From: Actinoplanes sp. NBC_00393
Lineage (GTDB): Bacteria; Actinomycetota; Actinomycetes; Mycobacteriales; Micromonosporaceae
DNA: 64,000 nucleotides
Reading direction: 5' to 3'
Assembly (NCBI RefSeq): GCF_036053395.1
Contig: NZ_CP107942.1
Coordinates: 4,864,501-4,928,500 of the forward strand
The notes below the pieces were generated by a model. That model saw only the letters and a program-made list of their open reading frames with translations. It made no database searches and had not been told where the DNA came from. Below, in pieces: positions 1-64,000 of this stretch; within the stretch, counting starts at the first letter, position 1, and each line of letters opens with the position of its first letter. Both the position numbers and the translations under genes were made by a program.

Positions 1-10
1 GGTCGGTCAT

Positions 11-42
11 TTAACCTCCCCGTTAATTAACGAAGAGGTTAA
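11..42. promoter_or_regulatory. 32-bp AT-rich nested palindrome, operator- or terminator-like
   Basis: The outer arms TTAACCTC (11-18) and GAGGTTAA (35-42) are perfect inverted repeats. They enclose the perfect 12-bp palindrome CGTTAATTAACG (21-32), with only the two-base spacers failing to pair. It lies just beyond the 3' end of the minus-strand gene at 61-615, so it could end that transcript or be an operator for a gene left of the window. Such AT-rich symmetry stands out in this GC-rich DNA. The role is inferred. Confidence 0.5.
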
Positions 43-60
43 GAGGTGACCGCGCCGCTG

Positions 61-615
61 TCAAACCTTGCTGGGGATCCGGCGGTGCAGCTCGGCGAGC
101 AGGACCTCCGGGCCGGGCGACATCAGGCCGACGTCGATGACGTACGCCACCTCGGCGCCACGACGCCGGATCCGCGGTGGCCCACCCTTGCCGGGCTGCA
201 CCGTCGCGTAGTCCTCGGCCACCGGCGTGACCACCAGTTCGGTGAACGGCCCCCACCCGTGCAGCGCCACCGATCCGATCCCGGACCAGGGCAGATGGAT
301 CGGCCGGCGCCCGGTCGCGGCGAAGTCGATGCCGTGCACCGAGGTGTGCAGCCAGCCGAGCCGGCGCCAGAACAGCAGCAGGACCATGGCCGCGACGACC
401 GCCGGCACGATCAGCGTGGCCTCGGCGTAGAGCACGATGTCGCCACCGCCCGGCCGGTAGCCGGCCGCCATCTTGATCAGCAGGGTGATGGCGAGCATCG
501 GCACCCAGCAGGCGGCTAGCACCCAGAGCGCCGTCACGTAGAACATGCCGCGCGCCTGGATGAAGCTCACGGTGTCGTCGGTGGGCCCGAGTACCTGGTC
601 AACGTGATCAGCCAT
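61..615 (-). CDS. Membrane protein of unknown function with PH-like cytoplasmic region
   Basis: A 184-residue protein. Two hydrophobic segments at about residues 25-47 and 62-83 look like transmembrane helices. The remaining soluble C-terminal region (about 84-184) alternates short hydrophobic and polar stretches, as in the small PH-like domains common in actinobacterial membrane proteins. It starts at an ATG, and codon use is typical of the region. It is divergent from the PAC2 gene at 725. No catalytic motif is visible and I assign no function. Confidence 0.75.
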   Translation of the reverse strand: MADHVDQVLGPTDDTVSFIQARGMFYVTALWVLAACWVPMLAITLLIKMAAGYRPGGGDIVLYAEATLIVPAVVAAMVLLLFWRRLGWLHTSVHGIDFAATGRRPIHLPWSGIGSVALHGWGPFTELVVTPVAEDYATVQPGKGGPPRIRRRGAEVAYVIDVGLMSPGPEVLLAELHRRIPSKV

Positions 616-724
616 AAGCGGATTATGCTCGGATAAATCAGGTGATTTTGGCGCGGAGCGTTAATCCGGCACGCCGAGTACGGCCGACGGGTGCGTGTCG
701 GAACCCGCACGTAGGCTGTGTGCC

Positions 725-1594
725 ATGACTGAGTTCGACGGCCTCCCGCTGCTCCGCTCCCCCGTGGCGATCGCTGCCTTCGAGGGCTGGAACGACGCTG
801 CGGATGCTTCGACCGCGGCCGTGGAACACCTCGAGCAGGTCTGGGAGGCCCGTGAGGTCACCAGCATCGACCCCGAGGACTTCTACGACTTCCAGGTCAG
901 CCGGCCCACCATCACCATGGCCGAGGGTGAGACCCGCAAGATCGAGTGGCCGACCACCCGGTTCACGGTGGCCAGCCCGCCCGGCGCCGAGCGCGACGTG
1001 GTGCTGATCCGCGGCATCGAGCCGAGCATGCGGTGGCGCACCTTCTGCGAGTCGGTGCTGGAGATCTGCCACAGCCTCGAGGTGAACCGCATCGTGCTGC
1101 TCGGCGCGCTGCTCGCCGACGTGCCCTACACCCGGCCCCTGCCGATCAGCGGCACCGCGTCGGACCGCGAGATCGCCGAGAAGTACAAGGTGGTTCCGAC
1201 CCGCTACGACGGCCCCACCGGCATCGTCGGCGTGCTCCAGGAGGCGTCGAGCCGGGCCGAGCTGGACGCGCTGTCGTTCTGGGTGCACGTGCCGCACTAC
1301 GCCAACAACCCGCCCTGCCCGAAGGCGACGCTCGCCCTGCTCAGCCGGATCGAGGACGTGCTCGACCTGCCGGTGCCGATGGCGGACCTGGCCGAGCAGG
1401 CCGACGAGTGGGAGAAGAAGGTCCGCGCCGCCGCCGAGCAGGACTCCGAGCTCGGCGAATACGTGCGGGAGCTGGAGGAACGGGTCGGCGACGCCGGCAT
1501 CCAGCCGCTGACCGGCGACGAGATCGCCAGCGAGTTCGAGAAGTACCTGCGGCGCCGGGGCGGTTCGGCGGGTCCCACCGCAGGTTCCTGGTAG
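725..1594 (+). CDS. PAC2 family protein
   Basis: A 289-residue protein of the PAC2 family (proteasome assembly chaperone-like proteins, widespread in actinobacteria). The N-terminus (MTEFDGLPLLRSPVAIAAFE followed by GWNDA) and the central GALLADVPYTRP stretch are typical. The C-terminal 60 residues are charged and helical. An in-frame GTG at 695 would add ten residues with no family support, so I chose the ATG at 725. The exact function is unknown. In many actinobacteria PAC2 genes lie near mshC; here they are about 12 kb apart. Confidence 0.85.
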   Translation: MTEFDGLPLLRSPVAIAAFEGWNDAADASTAAVEHLEQVWEAREVTSIDPEDFYDFQVSRPTITMAEGETRKIEWPTTRFTVASPPGAERDVVLIRGIEPSMRWRTFCESVLEICHSLEVNRIVLLGALLADVPYTRPLPISGTASDREIAEKYKVVPTRYDGPTGIVGVLQEASSRAELDALSFWVHVPHYANNPPCPKATLALLSRIEDVLDLPVPMADLAEQADEWEKKVRAAAEQDSELGEYVRELEERVGDAGIQPLTGDEIASEFEKYLRRRGGSAGPTAGSW

Positions 1595-1659
1595 GTCACC
1601 GCAGGCTCTGGTTACACCGTCGTGCTCCGGGTGCGGGCCGCACCCGGAGCACGACCGGC

Positions 1660-1857
1660 TCACATGGCGAGCCGGGCCTGCGCGGCGATCTGGTCGAGGA
1701 AGACGTCCCAGTCGGCGCGCGAGAATTGCAGAGCAGGCTGACCAAGGTTCTTACTGTCGCGCATGGCGATCCGGTCGTCGCCGACCGCGGCCACCTCCAC
1801 GCATGCACCTGTCGCGCAGAACGAGCTGCGCTCCCACTTCATTGTGGTGTCGTTCAT
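1660..1857 (-). CDS. DUF397 domain-containing protein
   Basis: A 65-residue protein with the DUF397 pattern: W-x-(R)SS-x-C near the start (KWERSSFC), a conserved CVEVA, an 'IAMRDSK' block and a terminal 'F-x-x-x-DWDVF' block. These proteins typically follow a helix-turn-helix gene of the DUF5753 (Scr1) type, and that is the case here: the start is 31 bases downstream of the HTH stop codon on the same strand. A GAGAGG ribosome site precedes the ATG. The pair is thought to be toxin-antitoxin-like or developmental; I do not see which applies here. Confidence 0.9.
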   Translation of the reverse strand: MNDTTMKWERSSFCATGACVEVAAVGDDRIAMRDSKNLGQPALQFSRADWDVFLDQIAAQARLAM

Positions 1858-1888
1858 TTCAGCCTCTCATGATGTATTGAAACCGCCC

Positions 1889-2824
1889 TTACGACTCGTC
1901 CGGCAGTGACTCGTCGTCCTTCACGTCGCAGGCCGCTCGGGCGATCCGCGCGCGCAGGTCATAGGCGCGCGCCAGGATCAGCGCCACGCTCGCTTCCTCA
2001 TCGAGTGACCGGCGCCAGAAGCGCTCGAACACTTCCCGGTGATATCCCACCTCGACCGGATCCTGCACCAGATCGTCGCGGGTGTAACTCTCCCGGTAGA
2101 GCACGGCGTCTCCCTCCGCCGCGCTCAGGTCCAGGACGGTGAAGGCGCCGAAGGTGCCGAGCAGCGCACCGGTGTCGCGGGGCAGCACCCGGACGTGTAC
2201 GTTGGGCCGCTTCGCCGTCTCGGCGAGGTCCTCGAACTGCTCAGCCGCCGTCTCCAGCCCGCCGACGGTGCGCCACAGCACCGACTCGTCGAGCATCAGC
2301 AGGAAGTCCGGCGCGCCGTCGCGTTCGATCACATCCCGGCGCCGGGCGAGTCGCACGTCCCGGCGGACCCGGCGCTCCTCGACCGTGAGGCTCTTGTCGA
2401 ACCAGCTGAGCGTCGCCTCGGCCAGGGCACGGGTCTGCAGGTGGCCGGGCACGAGAGTCGACTGGTACTCCCGGATGGCGGTGGCGGCCAGCTCGAACTG
2501 CACCAGTTGCAGCAGGCCGGGCGGCAGATACTCACGGTGTTCCTGCGCCGTCCAGTACCGCTCGCGGCGCGACACCCGGGCGTCCTCGGCGAGGGCGCCG
2601 ATGCGCTCCTCGTCGACGACGCCGTACTCCGTCAGCAGGGCACGCAGGTCGGTCGGGGTGATCGTCACCTCACCGAGCTCGACCCGCTGCAACTTCGAGA
2701 GCGACCAGCCCAGGGTGTCGGCCACCTCGTGCTGGCTCTTGCCGGTCTCCTCCCGGGCGGAACGCAGCGCGAGCCGCACCCGCCGCCTCGCGACGGCGGG
2801 CAGCTCGTCGGGCGCAGCCGCCAT
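1889..2824 (-). CDS. Helix-turn-helix regulator with DUF5753 domain (Scr1 type)
   Basis: A 311-residue protein. Residues 15-62 form an XRE-type HTH (QHEVADTLGWSLSKLQRVE), and residues 110-290 match the DUF5753 domain that follows this HTH in many actinobacterial regulators (PGLLQ, the 'MLDESVLWRTVGG' block and 'LYRESYTRDDLV'). A GAGAGGT ribosome site sits upstream of the ATG. It is cotranscribed with the DUF397 gene directly downstream. Family members act as antitoxin-like or developmental regulators; the target is unknown. Confidence 0.9.
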   Translation of the reverse strand: MAAAPDELPAVARRRVRLALRSAREETGKSQHEVADTLGWSLSKLQRVELGEVTITPTDLRALLTEYGVVDEERIGALAEDARVSRRERYWTAQEHREYLPPGLLQLVQFELAATAIREYQSTLVPGHLQTRALAEATLSWFDKSLTVEERRVRRDVRLARRRDVIERDGAPDFLLMLDESVLWRTVGGLETAAEQFEDLAETAKRPNVHVRVLPRDTGALLGTFGAFTVLDLSAAEGDAVLYRESYTRDDLVQDPVEVGYHREVFERFWRRSLDEEASVALILARAYDLRARIARAACDVKDDESLPDES

Positions 2825-2954
2825 GCGGACCTCTCAGAAACCGTCCAAATCCCGCAAACCGACCATGGTTGCGATGTCGCAGGTTGCCGTGTCGCCCATG
2901 GCCTGCCGCAGAATACTCTAGGGGATAATCTGGACACCCGACCGGGTGACCGGA

Positions 2955-3371
2955 TCATCTGCCACAGAACTCCAGTGATCGCACCAGACCGCGGCAGAAC
3001 TCGGCGAACTCCCGCTCGTCACGCGACGAGAAGACCTCCACCAGCTCGCCGCGGTACTCGGCGCGCACCTGCCACCACCGGCGCCTGCGCGGCCGCAGGC
3101 AGATCGCCCCGTTGACCACGAGGATCCCGATCAGCAGAGCAGCCAGCAGAATCGAGACCGGCCCCACCACCGGGACCGTCACCACCGCCGCGGCCAGCGC
3201 GGACACCCCGAGCACCTGCCGGCCCGACGCGTCCGGCTCGGGGTCGTGGCGGACGATGTGGACATCGAGCAGGTCGGCCACCGCGAAGCGATACTGAGCG
3301 GTCTGCGAGACCTCCACGACACTGTGGGTGATCACCGCACGCGGACCGCGATAGAAAACGGGCAACTCCAT
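2955..3371 (-). CDS. DUF6232-like membrane protein
   Basis: A 138-residue protein starting MELPVFYRGPRAVITHSVVE. A strong GGAGGAGG ribosome site lies before the ATG at 3371, so I prefer this start to the one 19 codons upstream. An N-terminal beta-rich segment is followed by two adjacent hydrophobic helices (about residues 58-98), and then 'RRRWWQVRAEYRGE' and a charged tail. This layout fits the DUF6232 family, small actinobacterial membrane proteins of unknown role. Transcribed away from the GntR gene. Confidence 0.75.
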   Translation of the reverse strand: MELPVFYRGPRAVITHSVVEVSQTAQYRFAVADLLDVHIVRHDPEPDASGRQVLGVSALAAAVVTVPVVGPVSILLAALLIGILVVNGAICLRPRRRRWWQVRAEYRGELVEVFSSRDEREFAEFCRGLVRSLEFCGR

Positions 3372-3606
3372 CCCCTCCTCCCGGTACTTGCGAGCCGGAG
3401 GAGGCTGGGCAAAGATGGCACTCGACAAGGGGCCCTCCTCCGCACGTCGGACGGCAGGCCCGGGGCGGCGGCCAGCGGCTACTGGTCACCGCCCCCTTTT
3501 CGTGACCTGAACGCGCCCTTAACGTGTTCTCAGTATGGCGGGCGCTGTCATCTATCCGCCAGACTCCTGACAGCCTTGTAGCTGATAGGTCCCAATTCAC
3601 TCACGA

Positions 3607-3663
3607 ACTCACGCGTGTCATTGCACGCCCGGACACGCGGCGTGAGTCATCCTAGGAACCTAG
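3607..3663. promoter_or_regulatory. Hairpin and CTAGG-AA-CCTAG palindrome upstream of the GntR gene
   Basis: ACTCACGCGTGTC (3607-3619) pairs with GACAC-GCG-GCGTGAGT (3632-3647) through a three-base bulge. Immediately downstream, CTAGG (3652-3656) and CCTAG (3659-3663) form a short perfect palindrome 20 bases before the GntR start codon. The position suits an autoregulatory operator. Binding by GntR is inferred from position and symmetry only. Confidence 0.45.
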
Positions 3664-3682
3664 TTGATGCTGGAGGGCGAGC

Positions 3683-4474
3683 ATGACGATCAACCCTGGC
3701 AACGCCGAGTTCCCGCACCGGCAGATCGCGACCCAGCTGCGCGAACGCATCCGCCGCGGCGACTGGCAGCCCGGCGAGCGCCTCCCGTCCATCCCCGCCA
3801 TGGCCGAGATGTTCGGCGTCGCCAAACAGACCGTGCAGCGCACAGTGGACCAGCTGCGGGTCGAAGGCATCCTGATCACCAAACCCGGATCCGGTACGTA
3901 CGTCCGCGGCACCCGGCGCCGCCTGAACCGCCTGGCCCGCGGCCGCTACGGCGCACACCGCGGCTACCACGCGGATCTGGCCGCCCGCTACCGGCAGCAG
4001 CTCGTCGGCGTCGGCCGGGAGCCCGCGCCGCCCGAGGTGGCCGACGCCTTCGGGGTCCGCGACGGCACGGAACTGCTGGTCCGCAGGCATGTGGTGCGCA
4101 CCGACGAGGCGACCGTCGAGGTGGGCGCGTCGTGGTTCCGGGTGACCGACGCGACCGGCACCTCGCTGGAGCGGATGGAGGCGTTCGGACGGCCGCTCTA
4201 CCAGGAGGCCGAGGAGGTGCTCGGCCGCCGGTACGCCTCGGCGACCGACACGATCAGCGCCCGGCAGCCCAGCCGCGAGGAGGCGGAGATCCTGCAGATC
4301 CGCCCGGACACGCCGGTGCTGCACCTGCTGCATGTCGCGTTCGACGAGACCCGCAAGCCGATCGAGGTGGCCCAGGCGACCTGGCCGGGGCCGATGACCA
4401 CGCTCACCGAGGAGTACCGGATCCCGGCGCCGGCCCCGGAACCCGGCCCGGAGCCGGGATTCGCCCTCGCCTGA
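3683..4474 (+). CDS. GntR family transcriptional regulator (HutC/UTRA type)
   Basis: A 263-residue protein. The N-terminal winged HTH (residues 8-75) carries the classic signature: 'PHRQIATQLRERIRRGDWQPG', 'ERLPSIPAMAEMFGVAKQTV', then 'GSGTYVRG'. The C-terminal half (about 95-245) resembles a UTRA ligand-binding fold ('ETRKPIEVAQATWPG'). The last 15 residues are Pro/Glu-rich. The ATG follows GGAGGG. The effector is unknown and no metabolic operon adjoins it. The palindrome at 3652-3663 may be its own operator. Confidence 0.9.
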   Translation: MTINPGNAEFPHRQIATQLRERIRRGDWQPGERLPSIPAMAEMFGVAKQTVQRTVDQLRVEGILITKPGSGTYVRGTRRRLNRLARGRYGAHRGYHADLAARYRQQLVGVGREPAPPEVADAFGVRDGTELLVRRHVVRTDEATVEVGASWFRVTDATGTSLERMEAFGRPLYQEAEEVLGRRYASATDTISARQPSREEAEILQIRPDTPVLHLLHVAFDETRKPIEVAQATWPGPMTTLTEEYRIPAPAPEPGPEPGFALA

Positions 4475-4661
4475 CCGCGCAGGGCCACGTCGTCGCGGCC
4501 GGGCCAGGACAGGATGTCGGCATGGAAGATCCCGTCGCCGGCCCGTTGACATGACGACGACGATCGCCGCGGACGGCAGCGCCGCGCACCTGCCACCGGA
4601 ATCGGGGCCGCCCCTACTTTGGTAGGTGCCGGGCTTCACGCGTACCCCATAGGCTCCTGTC

Positions 4662-5798
4662 ATGCTCTTCGCCCTGTTGGTGCCCGACCCCGGCAGCGCG
4701 CGGGCCGCGGCACGCGACCGCCTGGCCGATGGCATCGCGATCGTGCTCGCCATCACCTACGGATCGATCATGCTGGTGCTCGGTGACGCGACCACGCCCG
4801 GCGCGTTGCTGCCCTGGCAGGCCGACCTCGCGGTCGGGCTGGCGTGCGCGGCCGCGTTGCTGCTGCGCCGGCGGCACCCGCTGGGCGTGGCCGTCGCCGT
4901 GCTGCCCTTCGGCGCGGTGTCGATCATGGCGACCGGGGCGATCACGATGGCCCTGTTCACCGCCGCGATCCGCTTCCGGCCGCCGCTGTTGCTGCTGCTC
5001 GGCGCGGTCAACGTGGGCACCGGCGGGCTCTACTATCTGCTACATGCGCAGCCCGCCTACGACATCTGGGTGGATTTCGTGATGCGCTCGGTGGTCACCG
5101 CGGCGGCGCTCGGCTGGGGCCTGTTCATGCAGGCCTACCGGCGGCTCACCGAATCACTGCGTGCGCAGGCCGTCCGTCTGCAGGCCGAGGCCCGGCTCAC
5201 CGAGCGTGCCCGGATCGCCCGGGAGATGCACGACGTGCTCGCCCACCGGATGTCCCTGATCAGCCTGCACGCGGGCGCCTTGGAGGTGCGCGGCACGGTC
5301 TCCGCCGACGAGCTCAGCGTCGCCGCCGGCGCGATCCGGACCAGCGCGCACGAGGCCCTGGAAGAGTTACGCGCGGTAGTGGGCGTGCCCAGCGGCCGCC
5401 CGGAACCACCCCAGCCCGGCCTCGCCGACATGGCCGACCTGGTCGCCAGCGTGCGCGCGGCGGGCATGGCGATCGACTACGCGAACGCGGTGCCGCCGGA
5501 CGGTCCGCCGGTCGTGCTCGGCCGCACCGCATACCGGATCGTCCAGGAAGGCCTCACCAACGCCCGCAAGCACGGATCCGGGCCGGCCGCCTCGGTGCGC
5601 CTGGCCGGCAGCGCCGGCCGCGGTCTGCACATCACGATCATCAACCCCCTTTCCGGTACGCGCGAAGCACCCGTTTCGGACACCGGCCTCGGCCTGGTCG
5701 GCATCGGCGAACGGGTGGCCCTGGCCGGCGGCGAGGTCCACTACGGCGCTGCCCGCGGCGAGTTCCGCCTGGAAGCCTCCCTGCCGTGGCCGGCATGA
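4662..5798 (+). CDS. Sensor histidine kinase, NarL/DesK type (HisKA_3)
   Basis: A 378-residue membrane kinase. About five hydrophobic segments occupy residues 24-155 with little periplasmic sequence, a DesK-like sensor. The dimerisation helix carries the phospho-acceptor His190 (RIAREMHDVLAHR), then an N box (EGLTNARKHG) and a G box (GLGLVGIGERV). The TGA overlaps the ATG of the response regulator (ATGA at 5795-5798), so the two are translationally coupled. The signal sensed is not evident. Confidence 0.92.
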   Translation: MLFALLVPDPGSARAAARDRLADGIAIVLAITYGSIMLVLGDATTPGALLPWQADLAVGLACAAALLLRRRHPLGVAVAVLPFGAVSIMATGAITMALFTAAIRFRPPLLLLLGAVNVGTGGLYYLLHAQPAYDIWVDFVMRSVVTAAALGWGLFMQAYRRLTESLRAQAVRLQAEARLTERARIAREMHDVLAHRMSLISLHAGALEVRGTVSADELSVAAGAIRTSAHEALEELRAVVGVPSGRPEPPQPGLADMADLVASVRAAGMAIDYANAVPPDGPPVVLGRTAYRIVQEGLTNARKHGSGPAASVRLAGSAGRGLHITIINPLSGTREAPVSDTGLGLVGIGERVALAGGEVHYGAARGEFRLEASLPWPA

Positions 5799-6733
5799 AC
5801 GGCCCCACGCCGACCTCTGCCGCCGGCTCGCCAGGCGCTGCCTCCCCCGCCGACGCTGAACTTTCCACTTCCGCCTTCCCCGGCGCCGGCCTTGCGCCCG
5901 CGAGGGCTGGCATTCCTGGCGCGGATGCTGCCGGCGCGAACGCTGCGGGCGCAAACCCTGCGGGCGCAGACGCTGCGGGCGCAAACCCTGCGGGCGCAGA
6001 CGCTGTGAGCGCAGACGCTGTGAGCGCAGACGCTGTGAGCGCAGACGCTGCGGGCGCAGACGCTGACGGTGCCGGCTCCGGTGGGCGGCCGATTCGGCTG
6101 GCGATCGTGGACGATGACGCGCTGGTGCGGGCCGGGCTGCGGATCCTGGTCGGCGGGTCGCCGGACATCGAGGTGGTGGCCGAGGCCGGTGACGGCGAGC
6201 AGGCCGTCACGGTGGCCGGCGCGCACTGGCCGGACGTGATGCTGATGGACATCCGGATGCCCGGCGTGGACGGCCTGATCGCCACCCGCCGCATCCGCTC
6301 CCGGCCGGGCGCGCCGCAGGTGATCGTGCTGACCACGTTCGACGCGGACGAGTACGTGCTGGAGGCCCTGCGCGGCGGCGCCAGCGGTTTCCTGCTCAAG
6401 GACACCCCGCCACGGGAGATTCTGGCCGCTGTCCGCACCGTGGCCGCCGGAGCGTCGAGCCTCTCCCCCACGGTGATCCGCCGCCTGATCGACCACGTCG
6501 CCGACCCGGAGGCCGGCACCCGCCGGGCCCGCGCCCGCAGCCGGCTGGCCACCCTGACCGACCGCGAGCGCGAGGTCGCGATCCTGGTCGGCCAGGGCCA
6601 ATCGAACGCTGAGATCGGCGCCGGCCTGCGCATGAGCCTGCCGACCGTGAAGGGCCACGTCTCCCGGCTGCTGACCAAGCTCGATCTGAACAACCGGGTG
6701 CAGATCGCCCTACTGGTCCACGACGCCGAATGA
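5795..6733 (+). CDS. NarL-family response regulator with long repetitive N-terminal extension
   Basis: From the coupled ATG the protein has 312 residues. The receiver domain begins only at about residue 100 (IRLAIVDDDALVRAG; phospho-acceptor Asp152 in LMDIRMPG; KDTPP), followed by a LuxR-type HTH at about 245-305 (LTDREREVAILVGQGQSNAE). Normal family members start at the receiver. The extra ~98 residues are Ala/Gly/Asp/Ser-rich and built from short repeats such as AGANPAGAD and AVSAD. In-frame GTG codons within the repeats could serve as later starts, so the true N-terminus is uncertain. Partner of the kinase at 4662. Confidence 0.85.
   Translation: MNGPTPTSAAGSPGAASPADAELSTSAFPGAGLAPARAGIPGADAAGANAAGANPAGADAAGANPAGADAVSADAVSADAVSADAAGADADGAGSGGRPIRLAIVDDDALVRAGLRILVGGSPDIEVVAEAGDGEQAVTVAGAHWPDVMLMDIRMPGVDGLIATRRIRSRPGAPQVIVLTTFDADEYVLEALRGGASGFLLKDTPPREILAAVRTVAAGASSLSPTVIRRLIDHVADPEAGTRRARARSRLATLTDREREVAILVGQGQSNAEIGAGLRMSLPTVKGHVSRLLTKLDLNNRVQIALLVHDAE
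5930..6065 (+). repeat. In-frame 15/30-bp tandem repeats in response-regulator 5' region
   Basis: Units of 15 bases (GCTGTGAGCGCAGAC three times; GCGGGCGCAAACCCT-like units before them) encode five-residue repeats (AVSAD, AAGAD/AAGAN). The unit length is a multiple of three, so copy-number changes keep the reading frame. The array lies between the coupled start codon and the receiver domain. Confidence 0.8.
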
Positions 6734-6736
6734 AGG

Positions 6737-7240
6737 TCAGCCGAACGGGAAGACCGACGGGAACTTGAAATCGATCTTCGGCGGCCTGATGTTCGGCGCC
6801 GGCTGCGTCTCGATCTCGCGAATGATGTTCAGCAGCACCTGCGGGATGCCCGGGGCGTCCTCGAGCGCGACGACCTTCTTGGTCCGGCCGTTCACATACC
6901 GCACCTCGATCTCGTAGAGGAAGCGGTCGCAGCAGGTGTTCTTCGGAACGTACCGCGGTCGCAGGGCCAGGAAGGACGGCGTCGAGGCCAGTCGGAGCGC
7001 GCGCGCACCGGGGCTGTTGCCCTTGCCGGAGAAGCTGTACGCGAACCGGTTGTTGTGTGGACCCCCGGTCCGGACGAACGAGATGTGCTCCGCGCGAACC
7101 GCCGCCCCGGTTTGCGCGGAGCTGCCCGTCGGCTGGGTGGGTTCGACCGCTGCGGCGGGCGGCGCGCTGCCGGCCATCATGGTGACACTCACCAGCAGGC
7201 CGACAGCGGACGCCCGGCGGGCGTAGATTTTACGGCTCAT
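6737..7240 (-). CDS. Secreted protein with emfourin-like domain
   Basis: A 167-residue protein with a Sec signal peptide (positive n-region, hydrophobic core at 11-25, cleavage near PAAAVEP). The mature part has 'HISFVRTGG...', then 'DRFLYEIEVRYVNGRTKKVVALED' and 'P..LLNIIREIE'. This order recalls emfourin, the small inhibitor of protealysin-like metalloproteases. The stop is three bases from the stop of the convergent response regulator. Emfourin-like folding is inferred from pattern only; a protease target in this window is not obvious. Confidence 0.7.
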   Translation of the reverse strand: MSRKIYARRASAVGLLVSVTMMAGSAPPAAAVEPTQPTGSSAQTGAAVRAEHISFVRTGGPHNNRFAYSFSGKGNSPGARALRLASTPSFLALRPRYVPKNTCCDRFLYEIEVRYVNGRTKKVVALEDAPGIPQVLLNIIREIETQPAPNIRPPKIDFKFPSVFPFG

Positions 7241-7259
7241 CCGCCTACGATATCGGTCA

Positions 7260-7280
7260 TTAACCGCATATTCCGGTTAA
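7260..7280. promoter_or_regulatory. Inverted repeat TTAACCG-N7-CGGTTAA upstream of the secreted protein gene
   Basis: Perfect 7-base arms with a 7-base AT-rich spacer sit 20 bases upstream of the start codon of the emfourin-like gene on the minus strand. It is a plausible operator or part of its promoter. The arm sequence resembles the TTAACC arms of the palindrome at 11-42, hinting at a shared regulator. Confidence 0.35.
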
Positions 7281-7308
7281 CACGGTCGGTCCGCCGGTGA
7301 AGGCCGGG

Positions 7309-7575
7309 GCGGGCCGGGGTTGGCCCGGGCCGGGGGTTGGGCCGGGCCGGGCCGGGTTGGGCCGGGGTTGGCCCGGGCCGGGGGTTGGGCCGGGCCGGGC
7401 CGGGTTGGGCCGGGTTGGGCCGGGCCGGGTCGGGTTGGGCCGGGCCGGGCCGGGCCGGGCCGGGTCGGGTTGGGTTGGGCCGGGTCGGGTTGGGTTGGGC
7501 CGGGTTGGGTTGGGCCGGGTTGGGTTGGGCCGGGTTGGGTTGGGCCGGGTTGGGTTGGGGTGGGGCTGGGCATCG
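7309..7575. repeat. G-rich minisatellite (GGGCCGGGTTGGG type) in intergenic DNA
   Basis: About 265 bases composed almost only of GGG/GGGCC/GGTT runs on the plus strand. Two copies of a unit of about 48 bp (around 7316-7411) are followed by several copies of a 15-bp unit GGGTTGGGTTGGGCC. The long open frames on both strands are Gly/Trp- or Pro/Arg/Asn-only artefacts with no start signals. The dense GGG tracts could form G-quadruplexes in the plus strand. It sits between two minus-strand genes and could affect the transcript leaving 7626. Confidence 0.85.
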
Positions 7576-7625
7576 GCCCAACCGCCCGCCGACACCGGTG
7601 CCGGGCGGGCGGGTGGGGCAGCGGT

Positions 7626-8894
7626 CTAGCCGCCTGTGGGCACCGGGTCGGGGGTGGGCTGCGCGGCGGGTGTGGCCGTGCGGCGCAGGTCGCGGGCGAT
7701 CAGGCCGAAGCCGGCGAGGAGGAGCAGCGGGCCGGTCACGCCGATCGGGCCGAGGCCCAGGGCGAGGAAGGCTACGACGCCGGCGACGACCAGTGCGGCG
7801 ACCCACCAGCGGGTCAGGCCGCTCACCGCGGCGCCGATGCCGACGGCGATGAGGCCGAGCAGGGTGAGCACCATGCTGGGCAGCGCCCAGCCGAAGGTGA
7901 AGGCTGCCAGGCCGCCGAGGGTTTCGCTCACCCGGTCGGCGGTGGCCGCGTCGAGGACCTGGCGGGCGGCCAGGTCGGCGCTGTCGCCGACCATCAGGCC
8001 GCTGAAGTTGATCAGCGCGACGACGGTGATCCCGGCCGCCACCTGGGTGAAGCGGTTGGCGCGGGCCGCCACGGCGAGCACGGCCGGCACGAACAGCACC
8101 CAGGCGAAATGCAGGAACAGGGCGCTGACCTGGGTCTGCACCGGCTTGGCGACGCTGTCGGCGAGGTCACCGGACCAGTCCGGCACGGTTGCCATGCCGA
8201 TGGCGAACGAGAGCGGGGCGGCGTACAGGGAAATGATCCCGACCCGGCGGCGGTATGCGCCGAACGTGTCCGGCTCCTCGGCCGCGGCACGTGGCCGGAC
8301 CAGCAGCCAGGCCGCGCGGCCGTAGGCGCCGATCATCACGATCGGGCCGAGCAGGCAGAGGGGTACGGGTGAGATCGCGAACGCCAGGTAGAGGCCCATG
8401 CCGAGCAGCGCCGCCCCGGCGGTCCACCAGTCGATCACCCGGGCCCGGGCGGCGGCGATCGGGGTGAGGATCAGCGACAGGCCCCAGCCGATCAGGCCGG
8501 GCCACTGCCAGCCGATCACGGTCACGCTCATCGCCAGGAATTTCTCGTCGACCGCCTGGACCTGGTCGTTCGGCAGGGTCTGCTCCAGGGCGAGCAGGAC
8601 GAAGTCGTTCGCCATCAGCGCCGAGAAGGTGGTCAGGCCGACGATCACCGCGATCCAGGCGATCCGCGCGAGCACGGCGCCGCGCTGCCGGATCGGTGCC
8701 AGGAGACCGAGCAGGCCGGGTACGAACAGCACCCATGCCCAGTGCAGCAGGATCGAGTGCGCCTGCACCGCGTCCGGGTGCTGGCGGTAGATGCCGTACT
8801 GCTCCGGGATGCCGAGTGCCGGGTCCACCCCGGTCGCCACGGTCAATGCGATCGGCGCGGCCACCAGGCTCGCGGCCGCTGCTTTGCGCCACAT
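7626..8894 (-). CDS. Polytopic membrane protein with internal duplication
   Basis: A 422-residue protein with about twelve hydrophobic helices. Two halves repeat one another: 'LLHWAWVLFVPGLLGLL' near residue 50 matches 'FLHFAWVLFVPAVLAVA' near 245, each followed by a 'N-F/D-x-x-LA' stretch. The ATG at 8894 follows a GGGGAGGAA ribosome site. The function is unknown. It is divergent from the sensor kinase at 9058, with a 163-bp promoter region between them. Confidence 0.8.
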   Translation of the reverse strand: MWRKAAAASLVAAPIALTVATGVDPALGIPEQYGIYRQHPDAVQAHSILLHWAWVLFVPGLLGLLAPIRQRGAVLARIAWIAVIVGLTTFSALMANDFVLLALEQTLPNDQVQAVDEKFLAMSVTVIGWQWPGLIGWGLSLILTPIAAARARVIDWWTAGAALLGMGLYLAFAISPVPLCLLGPIVMIGAYGRAAWLLVRPRAAAEEPDTFGAYRRRVGIISLYAAPLSFAIGMATVPDWSGDLADSVAKPVQTQVSALFLHFAWVLFVPAVLAVAARANRFTQVAAGITVVALINFSGLMVGDSADLAARQVLDAATADRVSETLGGLAAFTFGWALPSMVLTLLGLIAVGIGAAVSGLTRWWVAALVVAGVVAFLALGLGPIGVTGPLLLLAGFGLIARDLRRTATPAAQPTPDPVPTGG

Positions 8895-9057
8895 GATTGG
8901 TTCCTCCCCCTCGTCTGTGGACGTCGGCGGGGAACGTTACGAACCTGCGGTGCGGGCGTCGCCCGTACCGGGAATGATTGAATCTCCTCCTCGCGGCGGA
9001 CGGCCGATCATCCTCGGGGTGGGTCCGGCCCGCACCCGCAGCCCGTAGGTTCGACGC

Positions 9058-10278
9058 GTGTTGAGGCAGCAGCTCGGACGGATCCGCCGCAGTGACTTCG
9101 CGGTCACCGCCGGCTTCGTGGTTTTCGCCCTGATCGAGGAACTTCTGATCGGTATGCCGGGCTGGTGGTGGCCGTTCGCGCTGACCGCGTTCGCCCTGCT
9201 GATCCTGGTCCGCCGGCTGAACCCGCTGCTGGCGATGATCCCGAACGCGCTGGCCGTGATGGACATGTTCTACGTCGAGGCGACCATCGCCGGCGAGGAA
9301 ACGATCAACTTCCGCCTGTGGCAGGTGGTCGCGATGATCATCTGTTCCTACACGGTCGGGCGCTGGGAGCCGCTGTTCGACGCCGCGTGGCGGATCACCC
9401 GGCGCGGTGTCCTGGGCGTCGGCGTCATCCTGTTCACGGTCTGCCTCTACTACACGTTCAACCCCGAAGATCCGATGATCGACATCTTCATCCCGGTCGC
9501 GCCGTACGTGCTCGGCTCGGTCGTGGCGGTGCAGGCCCGCAAGCTGGCCGAGGCGGCCGGGGTGCGGGCGGAGTTCCGGGAGCGGCAGGCCCGGGAGGCG
9601 GTCATGGAGGAGCGGGTACGGATCGCCCGCGAGCTGCACGACATGGTCGCGCACAGTGTCACGGTCATGGTGATCCAGGCGGGGGTCGTGCGCCGCCGGC
9701 TGGACGCCGGGCTGCCGGTCGACGCCCAGCTGCTGCAGAGCATCGAGTCCTCGGGGCGCGACGCGGTGGTCGAGCTACGCCGTACGCTGGGGCTGCTGCG
9801 GGGCGAGGGGACCGAGACCGCGCAACCGCCGGTCGGCCTGGACCGCCTGGACGATCTCGTCGGGCAGGTTCGTGAGGCCGGTCTGGCGGTGACCGTACGC
9901 CGGACCGGCGACCCGGTGCCGCTGCTGCCCGCGGCGGACCTGTCGGCGTACCGGATCGTCCAGGAGGCGCTGACCAACGTGCTGAAGCACGCACATGCCG
10001 GGGCGGCGCAGCTGACCGTGGACTACCGGGCCGACGGCCTGCACCTCGGCGTGGTGAACGACGGCCCGCAGGTCGCCGCATCGTCCGGTGGTGGGCAGGG
10101 GCTGATCGGTATGCACGAACGGGTGACGCTGTTCGGCGGTGAGCTGCACGCCGGCCCACGTCCGCAGGGCGGCTTCGAGGTCCATGCCCGGTTGCCGGTG
10201 CTCCCCGCCGCATCCCGGCCGGGCCACGCCACGGCGCCGGAGGAGCACAGCGTGCCGGCCGACGGGGGTGGCCGATGA
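9058..10278 (+). CDS. Sensor histidine kinase, NarL/DesK type (HisKA_3)
   Basis: A 406-residue membrane kinase starting at GTG. Hydrophobic segments lie at about residues 14-32, 38-68, 86-101 and 118-157, followed by a coiled linker. His194 is the phospho-acceptor (RIARELHDMVAHS), then 'YRIVQEALTNVLKHA' (N box) and 'GQGLIGMHERV' (G box). The stop overlaps the regulator start (ATGA at 10275-10278). Second of three such pairs in the window; the stimulus is unknown. Confidence 0.92.
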   Translation: MLRQQLGRIRRSDFAVTAGFVVFALIEELLIGMPGWWWPFALTAFALLILVRRLNPLLAMIPNALAVMDMFYVEATIAGEETINFRLWQVVAMIICSYTVGRWEPLFDAAWRITRRGVLGVGVILFTVCLYYTFNPEDPMIDIFIPVAPYVLGSVVAVQARKLAEAAGVRAEFRERQAREAVMEERVRIARELHDMVAHSVTVMVIQAGVVRRRLDAGLPVDAQLLQSIESSGRDAVVELRRTLGLLRGEGTETAQPPVGLDRLDDLVGQVREAGLAVTVRRTGDPVPLLPAADLSAYRIVQEALTNVLKHAHAGAAQLTVDYRADGLHLGVVNDGPQVAASSGGGQGLIGMHERVTLFGGELHAGPRPQGGFEVHARLPVLPAASRPGHATAPEEHSVPADGGGR

Positions 10279-10931
10279 CGATCAGTGTGGTGATCGCCGA
10301 CGACCAGCGGATGCTGCGCGCCGGGCTGCGCATGGTGATCGAGACCGAACCGGACATGAACGTGGTCGGCGAGGCCAGCGACGGCGCCGAGGCGGTGGCG
10401 GTGGCCCGGCGGCTGCGTCCGGACGTGGTGCTGATGGACATCGCCATGCCGCGCCAGGACGGGCTGACCGCCACCCGGACGCTGCTGGGGACTCCGGATC
10501 CGCCGCGGGTGATCGTGCTGACGACGTTCGACACGGACGAGAACCTGTACCGGGCGCTGCAGGCCGGGGCCAGCGGGTTCCTGCTGAAGGTGTCGTCGCC
10601 GGAGCATCTGATCACCGCGATCCGGGTGGTGGCGGCCGGGGAGGCGCTGCTCGATCCGGCGGTGACGACTCGGGTGATATCGGCGTTCGCGGGGCGGCCG
10701 GGGCCGGTGCCGCCGCCGGAGCTCGGCGAGTTGACGCCGCGGGAAGTGGATGTGCTGCGGCTGATGGCGCGCGGAATGTCGAACGGCGAAATCGCGGCGG
10801 CGCTCACCGTCGGAGAGGCGACGGTCAAAACCCACGTGGCACGGGTGCTGATGAAACTCGGATTGCGCGATCGGGTGCAGGCGGTGGTCTACGCCTATGA
10901 GACGGGTCTGGTGCGGGCCGGCAGCAACTGA
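10275..10931 (+). CDS. NarL-family response regulator
   Basis: A 218-residue protein with a receiver domain (acidic DD at 9-10, phospho-acceptor Asp55 in LMDIAMPR, T in TTFDT, K in LLKVS) and a C-terminal LuxR-type HTH (LTPREVDVLRLMARGMSNGE). It is translationally coupled to the kinase at 9058. A strong hairpin (10946-10980) follows the stop. Confidence 0.93.
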   Translation: MTISVVIADDQRMLRAGLRMVIETEPDMNVVGEASDGAEAVAVARRLRPDVVLMDIAMPRQDGLTATRTLLGTPDPPRVIVLTTFDTDENLYRALQAGASGFLLKVSSPEHLITAIRVVAAGEALLDPAVTTRVISAFAGRPGPVPPPELGELTPREVDVLRLMARGMSNGEIAAALTVGEATVKTHVARVLMKLGLRDRVQAVVYAYETGLVRAGSN

Positions 10932-10945
10932 ACCCGAGAAATAGT

Positions 10946-10980
10946 TCAGGCCCAGAGCGCGAAAGCGCGTCCGGGCCTGA
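10946..10980. terminator. Bidirectional terminator hairpin
   Basis: TCAGGCCC (10946-10953) pairs with GGGCCTGA (10973-10980), with an inner GCGC-GAAA-GCGC stem-loop. It lies between the convergent ends of the response regulator and the first secreted paralogue, so it can serve both. The T-tract is short (TTTC). Confidence 0.7.
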
Positions 10981-11002
10981 TTTCACCGTCTGTTCAGGGG
11001 GA

Positions 11003-11368
11003 TCAGCCCGGGGTCGGGGAGAGCAGACCGAGGTCGATGTCGCCGATCGTGAAGGTCTGGTTGCCGTGACCGGCGATGTTGTGGTCGCCGTCGATGTTCA
11101 GGTCGTTGCGGAAGAACCCGCCACCGCGGTAATTGCCGGCGGCCAGGACCCGGCTGCTGCGGTAACGGTTGCTGTAGACCAGGACGTCGTCGCAGTCGTC
11201 GTCATCGACCAGGATGGTCGGACGCGGCGCGCTGTGCACGACGGCGTAGCCGCTGCTCGAGCCGCAGCTCTTGCAGCCGCTGTCGGCAGCCTGGGCGGAA
11301 CCGGCCAGGGCCAGGCTCGCACCGGAGGCCAGGACCAAACCTCCGAGGAACAGAGCCGTACGACGCAT
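11003..11368 (-). CDS. Small secreted protein, triplet paralogue 1
   Basis: A 121-residue protein with a clear signal peptide (MRRTALFLGG..., cleavage after AQA at about residue 27). The mature chain has C..C (GCKSCGSSSG), 'VHSAPRPTILVDDD', 'CDDVLVYS' and a C-terminal polar block 'DGDHNIAGHGNQTFTIGDI'. The ATG at 11368 follows GGAAGGAAG and matches the start of both paralogues, so the five-codon upstream extension is rejected. I do not recognise the family; the Asn/Gln/Gly-rich tail suggests a surface or amyloid-like protein, which is inference. Confidence 0.85.
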   Translation of the reverse strand: MRRTALFLGGLVLASGASLALAGSAQAADSGCKSCGSSSGYAVVHSAPRPTILVDDDDCDDVLVYSNRYRSSRVLAAGNYRGGGFFRNDLNIDGDHNIAGHGNQTFTIGDIDLGLLSPTPG

Positions 11369-11421
11369 GTTGCTTCCTTCCAAGATTTCAGTGAAACCGT
11401 TGATTTCGCATCCGGAAATGG

Positions 11422-11458
11422 TCAGGCTCGGAGCGCTGTGAGCGCGCTCCGAGTCTGA
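11422..11458 (-). terminator. Hairpin terminator after secreted paralogue 2
   Basis: CAGGCTCGGAGCGC pairs with GCGCTCCGAGTCTG across a short loop with one G-T mismatch. It lies downstream of the stop of the gene at 11504 on the minus strand, so each paralogue probably has its own transcript. Confidence 0.65.
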
Positions 11459-11503
11459 TTCACCATGGTTCAGAGTCGGAAGAGATCCCGGCCCTGGGTT
11501 GGA

Positions 11504-11887
11504 TTACCTGCTGGAGAGCAGACCGAGGTCGATGTCTCCGATGGTGAAGGTCTGGTTGTCATTGCCGACGATGTTGTGGTCGCCGTCGATGTCCAGGTCG
11601 TTGCGGAAGATGCCGCCGCCGCCGAGGCTGCCGCCGTAGTAGTCGTTGGCGACCAGGATCCGGTTGCTGCGGTACCGGTCACGAGTGCTGTAAACCAGCA
11701 CGTCGTCGCAGTCGTCGTCGACCAGGATGGTCGGACGCGGCGCACTGTGCACAACGGCGAGGCCGCTGCTCGAGCCGCAGCTGGCGCGCTTGCAGCCGCT
11801 GTCGGCGGCCTGGGCGGGACCGGCCAGGGCCAGGCTCGCACCGGAGGCCAGGAGGAAGCCCCCGAGGAACAGAGCCGTACGACGCAT
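11504..11887 (-). CDS. Small secreted protein, triplet paralogue 2
   Basis: A 127-residue protein, nearly identical to paralogue 3 over the first 60 residues. It has the same signal peptide (MRRTALFLGGFLLASGASLA), then C.....C (GCKRASCGSSSG), 'SAPRPTILVDDDCDDVLVYS', a Gly/Tyr-rich spacer and the 'DGDHNIVGNDNQTFTIGD' tail. The start at 11887 is set by a GGAAGGAAA ribosome site and by alignment with the paralogues; 21 upstream codons in frame are not conserved. Confidence 0.85.
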   Translation of the reverse strand: MRRTALFLGGFLLASGASLALAGPAQAADSGCKRASCGSSSGLAVVHSAPRPTILVDDDCDDVLVYSTRDRYRSNRILVANDYYGGSLGGGGIFRNDLDIDGDHNIVGNDNQTFTIGDIDLGLLSSR

Positions 11888-11995
11888 GATGTTTCCTTCC
11901 AGATGTTCGATGGGACTGCTTGAAATTGCCTTCACAAATGGCCGGACCATTTGCTCACCGGGACCGAGCTGGCTCGAGCACCCGGAATGGGCCGG

Positions 11996-12361
11996 TCAGA
12001 GGCTGATGCCACCGATGGTGAAGGTCTGGTTGTCGTCGCCGACGATGTTGTGATCGCCGTCGATGTCCAGCCGGTTGCTGTAGTAGCCGCCGCCGAGGCC
12101 GCTGAGGCCGCCGTAGTAGTCGTCGGCGACCAGGATCCGGTTGCTGCGGTGACGGTTGCTGTAGACCAGCACGTCGTCGCAGTTGTCGTCGTCGACCAGG
12201 ATGGTCGGACGCGGCGCGCTGTGCACGACGGCGAGGCCGCTGCTCGAGCCGCAGCTGGTGCGCTTGCAACCGCTGTCGGCAGCCTGGGCCGGGCCGGCCA
12301 GAGCCAGGCTCGCGCCGGAGGCCAGGAGGAAGCCGCCGAGGAACAGAGCGGTACGACGCAT
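11996..12361 (-). CDS. Small secreted protein, triplet paralogue 3
   Basis: A 121-residue protein and the first of the three in transcription direction. The signal peptide and C.....C / CDDVLVYS / DGDHNIVGDDNQTFTIGG blocks are as in its neighbours; the spacer is Gly/Tyr-rich (YYGGLSGLGGGYYS). A perfect CCTTGG-N5-CCAAGG hairpin (12392-12408) lies in its upstream region. Its tail is shorter than in the other two, ending just after the conserved block. Confidence 0.85.
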   Translation of the reverse strand: MRRTALFLGGFLLASGASLALAGPAQAADSGCKRTSCGSSSGLAVVHSAPRPTILVDDDNCDDVLVYSNRHRSNRILVADDYYGGLSGLGGGYYSNRLDIDGDHNIVGDDNQTFTIGGISL

Positions 12362-12556
12362 GATGTTTCCTTTCGGACGTTTGGTTTGGACCCTTGGTTT
12401 GACCAAGGAGAGTCTGTCTGAACTGACAGCCAAAATCTCCAGTTTTCATCCGTTTTTCGACGATCGGTCAGGATTTAGTGGAATCCGCTCCGAGCCCGGA
12501 AAACAGGGGTTATGGTCGGGCGGGGCATTCGCTTTTCCCCACGTCCTGAAGACACG

Positions 12557-12592
12557 AAAAGGCCCCCGTCCGAATATCGGACGGGGGCCTTT
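12557..12592 (-). terminator. Strong intrinsic terminator downstream of mshC
   Basis: GGCCCCCGTCCGA and TCGGACGGGGGCC form a perfect stem flanked by AAAA and TTT. It lies nine bases past the mshC stop on the minus strand and is symmetric enough to work in both directions. Confidence 0.9.
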
Positions 12593-12600
12593 GATAAGCC

Positions 12601-13845
12601 TTACAAACGCACTCCGAGCAGGGCGTTCACGGTTTGGGACATCAACCTCGGCGACTCGCTGTCGTCACCCGCACCGGCCAGTGCGGCCTCCGCCCAGGCG
12701 TCCACCAGGGCCAACACGCCCGGCGTGTCGAGATCGTCGGCGAGAGCCTCGCGAACCGCCCCGAGCAGGCCGATACCGGACGGCCCGGACGGTGCGGCCG
12801 CGGCCTCGCGCCAGCGGGCGAGCCGGCTCAGGCCGGTCTTCAGCACCTCGTCGGTCCAGTCCCGGTCACCGCGGTAGTGCTCGGCGAGCAGGCCCAGACG
12901 GACCGCCATCGGGTCTACGCCGTCACCACGCAGGCGGGAGACGAAGACCAGGTTGCCGCGCGACTTCGACATCTTCTCGCCGTCCAGACCGATCATGCCG
13001 GCGTGCACGTAGTGCGCGGCGAACGGCTCGGCGCCGGTGAGCACCTCGGCGTGCGCGGCCGAGCACTCGTGGTGCGGGTAGAGCAGGTCGCTGCCGCCAC
13101 CCTGCACGTCGATCGTGTCGCCCAGCAGGCCGAGCGCGATCGTGGCGCACTCGATGTGCCAGCCCGGGCGGCCCGGGCCGAGTTCCCCACCGTCCCAGAC
13201 CGGCTCACCGTCGCGGGCGCCACGCCACAGCAGCGGGTCGAGCGGGTCCCGCTTGCCGGCCCGCTCCGGATCGCCGCCACGCTCGGCGGAGAGCGTCAGC
13301 ATCTCGTCGCGCGACAGGTGGGACTCGTAACCGAACCGCGGCGCGGCGCTGACGTCGAAGTAGACGTCGCCGGTGCCGTCCTCCAGCCGATAAGCGGCGC
13401 CGGAGCCGACGAGCGAGGTGACGTGCTCGACGATCTTCGGAATCGACTCGACCGCACCGACGTAGTGCGCCGGCGGAATGATCCGCAGCGCCTCCATGTC
13501 CTCCCGGAACAGGGCCGTCTCCCGCATGGCCAGGACGATCCAGTCCTCGCCGTCCCGCGCCGCCCGCTCCAGCAGCGGGTCGTCGATGTCGGTGACGTTC
13601 TGCACGTACGTGACCTCGTGGCCGGCGTCGCGCCACATCCGGTTCACCAGGTCGAAGGTGATCATCGTGGCGGCGTGCCCGAGGTGGGTCGCGTCGTACG
13701 GCGTGATGCCGCAGACGTACATCGTCGCGGTCGAGCCGGGCGTGCTGGGCTGCGCGGACTGCCGCGCCGTGTCGAAGAGCCGCAGCGGTGTGCGTCCCGG
13801 CGTGTCCGGCAGGCGGGGTACGTCGTGCCCGGTCCAAGCGTCCAT
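12601..13845 (-). CDS. mshC: Cysteine--1-D-myo-inosityl 2-amino-2-deoxy-alpha-D-glucopyranoside ligase (MshC)
   Basis: A 414-residue class I tRNA-synthetase-like enzyme that joins cysteine to glucosaminyl-inositol in mycothiol synthesis. The N-terminal '[19 protein letters not shown]' holds the zinc-binding Cys and the HIGH-like HLGH (residues 54-57), and '[10 protein letters not shown]' near residue 290 is the KMSKS loop. '[14 protein letters not shown]' and '[10 protein letters not shown]' give further zinc and substrate residues. Length matches the family (about 410). It is the last gene of the minus-strand run from 18122, followed by a strong terminator. Confidence 0.96.
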
Positions 13846-13906
13846 GGTCGGAGCCTATCCAGGACCGCCCGGGTAGACCTTGGCCGCGTGACCTAAACCT
13901 CTACGG

Positions 13907-14734
13907 TCAGAACTTGAACACGACCTGCACCAGATCGGCAGCCGGCCGTTCCCGGTACTGCACCCACCGGTGGGCGGCGTCGGCGAGGTCCGCGCGGGCG
14001 GTCGAGCCCGTGCGCTCGGCCACCATCCGGCAGTACTTCGCGAAGGTTCCGGCGAGCGCGGTGACGGGACCGCGAGGTGCCTCCCGCCATGCCGGCACCG
14101 AGTTGGCCCACTGCTCCGCCTCGGCCGGGGTGTGGCCGGCGTGGACGAGACGGATGGCCATGAACGTGGTGTCGACCCAGGGTGCGCCGTGGCACATCTT
14201 CGCCCAGTCCACGACCCTGACGGTGGTGCCGTCGGTCAGAAAGTTCGACGGCGCGGCGTCGCCGTGCACGAGGGCGTCACCGGCGATCAGGCGGGGGTCG
14301 ACGACCCTGCCCCAGGACTGACGGATCGACGCGATGAGACCCCCCGACGGCGGCACACGGGTTGTCGAGATGCCGGTCAGGGTCGCCGCGAGGACCGGGA
14401 GGTCCGGGGACCCCGGTGTCAGGTCGATGTGCCGCCCGGCCACCGGGTCGAATCCGAGGAGCAACCAGCCGTCCCTCTCGACGTGCCAGCGCAGGCGAGG
14501 TGCGAACGCTCGCACGTACACGTTCCCGCGGGCCTCGTTCCGGTGCTGCCACGACTGGCGGTCGTCGATGGGGATGCCTTTGCAGAAGACGTCACCGTCA
14601 CCGGTTCGCAGGATCGTGACCAGCGCGGAGAGCGAGTCCACCCCGACCGACTCGGCCAGCTCGACCGGACCGGTGTGCTCCTCGACAGCGGCGCGTGTGC
14701 CGGCCGGAAGGTCGTGCCAGTGGTAACGGGGCAA
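13907..14734 (-). CDS. Aminoglycoside phosphotransferase-fold kinase
   Basis: A 275-residue APH/choline-kinase-type protein. The catalytic loop is LVHGDAAPSNFL (about residue 184) and the metal-binding Asp lies in VRVVDWAKM. It probably starts at TTG (14734), with GGGAG six bases upstream. Members phosphorylate small hydroxylated compounds; the substrate here is unknown and resistance should not be assumed. It sits between mshC and the SCO1664-family gene, which are commonly close neighbours, so it looks like an insertion in that set. Confidence 0.8.
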   Translation of the reverse strand: MPRYHWHDLPAGTRAAVEEHTGPVELAESVGVDSLSALVTILRTGDGDVFCKGIPIDDRQSWQHRNEARGNVYVRAFAPRLRWHVERDGWLLLGFDPVAGRHIDLTPGSPDLPVLAATLTGISTTRVPPSGGLIASIRQSWGRVVDPRLIAGDALVHGDAAPSNFLTDGTTVRVVDWAKMCHGAPWVDTTFMAIRLVHAGHTPAEAEQWANSVPAWREAPRGPVTALAGTFAKYCRMVAERTGSTARADLADAAHRWVQYRERPAADLVQVVFKF

Positions 14735-14847
14735 GGCGTTCTCCCTGCAGATCGGTGAGTGCGCCGGAAGTTTATGGCGCAGGACACCGACACAGAGAGT
14801 GATCAGCCGCGGTGTCGCCGCGGGTCACCCGACCGTGGACGATCCGG

Positions 14848-15663
14848 TCAGATCGGCGGCCAGGGGATGGCCGGCCAGTCCTGTGGGGGCTTGGGGAACC
14901 GGCAGGCGCGCAGCAGCCGCTTCACCCGCAAGGCGGTGTGCTGCACCTCGGAGACCGTCAGGTGTTCCTCGAGGACCGCGCCCAACGGGCCGGACAGCTG
15001 GGTCGCCAGGTGGGTGAGGACCTCGACGGCCTCGTCCGGCAGCTGCCGGCCGGTCCAGCCCCACAGCACCGTACGCAGCTTGTTCTCCACGTGGAAGCTG
15101 ACGCCGTGGTCCACGCCGTGCAGGCCGCCGGTGGCCGGGTAGAGGACGTGGCCGCCCTTGCGGTCGGCGTTGTTGATGACCGCGTCGAAGACGGCCAGGC
15201 GGGCCAGCCGCGGGTCGTCGGCGTGCGCGAGCGCGTACGCGTCCCCGTCGTCGTCGCGGGCGGCGGCGACCGGGAACCAGCCGGCGGGCACGTCGTACGC
15301 CGGGACGAAGCCGATCAGGCCCTCGGTCTCGTCCGGCTCGTCGATCCACAGCTGCAGCGCGCCGGGGCCGAGCGGGCCGTCGCGCAGGATCGTCGGCGGC
15401 ACCAGGTCCCAGCCGGTGGCCCGGGACACCTCGTACGCCGAGACCTCGCGGCCGGCGAGCGTGCCGTCCGGGAAGTCCCAGAGCGGGCGCTCACCGCGGA
15501 CCGGCTTGTAGACGCAGCGGCGGGTCAGCCCGTTCAGACTGATCTCGGCACGCAGCGTGGTGTTCGAGGCGTCCACCAGACGCCCCTCGATCTCGATCCG
15601 GCCCCGGCCGAGCAGCTCGAGGGCATCCGCCTCAGCGAGCACAGCCGTGGGCTCGGCCGTCAC
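14848..15663 (-). CDS. SCO1664 family protein (PI3/PI4-kinase-like fold)
   Basis: A 271-residue protein of the actinobacterial SCO1664 family. Recognisable blocks are 'CVYKPVRGERPLWDFPDGTLA', 'REVSAYEVSRATGWDLVPPT', 'LAVFDAVINNADRKGGHVL' and 'HGVDHGVSFH', which read like the catalytic and metal-binding segments of an atypical protein/lipid-kinase fold. The chosen GTG start overlaps the stop of the upstream DUF3090 gene (GTGA at 15660-15663); the ATG 23 codons earlier gives a Pro/Arg-rich extension unlike the family. Confidence 0.85.
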   Translation of the reverse strand: MTAEPTAVLAEADALELLGRGRIEIEGRLVDASNTTLRAEISLNGLTRRCVYKPVRGERPLWDFPDGTLAGREVSAYEVSRATGWDLVPPTILRDGPLGPGALQLWIDEPDETEGLIGFVPAYDVPAGWFPVAAARDDDGDAYALAHADDPRLARLAVFDAVINNADRKGGHVLYPATGGLHGVDHGVSFHVENKLRTVLWGWTGRQLPDEAVEVLTHLATQLSGPLGAVLEEHLTVSEVQHTALRVKRLLRACRFPKPPQDWPAIPWPPI

Positions 15664-16268
15664 CGGTGGTAACCGTTGTGCCGGGGACAGAGGTGACCGG
15701 CCGGGTCGAGCGGCTGGCCGCAGAGCGGGCACGGGGGCCGGCCGGCCGCCACCACCCGGCGGGCGCGGTCGATGAACGCGCGGGTCGCCTCGGGGGTGAG
15801 CCGCACCCGGAGCCGGTCGAGGTCGTCATCCGGCTCGTCCTCGTCCTCGTCGTCCAGCGCCGAGCCGGACAGGTCGTCCTCGTCCTCGCCGAGCGCCGAG
15901 CCGGACAGATCGGCCTCGGGCTCACCGGCCTCGATCGCCTCGATCACGACGGTGCTGGTGTCCACGTCGAAGGCCAGGCCCAGAGTGCCGACCCGGAACT
16001 CCTCGTCGACCGGGCTGTCCAGCGGCTCGTTGTCGTGCACGGTCGGCAGCGAGCCCTCGGGCAGCGTGACACCGAACCGTTTGTTCGCCTCGAGAAGCAG
16101 CTCCTCCAGCTTCTCGGCGAGCAGCGACACCTGGACCTTCTCCAGCGCGACACTGATCACCCGGCCGCCACCGCGGGCCTGGAGGTAGAAAGTGCGGTCC
16201 CCCGGCTCGCCCACCGTCCCGGCGACGAACCGCTCGGGCGGCTCGAAGGCATGCACTTGGTGGGTCAT
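15660..16268 (-). CDS. DUF3090 domain-containing protein
   Basis: A 202-residue protein typical of DUF3090 (start MTHQVHAFEPPERFVAGTVG, 'FYLQARGGGRVISVALEK', C-terminal 'CPLCGQPLDPAGHLCPRHNG'). The C-terminal C..C...C..H arrangement looks zinc-binding. A ~30-residue acidic insert between the two halves contains a duplicated DLSGSAL. It is coupled to the SCO1664 gene by a 4-base overlap. The function is unknown; the gene set is conserved across actinobacteria. Confidence 0.88.
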   Translation of the reverse strand: MTHQVHAFEPPERFVAGTVGEPGDRTFYLQARGGGRVISVALEKVQVSLLAEKLEELLLEANKRFGVTLPEGSLPTVHDNEPLDSPVDEEFRVGTLGLAFDVDTSTVVIEAIEAGEPEADLSGSALGEDEDDLSGSALDDEDEDEPDDDLDRLRVRLTPEATRAFIDRARRVVAAGRPPCPLCGQPLDPAGHLCPRHNGYHR

Positions 16269-16377
16269 GCCGACAACCCTAGCCATCGAGGCGGCCGATC
16301 GCGCGGGTCACCGTGGCCGGTTCGCCGAGGGCGCAAAGGCGTACACGCTGCGGCTACAGCGCAATCACACAGCGTCG

Positions 16378-17070
16378 TCAAACGCCGCCTCCGGCGCCAC
16401 CACCCACCGCCGCGTCACTCTCGGCGGCCTTCTCCCGGTCCGCATTCTTCGGTGGTACGAGTGAAGCCAGCTCACCCGTCTCGTTGAGGCGGACCAGGAA
16501 CGGGCGGGTCGACGTGTACCGGATCACGGTGATCGACGCCGGGTCCGCCACGATCCGCTGGAACTGGTCCAGGTGCAGGCCCAGGGCGTCGGCGGCGATG
16601 GCCTTGATCACATCACCGTGGCTGCACGCCAGCCAGATCGCCTCCGGCCCGTGCTCGGCGGTCACCTTGGCGTCCCACGACCGCACTGCCGCAACCGCGC
16701 GCGCCGACATAGCGGCCATCGCCTCCCCGTTCGGGAAGACCACGGCGCTCGGGTGCTGCTGGACCACCGGCCACAGCGGATCCTGGGCCAGCTCCTTGAG
16801 CGGGCGGCCCTCCCAGTCCCCGTACCCGCACTCGATCAGGCCGTCCTCGGTCGCCGGGGTGGCGTCCGGCAGAGCGATCTCGACGGTCTGCCGGCAGCGG
16901 ATCAGCGGGCTGGTCACCACCGCGGCGAGCGGCAGGTCGCGCAGCCGCTCGTGGACCCGCGCGGCCTGCGCGCGGCCGGTCTCGTCGAGTTCCACCGGTT
17001 GCCGGCCGGCCAGACCGCCGGACGCGTTCGCCGTGGTGCGGCCGTGCCGCATCAGCAGGACAGTCGCCAT
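16378..17070 (-). CDS. Histidine phosphatase family protein (MSMEG_4193-type phosphomutase-like)
   Basis: A 230-residue protein with the RHG motif (LLMRHGRTTAN) holding the catalytic His near residue 9, a second arginine region (SPLIRCRQT), 'ECGYGDWEGRPL', and the late His in 'WLACSHGDVIKAI'. The C-terminus ends in a Gly-rich tail. The ATG overlaps the TGA of the LLM oxidoreductase (17070-17072). The natural substrate is unknown; its conserved place beside SCO1664/DUF3090 suggests a shared pathway. Confidence 0.88.
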   Translation of the reverse strand: MATVLLMRHGRTTANASGGLAGRQPVELDETGRAQAARVHERLRDLPLAAVVTSPLIRCRQTVEIALPDATPATEDGLIECGYGDWEGRPLKELAQDPLWPVVQQHPSAVVFPNGEAMAAMSARAVAAVRSWDAKVTAEHGPEAIWLACSHGDVIKAIAADALGLHLDQFQRIVADPASITVIRYTSTRPFLVRLNETGELASLVPPKNADREKAAESDAAVGGGAGGGV

Positions 17071-18122
17071 CAGTCCGCCACACCGGCCTCGTCGAACGCC
17101 TCGGCGACGGTCCGCAGGGTCGCGATGCCGCCCTCCAGGTCGCCGACGTACGGGCTGATCGACAACGTTCCGACGCCCGCGGCCGCGTACGCCCGGATCC
17201 GCTCGGTGATCTGCGCCTTGGTGCCGATCAGCGAGGTGCGCTCGATGAACTCCTGCGGCACCGCCTCGGCGGCCTCGGCCACCTGCTTGCCCAGGTACAG
17301 ATCCTGGACGCGCTTCGCCTCCTCGGCGTAGCCCATCCGGACCGCGAGCTTGTTGTAGAAGTTCTGCTCGCGGCTGCCCATCCCGCCGATGTAGAGCGCC
17401 GCGTACCAGCGGATCACGTCGGCGCAGGCGGCGAGGTCGTCGCCGAGCACCACCGGCACGGTCGGCGCCACGTCGAAGCCGTCCATGCTCAGCCCGCGCT
17501 TCTGCCGGCCCTTGGCGATCTCGCCGAGGTAGTCACCGGCGGCATCCGGGGCGAAGAAGATCGCCAGCCAGCCGTCGGCGATCTCGCCGGCCAGCTCCAG
17601 GTTCTTCGGGCCGACCGCGGCCAGGTAGACCGGCACCTCGGTGCGCGGCGGGTGGAAGCCCAGCTTGATGGCCTTGCCGGCGCCACCGGGCAGCGGCAGC
17701 GTGTAGTGCTCGCCGGAGTACGACACCGGCTGGCGGGCGATCGCCATCCGCACGATGTCCACGTACTCCCGGGTGCGGCCCAGCGGCTTGGCGAACGGGA
17801 CGCCGTGCCAGCCCTCGGAGACCTGCGGGCCGGAGACGCCGAGACCGAGGCGGAACCGGCCGCCGGAGATCGCGTCGATGGTCGCGGCGGTCATCGCGGT
17901 CATCGCCGGGGTGCGCGCCGGGATCTGCATGACCGCGGCGCCCAGGTCGATCCGCTCGGTCTGTCCGGCGAACCAGGCGAGCATGCTCACCGTGTCCGAC
18001 CCGTACGCCTCCGCCGCCCAGACGACGGAGTAGCCGAGCCGGTCCGCCTCCCGGGCCATGGCGAGATGGTCGGCGGGCGTGCTCCACGCCGTCTGGTAGC
18101 CGAGGCTGAGTCCGAGCCGCAC
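17070..18122 (-). CDS. LLM class F420-dependent oxidoreductase
   Basis: A 350-residue luciferase-like monooxygenase fold enzyme. Motifs: 'LGLSLGYQTAWSTP' at the start, 'YSVVWAAEAYGSDT', 'LGAAVMQIPARTPAMTAMTA', 'FRLGLGVSGPQVSEGWHGVP' and 'PVYLAAVGPKNLELAGEIADGW'. These fit F420-using members. It starts at GTG after a GGGAGG site and is the first gene of the run reaching mshC. The substrate is unknown. Confidence 0.9.
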   Translation of the reverse strand: MRLGLSLGYQTAWSTPADHLAMAREADRLGYSVVWAAEAYGSDTVSMLAWFAGQTERIDLGAAVMQIPARTPAMTAMTAATIDAISGGRFRLGLGVSGPQVSEGWHGVPFAKPLGRTREYVDIVRMAIARQPVSYSGEHYTLPLPGGAGKAIKLGFHPPRTEVPVYLAAVGPKNLELAGEIADGWLAIFFAPDAAGDYLGEIAKGRQKRGLSMDGFDVAPTVPVVLGDDLAACADVIRWYAALYIGGMGSREQNFYNKLAVRMGYAEEAKRVQDLYLGKQVAEAAEAVPQEFIERTSLIGTKAQITERIRAYAAAGVGTLSISPYVGDLEGGIATLRTVAEAFDEAGVAD

Positions 18123-18237
18123 GTACCCTCCCGAGATCTTGATACTTCGCTACGAATCTTATTTCCGTCCGGTAACCGACGCGCCGCGCGGGTGCCGGGC
18201 CATTTCGCTATGCAAGCAGTCTGAATAAGGTTCACTC

Positions 18238-19233
18238 ATGTATCAGCGACCGCTCGGCCGAAGCGGGCTAGCGGTTTCGCGGCTCGCGCTCGGCACCATG
18301 ACCTGGGGACGGGACACCGACCCCGACGACGCGGCCGACCAGTTGAAGATCTTCCTGGAGGCCGGCGGCACGCTGATCGACACCGCGGACGTGTACGGCG
18401 ACGGCGACGCCGAGTCGGTGATCGGCTCGTTGCTCGACCACCTGGTGCCCCGCGACGAGGTCGTGATCGCCACCAAGGCCGGCCTCACCCCGCACCGGTA
18501 CCGGCCGCGCGACGGCTCCCGCGGCAACCTGCTGCGGTCGCTGGACGCGTCGCTGCGCCGGCTCGGCACCGACTACGTGGACCTGTGGCAGGTCCACGGG
18601 TACGACGCGCAGACCCCGTTCGAGGAGACCCTGGCCGCCCTCGACCACGCCGTCGCCACCGGCCGCGTGCGGTACGTGGGGGTCTCCAACTTCGCGACCT
18701 GGCAGACCGCACGGGCGGCGACGTGGCAGTCGGCGTACCCCGGACGGGCCCCGATCGTGGCCGCCCAGATGGAGTATTCGCTGCTCGAGCGCGGTATCGA
18801 GCGCGAGCTGCTGCCGGCCGCGGCGGCCCTGGGGTTCGGTGTGCTGGCCTGGTCGCCGCTCGGCCGCGGCGTGCTCACCGGCAAGTACCGCAACGGCCGC
18901 CCGCTGGACTCGCGGGGCGCCTCCGAGCACATGGCGCCGTTCGTGCAGACCTACCTCGAGCCGCGCAGCTCCAGCATCGTCGAGGCGGTGGTGACCGCGG
19001 CGGGCGGTCTCGGCGTCTCCCCGCTCGAGGTCGCGCTCGCCTGGATCCGCGACCGGCCGGGAGTGGCCGCCCCGATCCTCGGCGCCCGCACCGCCGGGCA
19101 ACTGCAGGGCGCCCTGCGCAGCGAGCAGCTGGTCCTGCCGACCGAGATCGCGATGGCCCTCGACGACGTGTCCGCGATCGACGTCGGCTATCCGGAACGC
19201 GAAGGCGTCGGTTACCCCCACACCGACCGATGA
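18238..19233 (+). CDS. Aldo/keto reductase
   Basis: A 331-residue (alpha/beta)8 NAD(P)H-dependent reductase. 'LGTMTWG', 'IDTADVYGDGDAESVIG' (catalytic Asp/Tyr), 'VIATKAGL', 'DYVDLWQVHG' (His) and 'VRYVGVSNFATWQ' are in the standard order. The TGA overlaps the ATG of the next gene (19230-19233), so it is translationally coupled to a sensor kinase, an unusual partner. The substrate is unknown. Confidence 0.92.
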   Translation: MYQRPLGRSGLAVSRLALGTMTWGRDTDPDDAADQLKIFLEAGGTLIDTADVYGDGDAESVIGSLLDHLVPRDEVVIATKAGLTPHRYRPRDGSRGNLLRSLDASLRRLGTDYVDLWQVHGYDAQTPFEETLAALDHAVATGRVRYVGVSNFATWQTARAATWQSAYPGRAPIVAAQMEYSLLERGIERELLPAAAALGFGVLAWSPLGRGVLTGKYRNGRPLDSRGASEHMAPFVQTYLEPRSSSIVEAVVTAAGGLGVSPLEVALAWIRDRPGVAAPILGARTAGQLQGALRSEQLVLPTEIAMALDDVSAIDVGYPEREGVGYPHTDR

Positions 19234-20537
19234 TCCGGCTGCTGCGCCCGCTGGTACGCGCCGCGACGTACCGGCGGGCGGTGTTCCTGCTGCTCGGGGC
19301 GGTGCTCGCGTTGCCGTACCTGATGGCGGTCGTGCTCTTCGCCCAGATGGCCGCCGAGGATCCGCGCAACCGGGCCGGCGTGCTGGCCCTGGCCGCGGTG
19401 GCGGCCCTGATCGCCGCCGCGCCACCGTTCCTGACCGGCACCCGGGAACTGGAGATCGCCGCCGCCCGCGCCCTGCTGGACGTGGACCTGCCCGGGCACG
19501 ACCGCAGCCGCCCACCGGCGCTGGAGACCCGGCTGCGGACCGCGCTGTGGTTCGCCGTGCACACGCTGACCGGCGCGGTGATCGGCGCGGTCGGGCTGAT
19601 GACGCTGCCGGTGGGGCCGCTGGCGATCACGGATTGGCTCGGGCTCACCGACGGCACGTTCACCGCGAACACCGGCTGGTGGGTGCTGGCCGGGGTGGCC
19701 CTGCCGATCGCCGCGATCTACGCCTGTGCCGGGCTGGGCCGGCTGGCCGCCACGATGGCCCCGGTGCTGCTCGGCCCCTCCCCCGCGCAGCGCCTCGCCG
19801 AGCTGCACGAGCGGGAACGGCGGCTGGCCGAGCGCAACCGGCTGGCGCGCGAGCTGCACGACTCGGTCGGGCACGCGCTGACCGCGATGACACTGCAGGC
19901 CGGGGCGGCGCGGGCGGTCTTCGACAGCGACCCCGGTTTCGCCCGGCAGGCGCTGGGCGCGATCGAGGAGACCGGGCGGTCGGCGGCCGGCGAACTCGAC
20001 GCGGTGCTGGGCATTCTGCGCGACGAGGCGGCGGGGCGGCAGGCCGCGCCCACCCTGGCCGATCTGGACCGCCTGCTGACCGGCGAGGTGCGGGCCGAGG
20101 TGGCGGCGGTGGACGTGCCGCCGCAGGTCTCGCGGGAGGCGTTCCGCATCGTGCAGGAGTCGCTGACCAACGCCGCCCGGCACGGCGCCGGGCCGGCCAC
20201 GCTGAGCATCCGGCAGGCATCAGGGCCGGGCCCATCCGCACTGCCGAAGGCGGCGCAGCCGCCGGACCCATCCCCACTACCGGAGGCGGCGCAGCCGCCG
20301 GACGAGGACGAACTGGTGATCAAGGTGAGCAATCGCCGGGCCGCGCAGCCCGGCGGCCAGGCCGGTGGCCGGGCCGGTGGCCGGGCCGGCGGGCACGGTA
20401 TCGACGGGATGCGGGAACGCGTCCGGCTGCTCGGCGGCACCCTCACCGCCGGCCCCGACGGGGAGCTCTGGCGGGTCGAGGCGCGCCTGCCGCTGCCGCG
20501 AGCCGCTGCCGGCGGATCGCAGGGAGAGCAGCGATGA
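19230..20537 (+). CDS. Sensor histidine kinase (HisKA_3) with repeated Pro/Ala insert
   Basis: A 435-residue kinase with hydrophobic segments at about residues 17-42, 51-69, 108-132 and 148-172. His210 is the phospho-acceptor (RLARELHDSVGHA), 'FRIVQESLTNAARHG' is the N box and 'GHGIDGMRERV' the G box. Between the N and G boxes lies a duplicated segment of about 12 residues (ALPKAAQPPD / PLPEAAQPPD), followed later by a GGRAGGRAGG run. Neither belongs to the fold. Coupled at both ends by ATGA overlaps. Confidence 0.9.
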   Translation: MIRLLRPLVRAATYRRAVFLLLGAVLALPYLMAVVLFAQMAAEDPRNRAGVLALAAVAALIAAAPPFLTGTRELEIAAARALLDVDLPGHDRSRPPALETRLRTALWFAVHTLTGAVIGAVGLMTLPVGPLAITDWLGLTDGTFTANTGWWVLAGVALPIAAIYACAGLGRLAATMAPVLLGPSPAQRLAELHERERRLAERNRLARELHDSVGHALTAMTLQAGAARAVFDSDPGFARQALGAIEETGRSAAGELDAVLGILRDEAAGRQAAPTLADLDRLLTGEVRAEVAAVDVPPQVSREAFRIVQESLTNAARHGAGPATLSIRQASGPGPSALPKAAQPPDPSPLPEAAQPPDEDELVIKVSNRRAAQPGGQAGGRAGGRAGGHGIDGMRERVRLLGGTLTAGPDGELWRVEARLPLPRAAAGGSQGEQR

Positions 20538-21172
20538 CCAGCGTGCTGATCGTGGACGACGACGCCCTGGTGCGCGCCGGGCTGCGGGCGATCCTCTCCG
20601 CCGAGCCGGACCTCACCGTGGCCGGCGAGGTCGGCGACGGCACCGAGGTGCTGCCGGCCGCGCTGCGGTTGCGGCCCGAGGTGGTGCTGATGGACGTACG
20701 GATGCCGCGGATGGACGGCATCCAGGCCACCCGGCTGCTGCGCGAGCGCTTCCCCGAGCCGCCGAAAGTCCTGGTGGTCACCACGTTCGCCAACGACGAG
20801 TACGTCTACCAGGCGCTGCAGGCCGGCGCCGCCGGGTTCCTGCTGAAACGGGCCCGGCCGGAGCAGATCACCGAGGCGGTCCGGGTGGTGGCGAGCGGCG
20901 ACTCGCTGCTGTTCCCGGAGGCGGTCCGGCGGCTGGCCGCGGCATACGGGCCACCCGACGGCCGGGTCGGCGACGCCGGGCTGACCAGCCGGGAGGCCGA
21001 GGTGCTCACGCTGATGGCCGAGGGTCTGTCGAACGCGGAGATCGCCGCCCGTCTGGTGCTCGGCGTCGAGACCGTCAAGACGCACGTCGGCAGCGTGCTG
21101 GCCAAACTCGGGGTGCGCGACCGGACCCAGGCGGTCGTCGTCGCGTACCGATCCGGTTTCGTCTCCCCCTGA
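20534..21172 (+). CDS. NarL-family response regulator
   Basis: A 212-residue regulator: receiver domain with acidic pocket DDD at 8-10, phospho-acceptor Asp54 (LMDVRMPR), TTFAN and LLKRA, then a LuxR-type HTH (LTSREAEVLTLMAEGLSNAE). Its ATG overlaps the kinase stop. Third such pair in the window; here it forms a three-gene coupled operon with the aldo/keto reductase. Confidence 0.93.
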   Translation: MTSVLIVDDDALVRAGLRAILSAEPDLTVAGEVGDGTEVLPAALRLRPEVVLMDVRMPRMDGIQATRLLRERFPEPPKVLVVTTFANDEYVYQALQAGAAGFLLKRARPEQITEAVRVVASGDSLLFPEAVRRLAAAYGPPDGRVGDAGLTSREAEVLTLMAEGLSNAEIAARLVLGVETVKTHVGSVLAKLGVRDRTQAVVVAYRSGFVSP

Positions 21173-21236
21173 GGAGGGAGCCGCGCCCCTCAGCGCGGGG
21201 ATCCGCCCGGCCCGCGCGGCGACGAATGTCGATGGC

Positions 21237-22328
21237 ATGAAGGACGCGAAGCTTCTGACGGCGGCCGGATGGGCCGCCGGGTACGGCACGCTCGCCCTGG
21301 GATGGGCGATCACCGGGCGCGGGTTCCCCTACGGACCGAACGACCCGGACAACGACCTCGGCAGCACCCTGCGCTCGGTCGACCCGGACGTCGGCTCACC
21401 GGTGTTCGCGGCCGTGCTGCTCACCACGGCGGTCGCGCTGCTGATCGCCGCCGGCACACCGGCGCCGAGCAGACCGGTCCGGTACGCGGTGCTCGGCCTG
21501 TTGTGGCTGGTGGCGGGCGCGCTGCTGATCGTGGTGCCGGACACCCGCCTGCTCGCCCTGGCCGGCTACGCCCCGATGCTGATCATCGGATTGCCGTTCG
21601 GCTGGCCACCGGTCGACTACGGCGACATCTTCACCTGGACGCTCGGCAACGAGGTCCTCTCGGTCCTCGGTGGCGTGCTGATCGTGCGGGCCGCGCTGGC
21701 CTGGCAGCGGCGCACCGCCGGGGCCTGCGAGGCGTGCGGCCGCACCGGCGGCGACGACTGGACCTCGCCGCAGGCGGCGGCCCGATGGGGCCGGGTCGTC
21801 ACCCTGATCGCCGCGGTCATCCCGGCCCTGTACGCGGTGTCCCGCCTCTCCTGGGCGCTGGGCATCCCGCTCGGCATCGACTCCACGTTCCTCGGCGAGA
21901 TGCGTACCGAGGGCATCCTGGTCGCCGCCGCCGGCCTCGGGTCGTTCGCGCTGGCCGGCTCGGTGCTGACCCTCGGGCTGATCCAGCGCTGGGGCGAGCG
22001 GTTCCCGCGCTGGATGATCGGCCTGGCCGGCCGCCCGGTGCCGATCCGGCTGGCCACCGTCCCGGCGACCGTCGTCACGATCCTGGTCGGGGCCGCGTCG
22101 GTGGCGCTGTTCACCGCGTCAGACGCGGGCAATCTGTTCTCCGGCGCCTCCGCGCCGGCCCTGATGTGGCCGCTGTGGAGCGTCACGCTGGGTCTGGCGA
22201 CGTACGCCTACCACCTGCGCCGCCGCCCGCCGTGCACCGTCTGCGGCCGGCCCGCCGCCGGCGAGCAGGACCAGCCGGAATCGGTGCCGGAAGGGGTGGT
22301 GCCCAGCACCGGGGCGGGAGCATATTAG
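21237..22328 (+). CDS. Polytopic membrane protein with two CxxC motifs
   Basis: A 363-residue protein with about eight hydrophobic helices. Two cytosolic-looking CxxC pairs (CEACGR near residue 163 and CTVCGR near 333) could bind metal or act in redox chemistry. It begins 64 bases after the response regulator and may be its target or belong to the same transcript. The stop TAG (22326-22328) lies five bases before the left att repeat of the integrated element, so it ends the native sequence on this side. Confidence 0.8.
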   Translation: MKDAKLLTAAGWAAGYGTLALGWAITGRGFPYGPNDPDNDLGSTLRSVDPDVGSPVFAAVLLTTAVALLIAAGTPAPSRPVRYAVLGLLWLVAGALLIVVPDTRLLALAGYAPMLIIGLPFGWPPVDYGDIFTWTLGNEVLSVLGGVLIVRAALAWQRRTAGACEACGRTGGDDWTSPQAAARWGRVVTLIAAVIPALYAVSRLSWALGIPLGIDSTFLGEMRTEGILVAAAGLGSFALAGSVLTLGLIQRWGERFPRWMIGLAGRPVPIRLATVPATVVTILVGAASVALFTASDAGNLFSGASAPALMWPLWSVTLGLATYAYHLRRRPPCTVCGRPAAGEQDQPESVPEGVVPSTGAGAY

Positions 22329-22332
22329 ACCG

Positions 22333-22355
22333 CATGGACTACGAATACGCGCCGC
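22333..22355 (+). repeat. Left attachment-site repeat
   Basis: A 23-bp copy of CATGGACTACGAATACGC plus GCCGC, identical to 27253-27275. Beyond the core both copies still share GTTGCC with mismatches. Upstream bases at both ends also share a TAGAC motif just before the start codon. Confidence 0.88.
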
Positions 22356-22372
22356 AACAGTTGCCTTCTTAA
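22334..22372 (+). pseudogene. Truncated 5' copy of the DUF5703 gene
   Basis: ATG plus eleven codons reads MDYEYAPQQLPS and then hits TAA at 22370-22372. The intact gene at 27254 begins MDYEYAPLRLPS. This is the duplicated attachment-site portion left at the far end of the element, and it may still be served by the native promoter. Confidence 0.75.
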
Positions 22373-22800
22373 CGGCACTTCGTAGTCGCCCAACGAGCCC
22401 GTGACCTGCGGTTATCCACGGCCATCGTTTGGCTTGCTGATGCGATCCAATCTAGCACCCGCCCCCGAATACACACACCAATCGGGGCACCAGATCCAAC
22501 CTGGACGGCCTGCGCCATCCGACAACGGGCAGAGCCTGCCCATCACGACGTGTAAACGATCCCCCGTCGGCAACGGCAGGGGATCTCTATTTGGACTCTT
22601 GAGTACTGCAGCCAAGCAAACGGTCAGAGTGCCCGTTTCCTAGCCGTTCTAGACACCCCGATGTACCAGTCTGCCATGCCTGCCGCATAGGTCATGAAAT
22701 CAGGAGGTGCAACTGGATTGGGTTCCCCTATGATCTCCGACGGCACACGGCCACGTGGGCCGCCTTCCCGCTTCACTCACAACAACACCAGGGGGCCACT
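22373..22800. other. Element left-end noncoding region with a terminator-like hairpin
   Basis: About 430 bases without a convincing gene. GATCCCC (22558-22564) pairs with GGGGATC (22579-22585) and is followed by TCTATTT, which fits a plus-strand terminator. An AGGAGG ribosome-like site (22701-22706) precedes a short open frame with no recognisable protein. The region lies opposite to the integrase end. Confidence 0.4.
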
Positions 22801-22905
22801 CTGTCTGAAAACGAACCGGCCAAACGGAAGAGCCGGAAGATTACCTTCGGCCCAGGCATTCGCTTCGCTAGCATTAGCGCACCCGACTGCCAGCGGAGGG
22901 CAAAA

Positions 22906-23190
22906 ATGGAGGGACCGCCGCTGTGGATGCGGATCTACTTCGCAGCCGTTGGCTGGGGTAACCAGCTAGGCCATGCCGAGTTCTCCGAAGGAGAGCTAGC
23001 TAAAGTGCTCGGCCAGTCCGGCAATAAGTACGCTTCGCAGAACGTCTACAGGGCAGTCCAGACGGCCGTCAGATACGGCCTGGTTCAGGATGGCTCCGGA
23101 GTGCGCTGCCTCATCCTGCCAGGGCATCACTTCCAACAGGGCATGGGGGCCACGGTGTGCCGGTGGCATGGCGCGAAGCTGTGGCCTTAA
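22906..23190 (+). CDS. Small HTH-like protein of the integrated element
   Basis: From the ATG the protein has 94 residues: MEGPPLWMRIYFAAVGWGNQ, 'HAEFSEGELAKVLGQ', then 'NVYRAVQTAVRYGLVQDGSGVRCLILP'. The last two blocks look like a winged-helix DNA-binding unit. It resembles short proteins I associate with actinobacterial integrative elements and phages; the function is unknown. The same frame stays open and protein-like for 35 codons upstream to a CTG at 22801 (SENEPAKRKSRKITFGPGIR and so on), with GGGGG five bases before it, so the true start may be that CTG. Confidence 0.65.
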   Translation: MEGPPLWMRIYFAAVGWGNQLGHAEFSEGELAKVLGQSGNKYASQNVYRAVQTAVRYGLVQDGSGVRCLILPGHHFQQGMGATVCRWHGAKLWP

Positions 23191-23534
23191 CAGGCGCTTG
23201 ATAGCCCTACGCTGGCTATCCGCTAGCCGTTATAGGTCTAGGGATTGTGCCTCTGACCTGCGGAAACGTAGATTGCTTCTTTATCTAATTATGGGGTTGT
23301 TTCCGTCGGAGGAAACTCCAGGGTTTCCGACTATGACGGACTACCGGCGGTCCGCACGCACCGCCTTGTCAACGAGCCGTAGGACACAGACGGCTCGGAT
23401 AGTCCACAACCAGGGGACGCCCTTGGGTGGGCGACCCCATGACATGTACTCAATTAGGGGCCGACGTACCAACGTCGGCACCCATGATGCTGCGCCTTGA
23501 GGGCGCATCACCGAATGGAGGTATTGGAATACCT
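23191..23534 (+). other. Structured noncoding stretch with five inverted repeats
   Basis: 344 bases without a gene but with consecutive hairpins. GTTTCC/GGAAAC/GTTTCC (23299-23328) has two mutually exclusive pairings. CGAGCCGT/ACGGCTCG lies at 23373-23397, GGGGACGCCC/GGGCGACCCC at 23413-23438, perfect CCGACGT-ACCA-ACGTCGG at 23461-23478, and GATG..GCGCC/GGGCGC.ATC near 23487-23510. It leads into the HNH gene. It could be a regulatory leader, a noncoding RNA, or recombination or replication sites. Confidence 0.5.
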
Positions 23535-23828
23535 ATGTCAACATGCACCGTATGCCGTCGGCCCACACCGTACGGCGTATCACGGTGCTCTAACCACAAG
23601 CCGACACGGCAGCACTCCGCAAGTGCGAGCCGTCGAGGCTATAACTATCAATACCAATTGAATAGGCGAACACTCTTGGAAGGTTCGCCATTATGTTCAC
23701 TATGCGGCCTCATCGTTGCCACGACGGCCGATCACGTTGTCCCCCTATCCAGAGGGGGGACGAATGAACTAACTAACCTACGGCCCGCCTGCGGCCCGTG
23801 TAACTACGGCCGGGGCAATCGGCCGTGA
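23535..23828 (+). CDS. HNH endonuclease
   Basis: A 97-residue protein with two CxxC pairs (CTVCRR at the start, CSLCGL at about 55) and the HNH core 'ADHVVPLSRGGTNELTNLRPACGPCNYGRGNR'. This gives the D-H, N and final C..CN of phage-type HNH nucleases, with Cys pairs binding a structural zinc. The ATG at 23535 is chosen because upstream codons in frame are not conserved-looking; GGAGG lies about 14 bases upstream, which is long. In phages such genes adjoin terminases; here none is present. Confidence 0.88.
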   Translation: MSTCTVCRRPTPYGVSRCSNHKPTRQHSASASRRGYNYQYQLNRRTLLEGSPLCSLCGLIVATTADHVVPLSRGGTNELTNLRPACGPCNYGRGNRP

Positions 23829-23857
23829 CCAGCTAGAACGCAAGCCAAGAGGGGAAG

Positions 23858-23886
23858 GGGGGATCGAAACTTTGATCGAATCCCCC
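23858..23886 (+). terminator. Possible terminator after the HNH gene
   Basis: GGGGGAT (23858-23864) pairs with ATCCCCC (23880-23886) over a 15-base loop that itself repeats ATCGAA. It lies 30 bases past the HNH stop. There is no clear T-tract, so this is tentative. Confidence 0.35.
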
Positions 23887-23989
23887 GTGTGGACCCTCGC
23901 TTTAGGCGCGCGTGTGTCCCCGAGGTATTTCTAGGTTTTGTGGGAATTGGCGATTGAAAGAATCGCCTTTTCCCACCTAAACCATCTCT

Positions 23990-24670
23990 TTACTGGCCGA
24001 CGGACTCGGCCTCTTGAGAGTTCACCACGGCCCTGACAGTGGCCGGGTACCACTTCGCTCCGCCTTGCGCCGTCGGCACACCGTCGGCATTCAGGTCACG
24101 CGCAATGGCGCTGTAGTTAGCACCCTCACGGTGCGCCCTAACGATGCGGCTACGAACCTCCGTCGGCAGGCTCGCCGGACGCCCTAGACGCACGCCTGCG
24201 GCCTTTTTAGCAGCCAACCCTTCACGGGTACGCTGCCCAATGATTCGGCGCTCCCACTGCGCCGCAGAGGCCATTACCGACGCCAGGAACTCACCGGCAG
24301 GCGTCGAGAGGTCAATACCCAAGTCAAGCGCAACAAGGTTCCATCCCTTGCTGCGAGCGCGCTCCATAAGAGCCGCGAAATCGACCAGGGACCGCGAAAG
24401 CCGGTCCAGCTTGGCTACGACCAGGGCGGTCGCCTCTCCGCTCTCCACGGCGGCCAGAGCATCGGCAAGCGCCGGACGCTTCGCCATGGACTTACCAGAC
24501 GCCCCAGCGTCGGTGTGCCATCCAACAATGACCCATCCACGCCGCTCCGCTTCGGCCTCAATAGCGGCACGCTGCGCAGCGATGCCCGCACCCGACTCCG
24601 CCTGTTCCTCCGTCGAGACACGGAGGTAAGCAACGGCGGTGTTCTGCGGGGCGGTTTTCATCTTGGGCAC
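23990..24670 (-). CDS. Serine recombinase (resolvase/invertase family)
   Basis: A 226-residue protein. The catalytic Ser is in 'AVAYLRVSTEEQ' (residue 19), with the family blocks 'DAGASGKSMAKRPAL', 'LVVAKLDRLSRSLVDF', 'LASVMASAAQWERRIIGQRTREGL' and a C-terminal Hin-type HTH region ('SRIVRAHREGANYSAIARDLNADG'). Length fits a small resolvase/invertase rather than a large serine integrase. It starts at GTG 24670 or the ATG three codons in. Opposite strand to the HNH gene. It is present alongside a tyrosine integrase, so it may act on other sites. Confidence 0.93.
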   Translation of the reverse strand: MPKMKTAPQNTAVAYLRVSTEEQAESGAGIAAQRAAIEAEAERRGWVIVGWHTDAGASGKSMAKRPALADALAAVESGEATALVVAKLDRLSRSLVDFAALMERARSKGWNLVALDLGIDLSTPAGEFLASVMASAAQWERRIIGQRTREGLAAKKAAGVRLGRPASLPTEVRSRIVRAHREGANYSAIARDLNADGVPTAQGGAKWYPATVRAVVNSQEAESVGQ

Positions 24671-24685
24671 GAGTCGATCTTAAAG

Positions 24686-24699
24686 CAAACGACCGTTTG
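24686..24699. promoter_or_regulatory. Palindrome CAAACG-AC-CGTTTG upstream of the serine recombinase
   Basis: A perfect 6-base inverted repeat with a 2-base centre, 16 bases upstream of the recombinase start and directly after the stop of the small gene at 24703. This is a candidate crossover site or operator for the recombinase. Confidence 0.4.
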
Positions 24700-24702
24700 G
24701 TA

Positions 24703-24873
24703 TCAAGACAAGTCGTCACCGCCTGCCTTCGCCGACGGGAGAGAGGCAAGCGCATCCCTCGCACCCGCTAGGCGGGCCAGCATGAGAGGTGGGGCATCCA
24801 GCTCGCCCCGGTCAACAAGGCCGATCAGATTTCCGAGAGTGGCCACGATCGCCTCAAGGTCGTCATCCGTCAT
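24703..24873 (-). CDS. Small unknown protein of the integrated element
   Basis: 56 residues from MTDDDLEAIVATLGNLIGL through 'VDRGELDAPPLMLARLAGARDALASLP'. It looks like a short helical hairpin. The composition is protein-like and lies 33 bases upstream of the serine recombinase on the same strand, so the two may be cotranscribed. The start is uncertain (ATGs also at 24882 and 24885). Confidence 0.55.
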   Translation of the reverse strand: MTDDDLEAIVATLGNLIGLVDRGELDAPPLMLARLAGARDALASLPSAKAGGDDLS

Positions 24874-25009
24874 GGCACTCATCATCCACTTCCACGCGCA
24901 CCCCCCACATCGCCGCCGAGGGCGAGGGTTGATCCCCGCTTTACGCACTTACTGACGTGTATGCGATCAACGGTTCCCAACCGAATCACTCACGTGGTAA
25001 GCCAGTACA

Positions 25010-26191
25010 GTGGACTGGACTCGGTTTGCACTCGGCTTTGCGCTGCCCCTCATCCTCTGGCTCGTGACCTTTACGGTCCTTGCTGTCCAACTTCTGTTTC
25101 TTTTATTCTTTGAGACGCGAATAGCGTCAGGGGTACTGGAGAAGAAATTCTCCGACGGCCTGTTTGCGACTCTAACAGTCGCTGTAGCTACTCAATACGT
25201 GACCGGAGTTGCCGCACCCCTTCTGGCTGCCTGGTATCCGGATCACCTCCAAGAGTCAGCCAAGCTTTGGATCATTGCTTTCATCGCGGGCTTTAGCTTC
25301 CTGCACACCACGGTAGTCTTCCACTACAGCATCACTCATGTTACGAAATTCAAAGGGAGGAGTCTTCTCGTATTTCCTCAAGCGGTATACGAAAAGGATC
25401 CCGCATCCGTCAGGCGAGTATGGATCAGGATTTTCAATCTCATCGGCCTGACCTCGATGGTTCTAGTCTCGGCGGTACATGCATACGCTTTCTTTGGCGT
25501 CAGTGTGACCGACAGCAACTGGGACGCAACGCGCACCCTGTCGTACCTTCTCGGCTTAACTCTTGTGTTCTTCTCGGCGCAGCCTATCCGCAACGCCATA
25601 CTACGGTTCCCGTCGAGCCTTGTGCTGACAGCCAAGCTCAACGAGATTATGGCGAAGAACGCCAAGTCCGCTGAATTTCGCCGCTCATTATCGACCAGGA
25701 AGTCAGACCCGATCAGTTGGGCCAGAAAGGAGTTAGTCAGCGTTTCGCGGATGCTGGAGCGCATGGCGAGGCGCGAGGATTCGGTTTCCGGACCCGACGC
25801 ACCTCATCCCATTGCAGCAATCTATCGAGCAGTGGCCGATGAAGTTCGGCAGTATTGCAGCTCTCCAAAATCCATTGAAGGAGCCATCCCGGCGACTCTT
25901 GTAACCACACTCAAGATGACCGAAGGGCTCATGATTACAGGGGATGCCACTTGGCGGAGGCAACTCATAAAGCGCCTCAAGGTATTCAACGCCGACGAAA
26001 CGCCGAGAGCTTTGAAGACCGCACCTGCACCAGCGAGTACGCTGCGCGCGGTTACTAATGGAGCGCGCTTGCTGGACCGTAGCCTTGTTTGGGTACAAAG
26101 TCGCTGGACGGCTATCGTCGCCGTTGTTGCAGTCATCGCCCTACTTCTTGGCGCTATCAATGTTGAGCAGCTGCTAGGTGTGGCGGTTTAG
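25010..26191 (+). CDS. Unknown multi-pass membrane protein carried by the element
   Basis: 393 residues from a GTG. Hydrophobic segments lie at about 5-33, 48-72, 87-107, 143-165, 178-195 and 366-390. Between the fifth and sixth is a ~165-residue soluble, helical and basic domain. Codon use is much less GC-biased than in the chromosome on either side, so it was acquired with the element. No known catalytic motif is visible. As the only sizeable cargo gene it could be an accessory or defence function, but that is speculation. Confidence 0.75.
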   Translation: MDWTRFALGFALPLILWLVTFTVLAVQLLFLLFFETRIASGVLEKKFSDGLFATLTVAVATQYVTGVAAPLLAAWYPDHLQESAKLWIIAFIAGFSFLHTTVVFHYSITHVTKFKGRSLLVFPQAVYEKDPASVRRVWIRIFNLIGLTSMVLVSAVHAYAFFGVSVTDSNWDATRTLSYLLGLTLVFFSAQPIRNAILRFPSSLVLTAKLNEIMAKNAKSAEFRRSLSTRKSDPISWARKELVSVSRMLERMARREDSVSGPDAPHPIAAIYRAVADEVRQYCSSPKSIEGAIPATLVTTLKMTEGLMITGDATWRRQLIKRLKVFNADETPRALKTAPAPASTLRAVTNGARLLDRSLVWVQSRWTAIVAVVAVIALLLGAINVEQLLGVAV

Positions 26192-26245
26192 GACTCGACA
26201 CCTAACACGACGGGCCCTTTCTGATCGTTCGTAGAGACGACGGTT

Positions 26246-26266
26246 GCCCCGGTGTGATGCCGGGGC
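26246..26266. terminator. Hairpin between the cargo gene and the integrase
   Basis: GCCCCGG (26246-26252) and CCGGGGC (26260-26266) form a perfect 7-bp stem with a 7-base loop. It lies between the convergent ends of the membrane protein and the integrase, so it can serve both strands. Confidence 0.55.
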
Positions 26267-26287
26267 ACCCATCAGAGCTGTCAGTGA

Positions 26288-27169
26288 CTAGATTCGGTCA
26301 TTTAGCCGCCTCGCGGCCTCTTGAGCCCGCTGCACCCTAGTTGCCCTGGTGTAGTGACGTGTCATGGGTGAGCCCGGCGTCCAGCCGTAGAGGAACTCCA
26401 ACGCTTCGGCAGACAGTCCAGCATCGGCCGCTCGCGTGGCCGAGTCATGGCGAAACAAGTGCATGTGGATGCGATCGGTGATCCCCGCCTGTCTCACCCG
26501 TCGGGCAAGCATCATTTGGATGCCAGTACGTGTGAGTTGGCCTTTCTTGCCCAGCCACAGCGCGTCCAAGGCGGCGCTCGGATGCTTCGCTCTTGCACGT
26601 AGGTACCGCTCAAAGACCGTCGCCGTCGTGTCGTTGAGGGGAATCGCTCGGGTGCCGGTCTTGCCGGACACCGTTAAAAGATCGTTCCGCAGATCAACCG
26701 CCTGCACAGTCAGCGTAGTCAACTCGCCGGACCGTGGCGTTCCGATCAAGCGCAGCGTCCGCAGGATCGCCGTGTCTCGTAGATCGTTGAAGGCACCGCC
26801 TCTACAGGCGTCCAAGAGTGCCTTCATGTCGGCGGGGTCCACGACCCGTGCCGGTTTCTCGTCTACCTCGATACGAGGCACCCTCTCAAGAGGGTTACCG
26901 TCGTTGATCTCTTCACGATGCGCCCACCGGTAGAAGGCGCTCAAGTTGCGCTGATCTTGACGTACACGGGTTGGGGAGACTTGACCTAGGCGTTCCTCTA
27001 GCCACGCCTCGATCTCAAGCCTGGACGCTTCTACGGCCGGTTTGCCAAGCCAGCCTGTCAGCGTCCGGTAGGTGTAGTCATAATCACGGACCGTCGCAGC
27101 GGACCGTCGCTTGAGCCGCAGGGCTCGCAGGTAGGACGACCAGGCCAGATCCGGTAGTACACGCTCCAA
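26288..27169 (-). CDS. Tyrosine recombinase / integrase
   Basis: A 293-residue integrase. The N-terminal SAM-like core-binding domain covers residues 8-88 and the catalytic domain 105-285. Catalytic residues: Arg in 'LRLIGTPRSGELTTL', Lys in 'VSGKTGTRAIPL', H-x-x-R in 'HMHLFRHDSATRAADAG', and the Tyr nucleophile in 'SPMTRHYTRA'. The GH motif before the Tyr is replaced by GW. The only standard start is TTG at 27169; the frame stays open another ~30 codons upstream without a start codon. It is adjacent to the right att repeat, as expected of the element's integrase. Confidence 0.93.
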   Translation of the reverse strand: MERVLPDLAWSSYLRALRLKRRSAATVRDYDYTYRTLTGWLGKPAVEASRLEIEAWLEERLGQVSPTRVRQDQRNLSAFYRWAHREEINDGNPLERVPRIEVDEKPARVVDPADMKALLDACRGGAFNDLRDTAILRTLRLIGTPRSGELTTLTVQAVDLRNDLLTVSGKTGTRAIPLNDTTATVFERYLRARAKHPSAALDALWLGKKGQLTRTGIQMMLARRVRQAGITDRIHMHLFRHDSATRAADAGLSAEALEFLYGWTPGSPMTRHYTRATRVQRAQEAARRLNDRI

Positions 27170-27252
27170 CGCTTCGCTCCGCTCGTTGCTCGGAGTGAAT
27201 AGCCGCTGGTCAGAGCTTGTCGGAGGCCCTAGACGAGGTGCAATCTAGACGC

Positions 27253-27275
27253 CATGGACTACGAATACGCGCCGC
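27253..27275 (+). repeat. Right attachment-site repeat, overlapping the DUF5703 start codon
   Basis: Identical to 22333-22355. The ATG of the intact DUF5703 gene lies at its second base, so integration leaves the coding sequence whole but replaces everything upstream of the start codon with element DNA. Confidence 0.88.
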
Positions 27276-27445
27276 TGCGGTTGCCCTCAAATGTCGATCG
27301 GCTGACCGCGGCGGCGCAGCTCGCCATACAGGCGGAGTTCTCCGGCTGGGAGCTGGCCAAGGTCCAGCTCTTCCGGGACGGCACCCGCAAGGTCATGCTG
27401 CGGCGCCGCGTCCAGCCCACTCCCCAGCCCAACCTGAGCTACTGA
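27254..27445 (+). CDS. DUF5703 family small protein, target gene of the integrated element
   Basis: 63 residues: MDYEYAPLRLPSNVDRLTAA, then 'IQAEFSGWELAKVQLFRDGTRKVMLRRR' and a Pro-rich end. It matches the short DUF5703 proteins of actinobacteria (unknown function). The first seven codons lie in the att repeat. Its promoter must now be either element-borne (a TAGAC motif directly upstream) or absent. A strong terminator follows. Confidence 0.85.
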   Translation: MDYEYAPLRLPSNVDRLTAAAQLAIQAEFSGWELAKVQLFRDGTRKVMLRRRVQPTPQPNLSY

Positions 27446-27479
27446 GAAGCCCGCCCGGCACACGCCGGACGGGCTTCTC
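27444..27479. terminator. Strong terminator after the DUF5703 gene
   Basis: GAGAAGCCCGCCCGGC and GCCGGACGGGCTTCTC pair over 16 bases with a single mismatch and an ACAC loop. It begins at the stop codon and faces the convergent gene at 27524. Confidence 0.85.
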
Positions 27480-27523
27480 GGTTGCTGACCGCGGCGCGCG
27501 GGACGCGCCGCGATGACGCCTGC

Positions 27524-28192
27524 TCAGTGATTATGGCCGGCGTGGTCCTCTTCCTCGTCGGGGAGGAACGGGTGCTCGTCGAGGCGGCCGACCAGCTGGT
27601 CGCCCTCGGCCGGGGCGAACGGGCCGGTGCCGTCGGCCTCGTCGAAGGCCTCCAGGTCCAGCGGCGCGTCGACCTCGGTGACCGTGAGCAGGCCGTCGAG
27701 CGGCTCCAGCTCCGGCACGTCGAGCGAGGACAGCGAGCCGTCACCGGCCTGCAGCAGCTCGAGCACGGCCTCGCCGACCGACTCGACCGGGCCGGCGTCC
27801 TCGTCCTCCGGCACCGCGCTGCGGCGCGCGGTCTCGGCGACCCGCAGCAGCGCGGAAACGCTGGGCACGCGGTAGTCGCGGCGCTGGCGCACCGACACCA
27901 CCTGCGGGTACGGGTCGGCGGCCGCCCCGTCCGCGCCGTCGCCGACGAGCCCGAACCGGTGGTCCGCCTCGTCCGGGTCGATCGATTCGACGTCCCACGG
28001 CGTGACCTCGCCGAAAGCGTCGAGCAGCTTCTCGTCGTACGCATAGGAAGCGTTGTTCAAATCGACGTACGCCTGCCAGACGTCGTCGTCGTCGATCCGG
28101 CCGGCGGCCGCCTTGACGGCCGCGAGGTGCGCCCGCGCCGCCTCGACAACGCGCTCGAGAGCCGCGTCGAGCTCAGCGTTCTGGTCGCTCAT
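27524..28192 (-). CDS. Acidic protein of unknown function with His-rich end
   Basis: A 222-residue, strongly acidic protein. Residues 1-60 are helical (ALERVVEAARAHLAAV, then 'DVWQAYVDLNNASYAYDEKLLDAFGEVTPW'), followed by 'RRDYRVPSVSALLRVAETAR' and an Asp/Glu-rich C-terminal half ending EEDHAGHNH. Codon use is typical and I believe it is a real gene conserved in the family. No function can be given. It lies 18 bases downstream of the M20 peptidase-side start region and reads toward the element. Confidence 0.7.
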   Translation of the reverse strand: MSDQNAELDAALERVVEAARAHLAAVKAAAGRIDDDDVWQAYVDLNNASYAYDEKLLDAFGEVTPWDVESIDPDEADHRFGLVGDGADGAAADPYPQVVSVRQRRDYRVPSVSALLRVAETARRSAVPEDEDAGPVESVGEAVLELLQAGDGSLSSLDVPELEPLDGLLTVTEVDAPLDLEAFDEADGTGPFAPAEGDQLVGRLDEHPFLPDEEEDHAGHNH

Positions 28193-28210
28193 CTGGGGGT
28201 CCTTCCGATT

Positions 28211-29518
28211 TCAGCTGTTTCGGAGCAGTCGGTCGAGCACACGCACGCCGAACTTTAGCCCCTCGACCGGTACTCGCTCGTCGATGCCGTGGAAGAGCGC
28301 ACTGAAGTTGAGTTCCGGGGGCAGGCGCAGCGGCGCGAACCCGAAGCAGCGGATGCCCAGGGTGGCGAACGCCTTGGCGTCGGTGCCCCCGGACATCAGG
28401 TACGGCACAGTACGCGCACCCGGATCCTCGGCGCGCAGCGCGGCCCCCATCGCGTCGACCAGCGCCCCGTCGAACGAGGTCTCGACGGCCGGCTGCTGGT
28501 GCACGTGCTCGATCTCCACGTCCGGCCCGATCACGTCGCGCAGCTCGGCGAGGAACGCGTCGGCGTGGCCCGGCAGGGTCCGGCAGTCCACGGTGGCGGA
28601 CGCCTTGCCCGGGATGACGTTGTCCTTGTAGCCGGCTTCCAGGCGGGTCGGGTTGGCGGTGTTGCGGATGGTGGCGCCGATCAGGTTGGCGATCGGCCCG
28701 AGCTTGGCGATCGCCTGCTCCGGGTCGTCCGGGTTCAGCTCGATGTGCAGCGCCTCGCTGACCTGCTCCAGGAACGTCCGCACGGTCGGGGTGAGGACCA
28801 CCGGGAAGCGGTGCCGGCCGACCCGCGCGACCGCCTCGGCGAGCGCGGTGACCGCGTTGTCGTCGTGGATGAACGAGCCGTGGCCGGGCCGGCCGTGCGC
28901 GTGCAGGCGCAGCCAGTCCAGGCCCTTCTCAGCGGTCTGCACCAGGTAGAGGCGCAGATCGTCGTTGACCGTGTACGAATACCCGCCGACCTCGCCGATC
29001 GCCTCGGTGCACCCCTCGAACAGATCGGGGTGGTTGCGGACCAGCCACTGCGAGCCGTACTCCATGCCGGCTTCCTCGTCGGCCGTGTACGCCAGCACGA
29101 TGTCGCGGGGCGGGACGTACCCGGTACGGCGCCAGTCGCGGACGACGGCCAGCACCATGGCGTCGAAGTCCTTCATGTCGACGGCGCCGCGGCCCCAGAG
29201 GTACCCGTCCTTGATCACGCCCTCGAACGGCGGCACCGACCACTCGGTCGCGTCGGCCGGCACGACGTCGAGGTGGCCGTGCACCAGCAGGGCGCCGCGG
29301 GAGGAGTCGGCGCCGGGGATGCGGGCGACCAGGTTGGCCCGGTTCGGCGCCGATTCGAGCAGCCGCGTCTCGACGCCGACCTCACCGAGTCGCTCGGCGA
29401 CGTACTCGGCGGCGACCCGTTCGCCCACGGTGGTCCGCGGGTCCCCGGTGTTGGTCGTGTCGATGCGCAAGAGGTCCTGGCAGAGGTTGACGACCTCGTC
29501 CGCGGCGGTGGTGTTCAT
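28211..29518 (-). CDS. M20 family metallopeptidase
   Basis: A 435-residue zinc hydrolase of the M20/M25/M40 family (deacylases and peptidases). Metal and catalytic segments: 'LLVHGHLDVVPAD' (His and catalytic Asp), 'WGRGAVDMKDFDA' (bridging Asp), 'YTADEEAGMEYG' (catalytic EE) and 'LMSGGTDAKAFATLGI', with a late 'FHGIDERV' His. Length and layout fit M20A-type enzymes. The substrate is unknown. It is divergent from the hemerythrin-like gene. Confidence 0.92.
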   Translation of the reverse strand: MNTTAADEVVNLCQDLLRIDTTNTGDPRTTVGERVAAEYVAERLGEVGVETRLLESAPNRANLVARIPGADSSRGALLVHGHLDVVPADATEWSVPPFEGVIKDGYLWGRGAVDMKDFDAMVLAVVRDWRRTGYVPPRDIVLAYTADEEAGMEYGSQWLVRNHPDLFEGCTEAIGEVGGYSYTVNDDLRLYLVQTAEKGLDWLRLHAHGRPGHGSFIHDDNAVTALAEAVARVGRHRFPVVLTPTVRTFLEQVSEALHIELNPDDPEQAIAKLGPIANLIGATIRNTANPTRLEAGYKDNVIPGKASATVDCRTLPGHADAFLAELRDVIGPDVEIEHVHQQPAVETSFDGALVDAMGAALRAEDPGARTVPYLMSGGTDAKAFATLGIRCFGFAPLRLPPELNFSALFHGIDERVPVEGLKFGVRVLDRLLRNS

Positions 29519-29585
29519 CGCCCTTTCTTACCAGCAAGTCGCTGCCGAGGTTTGCGCGGAGAGTGGTATCGGGTACACCGCGGCC

Positions 29586-30167
29586 GTGTCTGAAGTTAAT
29601 CTTCCCCCGCTTCCGCCGGTCGGCGGCGAGACTTCCGGGCGCAGCATCGTCGATGTCCTCGGCGAGCAGCACCGGGACCTGCTCGCGCTCACCGACCGGC
29701 TGACCGGCGGCCCGGACGACCCCCGCGTGGCGTCGGTCCTGGTCGCGACGCTCTCCCGGCACCTGTCCGCGGAGGAGCAGTATCTGTATCCGGCGATCCG
29801 GGCGGTGGTGCCCGGCGGCGACGCGATCGCCGAGCGCGAGCTGGCCGAGGACCGGGAACTGCTGCTCCTGATGGCCGATCTGGAACGGACCGGCGAGGCC
29901 GGCCCGGTGGCCCAGGCCGTCCGGCGGCACGTCGAGGCCGACGCCGAGGAGCTGTTCCCGCTGCTGATGCAGATGGTGCCGGCCGAGGACATGATCCGGC
30001 TGGGCAACCGGGTGGAGACGGCAGAGGAGGCTGCACCGACCCGCCCGCATCCGCGTACGCCGTCCACGCCCCCGTGGAACAAGGTGGTCGACCCGGCACT
30101 CGGGGTGATCGACAAGTTCCGGGACATGATCACGGCGCGGACCACGTATGTGCGCGATCTGAAGTAA
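29586..30167 (+). CDS. Hemerythrin HHE domain protein
   Basis: 193 residues from GTG. An HHE-type four-helix bundle covers residues 20-145: 'VLGEQHRDLLALTDRL' (His), 'LVATLSRHLSAEEQYLYPAI' (H-x-x-x-E), 'QAVRRHVEADAEELFPLL' (H...E). These are the ligands of a di-iron site. The C-terminal tail is Pro-rich and then helical. Likely role: binding O2 or iron or sensing stress; the precise role is unknown. Confidence 0.88.
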   Translation: MSEVNLPPLPPVGGETSGRSIVDVLGEQHRDLLALTDRLTGGPDDPRVASVLVATLSRHLSAEEQYLYPAIRAVVPGGDAIAERELAEDRELLLLMADLERTGEAGPVAQAVRRHVEADAEELFPLLMQMVPAEDMIRLGNRVETAEEAAPTRPHPRTPSTPPWNKVVDPALGVIDKFRDMITARTTYVRDLK

Positions 30168-30290
30168 GTCGCGCAGAACGTCCGGTTAGCGGAGTGTGTG
30201 CTGTTCGTTAATATGTTTGTCACGGCTTGCGGATCTTTACCGAGCGTCCAGGACTAGCCTTCGATCCCTTTCAGGTCCTAACGTCACGCT

Positions 30291-31280
30291 ATGAACCTCG
30301 AGCTGCGGCATCTGAAGGTGGTCTGCGCCATCGCGGAGACCGGCAGCGTGACCAAGGCGGCATCCCAACTGGGCCTGGCCCAGCCGGCGCTCACCGCGCA
30401 GTTGCAGCGGATCGAGCGCACGCTGGGCGGTCCGTTGTTCGACCGGGACCGCCGGGGCGCGCGCCCCACCGCCCTGGGTGAGCTGGTGCTCTCCCGCGCC
30501 CGGGTGCTGCTGCCCGCGATGAAGGGCCTGCAGGACGAGGCGGCCCGGCTCGCCGCCGGCGGTGGCGAGACATTGAGCCGGTATCGGATCGGAGCGGTCG
30601 GCGGCCCGGTGGTCGCGCACCTCATGCACCGCCTCGCCGAGGCACAGCCGGACGCGCAGATCACCACGCACGCCTCCTACTACGTGGAGGAGCTGGCGGC
30701 CATGGTGCTCGCCGGCAAGCTGGACTTCGCCCAGGTCGGCGTCTGCGGCGACGCGCTGCCGTCGGCCGAGTTCGGGCTGGTCTGGCAGACCATCGCGGTG
30801 AACGCGGTCTGTGTGCTCATGCCGGAGGACCACCCGCAGGCCAAGAACAGCGAGGTGGACCTCGCCGAGCTGGCCGAGGAGCACTGGGTGGCCGGCGCCG
30901 GCGACACCTGCTTCGCGGACTGTTTCGCCGCGGCCTGCGCGCGGGCCGGCTTCACACCGCGCAAGATGCTCGAGACCGACGCCCGGGCCTGCGTCGACAT
31001 GGTCGAGCTGGGCCTGACGATCGGGCTGTGCCAGGCCACGTTCCGGCCACCGGCCGGGCTCACCAGCCGGCCGCTGCGGGGCGCTCCGCTGCGCTGGCGG
31101 CTGGTCCTGGGCTGGCATCCGGACTCCCCGGCGGCCCGCAGTGCGCCGAAGCTGATGGCGCTCGCCGACGAGGCCTACCAGGACGTGATCACCCGCAACG
31201 AGGCCTACATGGAGTGGATGCGCACCACACCGCAGATCAACGGCATCACCCCGATCGCCCCGGTCCAGGAAGCCGCCTGA
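30291..31280 (+). CDS. LysR family transcriptional regulator
   Basis: A 329-residue protein. The winged HTH at residues 3-62 is canonical (LRHLKVVCAIAETGSVTKAA, 'SQLGLAQPALTAQLQRIERTLG', 'LFDRDRRGARPTALG'), followed by a substrate-binding domain from about 95. The last 30 residues extend beyond the usual end. Its own upstream region (30168-30290) is the likely autoregulated promoter. The target genes are unknown. Confidence 0.92.
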   Translation: MNLELRHLKVVCAIAETGSVTKAASQLGLAQPALTAQLQRIERTLGGPLFDRDRRGARPTALGELVLSRARVLLPAMKGLQDEAARLAAGGGETLSRYRIGAVGGPVVAHLMHRLAEAQPDAQITTHASYYVEELAAMVLAGKLDFAQVGVCGDALPSAEFGLVWQTIAVNAVCVLMPEDHPQAKNSEVDLAELAEEHWVAGAGDTCFADCFAAACARAGFTPRKMLETDARACVDMVELGLTIGLCQATFRPPAGLTSRPLRGAPLRWRLVLGWHPDSPAARSAPKLMALADEAYQDVITRNEAYMEWMRTTPQINGITPIAPVQEAA

Positions 31281-31343
31281 GAGCCCGGCCCGAGAGGCCG
31301 GAAGCCGGTCCGGGAGGCCGGAAAGCAGTCCGGGAAGCCGAAA

Positions 31344-31372
31344 GGGAGGCCGCCTGAATCAGGCGACCTCCC
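31344..31372. terminator. Bidirectional terminator between the LysR and Clp genes
   Basis: GGGAGG..GCCTGA pairs with TCAGGC..CCTCCC (31344-31372) with a small internal mismatch. It lies between the convergent LysR and ClpC-type genes. Confidence 0.75.
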
Positions 31373-31385
31373 GTGGCGATAATCG

Positions 31386-33986
31386 TCAGCGGCTACCGCT
31401 CGACACCGAGCTCGACTCGACGTCGAAGGTGAGCTCGCCGTCGCGGGCGTCCACCCGTACCGTGCGGCCCGGCGCGAGATCCGCCGCGAGCAGCATCTTG
31501 GACAGCCGGTTGTCCAGCTCGCGCTGGATGGTCCGGCGCAGCGGCCGGGCCCCGAACTCGGGCTGGAAGCCCCGCTCGGCCAGCCAGTCCACGGCCGCGT
31601 CGGTGATCTCCAGGCGGACGTCCTGGGCGTGCAGCCGGCGCCGGGTCTCCTCGAGCATCATCTCGGTGATCTTGTGCAGCTGGTCGTTCTCCAGCTGCCG
31701 GAAGATGATGATCTCGTCGATCCGGTTGATGAACTCCGGCCGCAGCTGCTCCTTGAGCCGCCGCTCGATCCGGTCCTTCAGCTCGTCCTCGGCCGAGCGG
31801 CCGGTGTCCGCGCCGCCGAACCCGACGCTGCGGGTGCTGCCGCTGATCAGGTCCGAGCCGAGGTTGCTGGTCATGATCAGTACGGTGTTCTTGAAGCTGA
31901 CCGTGCGCCCCTGACTGTCGGTGAGCCGCCCGTCGTCGAGCACCTGGAGCAGGATGTTGAAGACGTCCGGGTGGGCCTTCTCGATCTCGTCCAGCAGCAC
32001 CACGCTGTACGGCCGCCGCCGCACCGCCTCGGTCAGCTGCCCCGCCTCGTCGTAGCCGACGTATCCGGGGGGCGCCCCGACCAGCCGCGACACGGTGTGC
32101 CGCTCCTGGAACTCGCTCATGTCGAGCCGGATCATCCGGTCCGCCTCGCCGAACAGCGCCTCCGCGAGCGAGCGCGCCAGCTCGGTCTTGCCGACGCCAG
32201 TCGGGCCGAGGAACAGGAAGCTGCCGACCGGCCGGTCCGGGTCGCCCAGTCCGGCGCGGGACCGGCGGACCGCCTCGGCGACCGCCTCGACCGCGTCCTC
32301 CTGACCGATCACGTGCCCGTGCAGGTGCTCCTCGAGGCGCAGCAGGCGGTCCCGCTCGGCCTCGGTGAGCTGCGCCACCGGGATGCCGGTAGCCCGGGAG
32401 ACGACCTCGGCGATGTCCGCGTCGGTCACCTGCGGCACCCCGTCCGGGCCGGCGCCGGCCCCGGCGATCTGTGCCTTCAGCTCGTTGATCTGGTCGCGCA
32501 GCTGCGAGGCCTGCTCGTAGTGCTCGGCCGCCACCGCCTGGTCGCGGTCCCGGGAGAGCTGCTCGAGCTGCCGCTCGCGCTCCCGCAGGCCCGCGTCGGG
32601 CGTCTTGGTGCGCAGCCGGACCCGGGCGCCGGCCTGGTCGATCAGGTCGATCGCCTTGTCCGGCAGGAACCGGTCGGTGACGTAGCGGTCGGAGAGCACC
32701 GCCGCGGCGTCGAGGGCCTCGTCGGTGATCCGGACCTGGTGGTGCGCCTCGTAGTTGTCGCGCAGGCCGCGCAGGATCGACACGGTGTCCTCGACGGTCG
32801 GCTCGCCGACCAGGACCGGCTGGAACCGGCGGGCCAGCGCGGCGTCCTTCTCGATGTTCTTGCGGTACTCGTCGAGGGTGGTGGCGCCGATGACGCGCAG
32901 CTTGCCGCGGGCCAGCGCCGGCTTGAGCATGTTGCTGGCGTCCATCCCGCCGCCCTCGCCGCCACCGCCGGCGCCGACCAGGGTGTGGATCTCGTCGAGG
33001 AAGACGATCAGGTCGTCACCGGACGCCTGGATCTCGTCGATCACCTTGCGCAGGCGCTCCTCGAAGTCGCCGCGGTAGCGGGTGCCGGCCACCAGGCCGG
33101 CCAGGTCGAGCTGGATGACCCGCTTGTCCTGCAGCGTCAGCGGCACGTCGCCGTCCACGATGCGCTGGGCCAGGCCCTCCACGATCGCGGTCTTGCCGAC
33201 CCCGGCCTCACCGATCAGCACGGGGTTGTTCTTGGTACGCCGGGACAGGATCTCCACGGCCTGCTCGATCTCGTCGGCCCGGCCGATCACCGGGTCGACC
33301 TCGCCGCGGCGGGCCGTCTCGGTCAGGTCCACGCCGAACTGCTCCAGGGTGGGCGTCGACGCCGACGAACCGCGGGACGTGCCCTGTCCGCCACCGCCAC
33401 CGCCGGGCGCGGCCTCCGGGTGCTGCATCGAGCGGGGGTCGAGCTTGCCGGCGAGCAGCCGGCCGGCCACCGAGTCGGTGTTGAGCCCGAGCGCCATCAG
33501 GATGTGCTCCGGGCCGATGTAGGAGGCGCCGACGGCCCGGGAGATCTGCAGGCTGTCCAGCAGGGCCCGCTTGGCGGCCGGCGTCAGCGCGACCTGCTCG
33601 GGCAGGTCACGGCCGGCCGCGCCCATCTCGGCCTGACGGTTGGCCGCGGCGGTCCGGGCCACCTCGCCGCCGGCCCGGCTGTCCAGCTCGGCGAGCAGGC
33701 TGTCCGGGTCGGTGCCCGCACGGCGCACGGTCTGCTTCATCGGCTCCTGCTGGAGCACCGCCCAGAGCAGGTGTTCGGTGTCGAGGTCGGCGAGGGGGCG
33801 CTCCCCGGTCGCCAGCTCGGCGGCCCGCCGTGCCCCGTCGGTGAGCACCTGGCGGGCGTCGTTGCTCATGTATCGCGCGATGTCGAAGCGCTGCGCCGCC
33901 CGGCGCGGCTCGGCCGCACCGAAGAAGCGCGCGAACAGGTCGTCCCACTGACCGGGCCCCGAGGGCCCGAACGGTCCGATGCTCAT
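31386..33986 (-). CDS. ClpC-type AAA+ unfoldase (ATP-dependent Clp protease ATP-binding subunit)
   Basis: An 866-residue Hsp100 protein. It has a Clp N-domain with two repeats (about 40-190), a Gly-rich linker, AAA1 with Walker [10 protein letters not shown], pore loop GTRYRGDF and Walker B 'VFLDEIHTL'. A UVR-containing middle region ([13 protein letters not shown]) and AAA2 with [10 protein letters not shown], 'GYVGYDE' and '[11 protein letters not shown]' follow. A 'SVGFGG' loop sits where ClpP-binding loops lie, so it probably feeds ClpP. The ATG at 33986 follows GGAGAAGAG; an 18-codon extension is rejected. The N-terminus ([18 protein letters not shown]) differs from ClpC1, suggesting a second paralogue. 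Confidence 0.92.
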
Positions 33987-34120
33987 CAGTCTCTCTTCTC
34001 CTGGTACCTCGCGGGGAACCGGTGCGGCCTCTGCACGCACCGCCCGAGTGTTAAGAGCGCGTGTACTGCCTCCCTGATTCCCGGTTCGCGCGAAAAGTTG
34101 ACAGGAGTAGGCTCAACTTC

Positions 34121-34651
34121 ATGGCCGTACCGTTCGCGTCCGCAGATCCCGAGCCGCTGCCGCCCCTGGCCCCGGTCTTCCTGGAGCCCGGCCCGCGCGA
34201 GCCGGGCCGGCACCTGCCGCCGCCCCCGCAGCCAGCATCCCAGCAGCCGCCCTCTCCGGCGGCGATATCCGCCGAGGTCGTGCCCTTGATCGTGGTCGAC
34301 GGCGCGAACGTGGTGGGTTCGGTGCCGGATGGCTGGTGGCGCGATCGGGCCGGCGCGGCGGCGCGGCTGCGCGACAATCTGGCGTCCGTGCCGGCCGCCG
34401 GCCTGAGCGACGTCCCGGCCCCGGTCGAGGTGGTCCTGGTGGTCGAGGGCCGGGCCCGCGACGTCGCGCAGGCACCAGGGGGCGTGCGCGTCGAGCGCGC
34501 CACCGGCTCCGGCGACGACAAGATCATTGAGTTGGTACGCGCGACAGCCGCCGAACGCCGGACCATAGTGATCACCGCCGACCGCGGCCTGCGCGACCGC
34601 GCTCTCGCCCTGGGCGCCGAGGTCCGCGGCCCGTCCGCGGTCCCCCGCTGA
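34121..34651 (+). CDS. NYN/PIN-like domain protein
   Basis: 176 residues. A Pro-rich N-terminal 50 residues precedes a NYN-type nuclease-like domain: 'LIVVDGANVVGSVPDGWWRDR' (first acidic site), 'VEVVLVVEGRARD', 'SGDDKIIELVRATA' (second acidic pair) and 'IVITADRGLRDRALALGAEV' (third). These Asp positions match the metal site of NYN/PIN RNases. It starts at ATG 34121, divergent from the Clp gene. The RNA target is unknown. Confidence 0.85.
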   Translation: MAVPFASADPEPLPPLAPVFLEPGPREPGRHLPPPPQPASQQPPSPAAISAEVVPLIVVDGANVVGSVPDGWWRDRAGAAARLRDNLASVPAAGLSDVPAPVEVVLVVEGRARDVAQAPGGVRVERATGSGDDKIIELVRATAAERRTIVITADRGLRDRALALGAEVRGPSAVPR

Positions 34652-34699
34652 CGACCGGCCCGCCGGCCCGGTCCCGCCGGGTTGACCCACGCCGAGTTG

Positions 34700-34724
34700 A
34701 CCCGCGCGGGGGAACCCCGCGGGT
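34700..34724 (+). terminator. Possible terminator after the NYN gene
   Basis: ACCCGCG (34700-34706) and CGCGGGT (34718-34724) form a perfect stem with an 11-base G/C-rich loop. It is followed by AACAACC rather than T residues, so it is weak evidence. The region 34652-34943 otherwise holds the likely promoter of the FtsK-type operon. Confidence 0.35.
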
Positions 34725-34943
34725 AACAACCCGGATCATCCGACCCCGAGTGGCGCCCGGGACCGCCATGATCCACAATGGACGGCCGTCGGGTGTGCGA
34801 TCAACCAGGGCGATCTCACGCACGGCGGCGCAACGGCCCGGGTTGTCCACGGTCTGCCAAATCGGGGCATCCGAGGACGGCGACGCCAGAACCGGGCGGT
34901 AGTCTTCAACCGGTACCAGCAATTCGTACAGGAGGCTCCACGG

Positions 34944-35204
34944 GTGGCCAGTGTCGCCGAGTTAAGGGCTGCCGTCGACGCCGCACTTGAGCAGGTGAAC
35001 GAGGGACAGGCGGCCATCAAGGCGGCTCGGGAGAAGCTCGGCGAGGCCCAGCAGAGCCTGGCCGCGGCTCTCGACGGCAGCTTCAATCCGGAGGTGGAGG
35101 GCGCGAAGGCGGCCTTGTCGCACGCCGACCAGCAGCTCGACGATTGCATGGGCTCCACCGTGCAGGCGATCGAGCAGGCGCAGATCTACACGGCGAACCT
35201 CTGA
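34944..35204 (+). CDS. Small helical-hairpin protein, first gene of the FtsK-type operon
   Basis: 86 residues from GTG with an AGGAGG site nine bases upstream. Two amphipathic helices (about 3-43 and 52-84) are joined by a short 'LDGSFNPEVEG' turn. Size and layout recall WXG100/ESAT-6 proteins, although no WXG triplet is present. It lies four bases upstream of the next gene. I do not recognise a family; because an EccC-like ATPase follows, a substrate or structural role is conceivable. Confidence 0.75.
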   Translation: MASVAELRAAVDAALEQVNEGQAAIKAAREKLGEAQQSLAAALDGSFNPEVEGAKAALSHADQQLDDCMGSTVQAIEQAQIYTANL

Positions 35205-35208
35205 CGCG

Positions 35209-36111
35209 ATGTCGCTGCTGCAGGAACTCGGCGCCCAGCTCCGGGCCACCTCTGACGATCTGCCCACCGGGCTGGTCACCAAGGCGATGGAGCGGCTCCG
35301 CAGCGCCACCGAGCTGCTGAACTGGGTGCGGCAGGAGTCGCAGCAGGACATCGGCGTACCGCAACTGGGCAATGCCACCGAGCATGCGGAACACGCGGCT
35401 GCCGCGCTGCGGGCCGCCCAGGACGCGGTGGCGGCCTATCTCGCCGTGCTCGGTCTCTCCGGGCAGCCCGGCGCCCCGCCCGGGCAGGACTGGCGCGACT
35501 CGCTCAAGCCGGAGGAGACGCGCCCGGCGCCGGACCGCGAGGCGCCACCGGAGCGGGAGAAGCTCGGGCCGTGGTGGCAGCAGCGGGTCGCCCAGCTCAC
35601 CGGCGAGCCCGCACCCGAGGACGACAAACCCGGGCGGGACGGCACCGACACCGCCGAGTTGCTGCGCCGGGTGGCGGCCGGCGTGCGCTCCGGCGACCGG
35701 GCCCGTCTCGGCCGTGAGCTGCACGCGGTCAACGCCTCCACCGGTCTGGGCCTGTCCGCGGTGACCACGCCGGTGCTGCACCGCCTCGCCGCCGACCTGC
35801 TCGGCCACGAGCCGCGGCCGGAGGACGTGCCCCGGCTGCGCAGCGCCGCGGAGGGACGGGTGAAGTCGCTGTTGCCGGGCACCTCGCCGCAGGTGCTGCA
35901 GACGCTGATCGACCGGATCTGCCGGGTTCCGGTCCAGCAGCAGGAGCAACAGCAGGAGGGCCGGCCGGCCACTCACCCCGCGGACAGCGCGGTCACCGCC
36001 GGAGTGCTGACCGGGGTGCTGCTCGCCCGGCTCGGCCGCGACGCGGACTCGCTGCGCCCGGATGCGCCGGAGCCGGTCCGGCGCGACGACGAGGCCGGGG
36101 AGGGCCGATGA
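35209..36111 (+). CDS. Unknown protein, second gene of the FtsK-type operon
   Basis: 300 residues. Residues 1-85 are helical (KAMERLRSATELLNWVRQES, 'EHAEHAAAALRAAQDAVAAYLAVLG'), then a Pro/Glu-rich charged linker (about 88-150). A second helical half contains 'RDGTDTAELLRRVAAGVRSG' and a Gln-rich run (QQQEQQQE). No signal peptide or membrane segment. It starts four bases after the first gene, so it is almost certainly cotranscribed. The function is unknown. Confidence 0.75.
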   Translation: MSLLQELGAQLRATSDDLPTGLVTKAMERLRSATELLNWVRQESQQDIGVPQLGNATEHAEHAAAALRAAQDAVAAYLAVLGLSGQPGAPPGQDWRDSLKPEETRPAPDREAPPEREKLGPWWQQRVAQLTGEPAPEDDKPGRDGTDTAELLRRVAAGVRSGDRARLGRELHAVNASTGLGLSAVTTPVLHRLAADLLGHEPRPEDVPRLRSAAEGRVKSLLPGTSPQVLQTLIDRICRVPVQQQEQQQEGRPATHPADSAVTAGVLTGVLLARLGRDADSLRPDAPEPVRRDDEAGEGR

Positions 36112-36144
36112 TGTCCCTCGACACTGCGACGATGCCGGCAGGTC

Positions 36145-38898
36145 ATGGCTGAATCCACCAAGCAACGGGTGATGGAGATCCGGGCCGGGCTCTCGCACGC
36201 GCTCGGCGCCGCGCAGACGGCCCTGGAGAACGCCCGGCAGGCGGAGACCGAAGCGGTCGCCCACTGGGAACGGGTCAACGGCGCGGTGACGGCCCGCCGG
36301 CGCAAACTCGCGGCCGCCCGCGACGAGCGGATCCGCGAGATCGACACCTGGCACGAGACGGAACTGGCCGCGCTCGCCGGGGCCGCCGCGGGCGCCGCTG
36401 ACCGGGCCGCACCGGGCGCCGCCGGCGAGCCGTGGCACAGCTGGGAGCCCACCCCGCTGAACCGGGCCGCCGAGCTGCGCATCGGCCGGCTGATGCTGCC
36501 CGAGGCGCCGGTGCCGCACCCGCAACGGACCCGGCGGCCGGACGGGCCGTGGGCCGGCCCGCCGGGCACGGCCCGCGAGAACGAGCCGGAGCCGGAGCCG
36601 GATCCGCTCAGCGACGAGGCGCCACCGGAGGCGCCGGCCCTGGTCCGGCTCCTCGACCACGGGCACATCGTGATCGAGGGCGACCAGCGGACCGGCGACG
36701 ACGTGGTGGCCGGGCTGCTGCTGCGCGCGCTCGGCACCAGCGCGCCGGGCACGGTGCAGCTGGTCGGGTACGACCCGGAGAACCTCGGCGGTGGCCTGGC
36801 CGGGTTCGCCCCGCTCGCCTCCGCGGGAGTGCTCACCTTCGCCGGGCCGCAGGACCTCGGTCCGCTGCTGGACGAGCTGGTCGGCCACGTGCGGCGGATC
36901 AACGAGACGGTGCTGGCCGGGGAGTACACGTCGCTGCGCGAGCTGCACGCGGCGACCCGGCGGCGGCCGGAGCCGTGGCGGGTGGCAGTGCTGCTCGGCG
37001 CCGGGGAGCTGTCCAAGCACGAGCGGACCCAGCTGGACCGGCTGCTGCGCACCGGCGCCGCGTGCGGGGTGCACCTGGTGATCCGGGGGCTGGCGGTGGA
37101 GCCCGGTCCGACGGTCGAGGTGGTCACCGCTGCCCCCGGCGACAAGGCCCGAGTGCGCGGGGCCGGCGCGCTGCCCGTACGCCTCGATCCCGGACCGCCG
37201 GCCCCCGTGCTCACCGCGACCTGCCGGCAGATCGCTGAGGCGGTGGCCGCCGGGCCGGCGCCGGTCGCGCTGGACAGCCTGCTGCCGGAGGCCGGCACCG
37301 AGTGGCAGGAGAACTCGGCCGCCGGCCTGACCGCGCCGCTCGGCGACAGCCCGCAGGGCGCCCGGGTCAAGGTCACGCTCAGCGACTACCCGCCGCACGC
37401 GCTGATCGCCGGCCCGTCCGGCACCGGCAAGACCAACTTCATCTATGCCTGGCTGGGCGCTCTGGCCGCCCGCTACTCCCCCGCCGAGCTGGCGTTCTAC
37501 CTGCTCGACTTCAAGGAGGGGGTGTCGTTCGCCCGGTTCGCGCCGGGCCGGCGCGACCCCAGCTGGATGCCGCACGTCCGGCTGGTCGGGGTGAACGTCA
37601 ACACCGACCGGGAGTTCGGTCTGGCGCTGCTGCGCTTCCTCAGCGGTGAGCTGCGGCGGCGGGCCGACGCGGCGAAACAGTACGAGGTCACCAACCTGGC
37701 CGAGCTGCGCGCCGAGGACCCGGACGGCGACTGGCCGCGGATCGTGGCGGTGGTCGACGAGTTCCAGGTGCTGCTCGCCGGCCGGGACGCGGTCGCCGCC
37801 GAGGCCGTCGACCTGCTCGAGGACCTCGCCCGCCGGGGCCGCTCGCAGGGCATCCACCTGATCCTGGCCAGCCAGGACGTCTCCGGCATCGAGGCGCTGT
37901 GGGGCCGGCCGGCGTTGGTCGCGCAGTTCTCGCTGCGGATCGCGCTGCCCAAGGCCCGCCGGGTGCTCGCCGAGCAGAACAACGCCGCCGACACGCTGCC
38001 CCGCTACCACGCGGTGGTCAACGCCGACTCCGGCGCGACCGACGCGAACCGGGTGGTGCGTGTGCCGGCGGCCAGCGACCGGGACCAGTGGAGCGCCCTG
38101 CAGCACCGGTTGTGGCGGCGCCGGCCGGCCGAGCTGGGCCCGCCCCGGCTCTTCGACGGTGACGTGGTCCCCCGGCTCGCGGAGAGTCCCGACTTCCGGG
38201 GGCTGCGGCCGTCCGAGTCGCCGGCCGCACCGATCGCCCTGCTCGGCGAGACCATCGACGTGGCGGCGCGGTCCGCGCGTACCGTGCTGCGGCGCGCGCC
38301 GGGCCGCAACATCGCCGTGCTCGGCACCCGGGTCGACGAGGCCTGCGCGGTGCTGGCCACCGCCGGACGCTCGCTCGCGGCGCAGTTCACCCCGGAAGGG
38401 GCCCGGTTCTCGGTGGTCTGCCTCGACCAGGACGCCCGCGCGGCGGCCGAGGCGCTGCACGCCCGGATCCCGGAGTGCGGCTGGTACGACGCGGAGAACG
38501 TGGACTGGCTGCTCGAGGACGCGGCGGCGGAGGCGACCGCGGCATGGCCGGCGGACCGTCCGCACTTCATCCTGATCTACGCGGCCGACGCGCTGCCCGG
38601 TGGGCGGGCCGCGGCCGAGCAGCTGCGCACCGTGCTGCGGCAGGGGCCGGAGCGGCGGCTGCACGTGATCGGGTGGTGGCGCGGGGCCGGTCTGCTGCGC
38701 GACAGCCTCGGCGGGCACGCCACGCGTACCGATCCGATCGGCGCCTGGGTCGCGCTGGACGTGCACGGCAGCGAACTCTCGCCGTACTACCCTGGCACCG
38801 GCGCGCCGAACTGGTACCCCCGGCCGTGGCGCGCCCTGCATTTCGACCGCTCGGTGCATCGAGGCGCCGAGGTGATCATCCCTTACGGAACCTCATGA
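36145..38898 (+). CDS. FtsK/SpoIIIE-type ATPase with three ATPase-like domains
   Basis: A 917-residue protein. Residues 1-75 form a coiled coil, followed by an acidic/Pro linker (130-165). A first FtsK-like domain (about 170-380) lacks a Walker A. The central domain (about 395-660) has Walker A GPSGTGKTNF near residue 423, 'FYLLDFKEGVSF', Walker B 'IVAVVDEFQVLL' near 534, and 'RRGRSQGIHLILASQ'. A third degenerate domain (about 700-905) contains 'GRNIAVLGTRVDEA'. One active plus two degenerate modules is the plan of EccC, the type VII secretion motor. There is no membrane anchor of its own. The stop overlaps the next start. Confidence 0.88.
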   Translation: MAESTKQRVMEIRAGLSHALGAAQTALENARQAETEAVAHWERVNGAVTARRRKLAAARDERIREIDTWHETELAALAGAAAGAADRAAPGAAGEPWHSWEPTPLNRAAELRIGRLMLPEAPVPHPQRTRRPDGPWAGPPGTARENEPEPEPDPLSDEAPPEAPALVRLLDHGHIVIEGDQRTGDDVVAGLLLRALGTSAPGTVQLVGYDPENLGGGLAGFAPLASAGVLTFAGPQDLGPLLDELVGHVRRINETVLAGEYTSLRELHAATRRRPEPWRVAVLLGAGELSKHERTQLDRLLRTGAACGVHLVIRGLAVEPGPTVEVVTAAPGDKARVRGAGALPVRLDPGPPAPVLTATCRQIAEAVAAGPAPVALDSLLPEAGTEWQENSAAGLTAPLGDSPQGARVKVTLSDYPPHALIAGPSGTGKTNFIYAWLGALAARYSPAELAFYLLDFKEGVSFARFAPGRRDPSWMPHVRLVGVNVNTDREFGLALLRFLSGELRRRADAAKQYEVTNLAELRAEDPDGDWPRIVAVVDEFQVLLAGRDAVAAEAVDLLEDLARRGRSQGIHLILASQDVSGIEALWGRPALVAQFSLRIALPKARRVLAEQNNAADTLPRYHAVVNADSGATDANRVVRVPAASDRDQWSALQHRLWRRRPAELGPPRLFDGDVVPRLAESPDFRGLRPSESPAAPIALLGETIDVAARSARTVLRRAPGRNIAVLGTRVDEACAVLATAGRSLAAQFTPEGARFSVVCLDQDARAAAEALHARIPECGWYDAENVDWLLEDAAAEATAAWPADRPHFILIYAADALPGGRAAAEQLRTVLRQGPERRLHVIGWWRGAGLLRDSLGGHATRTDPIGAWVALDVHGSELSPYYPGTGAPNWYPRPWRALHFDRSVHRGAEVIIPYGTS

Positions 38899-39602
38899 GC
38901 GAACTGGAACCGGCCGACTTCGAGCGCGCCGACTACCGCACCGTCCTGCGCCGGCTCACCAGCCTGGACCAGCGTGCCACCACGCTGCGCGAGGAGGCGC
39001 GGGGGTGGCACGCCGAGCGGATCGCCGCGGCCGATGCGGCGGTCCGGGAGGCCGAGGAGAGGGTACGCGAGGCGCAGCACGACGTCCGGGTGGCGCAGCG
39101 GGAACTCGAGCAGGTGGACGCGCGCGCCGCCGGACTCTGGTCGGAGTTCGTGCACCGGGTCGGTCCGGCCGCCGAGCGGTTCGGCCGGACCCTGCCGCCG
39201 GCCAGCATCCCCCGGCAGCGCGAGCGGGAGGCCCGCGACTACCTCGACGAGGTGGAGACCCGGGTGAAGTACACGCCGCCGGCCCGGCCGCTGACCTTCG
39301 GCACCCAGGTGCTCTTCGGGATCTTCGGGTTCGCCGGTGGGCTGCTCGGCGTGATCGGCAACCTGGTGCTGCGGCGCACCGGCGAGGCGGCCGGCGCCGA
39401 CTCGGACTGGGGGCAGGCCGCCCCGGTGGTGGCGTTGCTGGTGCTGCTGTGCTGCCCGATCCTCGCCGTGGTCACCGCGAAACTGGTCGCGGACCGGCGC
39501 GGGGTCGGTCTGGACACGGCGGCGGTCGCCACCGTGCTGGTCACCGGGCTCATCACCGCGGGACTGCTGTTCACGGCGGTGCAGTTCGCCCAGCCCGCTT
39601 GA
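38895..39602 (+). CDS. Coiled-coil membrane protein, fourth gene of the FtsK-type operon
   Basis: 235 residues. The N-terminal half is a long charged coiled coil (about 12-85: TVLRRLTSLDQRATTLREEA... ending REAQHDVRVAQRELEQVDA). Three or four transmembrane helices follow at about 134-156, 170-192 and 205-228. It is translationally coupled to the ATPase (ATGA at 38895-38898). It could provide the membrane anchor that the ATPase itself lacks. Unknown family. Confidence 0.8.
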   Translation: MSELEPADFERADYRTVLRRLTSLDQRATTLREEARGWHAERIAAADAAVREAEERVREAQHDVRVAQRELEQVDARAAGLWSEFVHRVGPAAERFGRTLPPASIPRQREREARDYLDEVETRVKYTPPARPLTFGTQVLFGIFGFAGGLLGVIGNLVLRRTGEAAGADSDWGQAAPVVALLVLLCCPILAVVTAKLVADRRGVGLDTAAVATVLVTGLITAGLLFTAVQFAQPA

Positions 39603-39650
39603 GGCAAGCCTGCCGGCCTGCCCGGCCGAGGGCAGCGGGCCGGGCCGGTC

Positions 39651-39827
39651 TCAGTGCTGGGCCAGGGTCCGGCGTTGCCGGGCCTCCTCCAGCAGCGCCG
39701 CCGGCACGTCCTCGTGCTCGCCGACGCCGTGCGCCTCGTCGTAGTTGAGGTCGCCGGCAGGGTCGTACTCAGGTCCGGTGGCCGGGACGTCCTGGCCCGG
39801 CTGCGGGTCGTCCTGCGGTTCCGTCAT
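39651..39827 (-). CDS. Small acidic unknown protein
   Basis: 58 residues from MTEPQDDPQPGQDVPATGPE to 'LLEEARQRRTLAQH'. It is acidic and probably disordered apart from a C-terminal helix. The frame continues upstream without a start that looks better. It is convergent with the FtsK operon; 48 bases separate the two stops. Composition supports a real gene, but the function is unknown. Confidence 0.6.
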   Translation of the reverse strand: MTEPQDDPQPGQDVPATGPEYDPAGDLNYDEAHGVGEHEDVPAALLEEARQRRTLAQH

Positions 39828-39890
39828 GCCGCCGACGTTACCGGCTCGCGGGCCCGAAATCCCGGCCCGCTCACCGATCCGGCACAGCCC

Positions 39891-39986
39891 CGGCCGGCCG
39901 CGACTCGGGCATGCGGCCGGCCGGGACTCGGGCATGCGGCCGGCCGGCCGGGACTTCGGCAATGCGGCCGGCCGGGGCTCGGGCGC
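39891..39986. repeat. Four-copy GC-rich tandem repeat
   Basis: The unit CGGCCGGCCGGGACTCGGG plus CATG (23-28 bases) occurs four times with small variations in the intergenic DNA between the small acidic gene and the cupin gene. The repeated CGGCCGGCCG cores are self-complementary and can form hairpins, perhaps ending the cupin transcript. Confidence 0.7.
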
Positions 39987-39990
39987 GGTT

Positions 39991-41199
39991 TCAGCCCGCC
40001 GGGACCAGCAGGCCCTCGGTGAGCAGGCGGCGGGCCAGCACGAGACGGTCGGCGTCGTCGTCCAGCGGCAGGTCGCCGACCGCGTGCGCGTCACCGTCCA
40101 GGGCGGTGCGCACCGCCGGCCCGCAGTAGGCCGGAAGCTGCAGCTCGCGACCGGTGAGCCGGAGTGTCACCTGGTCCGGGCCGTCGGCGAGCTGCCATTG
40201 CAGCCCACCGCGGGCGATGATCTTGTCGGCCGGGGTGAGCGCCGCCGCGAAGTCGAGCTGGGCCAGCGGACTGATCGGTGCGGGCCGGGCCGACGGCCAG
40301 GAACGCTCGCGCAGGCGGGCGGCGACCGCGGCCGGGTCGGCGGTGTTCAGCCAGTCCCGCAGCGCGGTCACCGTCTCGGCCAGCTCCGGCCCGATCGCGT
40401 CCGGGTCGGCGACGTCCAGGCCGTACGGCAGGGTGGCGCGCAGCCGGGGATCCTCCATGGCGAGCGTGAGCAGTTCCTCGACCAGGGCGTAGCGGGTCAG
40501 GCCGCGGATTCCGACGGTCAGGTGCAGCGACCGGCCGCCCAGCGCCTTCGCCGAGTGCAGCCAGCCGCGCGGCAGGTAGAGGGCGTCGCCCGGTTCGAGG
40601 ACGACGTCGAGGGCCGGTTCGCCTTGTGCGGTGGCGGCGACCTCGTCGGCCCGGCCGCCCCAGGCCTGCTTCTCCAGCGGGTCGGGCAGCACCGGCGGGT
40701 GGATGCACCACTTCTTGCGGCCGTCGACCTGCAGCACGAAGACGTCGTGGGTGTCGTAGTGGGTGGCGAAGCCCTGACTGGCCGGCGGGGTGAGGTAGGC
40801 GTTCACCTGCAGCGGCCGGTTCAGCTCGGCGCCGAGCGCGCCGGCGAACTCGATCAGCGGCGGCCAGAGGCGGTGCAGGCCTTGCAGGACCAGGGTGGCG
40901 CCGTCGGCGTACAGGCGCATCACCTGCTCGTCGTGCACCTGGTCGGCGATTTCGGCGCCGGCACCCCCGCCGCCGGTGAACCGCCCGGCCGGCAGCACCG
41001 TGCCCTGCCGGGCCACCCGCAGGAACGGGGTGCGCAGCCCGCGCCGGCTGAGCAGCTCGTCGACGGCGGCCGGGCCGAGCAGGTCGGTGAAGCCGTCCGG
41101 GCCGCCGAGGTCGGCGGCCCGGGTCAGCACCGGTTCGCGTCCCCAGCGGGCGGCGAACTCGGTCGGGTCCAGCGCAAGGACGCGGGACAATGCGGTCAT
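39991..41199 (-). CDS. Cupin/JmjC-type 2-oxoglutarate Fe(II) oxygenase
   Basis: A 402-residue protein of the Cupin_4/JmjC group that includes bacterial ribosomal oxygenases. Iron ligands: H-x-D in 'GFATHYDTHDVFVLQ' (about residue 145-150) and the distal His in 'LYLPRGWLHSAKAL' (about 213). 'GRKKW' supplies a likely 2-oxoglutarate-binding Lys. The C-terminal 150 residues form a helical/winged-helix-like region as in YcfD-type enzymes. The ATG overlaps the TGA of the repeat-peptide gene (41199-41201), so the two are coupled, which suggests the peptide is its substrate. Confidence 0.9.
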   Translation of the reverse strand: MTALSRVLALDPTEFAARWGREPVLTRAADLGGPDGFTDLLGPAAVDELLSRRGLRTPFLRVARQGTVLPAGRFTGGGGAGAEIADQVHDEQVMRLYADGATLVLQGLHRLWPPLIEFAGALGAELNRPLQVNAYLTPPASQGFATHYDTHDVFVLQVDGRKKWCIHPPVLPDPLEKQAWGGRADEVAATAQGEPALDVVLEPGDALYLPRGWLHSAKALGGRSLHLTVGIRGLTRYALVEELLTLAMEDPRLRATLPYGLDVADPDAIGPELAETVTALRDWLNTADPAAVAARLRERSWPSARPAPISPLAQLDFAAALTPADKIIARGGLQWQLADGPDQVTLRLTGRELQLPAYCGPAVRTALDGDAHAVGDLPLDDDADRLVLARRLLTEGLLVPAG

Positions 41200-41459
41200 C
41201 AGCCCGCGCTGCCGTCGGCGCCGCCGTCGTGGCCCTGCGGGTTGGCGCCGCCGTCGGCCGGGCCCTCGCCGGAGGCGCCGCCGTCCGCCCCGCCGTCGAC
41301 CGCGTTCGGGTTCGCGCCGCCGTCCGCCGGGCCCTCGCCGCCGGCCCCGCCGTCCGCGCCGCCGTCGTGGCCCTGCGGGTTGGCCCCGCCGTCGGCCGGG
41401 CCCTCACCGGCCGAGCCGGCCGGATCCGAGCTGATGATCTCCTGGTCGCTGAGTCCCAT
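41199..41459 (-). CDS. Repeat peptide (3 x 23 residues), putative oxygenase substrate or RiPP-like precursor
   Basis: 86 residues. A 17-residue N-terminal part (MGLSDQEIISSDPAGSA) is followed by exactly three 23-residue repeats, each beginning GEGPADGGANP and continuing QGHDGGADGG or NAVDGGADGG. There are no gaps and nothing after the third copy. It is rich in Gly, Ala, Asp and Asn, with two His; no Cys, Lys, Arg or aromatic residue. A GGAGGGG ribosome site precedes the ATG. The stop overlaps the start of the JmjC/cupin oxygenase. I know of no described family; a hydroxylated peptide or structural repeat protein is inferred. Confidence 0.85.
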   Translation of the reverse strand: MGLSDQEIISSDPAGSAGEGPADGGANPQGHDGGADGGAGGEGPADGGANPNAVDGGADGGASGEGPADGGANPQGHDGGADGSAG

Positions 41460-41541
41460 GACCCCTCCTTCGTACGGTTCGCGCCTGTCCTACCCGGGTT
41501 GATCACGTCTAATCCGGAACGGCCCGGGGTATCCCGGCGGC

Positions 41542-42330
41542 ATGCTGTGGATCGGGACATCGGGCTGGCAGTACCGGGACTGGCGACCGGACAAGGGTGC
41601 GGACGACACCGGCTACCTCTACCCGGGCGGGCTGCCGCAGCGGCTCTGGCTGGAGCACTACGCCGACCGGTTCGACGTGGTCGAGGTGAACAACGCCTTC
41701 TACCGGCTGCCGGAGCGCAAGACCTTCGTCCAGTGGCGGGAGCGCACCCCGGACGGGTTCCGGTTCGCGGTGAAGATGAGCCGGTACCTGACCCACATCA
41801 AGCGGCTGCGCGAGCCGGCCGAGCCGGTGGCGCGTTTCCTCAACCGGGCCGAGGGGCTCGGCGACAAGCTGGGGCCGGTGCTCCTGCAGCTACCGCCGAC
41901 CCTGCGGGCCGATCTGGACGCGCTGGACGAGACGCTGCGGCAGTTCCCCGCCGGGGTGCGGGTGGCGGTCGAGCCGCGGCACGCCACCTGGTTCACCGCC
42001 GAGTGCGAACAGCTGCTGAAGCAGCACGGCGCGGCGCTGTGCTGGGCGGATCGCTGCGGGCGGCCGATCACGCCGCTGTGGCGTACGGCGGACTTCGGCT
42101 ACCTGCGGCTGCACGAGGGTGCGGCCCGTCCCTGGCCGAGGTACGGCAAACGGGCGCTCACGTCGTGGCTGGACCGTTCCGGCGTACCGGAGATGTTTGT
42201 CTTCTTCAACAACGACCCGGGCGGCGCCGCGGTGATCGACGCGGGTGTGCTGGCGGCGGAAGCCGCCCGCCGTGCGATCAAGATCACCAAGGTTCCGTCG
42301 ATCAGCCCTCGCCCTCCAGCAGCTCGATGA
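41542..42330 (+). CDS. DUF72 domain-containing protein
   Basis: A 262-residue TIM-barrel-like DUF72 protein ('MLWIGTSGWQYRDWRPDKGA', 'FDVVEVNNAFYRLPERKTFVQW', 'FRFAVKMSRYLTHIKRL', 'GPVLLQLPPTL', 'VAVEPRHATWF', 'YLRLHEGAARPWPRY'). Length is normal. The last 29 bases overlap the end of the convergent second DUF72 gene. The function of DUF72 is not established. Confidence 0.92.
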   Translation: MLWIGTSGWQYRDWRPDKGADDTGYLYPGGLPQRLWLEHYADRFDVVEVNNAFYRLPERKTFVQWRERTPDGFRFAVKMSRYLTHIKRLREPAEPVARFLNRAEGLGDKLGPVLLQLPPTLRADLDALDETLRQFPAGVRVAVEPRHATWFTAECEQLLKQHGAALCWADRCGRPITPLWRTADFGYLRLHEGAARPWPRYGKRALTSWLDRSGVPEMFVFFNNDPGGAAVIDAGVLAAEAARRAIKITKVPSISPRPPAAR

Positions 42331-43178
42331 GGGTGCTCGCATTGCGCTGGGCATAATCGCGGTAACAGTTGTTGAGAACTGCATGGGTGACGTCGGTCTC
42401 ATCGGCGAGCGAGCGCAGTTTCGGAACCCATTCGGCGAGTTCGGCCTCGGAATAGCGATAACCGAACTTCTCGTGGATGTCCTTGCTGGTCCACTTGTCG
42501 CTGTGCCCGTGGAATCGGACCACCGCGACATCGGCGGTGGCCTCCGGCAGCGGCGGCACCGACGACTTGTGGCCCTGCGGCATGTCGACGCAGACGTAGG
42601 GCAGCCGGTGCGCCCGCAGGAACTCCAGGGTCTCCTCGCGATTGCCGCCTTCGAACCAGCTGGCGTTGCGGAACTCGAAGACCGGCCGCAGCGGCTTGCA
42701 CCGGGCGGTGACCTCGAGCAGATATTCCTTGTTGGATCTGCGGATGCCGAACCACGGCGGGAACTGGAAGAGCAGCACCCCCAGCTTGCCGGCCGCGGCC
42801 AGCGGGTCCAGCGCGCCGAGGAACCGGGTCCAGACCTCCTCGTACGCCTGCGGCGGCAGATCCTGTGGGTAGACGTTGGCCTTGCCGGTCTCCGGCCGCA
42901 GGTCCTTGTAGAGCGCGGACACCTTGGTCGGGTGGCCGGTCAGCAGGCTGAACGCCTTGATGTCGAAGGTGAAGCCGGCCGGCGTGCGCTCGGCCCAGAG
43001 CCTGGTGGTCTGCTCGTTGGGCGGGCCGTAGTAGGTGGCGTCCACCTCGACGACCGGGAAGTGTCTCGCGTAGTGCGCCAGGCGTTTCTCCGGGGTGTCC
43101 GCCCCCCTGCGGGTACCACCCCGAGGCGAGCAGCGTCTTGTCGGTCCACGACGCCGTGCCGACCCGGATCTCGCCCAT
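42302..43178 (-). pseudogene. Second DUF72 gene, interrupted by a +1 frameshift
   Basis: The N-terminus MGEIRVGTASWTDKTLLASG and WYPQG are read in one frame, and the rest (from about 'VEVDATYYGPPNEQTTRLWA' to the stop at 42302) in another. Dropping one base from the C6 run at 43102-43107 (plus strand) joins them into an intact DUF72 protein of about 291 residues (...ADTPEKRLAHYARHFPVVEVDATYYG...). Either a sequencing slip or a real disruption. It differs clearly from the neighbouring DUF72, so this is not a recent duplicate. Confidence 0.85.
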
Positions 43179-43229
43179 CAGCGACCCTTCCCAGGGGCCC
43201 GCCCGGCCGAGCGGGCCCCGAAAGAAGAC

Positions 43230-43652
43230 CTAGCTGGCCCGGCGCTCGCGGACCTGCTTGCAGTTCACACACGTGGTGGCGGACGGGAAGACCTCCAGCC
43301 GCTCCACCGGGATCGGGTTCGAGCAGCCCTCGCAGTTGCCGTAGGTGCCCTCGTCCAGCCGGTGGATGGCGTGCTCCGCCTGGGTCCGCCGGTCGAGCAG
43401 GGTCCGCAGCAGCGACGTGGCGGCGTCGCGCTCCGCCGTCTTCGAACCGCTGTCCGCCTGGTCGTCGCCGGCCGCATCGCCGATCTCGACCAGCCGCAGC
43501 CGATGGTTCTGCGCGACCGCTTCCTCGTACTCCGTGTTGAGCTCCTCGAACCGGCTCCGCAGGAGCGCCCGGATCTGGTCGATCTCCTCGGCCGAGCGCC
43601 CCTTCGCCGTACTCGCGCCCTTACCCGTAACAACCGCTCCGTTGACGAGCAT
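43230..43652 (-). CDS. TraR/DksA-type zinc finger protein
   Basis: 140 residues. A long N-terminal coiled-coil hairpin (about 22-100) is followed by the C4 zinc finger 'CEGCSNPIPVERLEVFPSAT' and 'CVNC'. This is the DksA/TraR layout, although the acidic DxxDxA tip is not evident. It may bind the RNA polymerase secondary channel. The start MLVNGAVVTG at 43652 is chosen; the frame is open further upstream without protein-like sequence. Confidence 0.88.
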   Translation of the reverse strand: MLVNGAVVTGKGASTAKGRSAEEIDQIRALLRSRFEELNTEYEEAVAQNHRLRLVEIGDAAGDDQADSGSKTAERDAATSLLRTLLDRRTQAEHAIHRLDEGTYGNCEGCSNPIPVERLEVFPSATTCVNCKQVRERRAS

Positions 43653-43854
43653 GCAGTCCCCCTGCCCTTCACTCAGCCCCAGTCGGTGGCCATCCTCCGG
43701 GTCACCCTCGTCCCGGGCCGGCTCGACTTGTGGAGCCGGACGATACCCACCGCTGGAGATCCCAAACGGGACCCCCCGCGAAAAAGTAACCGGAGCATAA
43801 CTGTCAGTGGTCGAATGCGCCACGGACTCGGCGAGTGGGTCTTTGTGCCGACGA

Positions 43855-44487
43855 TCACCAGGCCGGCTCGACCAGCGCCGGCCGCCGCGGGTCGTCGAGA
43901 CGAACGACCAGGTCAGCAAAGGTTTCCGGGGCAACCTCGGTGGCGTAGCGGCGATACGCCGGCAAGGTCCACTGCTGCTCCGAACCGGTTCGCCGGGCCA
44001 GCGCGGCGGCGGAGAGCTCAAGGTGGACGGTGAAGTCGAACGGCAGCCCGGAGCCGAGCAGCAACGGGCCGCTGACCAGCACAATCGCCGTGGCGGGCAG
44101 CTGCTGGTAGGGCTCGCGGGCGGCGCGGTCGACGGCCGGGTCCCAGAGCCGCCGCACGATCCGGCCGGAACCATCGGGGCCCGCCGGGGCCAGCACCTCG
44201 CGGATCAGCCCGGCCTCGTCGAACCAGCCGGCGTAGAACGAGTCCGGATTGGTGCGCCCGAACTCCAGGCGCAGCGAGGCGGGGCGCAGGAAGTCGCTGG
44301 TGTCCACCCGTACGGCCGGACGGCCGCGAACCCGCAGCGGGTCCACCAGGGCGTCCGCGAGGCGGGCCGGATCAGCGGCGTCGGCGCCGTCCACGGCCAC
44401 CCGGAGGCGATTGTCGGATTCCCGACTCGCCAGGCGCTCGGCCAGTTCCTCGACGAGGACGGGGAAAGAGACGGGTCGGACGCGCAC
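43855..44487 (-). CDS. Uridine kinase-like P-loop family protein
   Basis: 210 residues resembling the actinobacterial uridine kinase group: 'RLRVAVDGADAADPARLADAL', 'RVDTSDFLRPASLRLEFGRT', 'DSFYAGWFDEAGLIREVL', 'RLWDPAVDRAAREPYQ' and 'LVSGPLLLGSGLPFDFTVHLEL'. The GKS/T of the P-loop is replaced (GADAADPARLA), so ATP use is doubtful, as in other members of this subgroup. Confidence 0.8.
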   Translation of the reverse strand: MRVRPVSFPVLVEELAERLASRESDNRLRVAVDGADAADPARLADALVDPLRVRGRPAVRVDTSDFLRPASLRLEFGRTNPDSFYAGWFDEAGLIREVLAPAGPDGSGRIVRRLWDPAVDRAAREPYQQLPATAIVLVSGPLLLGSGLPFDFTVHLELSAAALARRTGSEQQWTLPAYRRYATEVAPETFADLVVRLDDPRRPALVEPAW

Positions 44488-44496
44488 CGGTCAGAT

Positions 44497-44576
44497 GATG
44501 CTCGTTCACGACGGTGGAGACAATCCGGGCGACCTGCGGCCCGGCAGCGGCTCGCGGAAAGTCGTGAACCAGCATC
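44497..44576. repeat. Long interrupted inverted repeat with inner hairpin
   Basis: GATGCTCGTTCACGAC (44497-44512) and GTCGTGAACCAGCATC (44561-44576) are complementary over 16 bases with one mismatch. The 48-base loop contains a second stem CCGGGC/GCCCGG (44525-44544). It lies between the start of the kinase-like gene and the stop of the winged-helix gene on the minus strand. It may be a terminator, attenuator or small RNA. Confidence 0.6.
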
Positions 44577-45135
44577 AATCTTGCGGCATGATCGTGATCC
44601 GGGCGTCGTCGGCCAGCCGGTAGCCCACGCCGTAGACCGTGGTGATCAGCGGGAGGTTGCCACCGAGCTTGAGCCGCAGCCGGCGGACGTGGACGTCGAC
44701 GGTCCGCTCCCCGGCCCGCTCGTAACCCCAGACCGCGGCCAGCAGCTGCGCCCGGGTGAAGACCCGGCGCGGCCGCTCGGCCAGGTAGAGCAGCAGGTCG
44801 AACTCGAGCCGGGTGAGCGGCAGCGCGGCGTCCTCCAGCAGCGCCTGACGCGATCCGGTGAGCAGGCGCACCTCCGGACCCTCCGAGGCCGGCTCGGACT
44901 CCTCCGGCGCCTCGACGGCCTGCTCGACGGTGACCGTGCCGCGGCTCAGCTCGACCAGCTCGCGGACCGCCGCCAGCAGCCGGTGCGCCTGCGGCGAGAC
45001 CCCGTCGCCGGTGAGCGGTATGGCGAGGGTCACGGTCAGCGCCGGTTCGGCGGCACGCCGGCCGGAGCCTCGGCCCGGCCCCGCGGAACGGCGATCGGCA
45101 CGCGGCGACAATGCGCTGACCGGCATTGAGTTCAT
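44575..45135 (-). CDS. PhoB/OmpR-type winged-helix DNA-binding protein without receiver domain
   Basis: 186 residues. The C-terminal 95 residues are a classic OmpR/PhoB DNA-binding domain ('[20 protein letters not shown]', '[15 protein letters not shown]', '[15 protein letters not shown]', '[11 protein letters not shown]'). The N-terminal 85 residues are not a receiver: a disordered Arg/Gly/Pro start, a short '[11 protein letters not shown]' strand and an acidic linker. It cannot be phosphorylated in the usual way. The targets are unknown; the AT-richer upstream region 45136-45324 likely holds divergent promoters. Confidence 0.88.
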
Positions 45136-45324
45136 CCCCCAGAATTTGCTGCGGCAAGCGAATACAACTGATCACTGTGCGTAAAGCGGGGACGATATTT
45201 CCCGTCGGCCGTTGCGCGGGTCAAGTCACCAACCACAGTGTGGGAAACACGTTCCAAAATGTTCACGGTCACACAAATGCATTCCCGGAACGGTTTCTGT
45301 CAGCCTCATTAAAGGTTGCCGAAC

Positions 45325-45813
45325 ATGGGTAGCCATCAGCCCGTGACCGAGCTTGATGCCGAGACGATTGCCTATGCCCATCGCATGTTCGACCTCGCGC
45401 GCTCCGGCGCGACCGGGGAACTGGCGGCCCAGGTGGCCGCCGGACTGCCGGCGAACCTGACCAACGACAAAGGAGACACGCTGCTGATCCTGGCGGCCTA
45501 CCACGACCACCCGGAGACCGTCGCCGCTCTCCTGGAGCTCGGGGCGGACCCGGAACGGGTCAACGACCGGGGCCAGACGGCGCTGGGCGCGGCGGTGTTC
45601 CGGCAGAACCCGGAGACGGTGAAGACGCTGCTCGCTGCCGGCGCCGACCCGGACAGCGGGGCGCCCACGGCGGCCTTCTTCGGCCTGCCGGAGATGGCGG
45701 CGCTGCTGGCCGGGGGCGCTGCCGCGGCAACGCCCCCGGAGAAGACGGCAACGCCGCCGGAGAAGACGGCAACGCCGCCGGAAAAGGCGGCGACGCCGCC
45801 GGAGAAGAACTAG
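45325..45813 (+). CDS. Ankyrin repeat protein with TPPEK tail
   Basis: 162 residues. It has two to three ankyrin repeats (about 45-130: 'NDKGDTLLILAAYHDHPETV', 'NDRGQTALGAAVFRQNPETV', 'FFGLPEMAALL'), giving a protein-binding surface. The last 28 residues are four copies of a 7-residue ATPPEK(T/A) repeat encoded by 21-bp repeats. The ATG at 45325 is preferred to the TTG at 45316. Its end overlaps the convergent secA2 end by four bases. Confidence 0.88.
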   Translation: MGSHQPVTELDAETIAYAHRMFDLARSGATGELAAQVAAGLPANLTNDKGDTLLILAAYHDHPETVAALLELGADPERVNDRGQTALGAAVFRQNPETVKTLLAAGADPDSGAPTAAFFGLPEMAALLAGGAAAATPPEKTATPPEKTATPPEKAATPPEKN

Positions 45814-48101
45814 CCGCCCGAGGTGAGGCGGCGGCCGACGGCCGCGATGAGCCGGTCGAGCTCCGAGCCGAACGGGTTGTCGTGCACCAGGTACGTCCAG
45901 GTGGCGCTGGGCCGGACGATCTCCGCCCGGTCCGGCTGCCAGCCGTCGGTGAGGTCGACCTCCTCGAACGTCTCGATGGTGCGCGCCTCGACCTGGGTGA
46001 GCAGCTCCTGGAAGGCTGGCACGGCGGCGCGGTGGAACTCGTCGAGCGGGTCCAGCTTGCCCAGCGCCCGCAGGTGCACGCCCTCCCGGACCTCGTTGAG
46101 GTACGCCAGGTGGTCGGCCCAGAGCCGGTCCAGGTGGTACAGCGCGATCGCCCGGGCCGAGTCGGAGAGCACGTCCTCGTCGGTCTCCTTGGCCTTCTCC
46201 TCGGACTTCTCGAGCAGCATGATCGCGGCGACCTCGGAGGTGAGCAGCCGTTCCCGGCGCTCGGCGAGCAGCAGGCGCTGCTGCTCGATCACCACGCTGT
46301 ACCGCCAGGTGTTCTTGTGGATCTCGTGGTTCACACCCTCGGCGACCCGCTGGGCGTGCTCGACCGCGTAGTCCACCTGCGGGTCGTGCACGACGCCGTC
46401 CATGTCCATCCGCGGCGAGCCGGGGATGATGTCGCCGGCGTGCCGGACGATCAGCTCGTCCTCGAGGCTGACGAAGAACACCGAGCGGCCCGGGTCACCC
46501 TGCCGGCCGGCCCGGCCGCGGAGCTGGTCGTCGACGCGGCGGCTGTCGTGCCGGCCGGCGCCGATCACGTACAGCCCGCCCAGCTCGACCACCTGGTCGC
46601 GGTCCTTCTCGTCGCTGCCGCCCAACCGGATGTCGACACCACGGCCGGCCATCTGGGTGGAGACGGTGACCGCGCCGACCGCGCCGGCCTCCGCGATGAT
46701 CGCGGCTTCCTCGGCGTCGTTCTTCGCGTTCAGCACGTTGCACGGCACACCGGCGTCGGCCAGCTGCCGGGCCAGCAGCTCGGAGGCCTTCACGTCCAGG
46801 GTGCCGATCAGGACCGGGCGGCCGGACTCGTGGGCGATCTTGATTTCCTCGACCAGGGCCTCGTCGCGGGTGTCGTGCGCCGAGTAGATCCGGTCCGGGT
46901 CGTCCTCCCGGATGTTCGGGGTGTTCGGCGGGATCACCGCCACCTCGAGCTTGAAGTACTCCCGCAGCTGCTCACCGACGTGCACCGCGGTCGCGGTCAT
47001 GCCGCAGGCGGTCTTGTAGAGCGCGATGAACGCCTGCACGGTCAGCGTGTCGAGCACCTCGCCCTCGGCGGTCGAGGTGAGGCCCTCCTTGGCCTCCACC
47101 GCCGCCTGCAGGCCGTCCGGCCAGCGGCGGCGCTGGGCGACCCGGCCGCGCATCTCGTCGATCAGCTCGACCGAGCCGTTGCGCACGATGTAGTCGACGT
47201 CGCGGCGCAGCAGCGCGTGGGCGTGCAGCGCGACGTTCACCGCGGACAGGTGCGCGACCTGGTCGTCGGCGTACAGATCGATGCCGCCGAGCTGCTCCTC
47301 GATGTGCTTGAGGCCGTCGTCGGTGAAGGCGACGCTGCGGCCGTCCTCAGCCACCTCGTAGTCGCGGCCCTTGCGCAGGGTCTTCATCAGCGCGGCGGCC
47401 TCGTGCACCGGGTCGCTCTCGGTGGCGGTGCTGCCGGCCAGCACCATCGGCACCCGGGCCTCGTCGATCAGGATCGAGTCGGCCTCGTCGACGATCGCCG
47501 TGGCCAGGTCCCGCTGGACCCGGTCGGCGACGTCGGTGACCAGCTGGTCGCGCAGGTAGTCGAAGCCGGCCTCGCTCACCGAGACGTAGGTGACGTCCGC
47601 CAGGTACGCCTCGCGGCGCTCCTCGGGAGTCATCGACTCGGTCACCGAGCCGACCGTGAGGCCGAGCAGCGTGTAGATCGGCTCCATCCACTCGGCGTCG
47701 CGCTTGGCCAGGTAGTCGTTGACCGTGAGCACGTGCACCGGGCCGTTGCCGAGCCGGGTGTGCCCGTACGCCGCGACGGTGGCGGTGAGCGTCTTGCCCT
47801 CACCGGTGGCCATCTCGGCGACCCGCTTGTCGAGCAGGGCCATGGAGCCGAGAAGCTGTACGTCGTACGGCCTCTGGGAGATCGCGCGACGGGCCGCCTC
47901 CCGGCCGATCGCGCAGATCTCGACGTAGTCGCTCGCCTCCCGCGCGGCCTCGGTCAGCGCCGCGTCGTCCAGCTCCTTCAGCGCGTCCTCACGCGCTTCG
48001 ATGGCGGCGAGCCGCCTCGACAACGGCCCGAGGTCCACGGTCGTGCCCGGACGCTGGAGAAACTTGCGGAACCGGCTCTTCAGCCGCTGCGACACACCCA
48101 T
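45810..48101 (-). CDS. secA2: Accessory Sec translocase ATPase SecA2
   Basis: A 763-residue SecA-family DEAD motor. The N-terminus has a Walker A 'MATGEGKTLTATV' (97-109), 'HVLTVNDYLAKRDAEWM', Walker B 'AIVDEADSILIDEARVP', and the second RecA domain 'STQMAGRGVDIRLGG' with 'DDQLRGRAGRQGDPG'. It is shorter than the housekeeping SecA and lacks the C-terminal zinc-binding tail, as in actinobacterial SecA2 (about 760-810 residues). It exports a small subset of proteins; none can be named from this window. The start at 48101 drops a 3-codon extension. Confidence 0.93.
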   Translation of the reverse strand: MGVSQRLKSRFRKFLQRPGTTVDLGPLSRRLAAIEAREDALKELDDAALTEAAREASDYVEICAIGREAARRAISQRPYDVQLLGSMALLDKRVAEMATGEGKTLTATVAAYGHTRLGNGPVHVLTVNDYLAKRDAEWMEPIYTLLGLTVGSVTESMTPEERREAYLADVTYVSVSEAGFDYLRDQLVTDVADRVQRDLATAIVDEADSILIDEARVPMVLAGSTATESDPVHEAAALMKTLRKGRDYEVAEDGRSVAFTDDGLKHIEEQLGGIDLYADDQVAHLSAVNVALHAHALLRRDVDYIVRNGSVELIDEMRGRVAQRRRWPDGLQAAVEAKEGLTSTAEGEVLDTLTVQAFIALYKTACGMTATAVHVGEQLREYFKLEVAVIPPNTPNIREDDPDRIYSAHDTRDEALVEEIKIAHESGRPVLIGTLDVKASELLARQLADAGVPCNVLNAKNDAEEAAIIAEAGAVGAVTVSTQMAGRGVDIRLGGSDEKDRDQVVELGGLYVIGAGRHDSRRVDDQLRGRAGRQGDPGRSVFFVSLEDELIVRHAGDIIPGSPRMDMDGVVHDPQVDYAVEHAQRVAEGVNHEIHKNTWRYSVVIEQQRLLLAERRERLLTSEVAAIMLLEKSEEKAKETDEDVLSDSARAIALYHLDRLWADHLAYLNEVREGVHLRALGKLDPLDEFHRAAVPAFQELLTQVEARTIETFEEVDLTDGWQPDRAEIVRPSATWTYLVHDNPFGSELDRLIAAVGRRLTSGG

Positions 48102-48158
48102 GGCGCGCAACGGTACTGTATTTTCCTGCGCGCCTGGTGCCGGACTCCGCCCGCTCCG

Positions 48159-49262
48159 TCAGAAGGAGAGCACCACCTGCATCTCCTGGCGGCGGCGTTC
48201 GGCCAGGTCAGTCAGCAGCGCCGGCGCCTCGGCGAACGGCACGACCGCGGTGACCAGGTGTTTACGGATGGCGTCACCCTCGGCACGCAGCAGGTCGATG
48301 GTCGCGGCGGAGAGCCGTTCCCGGTCCCACGAGTGGGCCAGTCCGCGCGGCACCCGGCCGATCTGCGCGCAGCGTACGCCGAGGCCGTTGTGGTGGAACT
48401 CCTCGCCGAGCCGGACCTCGTCCGCGCCGCCCGGATAGAACGCCAGGTCGATGACCGTGCCCTGCGGGCGCAGCAGGCGCAACGCCAGGTGCAGTGCCGC
48501 GGCCTGGCCGCGGCACTGGAAGACCACGTCGGCGCCGCGGTCGCCGTCGGCGTGCCGCCACCGGGTCTTCAGCGTGACCGCGGGATCCTCCTCGCCCTTG
48601 CTGGACAGCACCTCCAGGCCCAGCGCCGAGGCGATCTCGAGGCGCTGCGGGGTCGGGTCCACCACGACCACCGACGCGGCGCCGTGCGAGCGGGCGAACA
48701 GGGCGGTGAGCAGGCCGACCACGCCGGCGCCGACCACTGCGACCCGGGCGCCCCGAACGCCGTCGGCCAGCGAGCGGACGTCCTGGCCGTACCGGTCGGC
48801 GGCCGCGTGCAGCAGCCCGTTCGCGCAGATCGGGCCCATGTGGGCGACGTAGACGCCGAGCAGCGGGTCGAGCCCGGCCGGCAACGGCACCACCCGGTCC
48901 CGCAGCGGATGGCCGTTGTAGCCGGTGCGGTGCCCGTAGGTCATCGCGACGACGGTGCCGTCCGGGAAGGCCGGGGTGCGGCTCTGCTCGACCTCGGCGA
49001 CCTCCATGTAGCCCAGGCGGTGCACCGGGTAGGCCTGCTCCGGAGGGGCGCCGAACAGGCCGAGCGCGGGGTCGAAGCCGGCGTGCAGGGCCGGGTTGGT
49101 GCCCTTCAGGAAGGTCAGTTCGGTGCCGGTGGAGATGCCGCTGAACAGGGTGCGGGCGCGGAAGCCGCCGTCCGGCACCGGCTCCGCCGGCACCTCGGCG
49201 ATCTCCAGGCGGCCGGGGCCGGCGACGATCAGATTGCGGTCAATGATGCCGGCGTCAGACAT
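48159..49262 (-). CDS. Zinc-type alcohol dehydrogenase-like oxidoreductase
   Basis: A 367-residue medium-chain dehydrogenase fold. It has an N-terminal GroES-like domain ('TLFSGISTGTELTFLKGTNP', 'GYMEVAEV') and a Rossmann fold with 'VAVVGAGVVGLLTALFARSH' and 'VVVVDPTPQRLEIASALG'. The usual catalytic zinc Cys-His pair is replaced (SGISTGTE), as in the group acting on sugar derivatives such as 2-deoxy-scyllo-inosamine or BchC-like members. The ATG overlaps the end of the Gfo/Idh gene by eight bases. Confidence 0.88.
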   Translation of the reverse strand: MSDAGIIDRNLIVAGPGRLEIAEVPAEPVPDGGFRARTLFSGISTGTELTFLKGTNPALHAGFDPALGLFGAPPEQAYPVHRLGYMEVAEVEQSRTPAFPDGTVVAMTYGHRTGYNGHPLRDRVVPLPAGLDPLLGVYVAHMGPICANGLLHAAADRYGQDVRSLADGVRGARVAVVGAGVVGLLTALFARSHGAASVVVVDPTPQRLEIASALGLEVLSSKGEEDPAVTLKTRWRHADGDRGADVVFQCRGQAAALHLALRLLRPQGTVIDLAFYPGGADEVRLGEEFHHNGLGVRCAQIGRVPRGLAHSWDRERLSAATIDLLRAEGDAIRKHLVTAVVPFAEAPALLTDLAERRRQEMQVVLSF

Positions 49263-50229
49263 GGGCCGCCGCCGGGGAGACCGGGCGGCCGGTCGCGGCC
49301 GATTCGGCGATGGCAAGAGCAAGGGCATGGGTACGAAGAGCCTCGGCGTACGGGACTCGCACGTCATCCTCCTCGCCCCGGACCGCCCGCACGAACGCCT
49401 GGTCGACGCCGAGGTGCCCGCTCACCGGGTCGCAGGGCAGCGTCACGGTGCCGGTGTCGTCGCGGATCACCAGTTCGGTCTCGGTGAAGGCGAGGGCCAG
49501 GCCGTCGGCGTACACCTCCAGACCGGCCCGCTGCTTCCAGCCCAGCACACAGGTGGAGGCCAGGTTGCCGACCGCGCCGCTCGCGAACTTCAGCACCGCC
49601 GTGGTGGCGCCGTCCACGTCCGCGCCGTCGATCGCGGGCGGGGTGCCGTTGCCGTAGGCGTACACCTCGTCGACCTCGCCGCCCAGGTGCCGGGCCAGGT
49701 CGAGCACGTGCGCGGCCTGCTCGACGACCTGGCCGCCGGACCTGTCGGAGCGCGGCCACCAGCCGACCGGCGGCACCTTGTCCAGCCAGGACCCGGCAAG
49801 CAGCCGGATCGGGCGGCCGGCGAGCAGTTCCCGGGCACGCTCCACAGTCGGCAGATAGCGCCAGTGGTGACCCACCGCGGTCAGCAGACCCCGCTCGGCG
49901 ATCCGGCCGGAAATTTCGGAGGCTGTCTGGTGATCAAGGGATATGGGCTTTTCCACAAACATCGGTAGTCCAGCCTCGATCACCGCCCGCTCCGCGTCGC
50001 CGTGGGCGAACGGCGGGACACAGACGTAGACGGCGTCCGGGCCCGAGTCGAGCAGGTCCGCGACGGAGGCGTACGTCCGTGCGCCGTGCTCGTCGGCGAG
50101 CGCCCGCGCGGCCTGCGGCACCACGTCGGTAACCGCCGCCACCTGCACATCCGGCAGCCCGGAGAGCACCCGTGCGTGCCGGGCCGCCACACCGCCCGCG
50201 CCCACCAGACCGATCCGTGTCGTCGTCAT
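49255..50229 (-). CDS. Gfo/Idh/MocA family oxidoreductase
   Basis: 324 residues. NAD(P)-binding start MTTTRIGLVGAGGVAARHAR, 'DAVYVCVPPFAHGDAERAVIEAG' and the signature 'FVEKPIS', with Lys as the catalytic base. 'WWPRSDRSGGQVVEQAAHVLD' carries the substrate His. It is coupled to the dehydrogenase downstream. It probably oxidises or reduces a sugar or cyclitol hydroxyl; the substrate is unknown. Divergent from gpgS over a 184-bp promoter region. Confidence 0.92.
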   Translation of the reverse strand: MTTTRIGLVGAGGVAARHARVLSGLPDVQVAAVTDVVPQAARALADEHGARTYASVADLLDSGPDAVYVCVPPFAHGDAERAVIEAGLPMFVEKPISLDHQTASEISGRIAERGLLTAVGHHWRYLPTVERARELLAGRPIRLLAGSWLDKVPPVGWWPRSDRSGGQVVEQAAHVLDLARHLGGEVDEVYAYGNGTPPAIDGADVDGATTAVLKFASGAVGNLASTCVLGWKQRAGLEVYADGLALAFTETELVIRDDTGTVTLPCDPVSGHLGVDQAFVRAVRGEEDDVRVPYAEALRTHALALAIAESAATGRPVSPAAAHV

Positions 50230-50413
50230 CCGCTCCCCTGCTCCCCGGTCGTCTCGAACGGCCGGTTCTGTATCCGGCAGCCGGGCGAGCGAAACGCTCC
50301 ATACCGGAGCGTCACTGTTGGAAGTGTGCCCGTAACCATCCGGAAAGATTGATATCGCCACACAGCGGGAACACTGCGGCGGCCGATTGATCGTCGACTT
50401 GGGGGAACCGCCG

Positions 50414-51430
50414 ATGTGGCACTCGAACACGACCGTCTCGCCGATCGTCGAAGCGTGGACGACATACCGGACAGGGAGCGCCCGGCAGTGGACGCCCGGG
50501 CAGCTGCGGGCCGCCAAGGGCGGTGACCGGGTCAGCGTGGTGATCCCGGCCCGCAACGAGGAGGCGACGATCGCCGCGATCGTGTCCACCATCCGCACCG
50601 AGCTCGTCGAGCGGGTCGCGCTGGTGGACGAGATCGTGGTGGTGGACTCGCGGTCCACCGATGCGACCGTGGCCGAGGCGGGCCGGGCCGGCGCCCGGGT
50701 GGTCAGCCAGGACCGGATCACCCGCGGCCTGCCCCGGATGGAGGGCAAGGGTGACGCGCTCTGGGCCGGGCTCGCGGCCAGCAGTGGTGACGTGGTCGCG
50801 TTCGTCGACGGGGACCTGCGTGAGTTCTCCGCCCACTTCGTGACCGGCCTGCTCGGGCCGCTGCTCACCGACTCCAGCGTGGAGTTCGTGAAGGGCTTCT
50901 ACCACCGGCCGCTGGTAGGCGCCGCCGGCGTCGAGACCGACGGCGGTGGCCGGGTCACCGAGCTGGCCGCCCGGCCGCTGCTCAACCTCTTCTTCCCGGA
51001 GCTCGCCGGCTTCGTCCAGCCGCTCGCCGGCGAGTACGCGGGACGGCGCCGCACCCTGGAGCGGATCCCGTTCGTCTCCGGCTACGGCGTCGAGGTCGGC
51101 ATGATGATCGACCTGCTCGATCTGGTCGGCCTGGACGCGCTCGCCCAGGTGGACCTCGGTGAGCGCAAACACCGTCACCAGGGCACCGAGGCGCTCGGCC
51201 GGATGGCCGCGCAGATCATGGTGACCGCCTGGTCGCGGATGTACCGGCGTGGCCTGACCACCGAGGAGAATCCGCCGTCGACGCTGCTCACCCAGTTCCG
51301 CCGGGGCGGAGCGGATGCGCTGCCCAACCTGGACCGGCAGATCGCGATCACCGATACCAACGTGACCGAGCGCCCGCCGCTGTGCTCCCTCGAGCTGCCC
51401 GCCTTCCACCACGGGGCGGTGGCGGCATGA
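50414..51430 (+). CDS. gpgS: Glucosyl-3-phosphoglycerate synthase
   Basis: A 338-residue GT81-type glycosyltransferase that makes glucosyl-3-phosphoglycerate from NDP-glucose and 3-phosphoglycerate, a precursor of glucosylglycerate and methylglucose lipopolysaccharides. Diagnostic blocks: 'VSVVIPARNEEATIAAIVST', 'VDEIVVVDSRSTDAT', 'GKGDALWAGL', 'FVDGDLREFSAHFVTGLLGP' (metal DxD-like), 'FVKGFYHRPL', 'QPLAGEYAGRR' and 'VSGYGVEVGMMIDL'. The ATG at 50414 follows TTGGGGGAA. The stop overlaps the next start. Confidence 0.93.
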   Translation: MWHSNTTVSPIVEAWTTYRTGSARQWTPGQLRAAKGGDRVSVVIPARNEEATIAAIVSTIRTELVERVALVDEIVVVDSRSTDATVAEAGRAGARVVSQDRITRGLPRMEGKGDALWAGLAASSGDVVAFVDGDLREFSAHFVTGLLGPLLTDSSVEFVKGFYHRPLVGAAGVETDGGGRVTELAARPLLNLFFPELAGFVQPLAGEYAGRRRTLERIPFVSGYGVEVGMMIDLLDLVGLDALAQVDLGERKHRHQGTEALGRMAAQIMVTAWSRMYRRGLTTEENPPSTLLTQFRRGGADALPNLDRQIAITDTNVTERPPLCSLELPAFHHGAVAA

Positions 51431-52554
51431 AGGTCCTGATGAACGCCGGGCCGTGGCTGCCCGTTCCGCCCGGCGGGTACGGCGGCATCGAGAACATCGT
51501 CGGCACGCTCGTCCCGGAGCTGCGCCGGCTCGGCGTCGAGGTGGTCCTCGCCAGCGTCGGCGAGAGCACCCTGGAAGCCGACGGGCGGGTGCACGTCTTC
51601 GACCGCGGGCAGTTCGCGGCGCTGCAGCGGCCGTACAACCAGGCGGTCGGGGTGGTGCAGGCGCACCAGCACGCGGTGGTCCGGGCGCTGCGCCAGCGCG
51701 ACGACATCGACCTGATCCACGACCACGTCGAGGCGGCCGGCCTGGTCACCCTCGCCGCGCTCGGCGACGGCGCGCCGCCCGCGCTCCACACCCTGCACTG
51801 GGACCTGCACAAGCACCCCGAGCTGTACGGCACGTACGACGGCGGCGACCGGGTCCGGGTGAACGGCGTCTCAGCCTCCCAGCTGGCCCGTGCGCCGCAG
51901 GCTCTGCGGGACCACTCGGTCGGGCACGTGCACCTGGCCACCCCGCTCGCCGCCGAGCCGGTGCCGCAGGTGACGAAAGGTTCGTACGCGGTGGTGCTCG
52001 GCCGGATCAACCCGGGCAAGGGACAGGACCTGGCCGCCCGGCTGGCCCACACGCACGGGTTCGACCTGGTGCTGGCGGGGCCGGTCGGCCCGTACCGGAA
52101 CGCTGACGAGCTGGCCGCCGCCGAGGGTGACCCGGGCGCGGCGCTCAACCCGGACGTGCGGTTCTGGCGGGAGAAGGTCGCACCGCACGTGGACGGCGTA
52201 CGCGTGCGGTGGATCGGAACGGTGACCGGCCGCGACCGTGACCTGATGCTGGCCGGCGCTCGCGCCGCGCTCTTCCCGCTGCGCTGGGAGGAGCCGGGCG
52301 GCACCGCGGTGGTCGAGTCGCTCGCCCTGGGCGTGCCGGTGGTCGGCATCGCCCGCGGCTGTCTGCCGGAGCTGATCGAGGACGGATTCAGCGGTCTGCT
52401 CACCGCCGACGAGGAGACGCTCGGCGAGCTGGTGCACAAGGCCGGCGCGGTCGATCCGCGCGCCTGCCGGGCCGAGGCGGAGCGGCGTTTCACCCCCGCG
52501 GTGATGGCCGAGTCCTACGTCCGGCTCTATGAACGGATCCGGAACCGGAACTGA
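51427..52554 (+). CDS. GT4-type glycosyltransferase
   Basis: A 375-residue GT-B enzyme: N-terminal 'PWLPVPPGGYGGIENIVGTL' and 'DLIHDHVEAAGLV', C-terminal 'AVVLGRINPGKGQDLAARLA', 'FPLRWEEPGGTAVVESLALG' (donor-binding E-x7-E) and 'GCLPELIEDGFSG'. It is translationally coupled to gpgS (ATGA at 51427-51430), so it probably acts on the gpgS product or a related glucoside. Confidence 0.9.
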   Translation: MKVLMNAGPWLPVPPGGYGGIENIVGTLVPELRRLGVEVVLASVGESTLEADGRVHVFDRGQFAALQRPYNQAVGVVQAHQHAVVRALRQRDDIDLIHDHVEAAGLVTLAALGDGAPPALHTLHWDLHKHPELYGTYDGGDRVRVNGVSASQLARAPQALRDHSVGHVHLATPLAAEPVPQVTKGSYAVVLGRINPGKGQDLAARLAHTHGFDLVLAGPVGPYRNADELAAAEGDPGAALNPDVRFWREKVAPHVDGVRVRWIGTVTGRDRDLMLAGARAALFPLRWEEPGGTAVVESLALGVPVVGIARGCLPELIEDGFSGLLTADEETLGELVHKAGAVDPRACRAEAERRFTPAVMAESYVRLYERIRNRN

Positions 52555-52614
52555 CGTTTGCCGGGCCCGGGCGCCGGGCACCTCTCTCTGCGTCGTACGC
52601 ACGGAGGGAGGGGC

Positions 52615-53355
52615 ATGCCAAGCCAGCTCGTCTGCCGGCCCAAGCGGGATCTCCCGGTGGCCGTGCTGACGATCAGCGGCACCCTGGACCAGGTCACCGG
52701 CGACGCGCTCGGCGCCGCGGTCCGCCGCAGCCTCGCTGTGCAGCCGGTGAAACTGCTGCTCGACGTCACCCGCCTCCGGATCGGCGATCCACGGGCCATC
52801 GCATCGCTGGGCTCCGTCGTCTGCCAGACGGCGGAGTTCCCGGCCGTGCCGATCGTGGTCTGCGGCGCCGACACCGCCGTCCGCAAAGCGCTCGCCGCCA
52901 CCCCGGACTGCGCCGGCCTGGAGGTCGCGCCCGACTGCTCGCGCGCGCTCGCCGAGGCCGACGCCCAGCCCCGTACGCCGGGCGTCCGGGTCCGTCTGCG
53001 CCCGGTCCCGGAAGCCTGCCGCCAGGTACGCCACCTCGTCAGCCAGGCCTGCACCGCCTGGCACCGCAACGACATCGCCTCGACCGCCACACTGGTGGCC
53101 ACCGAGCTGGTGGCGAACGTGGTCCGGCACGCGCACACCACCATGGAGTTCACCCTGCGCCTGCGCAACGGCCGGCTCACCATGGCGGTCCGCGACGGCA
53201 GCCGGCTGATGCCCCGGCCGCTCGATCCGGCGGTCACCGACGCCGGTGGGCGTGGGCTGCGCCTGGTGCGTGATCTGACAGATGCCTGGGGGGTGCTCCC
53301 CGTGACCGACGGTAAGGTGGTGTGGACCCAGCTCAGTACGGGAGCCGCCGTGTGA
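52615..53355 (+). CDS. STAS-like domain fused to anti-sigma HATPase kinase
   Basis: 246 residues. Residues 5-105 read as a STAS-like fold ('LPVAVLTISGTLDQVTGDAL', 'VKLLLDVTRLRIGDPRAIASL') without the phosphorylatable Ser of the DSSG motif. Residues 120-240 are an RsbW-type HATPase ('LVATELVANVVRHAHT' N box, 'AVRDGSR', 'GGRGLRLVRDLTDAWGV'). A GGAGGGAGGGG site precedes the ATG. The stop overlaps the CheB start (GTGA), tying it to that operon. Role: serine kinase or anti-sigma factor in partner switching. Confidence 0.88.
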   Translation: MPSQLVCRPKRDLPVAVLTISGTLDQVTGDALGAAVRRSLAVQPVKLLLDVTRLRIGDPRAIASLGSVVCQTAEFPAVPIVVCGADTAVRKALAATPDCAGLEVAPDCSRALAEADAQPRTPGVRVRLRPVPEACRQVRHLVSQACTAWHRNDIASTATLVATELVANVVRHAHTTMEFTLRLRNGRLTMAVRDGSRLMPRPLDPAVTDAGGRGLRLVRDLTDAWGVLPVTDGKVVWTQLSTGAAV

Positions 53356-54377
53356 CCGATCCCCTGCCCACCGAGCATCGCGACGTGGTGGTGGTCGGCG
53401 CCTCCGCCGGCGGCGTCGAGGCGCTGCGAGCGCTGGTCGGCGGTCTACCGCCCGGTTATTCCGGCTGTCTGCTGGTCGTACTGCACATCCCGCGGGCCTC
53501 GCCGAGCGCGCTTCCCGGCATCCTGTCCCGCAGCGGACCGCTCCCGGCCGCCTACGCCCGCGACGGCGACCCGCTCCTCGGCGGCCGGATCTACATCGCC
53601 CCGCCCGATCATCATCTGTTGCTGATCGACGGGCACCTCCGGCTGACCCGGGGCCCGGCGGAGAACGGGCACCGTCCGGCCATCGACCCGCTGTTCCGCT
53701 CCGCGGCCCGGGCCGCCGGCCGCCGGGCGATCGGCGTGATCCTCTCCGGCTCTCGCGACGACGGCGCGGCCGGGCTGGCCGCGGTCGCCACCGCCGGGGG
53801 CGCCACCATCGTGCAGGATCCCGAGGACGCCATCACGGCCTGGATGCCACGGGCCGCCCTGGATCAGGTGAAACCGGATCACGTCGTGCCGGCCGCCGAG
53901 CTCGGCCCGCTGCTCGCCGAGATCACCGCGGCGGACCTGCCCGCCGTGCCCGATCACACCGTCGACCCGCTGCTCGGCGCGGAATTGGCGATCTCCGACC
54001 TGATCCCGATCCACACCGACCAGTTCGCCGCGCCGGCCGGCTACGGTTGCCCGGACTGCGGTGGGAGCCTGTTCCTGATGGAGGACAAAGTCATTCCCCG
54101 GTTCCGCTGCCGGGTCGGGCACGCCTGGTCGCCGGAGAGCCTCCTCGACGAGCAGACGGCGGCGCTGGAGAGCGCGTTGTGGCTGGCCCTGCGGGCGCTG
54201 GAGGAGAAGGCCGCGCTCAGCCGCCGGATGGCGACCGGGCGGGCCGGCGCGGCCACCGGCGCCCAGTTCCACGCCATGGCCGACGACGCCGAATCGGCCG
54301 GTGCGGCGATCCGCAGACTGATCGCCCGGCTCGCACCCACGGTGTCACCTGACCCGGCCACCCCTGAGGTGCGGTAG
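53352..54377 (+). CDS. CheB-type protein-glutamate methylesterase without receiver domain
   Basis: 341 residues from GTG. The catalytic domain has the Ser-His-Asp set: 'VVVVGASAGGVEALRAL', 'LLVVLHIPRASPSALPGI' and 'RAIGVILSGSRDDGAAGL'. No N-terminal receiver. After residue 205 comes a Cys-rich module ('CPDCGGSLFLMED', 'FRCRVGHAWS') that could bind zinc, then a helical end. Stand-alone CheB plus CheR-PAS pairs occur outside classical chemotaxis clusters; no MCP is visible in this window. Confidence 0.9.
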   Translation: MTDPLPTEHRDVVVVGASAGGVEALRALVGGLPPGYSGCLLVVLHIPRASPSALPGILSRSGPLPAAYARDGDPLLGGRIYIAPPDHHLLLIDGHLRLTRGPAENGHRPAIDPLFRSAARAAGRRAIGVILSGSRDDGAAGLAAVATAGGATIVQDPEDAITAWMPRAALDQVKPDHVVPAAELGPLLAEITAADLPAVPDHTVDPLLGAELAISDLIPIHTDQFAAPAGYGCPDCGGSLFLMEDKVIPRFRCRVGHAWSPESLLDEQTAALESALWLALRALEEKAALSRRMATGRAGAATGAQFHAMADDAESAGAAIRRLIARLAPTVSPDPATPEVR

Positions 54378-54387
54378 CGTTCCGACC

Positions 54388-56226
54388 GTGCACGAAGTTG
54401 ACCCGCATTTCGAAGCGCTGCTGGTGTATCTGAAGGAGTCCCGGGGTTTCGACTTCACCGGATACAAGCGATCCAGCCTGATGCGCCGGGTCAACCGCCG
54501 GATGACCCAGGTCAGCGTCACCGACTACCTGGAGTACCTCGACTACCTCCAGGTGCACCCGGACGAGTTCACCGCGCTCTTCAACACCATCCTGATCAAC
54601 GTGACGGCGTTCTTCCGGGACGCCGACGCCTGGGAGTACCTGCGGGCCGAAGTCCTCGAGCCGATGGTGGCCGCCAAGCCACCGGACTCGCTGATCCGGA
54701 TCTGGTCGGCCGGCTGCGCCTCCGGCGAGGAGGCGTACACGCTGGCCATGGCGCTGGCCGAGGTGCTCGGCGTGGAGCAGTTCAGGGATCGCGTCAAGAT
54801 CTACGCCACCGACGTGGACGAGGAGCAGCTCAACGAGGCTCGCCAGGCGACGTACGGTGAGCGGGAGGTGCAGGCACTGCCACCTGAGCTGATCGAGAAA
54901 TACTTCGAGGCGGCGAACGGGCGCTACACGTTCCGCAAGGACCTGCGCCGGTCCATCATCTTCGGTCGCAACGATCTCGTGCAGGACGCCCCGATCTCCC
55001 GCATCGACCTGCTGACCTGCCGCAACACGCTGATGTACTTCAACGCCGAGACCCAGGCGAAGATCCTCGGCCGGTTCCACTTCGCCCTGGCCGACTCCGG
55101 TGTGCTCTTTCTCGGCAAGGCCGAGATGCTGCTCAGCCATGGCAGCCTGTTCACCCCGATCGACCTCAAGCGCCGCGTCTTCCGGCGGGTCCCCCGGCTG
55201 TACACCCCGCCTGGCGTGGTCTTCGCCGACCCGCCGTCCAACCCGGGCACCCCGGTCACCGGCCTCGACGAGCTGCGCAACGAAGCCTTCGCGGCCAGCC
55301 CGCTGGCTCAGCTCGCGCTCACCTCCGACGGTCTGGTCGCCCTCTCCAACCGCCAGCTGGAGAAGCTGTTCGGGGTGACGTCACGCGACATCGGCCGGCC
55401 GTTCCGCGATCTGGACGTCTCGTACCGGCCGGTGGAGCTGCGGCGGTTCATCGAACAGGCCCAGCTGGAACGCCGGGGTCTGCGGGTCAGCGACGTCGAG
55501 TTCCACCGCGGCACCGAGGTGAACTTCCTCGATGTGCAGATCAGCCCGCTCACCGGCGCCGACGGCAGCCTCCTCGGGGTGAACCTGATCTTCCACGACG
55601 TCACCGCGTCGCGCCGCCTGCAGGAGGACCTGGAGCACGCCAACCAGCAGCTCGAGGCGGCGTACGAGGAGCTCCAGTCCACCAACGAGGAATTGGAGAC
55701 GACCAACGAGGAGCTCCAGTCCACGGTCGAGGAGCTGGAGACCACCAACGAGGAGCTCCAGAGTACGAACGAGGAGCTGGAGACCATGAACGAGGAACTC
55801 CAGTCCACCAACGACGAGCTGCAGAGCATCAACGACCAGCTGCGGATCAGCACCGTGCAGCTGGACGAGGCGAAGGTGTTCCTCGAGACGGTGCTGACCA
55901 GCCTCCAGGCCGGCGTCGCCGTGGTCGACCCGGACCTGCGGGTGCGGATGTGGAACCGGCACGCCGAGGACCTGTGGGGACTGCGCGCCGGTGAGGTCAT
56001 CGGACAGCACTTCCTCAACCTCGACATCGGTCTGCCGATCGATCGGATCCGGCCCCTGCTGCGCGGCGCGCTGGGCTCCGACGGGGCGTCCGGGGACATC
56101 CGGCTGGACGCGGTGAACCGGCGCGGGCGGGCGGTCACGGTGCGGGTCGCATGTACTCCGTTGCGCGGCCGCGACGGCGTGCCGGTCGGTGGGGACGGAG
56201 TCATCGTCGTGATGGAGACCGCATGA
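54388..56226 (+). CDS. CheR-type methyltransferase with PAS domains and coiled coil
   Basis: A 612-residue protein. CheR methyltransferase (about 1-270: 'GFDFTGYKRSSLMRRVNRRM', 'NTILINVTAFFRD', 'IRIWSAGCASGEEAYTLAMA' SAM site, 'DLLTCRNTLMYF'), a PAS-like domain (about 295-405), then a long heptad coiled coil of repeated EELQSTNEELETTN (about 415-495) and a second PAS (about 505-612). It starts at GTG ten bases after the cheB stop. The coiled-coil/PAS tail is typical of CheR hybrids that act as sensors. Confidence 0.92.
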   Translation: MHEVDPHFEALLVYLKESRGFDFTGYKRSSLMRRVNRRMTQVSVTDYLEYLDYLQVHPDEFTALFNTILINVTAFFRDADAWEYLRAEVLEPMVAAKPPDSLIRIWSAGCASGEEAYTLAMALAEVLGVEQFRDRVKIYATDVDEEQLNEARQATYGEREVQALPPELIEKYFEAANGRYTFRKDLRRSIIFGRNDLVQDAPISRIDLLTCRNTLMYFNAETQAKILGRFHFALADSGVLFLGKAEMLLSHGSLFTPIDLKRRVFRRVPRLYTPPGVVFADPPSNPGTPVTGLDELRNEAFAASPLAQLALTSDGLVALSNRQLEKLFGVTSRDIGRPFRDLDVSYRPVELRRFIEQAQLERRGLRVSDVEFHRGTEVNFLDVQISPLTGADGSLLGVNLIFHDVTASRRLQEDLEHANQQLEAAYEELQSTNEELETTNEELQSTVEELETTNEELQSTNEELETMNEELQSTNDELQSINDQLRISTVQLDEAKVFLETVLTSLQAGVAVVDPDLRVRMWNRHAEDLWGLRAGEVIGQHFLNLDIGLPIDRIRPLLRGALGSDGASGDIRLDAVNRRGRAVTVRVACTPLRGRDGVPVGGDGVIVVMETA

Positions 56227-56278
56227 CGTTTGACAACCGGCTCTCCGGGTAACCGGCGGCTCTCGGAAGGCGGTGGCG

Positions 56279-57007
56279 ATGACAGTCCGGAGTGACGTCC
56301 GCGATGACGATGCCGGCCTGGTCGTCACGCTGACCGGCCGGCTCGGCCTCGCCGACATCGTCCAGTTGCGTGACAGGCTGCTCAAATGCCTGGCCGAGCA
56401 GCCCGACGCGCTCCTGGTCGACCTCCGCGACCTGCACGTCGACCAGCCGCTGGCCCTCTCGGTCTTCACCGCGGTGCTGCGGCAGGCGGCGCGCTGGCCG
56501 GGAACGCCGGTCCTGCTCTGCGGCCCGCCGCCGCAGACCCGCGCGCTTCTGCTCTCCGGCGCCTACCGGCGGCTGCCGCTGTTCGCCGGCCTCGACGCGG
56601 CCCGCCACCACCTGGCCGACGAACGCCGCAGCGTGCCGTCGGTCCGCGAGGAACTGCTGCCGGTCAGCGGGTCACCCCGGCACGCGCGGGACGTCGCCAC
56701 CGACGCCTGCCTGCGGTGGGACCTGCCCGACCTGGTCGCCCCGGCGAGCCTGATCGTCACCGAACTGGTGGCCAACGTGGTCGACCACGCCCACACGATG
56801 ATGACGCTGCGGCTCTCCCTGCGGACCCGCTATCTCAACATCGCGGTCCGGGACGGCTCGCCGCAGCATCCGCCGGAGCCCCGGCCGGCCGACCCGGAGA
56901 ACCCGGGCGGACACGGTCTGCTGCTGGTCAGCAGCCTGGCCGACGCCTGGGGATGCCTGCCGTCCGACGACGGCAAGGTGGTCTGGGCGGCGCTGCGGCG
57001 CCGCTGA
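56279..57007 (+). CDS. STAS-like domain fused to anti-sigma HATPase kinase (second copy)
   Basis: 242 residues with the same plan as the gene at 52615. The STAS-like half ('GLVVTLTGRLGLADIVQLRD', 'ALLVDLRDLHVDQPLALSVF') lacks the DSSG Ser. The HATPase half has 'LIVTELVANVVDHAHT', 'AVRDGSP' and 'GGHGLLLVSSLADAWGC'. GGAAGG is best spaced for the ATG at 56279 rather than the GTG at 56273. Convergent with the sigma-factor gene, its likely partner. Confidence 0.88.
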   Translation: MTVRSDVRDDDAGLVVTLTGRLGLADIVQLRDRLLKCLAEQPDALLVDLRDLHVDQPLALSVFTAVLRQAARWPGTPVLLCGPPPQTRALLLSGAYRRLPLFAGLDAARHHLADERRSVPSVREELLPVSGSPRHARDVATDACLRWDLPDLVAPASLIVTELVANVVDHAHTMMTLRLSLRTRYLNIAVRDGSPQHPPEPRPADPENPGGHGLLLVSSLADAWGCLPSDDGKVVWAALRRR

Positions 57008-57016
57008 AATTCGCTT

Positions 57017-58156
57017 TTAACAGCGGCGTAGCACGCCGGCCAGGCCGGAAACTGCCAGGATCCGGGCGACGTACGGCTGAGCGCCGCGCACACAGATCTC
57101 CACCTGCGCCGCCTCACCCGCCCGCACCGCGTCCAGCAGCACGCCGACGCCGGCCGCGTCGATCAGCGGCACACCGGTCAGGTCGACGGCCACCGAAGCC
57201 GCCCCCTCGGTGTTCACCGCGTGGCGCAGACCGATCCGCAGCCGCTCCGCGGTGTCCCGGTCCACCTCGCCGCGCACCCGAACGATGATCGCCGTACCGT
57301 CCCGGTCGACCGCCACGTGCATGCCGGCGTGCGCGCTGCGGGCTTCGCCGCTCTCCCAGGCCGGCGGCGTGTCACTGAGCATCGCCTCACGCAGCCAGCC
57401 CAGAGCCCGGCTGAGCAGGCGGGACACGTGCATCTGCGAGATGCCCAGGTCGGCGGCGATCTCCGCCTGGGTGCGGTTGCCGTAGAAGCGCATCGCCAGC
57501 ATCCGGCGTTCCCGGGCCGGCAGGCGCATCAGCAGATCGGTGACGGTGAGATTGTCGGTCACCGCTTCCAGGGCGCCGTCGACGTCGCCGAGCATGTCGC
57601 CGAGCTCCGCCGCGCCGTCCCCGGCCACCGGCGCGTTCAGCGAGGCCGGCGAATACCCGGCGGCCGACTCGACCGCCTCCCGCACGGCGGCTTCACTCAC
57701 GCCGAGGCGCTCGGCCAGCTCACCGGTCGTCGGGGTACGCGCGAGGACGCTGGTCAGCACCATCGAGGCGTGCCCGACCTCCAGGCTCAGATCCTGCACC
57801 CGGCGCGGGACGTGCACGCCCCAGGTGCGGTCCCGGAAGTGCCGCTTCAGCTCGCCGGAGATCGTGATCACCGCGTAGGCCGTGAACGAGCCGCGCTCCG
57901 GGTCGTACCGGTCCACCGCCTTCACCAGGCCGAGCCGGGCCACCTGCTCCAGGTCCTCGAGGTACTCGCCGCGGCCGCGGTAACGCCGGGCCAGCCGGCC
58001 GGCGAAGGGCAGGCAGTGCCGGACCATGTCGTCGCGCAGGGAGTCCAACTCGTCCGGGGACGCGAGGGAACGGCGTTGCGCGTACGTCAGAGCAGCAGCG
58101 TCGAGGTCCTCGAGGGAGTTCTCCGCGGGCTCACCGACCTGGTTCCGTGCGGGCAT
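57017..58156 (-). CDS. SigB/SigF/SigG-type sigma factor with C-terminal STAS domain
   Basis: 379 residues. Sigma regions 2 to 4 cover about 35-275 ('YLEDLEQVARLGLVKAVDRY', 'FTAYAVITISGELKRHFRDR', 'LPARERRMLAMRFYGNRTQA', 'LGISQMHVSRLLSRAL'). Residues 285-379 form a STAS domain ('GTAIIVRVRGEVDRDTAERL', 'VDLTGVPLIDAAGVGVLLDA'). The STAS motif reads DAAG where anti-anti-sigma factors carry the regulatory Ser (DSSG), so it cannot be phosphorylated there. The ATG at 58156 follows GGAAAGGGG. Opposite strand to, and beside, the STAS-HATPase genes, a likely partner-switching set. Confidence 0.9.
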   Translation of the reverse strand: MPARNQVGEPAENSLEDLDAAALTYAQRRSLASPDELDSLRDDMVRHCLPFAGRLARRYRGRGEYLEDLEQVARLGLVKAVDRYDPERGSFTAYAVITISGELKRHFRDRTWGVHVPRRVQDLSLEVGHASMVLTSVLARTPTTGELAERLGVSEAAVREAVESAAGYSPASLNAPVAGDGAAELGDMLGDVDGALEAVTDNLTVTDLLMRLPARERRMLAMRFYGNRTQAEIAADLGISQMHVSRLLSRALGWLREAMLSDTPPAWESGEARSAHAGMHVAVDRDGTAIIVRVRGEVDRDTAERLRIGLRHAVNTEGAASVAVDLTGVPLIDAAGVGVLLDAVRAGEAAQVEICVRGAQPYVARILAVSGLAGVLRRC

Positions 58157-58294
58157 GGGACCCCTTTCCGGCACCGGATCCGGGGCGCGCACATGGCAGC
58201 GGCCCCCACTAGCGGACGTTACTGCCCGGTCTTCCCCCGGCTCAAACATCGTCAACCACCCGAGAACGCACACCTCACCCTTGCTGATTCACCC

Positions 58295-61200
58295 TCACCG
58301 GTCCCGCCGCGGCAGCCCACTCGGCGCCGAGGAGGGGTCGTTCAGCACATCCGGCGCCGCCAGCGCCTCCGGCCGAACCACCGCGGGTCCGCGAGCCGGC
58401 AGCCCGGAAGGCGCATCCTCATCCATGAGCGGCCCCTCCCCCGCGGTGCTGCCCTGCGCCCCCTGCGGCCCCCGGCCCTGCCCCATCCCTTGCGGCTCCA
58501 TGCCCTGCTGCGCCGTTCCCTGCGGACCCGGCTCCGGAGCCGCCGGGCGGACCGGGTTGTGCTGGCCCATGTCCGGAGCCTGCAGCCGCGGCCGGCCGCC
58601 GCCTGCGGGCTGAGCCCCCAGGTTGTGCTGCCCCACATCCGGAGCCTGCAGGCGAGGCCGATCCCCGGCCGGCGACTGCCCACCGGCGTCGGCCCCGGCA
58701 TTCTGGTCGCTGAGCCCGGCGCCTTGGCCGGCACCCCGGCCAACACTCTGACTGGCGCTCTGCTGGCCGAAAGGCTGCCCCGCGCCGCCCTGCGTACCCG
58801 GAGCCTGCTGGCCGCCAACGCCTTGCAGACCCGTAGCCTGCCCACCAACGCCCGGCAGGCCTGCCTGCCCACCAGCAGCCGGCTGACCAGCGGGCTGCCC
58901 GCCAACGCCCGGCAGAGCCTGCCCACCGGGGTTCAGCTGACCGAGGTCCGGGGCCTGCAGCTTCGGACGATCGCCCACCGGCGGCTGCCCACCAAGGTTC
59001 TGCTGTCCGAGATCCGGTCCCGGCAGCGGCGCACGAGGCCCAGCCTCCGCACTCTGACCGAGCACAGCTGCCGACGGCAGGAAGCCGGCGGCTTCCCCCG
59101 CCGGAGGCATCGCCATCCCAGCAGGCGGCTGCGGCGGCGTCCCCATGATGATCTCGGTAGCCCGAGTCTGCCCACCATCACCGGCAGGCCGCGCCGACCG
59201 GGTGAATCGGGGCGCGTCCAGCGGACTGTTCTGCTGGCTGTAGAGCGGTGGCTGCCGCATCAACGCATCCAGGTCATCGCTCGGCGGCATCCCAGGCCCA
59301 GAGGCCACCGCCCCGGAGCCCACCGACCCTGACACCGACCCCATCGAACTCACCGGACCCGAGCCGGCCACCGACCCGTGGCTCCCGCCCGGCGCCCCGA
59401 TGCCTGCAGCCCCAGACCCAGCCATCCCGGCGGACATAGCCGCCCCGGCGGACATAGCAGCGCCCGGCATGGACCCGACCTGCCCAACACCGGCCGGCAC
59501 CGACCCGCCCGGCACAGCACCACCCTGTCCAACGCCCACCTGACCAGCACCGATCTGGCCAGCACCGACCTGGCCAGCACCGACCTGGCCAGCACCGAAC
59601 TGCCCAGAGCCGCCCGACCCGGAACCGGCCCCCGACGGCTCAGCATGTGCAGGCCAGGCCTGCGTAGCACCGGGCTGCCCGGATTCGGCCAGCCCAGAAC
59701 CGGCACCCGGCCGGCCGACGCCCAGTGAACCGGCTCCCGACAGATCACCCGGCTGACCGACACCCAGCCGGCCGACACCCGGCTGGCCACCGGCATCGGG
59801 CTGAGACCACGGCGGCTGGGGTTCGGAGCGCTGGCCTTCGCCCGGCGAGCCGACCGCAGGCGGCGGCACCGCACCGAAAGCGCCCGATCCGGAAGCACCT
59901 GATCCGGAAGCACCTGATCCGGAAGCACCTGAGACCGACACACCCGAACCCGACGAAGCCGTACCCGACGCAGCCGTACCCGAAATGCCTGAATCTAGAT
60001 TGCCTGAGATTGAAACGTTCGAAGCGGAAGCGCCCGATCCGGCCTCGGCCCAGGGCGTCGCGGCACCCGCCGGACCCGGTTGGCGCTCCCCGGCCGGCCC
60101 GGCGGGCCATGCTTCGGGCGCCGACGGCCCAGCCTTCCAGGGCGGCGGAGCGACCTCATTCGCAGTGGAAGCCGGCGGCGGCCACAATTGACCGATATCT
60201 CCGGCGTTCCTGGCTTCCGCCGTAGGCCATGGGAGGCCCGGCCCAGCAGCAGCCCCACCTGGCGGAGGCGGCCACGCCTCGCCGGACACCGCGGTCCCCG
60301 GCATCGGCGGCGACCAAGACTGACCCGTGCCCTCGCCGGGGATCCAACTCTGGCCGGTCGCCCCCGAAGCGACCGACTCCGCCCCGCCCGGAGCCGGCAG
60401 CGCAGTTCCGGACGCCGGCGGCGCAGTTCCGGACGCCGGCGGCGCAGTTCCGGACGCCGGCAGCGCAGTTCCGGACGCCGGCAGCGCAGTTCCGGACGCC
60501 GGCGGCGCAGTTCCGGACGCCGGCGGCGGCCAGGATTGACCAGGCACGGCCGAGTTCGGCCCGCTCGGAGCCGGCAGGACCGTCCCGGTACCCGGCGGCG
60601 GCCAAGCCTCCCCGAAGCCGGCCGCGCCACCCGCCTCGCCCGAAACGCTCCCGGCAGCAGGCCCGATCCCAGCAACGCCCGGCATGCTCGCAGCACCCGA
60701 TGCCGACCCCCGCCACGGCTCGGCCGGCTCATCCACGCTGCCGCCCGCCCGCGACGCCCGGGACTCCTCGCCCGCAGGTTCGCCCGGCACGATCCAGGGC
60801 GGCGTCGAAGCACGGACCGCCGTCGGCTGAAGGCCCTCCGGCAACGGCGGCAGCGGAACAGCCGCGCCCGCCACCGGCGGCGGTGAACCAACCCCGACCG
60901 GCGGCAACGGGGGAAGCGGCGAGCCCTCCGCCGAAGGTGGCAACGGCGGAAGATCCGGCAACCCCGACGGCAGCAGCGACCCGACCGCCGACGAAGACGA
61001 ACCAGGCAACGGCGACCCACTCGCCGACGAAGACGGACCAGGCAACGGCGACCCACTCGCCGACGAAGACGGACCAGGCAGCGACGACCCACTCGCTAAC
61101 GAAGACGAACCAGGCAGCGAACCGCTAGCCGGCGAAGACGGACCCGGCAGCGGATCAGCCTCCGGCAACTCACCCATCTCCCACGGGGCCCGGCTCCCTG

Positions 61201-61537
61201 ACGGCATCAAGCCCCCACCCTCATCGATCGAGGCGGAAGGCATTGAAGGGAAAAGCGACGAAGCAGAAGGCAACGAAGCGGAAGACGACGACGAGCCCGC
61301 ATCAGCCGACGGCCCGGCATAAGCAGGCCGAGCCGCCGCGATCAACCCCGACGCCTCAGCCATCCCCGCGGCTTCCAGGACCTCAGCCGCAGACAGCGCC
61401 GTACGACAGGGCAGCGCCTCCCCACAGGCCGGGCAGCTGGTCACCCCGTCATCCGGCCCGAGCCCACCCCCGTGCGCGTCGACCATGGCCCGCGCCGTAC
61501 GCGCCAGCACGCTCTCCGGTTTGACGTACGCCGCCAC
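58295..61537 (-). CDS. 1080-residue low-complexity Gly/Pro/Ser/Ala protein
   Basis: The first 60 residues look folded (VKPESVLARTARAMVDAHGG, 'SCPACGEALPCRTALSAAEV', with C..C....C possibly metal-binding). The remaining thousand are Gly/Pro/Ser/Ala/Gln-rich with many internal repeats: a Ser/Pro block (110-190), seven-residue PASGTA(L/P) repeats, GQVGA pentads, GASGS repeats, and a Gln-rich end with recurring RPRLQAPDxGQxN. No signal peptide. It is transcribed toward the sigma gene. It is probably a disordered scaffold or linker protein; the function is unknown. Its GTG start at 61537 is likely. Confidence 0.7.
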   Translation of the reverse strand: MAAYVKPESVLARTARAMVDAHGGGLGPDDGVTSCPACGEALPCRTALSAAEVLEAAGMAEASGLIAAARPAYAGPSADAGSSSSSASLPSASSLFPSMPSASIDEGGGLMPSGSRAPWEMGELPEADPLPGPSSPASGSLPGSSSLASGSSLPGPSSSASGSPLPGPSSSASGSPLPGSSSSAVGSLLPSGLPDLPPLPPSAEGSPLPPLPPVGVGSPPPVAGAAVPLPPLPEGLQPTAVRASTPPWIVPGEPAGEESRASRAGGSVDEPAEPWRGSASGAASMPGVAGIGPAAGSVSGEAGGAAGFGEAWPPPGTGTVLPAPSGPNSAVPGQSWPPPASGTAPPASGTALPASGTALPASGTAPPASGTAPPASGTALPAPGGAESVASGATGQSWIPGEGTGQSWSPPMPGTAVSGEAWPPPPGGAAAGPGLPWPTAEARNAGDIGQLWPPPASTANEVAPPPWKAGPSAPEAWPAGPAGERQPGPAGAATPWAEAGSGASASNVSISGNLDSGISGTAASGTASSGSGVSVSGASGSGASGSGASGSGAFGAVPPPAVGSPGEGQRSEPQPPWSQPDAGGQPGVGRLGVGQPGDLSGAGSLGVGRPGAGSGLAESGQPGATQAWPAHAEPSGAGSGSGGSGQFGAGQVGAGQVGAGQIGAGQVGVGQGGAVPGGSVPAGVGQVGSMPGAAMSAGAAMSAGMAGSGAAGIGAPGGSHGSVAGSGPVSSMGSVSGSVGSGAVASGPGMPPSDDLDALMRQPPLYSQQNSPLDAPRFTRSARPAGDGGQTRATEIIMGTPPQPPAGMAMPPAGEAAGFLPSAAVLGQSAEAGPRAPLPGPDLGQQNLGGQPPVGDRPKLQAPDLGQLNPGGQALPGVGGQPAGQPAAGGQAGLPGVGGQATGLQGVGGQQAPGTQGGAGQPFGQQSASQSVGRGAGQGAGLSDQNAGADAGGQSPAGDRPRLQAPDVGQHNLGAQPAGGGRPRLQAPDMGQHNPVRPAAPEPGPQGTAQQGMEPQGMGQGRGPQGAQGSTAGEGPLMDEDAPSGLPARGPAVVRPEALAAPDVLNDPSSAPSGLPRRDR
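60401..60527. repeat. 21-bp tandem repeats in the low-complexity gene
   Basis: Six copies of GTTCCGGACGCCGGC(G/A)GCGCA encode the seven-residue repeat PASGTA(L/P). The unit is a multiple of three, so copy changes keep the frame. The near-identity of the copies indicates recent expansion. Confidence 0.85.
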
Positions 61538-61812
61538 TGGTCTCCGCCCCCCATCCCCGGGCTGTCCGCATTCCGGACGGCACGGCGGGCCCCGCCGGCT
61601 TCACTCGGCCCTGCTCCAGTTGACCTCGCGCGACCTGCCGGGAGGGCGGCTTTCCGCAGATCAGTGAACCTTTTTCAAGGGGGCATCCGGACCGAACCAC
61701 CACCACCGCCCGCGGCCAGGAGGTATGCAGAGAATCAGGACCAGTATTCACTCACGGTGCCTAACCATGTTCGCTCCGTAGCATCGATAGGACATCCAGG
61801 AGGTGACCCCCC

Positions 61813-62334
61813 ATGGACGACACCGAACTGCACCGCGAGCGAATCCTCCGGCATGTCAGTCCGATCATCACCGGCCGGTTCCTCGGCTTCCAGGCCTCGT
61901 ACACCCGTGAGGTCCGGGTCGGCCGGCCCCTCGCCGTCGCGATCTTCATGCTGGCCGGCGTCGCCCAGCTGATCGCCGCGCTGCTGCGGATGAAACCGGC
62001 CCGCCGCACCCTCAAGGAGCTCAAGAAGGGCCCGGAGTTTCTGGTGACCCCGGTCCGGCTGCGCGACGACCTGGGCCAGACCTACGAGGTCGAGATGCAC
62101 GGGCAGTTGCCGCAGTCCGCTCTGCACCGCGGCGACCTGATCCAGATCCGCACCCAGCCGCAGGCCGACCACACGCTTCCGGTGAAGCTCCTGCAGGTGG
62201 TGAATCTGACCACCATGCAGCCGCTCACCCCGCGCATCCCCACGCAGTGGTCACACCTCGGCCCGGCACTGTTGCTGCAGGCCGGGCTGGGCGTCACGAT
62301 CGCCACCGTGGTGCTGGCCGCCTGGCTGAGGTGA
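61813..62334 (+). CDS. Small membrane protein of unknown function
   Basis: 173 residues with a strong AGGAGGTGA ribosome site. Helices at about 42-60 and 150-171 are hydrophobic. Between them is a soluble beta-rich segment ('EFLVTPVRLRDDLGQTYEVE', 'RGDLIQIRTQPQADH') resembling OB-like NfeD-type or PH-like modules in membrane proteins. No close assignment can be made. It is divergent from the low-complexity gene at 61537. Confidence 0.75.
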   Translation: MDDTELHRERILRHVSPIITGRFLGFQASYTREVRVGRPLAVAIFMLAGVAQLIAALLRMKPARRTLKELKKGPEFLVTPVRLRDDLGQTYEVEMHGQLPQSALHRGDLIQIRTQPQADHTLPVKLLQVVNLTTMQPLTPRIPTQWSHLGPALLLQAGLGVTIATVVLAAWLR

Positions 62335-62534
62335 GAAAAAAGCTCCCTGCGGGTAACGGGCGGACCATGTCCGACCTAATCGAGCTCCACGCAACCGGCG
62401 GCACCCGGTTGGCCACCTGGCGAGAATGGACGGCCACCGCGATGGGAACCGCTATCGACAACCGTCATCATGAGGCCGGGGGAACGCCTCGCGCGCTCTC
62501 CTGGCGTCACTGACGGCTCGAAAGGTGGTGCGCG

Positions 62535-64000
62535 GTGGGCGAGAAAGTCGACCAGACCGAATTCAGCCGGGAGGACCGGACCCGGTACCGGCAGAAGATC
62601 CGGCGCAGCCTGGACGTGTTCGCGACCATGCTGCGGGAGGCCCGCTTCGAGTTCGAACGGCCACTCACCGGCATGGAGATCGAACTCAACCTGATCGACG
62701 AGCACGCCGATCCGGCGATGCGCAACGAAGAGGTGCTGAAGTCGATCGCCGACCCGGATTTCCAGACCGAGCTCGGCCAGTTCAACATCGAGATCAACCT
62801 GCCGCCGCGGCGTCTCGCCGGTGACGACTTCGCCGAGCTGGAGCGCAGCCTGCGGGCCAGCCTGAACCAGGCCGAGCGGCACGCCCGGGCCGCCGGGACG
62901 CACATGGTGACGATCGGCATCCTGCCGACGCTGCGCCGCGAGCACCTCACCGGCGAGTCGCTCACCGTGAACCCCCGCTACCAGCTGCTCAACGAGCAGA
63001 TCTTCGCGGCCCGCGGTGAGGACCTGGACATCCGGATCGACGGGGTGGACCGGCTGGCGGTCACCACGGACAGCATCGCGCCCGAGGCGGCCTGCACCAG
63101 CACCCAGTTCCACCTGCAGGTGAGCCCGGCGCAGTTCGCCGCGTACTGGAACGCCGCCCAGGTGATCGCCGGCGTGCAACTGGCGCTGGGCGCGAACTCA
63201 CCGCTGCTGCTGGGCCGGGAGCTGTGGCGGGAGACCCGGATCCCGCTCTTCGAGCAGGCGACCGACACAAGATCGGAAGAGATACAGGCCCAGGGTGTAC
63301 GCCCACGCGTTTGGTTCGGCGAACGGTGGATCACCAGCGTCTTCGACCTGTTCGAGGAGAACGTCCGGTACTTCCCGGCGCTGCTGCCGATCTGCGACGC
63401 CGACGACCCGGCGGACATCCTGGAACGCGGCGAGATCCCCGAACTGAGCGAGTTGCGCCTGCACAACGGCACGGTCTACCGCTGGAACCGGCCGATCTAC
63501 GCGGTCGTCAACGGCCGTCCGCACCTGCGCGTGGAGAACCGGGTGCTGCCGGCCGGCCCGACGGTCGCCGACACGATGGCCAACGCCGCCTTCTACTACG
63601 GCCTGGTCCGCGCGCTCGCCGAGGCCGAACGCCCGATCTGGACGCAGATGAGCTTCCGCGCGGCCGAGGAGAACTTCCACAACTGCGCCCGGCACGGCAT
63701 CGACGCCAGCGTGTTCTGGCCCGGCCACGGCACCGTACCGGTCACCGAACTGGTCCTGCGCCGGCTGCTGCCGCAGGCCGCCGCCGGCCTGGACGAATGG
63801 GGCGTCGCCCCGGCCCAGCGCGACCGCCTGCTCGGCATCATCGAGCAACGCTGCCTGCTGCACCGCAACGGCGCCTCCTGGCAGGTGGACACCCTGCACA
63901 CGCTCGAGTCCCAGGGCCACGACCGGCAGCGCGCGCTGCACGAGATGCTGCGCCGCTACCTCCCGCTCATGCACGACAACATCCCGGTCCATGAATGGCC
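62535..64000 (+). CDS. Glutamate--cysteine ligase family protein (GCS2-like), partial
   Basis: 488 codons are present and the frame is still open at the window edge, so the 3' end is missing. It starts at GTG (GEKVDQTEFSREDRTRYRQK) after AAAGGTGG. Conserved parts: 'FERPLTGMEIELNLIDEHAD' (metal-binding Glu pair), 'QFNIEINLPPRRL', 'MVTIGILPTLRREHLTGESL', 'STQFHLQVSP', 'GANSPLLLG' and 'ENRVLPAGPTVADTMANAAF'. This matches actinobacterial GCS2-type carboxylate-amine ligases. The acceptor is uncertain; the organism makes mycothiol, so classical glutathione synthesis is not implied. Confidence 0.88.
   Translation, partial: MGEKVDQTEFSREDRTRYRQKIRRSLDVFATMLREARFEFERPLTGMEIELNLIDEHADPAMRNEEVLKSIADPDFQTELGQFNIEINLPPRRLAGDDFAELERSLRASLNQAERHARAAGTHMVTIGILPTLRREHLTGESLTVNPRYQLLNEQIFAARGEDLDIRIDGVDRLAVTTDSIAPEAACTSTQFHLQVSPAQFAAYWNAAQVIAGVQLALGANSPLLLGRELWRETRIPLFEQATDTRSEEIQAQGVRPRVWFGERWITSVFDLFEENVRYFPALLPICDADDPADILERGEIPELSELRLHNGTVYRWNRPIYAVVNGRPHLRVENRVLPAGPTVADTMANAAFYYGLVRALAEAERPIWTQMSFRAAEENFHNCARHGIDASVFWPGHGTVPVTELVLRRLLPQAAAGLDEWGVAPAQRDRLLGIIEQRCLLHRNGASWQVDTLHTLESQGHDRQRALHEMLRRYLPLMHDNIPVHEW

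Follow-up and report, generated by a model that had tools for sequence, protein, structure and literature searches.

The locus described here raises the question of what a small gene built of repeats does directly in front of a gene for a JmjC-type oxygenase. Both genes lie on the reverse strand of the window, by which we mean the whole stretch of 64,000 nucleotides of Actinoplanes sp. NBC_00393 that was analyzed. The repeat peptide ORF codes for 86 aa (41199..41459, stop included) and was assigned by ORF reading, the alignment of its relatives and a codon-position test. As stated in the original prediction, its translation consists of a 17-residue head, MGLSDQEIISSDPAGSA (41409..41459), which has counterparts in relatives, and three 23-residue repeats with neither gap nor tail: GEGPADGGANPQGHDGGADGGAG (41340..41408, residues 18–40), GEGPADGGANPNAVDGGADGGAS (41271..41339, residues 41–63) and GEGPADGGANPQGHDGGADGSAG (41202..41270, residues 64–86), after which the stop codon follows directly. 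The second repeat carries Val at the position where the first and third carry His. These boundaries follow the translation and TRF, and because TRF reports a 69-nt period with 3.0 copies, 80% matches and a score of 298, the repetition is not a product of chance. The head motif is LSDQEI in the window peptide and LSDDDI, LNDDDI or LDDDDI in relatives. A Shine-Dalgarno-like AGGAGG (41464..41469) precedes the ORF and was recognized in its sequence and in the upstream strings of relatives. Pfam and NCBIfam searches with the peptide matched no family.

The peptide TGA (41201–41199) and the enzyme ATG (41199–41197) have one base in common (TGATG), as had been noticed before. Translational coupling as a defining trait of the system did not hold up, as the stop/start overlap was found in only 11 of 81 loci, every one in the window's genus, and the remaining 70 show a gap of 2 to 239 nt, counted to the aligned enzyme start, which is possibly not the true one. 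The other two features suggested for checking in related genomes were recovered, with the head kept in most relatives and a repeat number that varies. The 54 ORFs of the genus set contain one canonical unit (1 ORF), two (4), three (36), four (12) or five (1), the 76 ORFs of the family set contain up to 6, and overall the number is mostly 2–4. In locus L069 the peptide is lengthened by a run of RGADAGADVGADRGVE-type repeats among normal units.

The enzyme (39991..41199, 402 aa, stop included; assigned by ORF, Pfam and alignments) matches PF08007 (JmjC_2) with E 4.4e-28. Its JmjC_2 core comprises residues 130–234 (40498..40812, reverse strand, from Pfam and alignment) with H147, D149 and H215. 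These three residues and K162, a lysine position that we take to bind 2-oxoglutarate, are identical in 34/34 aligned enzymes, which bears out the predicted JmjC-type enzyme with intact H-x-D...H ligands. The 33 aligned relatives share 45–88% identity with the window enzyme and NO66 about 28%. Its best relatives in the PDB are NO66 (E about 1e-25), then MINA53, a YcfD-like protein and YcfD, and modelling gives a full-length oxygenase of the NO66 type including the C-terminal domains of ribosomal oxygenases (ROX). The last of these (residues 306–402, 39994..40284, reverse strand), delimited by an AF2 model and a VIA list, was predicted with a pLDDT of 92.4. In this predicted domain DSSP assigns strands 30–34, 38–43 and 46–51, helices 52–61 and 77–89 and a 3-residue helix 69–71, with an extra strand 21–24 before and 93–95 after them. 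The model resembles RiPP recognition elements (RRE), with structural matches to solved RREs, and, once ROX entries are set aside, 23 of the remaining 33 rows in the VIA list belong to RiPP enzymes or RREs. As human NO66 and MINA53 top the same list, RRE-likeness does not single out this enzyme family.

In order to see how far the two genes belong together we compared loci at increasing distance. An orthologue of the enzyme, present as one copy in the window's own genome, was found in 51/60 genomes of the genus (68–100% identity), and 48 of these 51 loci show a head-plus-repeat ORF upstream; two of the 51 have less than 100 nt of upstream DNA, and in L017 head and repeats fall in different frames. 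The enzyme occurs in 216/300 family genomes from 21/44 genera, with the peptide pattern upstream in 28 of 30 loci (20 genera); by eye L079 shows the peptide and L077 part of it. From the class sample 65/394 genomes carry the enzyme and 62 of these the peptide just upstream, its end no more than about 180 nt away from the aligned enzyme start, with DGGA-type repeats in 58 and a head plus Asp-rich tail in 4. The three without it are G570 and G380, which belong to one genus, and G629, which is the weakest match. Two loci of genus g106 (L275, L280) have an enzyme orthologue without repeat peptide and a different acidic ORF upstream that ends in GPTIEPGA or GPTVEPGA. Within the phylum sample 40/296 genomes matched the enzyme profile, 27 of them outside the class, many distant matches spanning only the first 170 profile residues. 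For 19 of the 27 the locus was fetched, and a head plus Asp-rich tail was identified by eye upstream in 17 of these 19, the exceptions being L242 with a cut contig and L245 with another repeat ORF. The latter has 466 aa, consists of DGTDQGVxGGTYGPRDxS-type repeats, stands in the small peptide's place and is possibly an enlarged precursor. In a wider set 191/195 loci show at least three D[GSA]GA motifs and the 4 misses have less than 140 nt upstream; this set repeats genomes across collections, and the class sample was taken as basis instead. Named carriers among the best 80 loci are Actinoplanes, Paractinoplanes, Micromonospora, Salinispora, Asanoa, Phytohabitans, Modestobacter, Blastococcus and Actinokineospora, to which the names of the best 120 of 339 protein-database matches add Mycobacterium sp. 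SMC-4, a Rhodococcus MAG and Leifsonia.

A peptide profile matched 0/40 enzyme-less genomes and 8/10 enzyme-bearing ones, each time beside the enzyme; the two misses hold divergent DGGA repeats. The enzyme-less genomes of the family and order were classed as such by searches scoring only the best 4–6 candidates per genome. At 20 loci of distant NO66-like paralogues (29–37% identity) the repeat motif was found in no frame. Homologous enzyme genes that consistently lack the peptide, which would have spoken against the proposed pair, are not what the class sample and the loci outside it contain. Judged from these comparisons the pair is real and old and the repeats track the enzyme gene, and the locus shows what is expected of a RiPP, a small candidate precursor gene adjoining a putative peptide-modifying enzyme in conserved linkage.

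To compare the head with the two parts of the enzyme, a head matrix was made from Micromonosporaceae peptides (L001 and L060 left out) together with separate profiles for the JmjC and the C-terminal part. Over 62 class genomes the head score rises and falls with the score of the C-terminal part (Spearman 0.78, p 9e-14) and does not follow that of the JmjC part (0.20, p 0.11). The head is absent where the C-terminal domain is degenerate, and the 2x2 table of head and domain reads 40/1/3/18. These 62 genomes omit L330, L337 and L335 (truncated frame) and include L325, in which inspection by eye shows no true repeat peptide and without which the table reads 40/1/3/17; in the three rows scored as having no head and an intact domain (L095, L107, L111) a run resembling the head can be seen by eye. 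A tree with 61 rows, built from the JmjC part, needs three changes and does not exclude one, with a single clade of 16 as the main headless group. The correlation suggests that the C-terminal domain binds the head and is no proof of it, because it goes back to only one to three evolutionary events. As 17 class members retain repeats without a head, the head is not essential. With respect to the leader and core of a RiPP, the head is conserved in most relatives and the repeat number variable, yet there are these headless members and the repeats are highly constant.

Which residue of the repeats might be modified is suggested by their variation. Among 664 units from 165 non-redundant ORFs, counted with all positions free, Asp occupies three positions in 659, 660 and 616 units, although the ORFs had been chosen by D[GSA]GA motifs, which biases the count towards Asp. 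For the genus and family units, counted in the same way, the values are 264, 264 and 259 of 264, and no assessable locus of these two sets was dropped for absence of the motifs. A separate count of 520 units used a pattern fixing the second Asp, and its 520/520 there carries no meaning; it showed that Gly and Ala are nearly constant too in DGGA-type units. The first linker residue of the 664 units is Asn in 219, Thr in 185 and Asp in 163, and the residue preceding the second Asp is His in 285, Ala in 154, Gln in 101 and Arg in 49. Outside the class the tails are of the DGTDGD, DADAAD or TDADAD type, and 15 Asp-rich tails (13 from outside the class, 2 from within) contain 33.9% Asp, 0.5% Asn and 0.2% His. 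Asn and His are both replaceable and nearly absent in the Asp-rich relatives and therefore not general targets. From the original proposal that the Asn, Asp and His positions are the substrates only Asp stands, as the constant residue, and it is the likely target.

We therefore propose, with odds that we judge to be somewhat in its favour, a RiPP-like Asp-hydroxylation system of two genes, in many lineages three. The small ORF would be a dedicated substrate that joins a short acidic head (LxDDDI type) to units keeping three Asp, and the enzyme would act as a ribosomal-oxygenase-type JmjC dioxygenase with Fe(II) and 2-oxoglutarate. Its RRE-like C-terminal domain would grip the head and the JmjC centre would oxidise the repeated Asp, most simply to beta-hydroxyaspartate, for which the repeats of the window peptide offer up to nine conserved Asp. 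Apart from this chemistry, the peptide very likely serves the enzyme as a substrate in one sense or another. The hydroxylated, anionic peptide would probably be intracellular and might serve as a stress-linked polyanion, perhaps as a metal ligand. Of the RiPP-like or surface product once envisaged, the RiPP-like half is in line with the RRE-like domain and the surface half is not supported: no signal peptide was seen by eye on the repeat peptide, and no peptidase or transporter was recognised among the partly annotated neighbouring ORFs that recur between loci, compared over about 3 kb in 80 loci and over 6 kb in 15.

Against Asp as the oxidised residue stands that the known ROX enzymes hydroxylate His or Arg and not Asp according to their PDB titles, which is also their generally known activity. 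The enzyme might modify the peptide otherwise, by oxidation of another residue, a crosslink or a desaturation, with Asp kept for charge or metal binding. JmjC/2-oxoglutarate enzymes are chemically versatile and the near-constant Gly and Ala of the DGGA-type units would fit as well, but it is Asp, with small residues between, that the DGGA-type units have in common with the DGTDGD- and DADAAD-type tails, and few other hydroxylatable side chains are present in all members, so that we consider such other chemistry unlikely. Of lower probability still is a ribosomal protein as the true substrate, as for NO66, MINA53 and YcfD, with the peptide tuning the enzyme as pseudosubstrate, inhibitor or assembly partner. 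The full-length ROX fold agrees with it, and the NP..H..GG run of some repeats is, by eye, loosely like the uL2 loop. This run is often altered, however, not only by the Thr and Asp at the first linker position but also by Ala, Gln, Arg or Val before the second Asp in 325/664 units, tails elsewhere turn Asp-rich, and several repeated sites per peptide fit a substrate better than an inhibitor.

Upstream of the peptide gene we found a candidate SigB/SigF-type promoter, assigned by sequence and motif count, with a -35-like element GGATTA (41510..41515) and a -10-like element GGGTA (41491..41495) on the reverse strand and a 14-nt spacer. The motif G[GAT]TTA-N12-18-GGGTA precedes the peptide in 45/53 genus regions (shuffled mean 0.0), 15/29 family regions (shuffled 0.05) and 38/51 named regions (shuffled 0.1) and is present in 1/320 tiles of the window. 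In the class set the full motif is present in 1/21 regions and GGGTA alone in 10/21, compared to 2.9 after shuffling. It resembles the S. coelicolor SigB-homologue promoter SCO5555p, GTTAGA-N13-GGGTAC in the accessible part of PMC8346170, and the M. smegmatis SigF consensus, GTTT-N14-19-GGGTA in that of PMC4694148, and from this likeness a link to the general stress response is likely in Micromonosporaceae. IdeR/DtxR, Zur and FurA boxes were no commoner than in shuffled sequence upstream of the peptide (182 regions), and regulation by iron is therefore unsupported. The promoter, found in most Micromonosporaceae regions, and the DGGA-type tails, which are 35% Gly and hydrophilic by eye, would also suit a disordered, Gly-rich stress protein of the hydrophilin kind, active without modification beside an enzyme that is only co-regulated. 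Such a protein would hardly be missing from all 40 enzyme-less genomes or have a head that varies with the enzyme's C-terminal domain, and we regard this explanation as very improbable.

The peptide ORF is most probably translated, as third-position bias, head, start, ribosome-binding site and adjacency to the enzyme gene concur. When related peptide ORFs are compared in 49 pairs without gaps and with 80–97% nucleotide identity, the codon positions 1/2/3 carry 332/359/1195 substitutions, and 978/1507 changed codons are synonymous in the peptide frame, a count that is not decisive alone because one antisense frame reaches 872/1494. Entropy per codon position was dropped as circular, the blocks having been selected by amino acids. 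An untranslated GC-rich repeat or regulatory leader, which could be read from the high G+C content and low complexity, the repetitive look of the other frames and the antisense count, can practically be dismissed in view of the third-position bias, the synonymous changes in the peptide frame and a Shine-Dalgarno-like site, start and head that are preserved across many genera.

In many lineages outside Micromonosporaceae a Suc_Fer-like (PF06999) gene lies directly behind the JmjC gene (L289–L301, e.g. L290:5720-6643 (-)). It follows the enzyme on the same strand in 12/15 diverse loci and was confirmed as PF06999 in 6/6 tested. A tblastn tally found it in 0/56 genus loci, 1/29 family loci (one more too short), 21/28 of the class set (L087–L114), 9/75 of the named set (five too short) and 17/19 of the phylum set (L233–L252; one too short, and L243 lies inside the class), and no PF06999 gene was found in the window's own genome. 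Six aligned Suc_Fer-like proteins have C-X8-C-X23-H-X-G-G-D in common, and a sequence search found no solved relative at E 0.1. Presumably Apd1 belongs with PF06999. The Apd1 motif, given as C-X8-C-X24-75-H-X-G-G-H in the part of PMC11138216 available to us, which deals with thioredoxin-like [2Fe-2S] ferredoxins of the Apd1/Aim32 type, is close to that of the Suc_Fer-like proteins, and the last His of its HXGGH is Asp in all six. The surroundings of the pair in the window show further features. Behind the enzyme gene a GC-rich tandem repeat with CCGGCCGG runs (39890–39975, about 3 copies, period 23–28) may be a terminator or repeat element. Two DUF72 genes (PF01904; 41542–42330 (+) and 42302–43045 (-)) overlap at their 3' ends, the first being divergent from the peptide gene. 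An ORF at 45316–45813 (+), ankyrin-repeat-like by eye, has TPPEKTA-type units at its end (21-nt period, 4.0 copies, TRF), and tandem arrays of 21 nt x 6.8 and 36 nt x 5.2 (TRF), both with periods that are multiples of three, lie at 60388–60528 and 60969–61153.

If the peptide is the substrate, the pair would represent a widespread RiPP-like class in many actinomycetes with a single ROX-type enzyme beside the precursor, and the winged-helix domain of ribosomal oxygenases would be given a function. Repeated hydroxy-Asp would amount to a metal-binding polymer that is both ribosomally encoded and tunable, and with two genes the substrate choice of ROX enzymes becomes directly testable. One might go further, although we regard this as doubtful, and see here an ancient, phylum-wide and stress-linked ROX system that makes poly-hydroxyaspartate peptides from Asp-repeat precursors with the winged-helix domain as RRE. 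By extension the ROX family (NO66, MINA53, YcfD) may have precursor-peptide hydroxylases as ancestors or work by the same mechanism as these, and the Suc_Fer ferredoxin may join the hydroxy-Asp peptide in an iron/redox module inside the cell.

Peptide-modifying dioxygenases were reportedly the subject of a paper in 2010. The original statement that no such family had been described has to be narrowed, as RiPP logic, JmjC enzymes in RiPP pathways (biphenomycin, PMC12707348) and RRE-like JmjC fusions (PMC12710340) are already known. Among the matches listed in the literature search, for which most subscription papers, supplements and bioRxiv were outside the scope, we found no description of the Asp-repeat peptide family, nor of a phylum-wide pairing of a single ROX-type enzyme with an Asp-repeat precursor dedicated to it. 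The JmjC (PF08007)-RRE fusions, for which PMC12710340 mentions bacterial homologues in a RiPP-like setting, share Pfam family and RRE-like fold with the window enzyme, and the available part of that paper names neither a precursor family nor a repeat, a constancy of Asp or an operon. Biphenomycin BipG/BpmG, described as a JmjC ornithine hydroxylase in the accessible parts of PMC12707348 and PMC12257519, likewise acts in a RiPP pathway but is one of many tailoring enzymes there (MNIO, rSAM, arginase-type, metallopeptidase, MFS), whereas the window's JmjC enzyme is the sole one directly beside its putative precursor. In contrast, FIH hydroxylates Asn, Asp and His of ankyrin repeats and thus of a folded repeat protein, not of a small dedicated peptide. 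NO66, MINA53 and YcfD (PF08007) are like the window enzyme in the full-length fold including the C-terminal winged-helix domain, in HxD...H and in the Lys; to our knowledge the known members act on ribosomal proteins and none has been described beside a repeat peptide, whereas the enzymes of the window's clade adjoin a repeat peptide gene.
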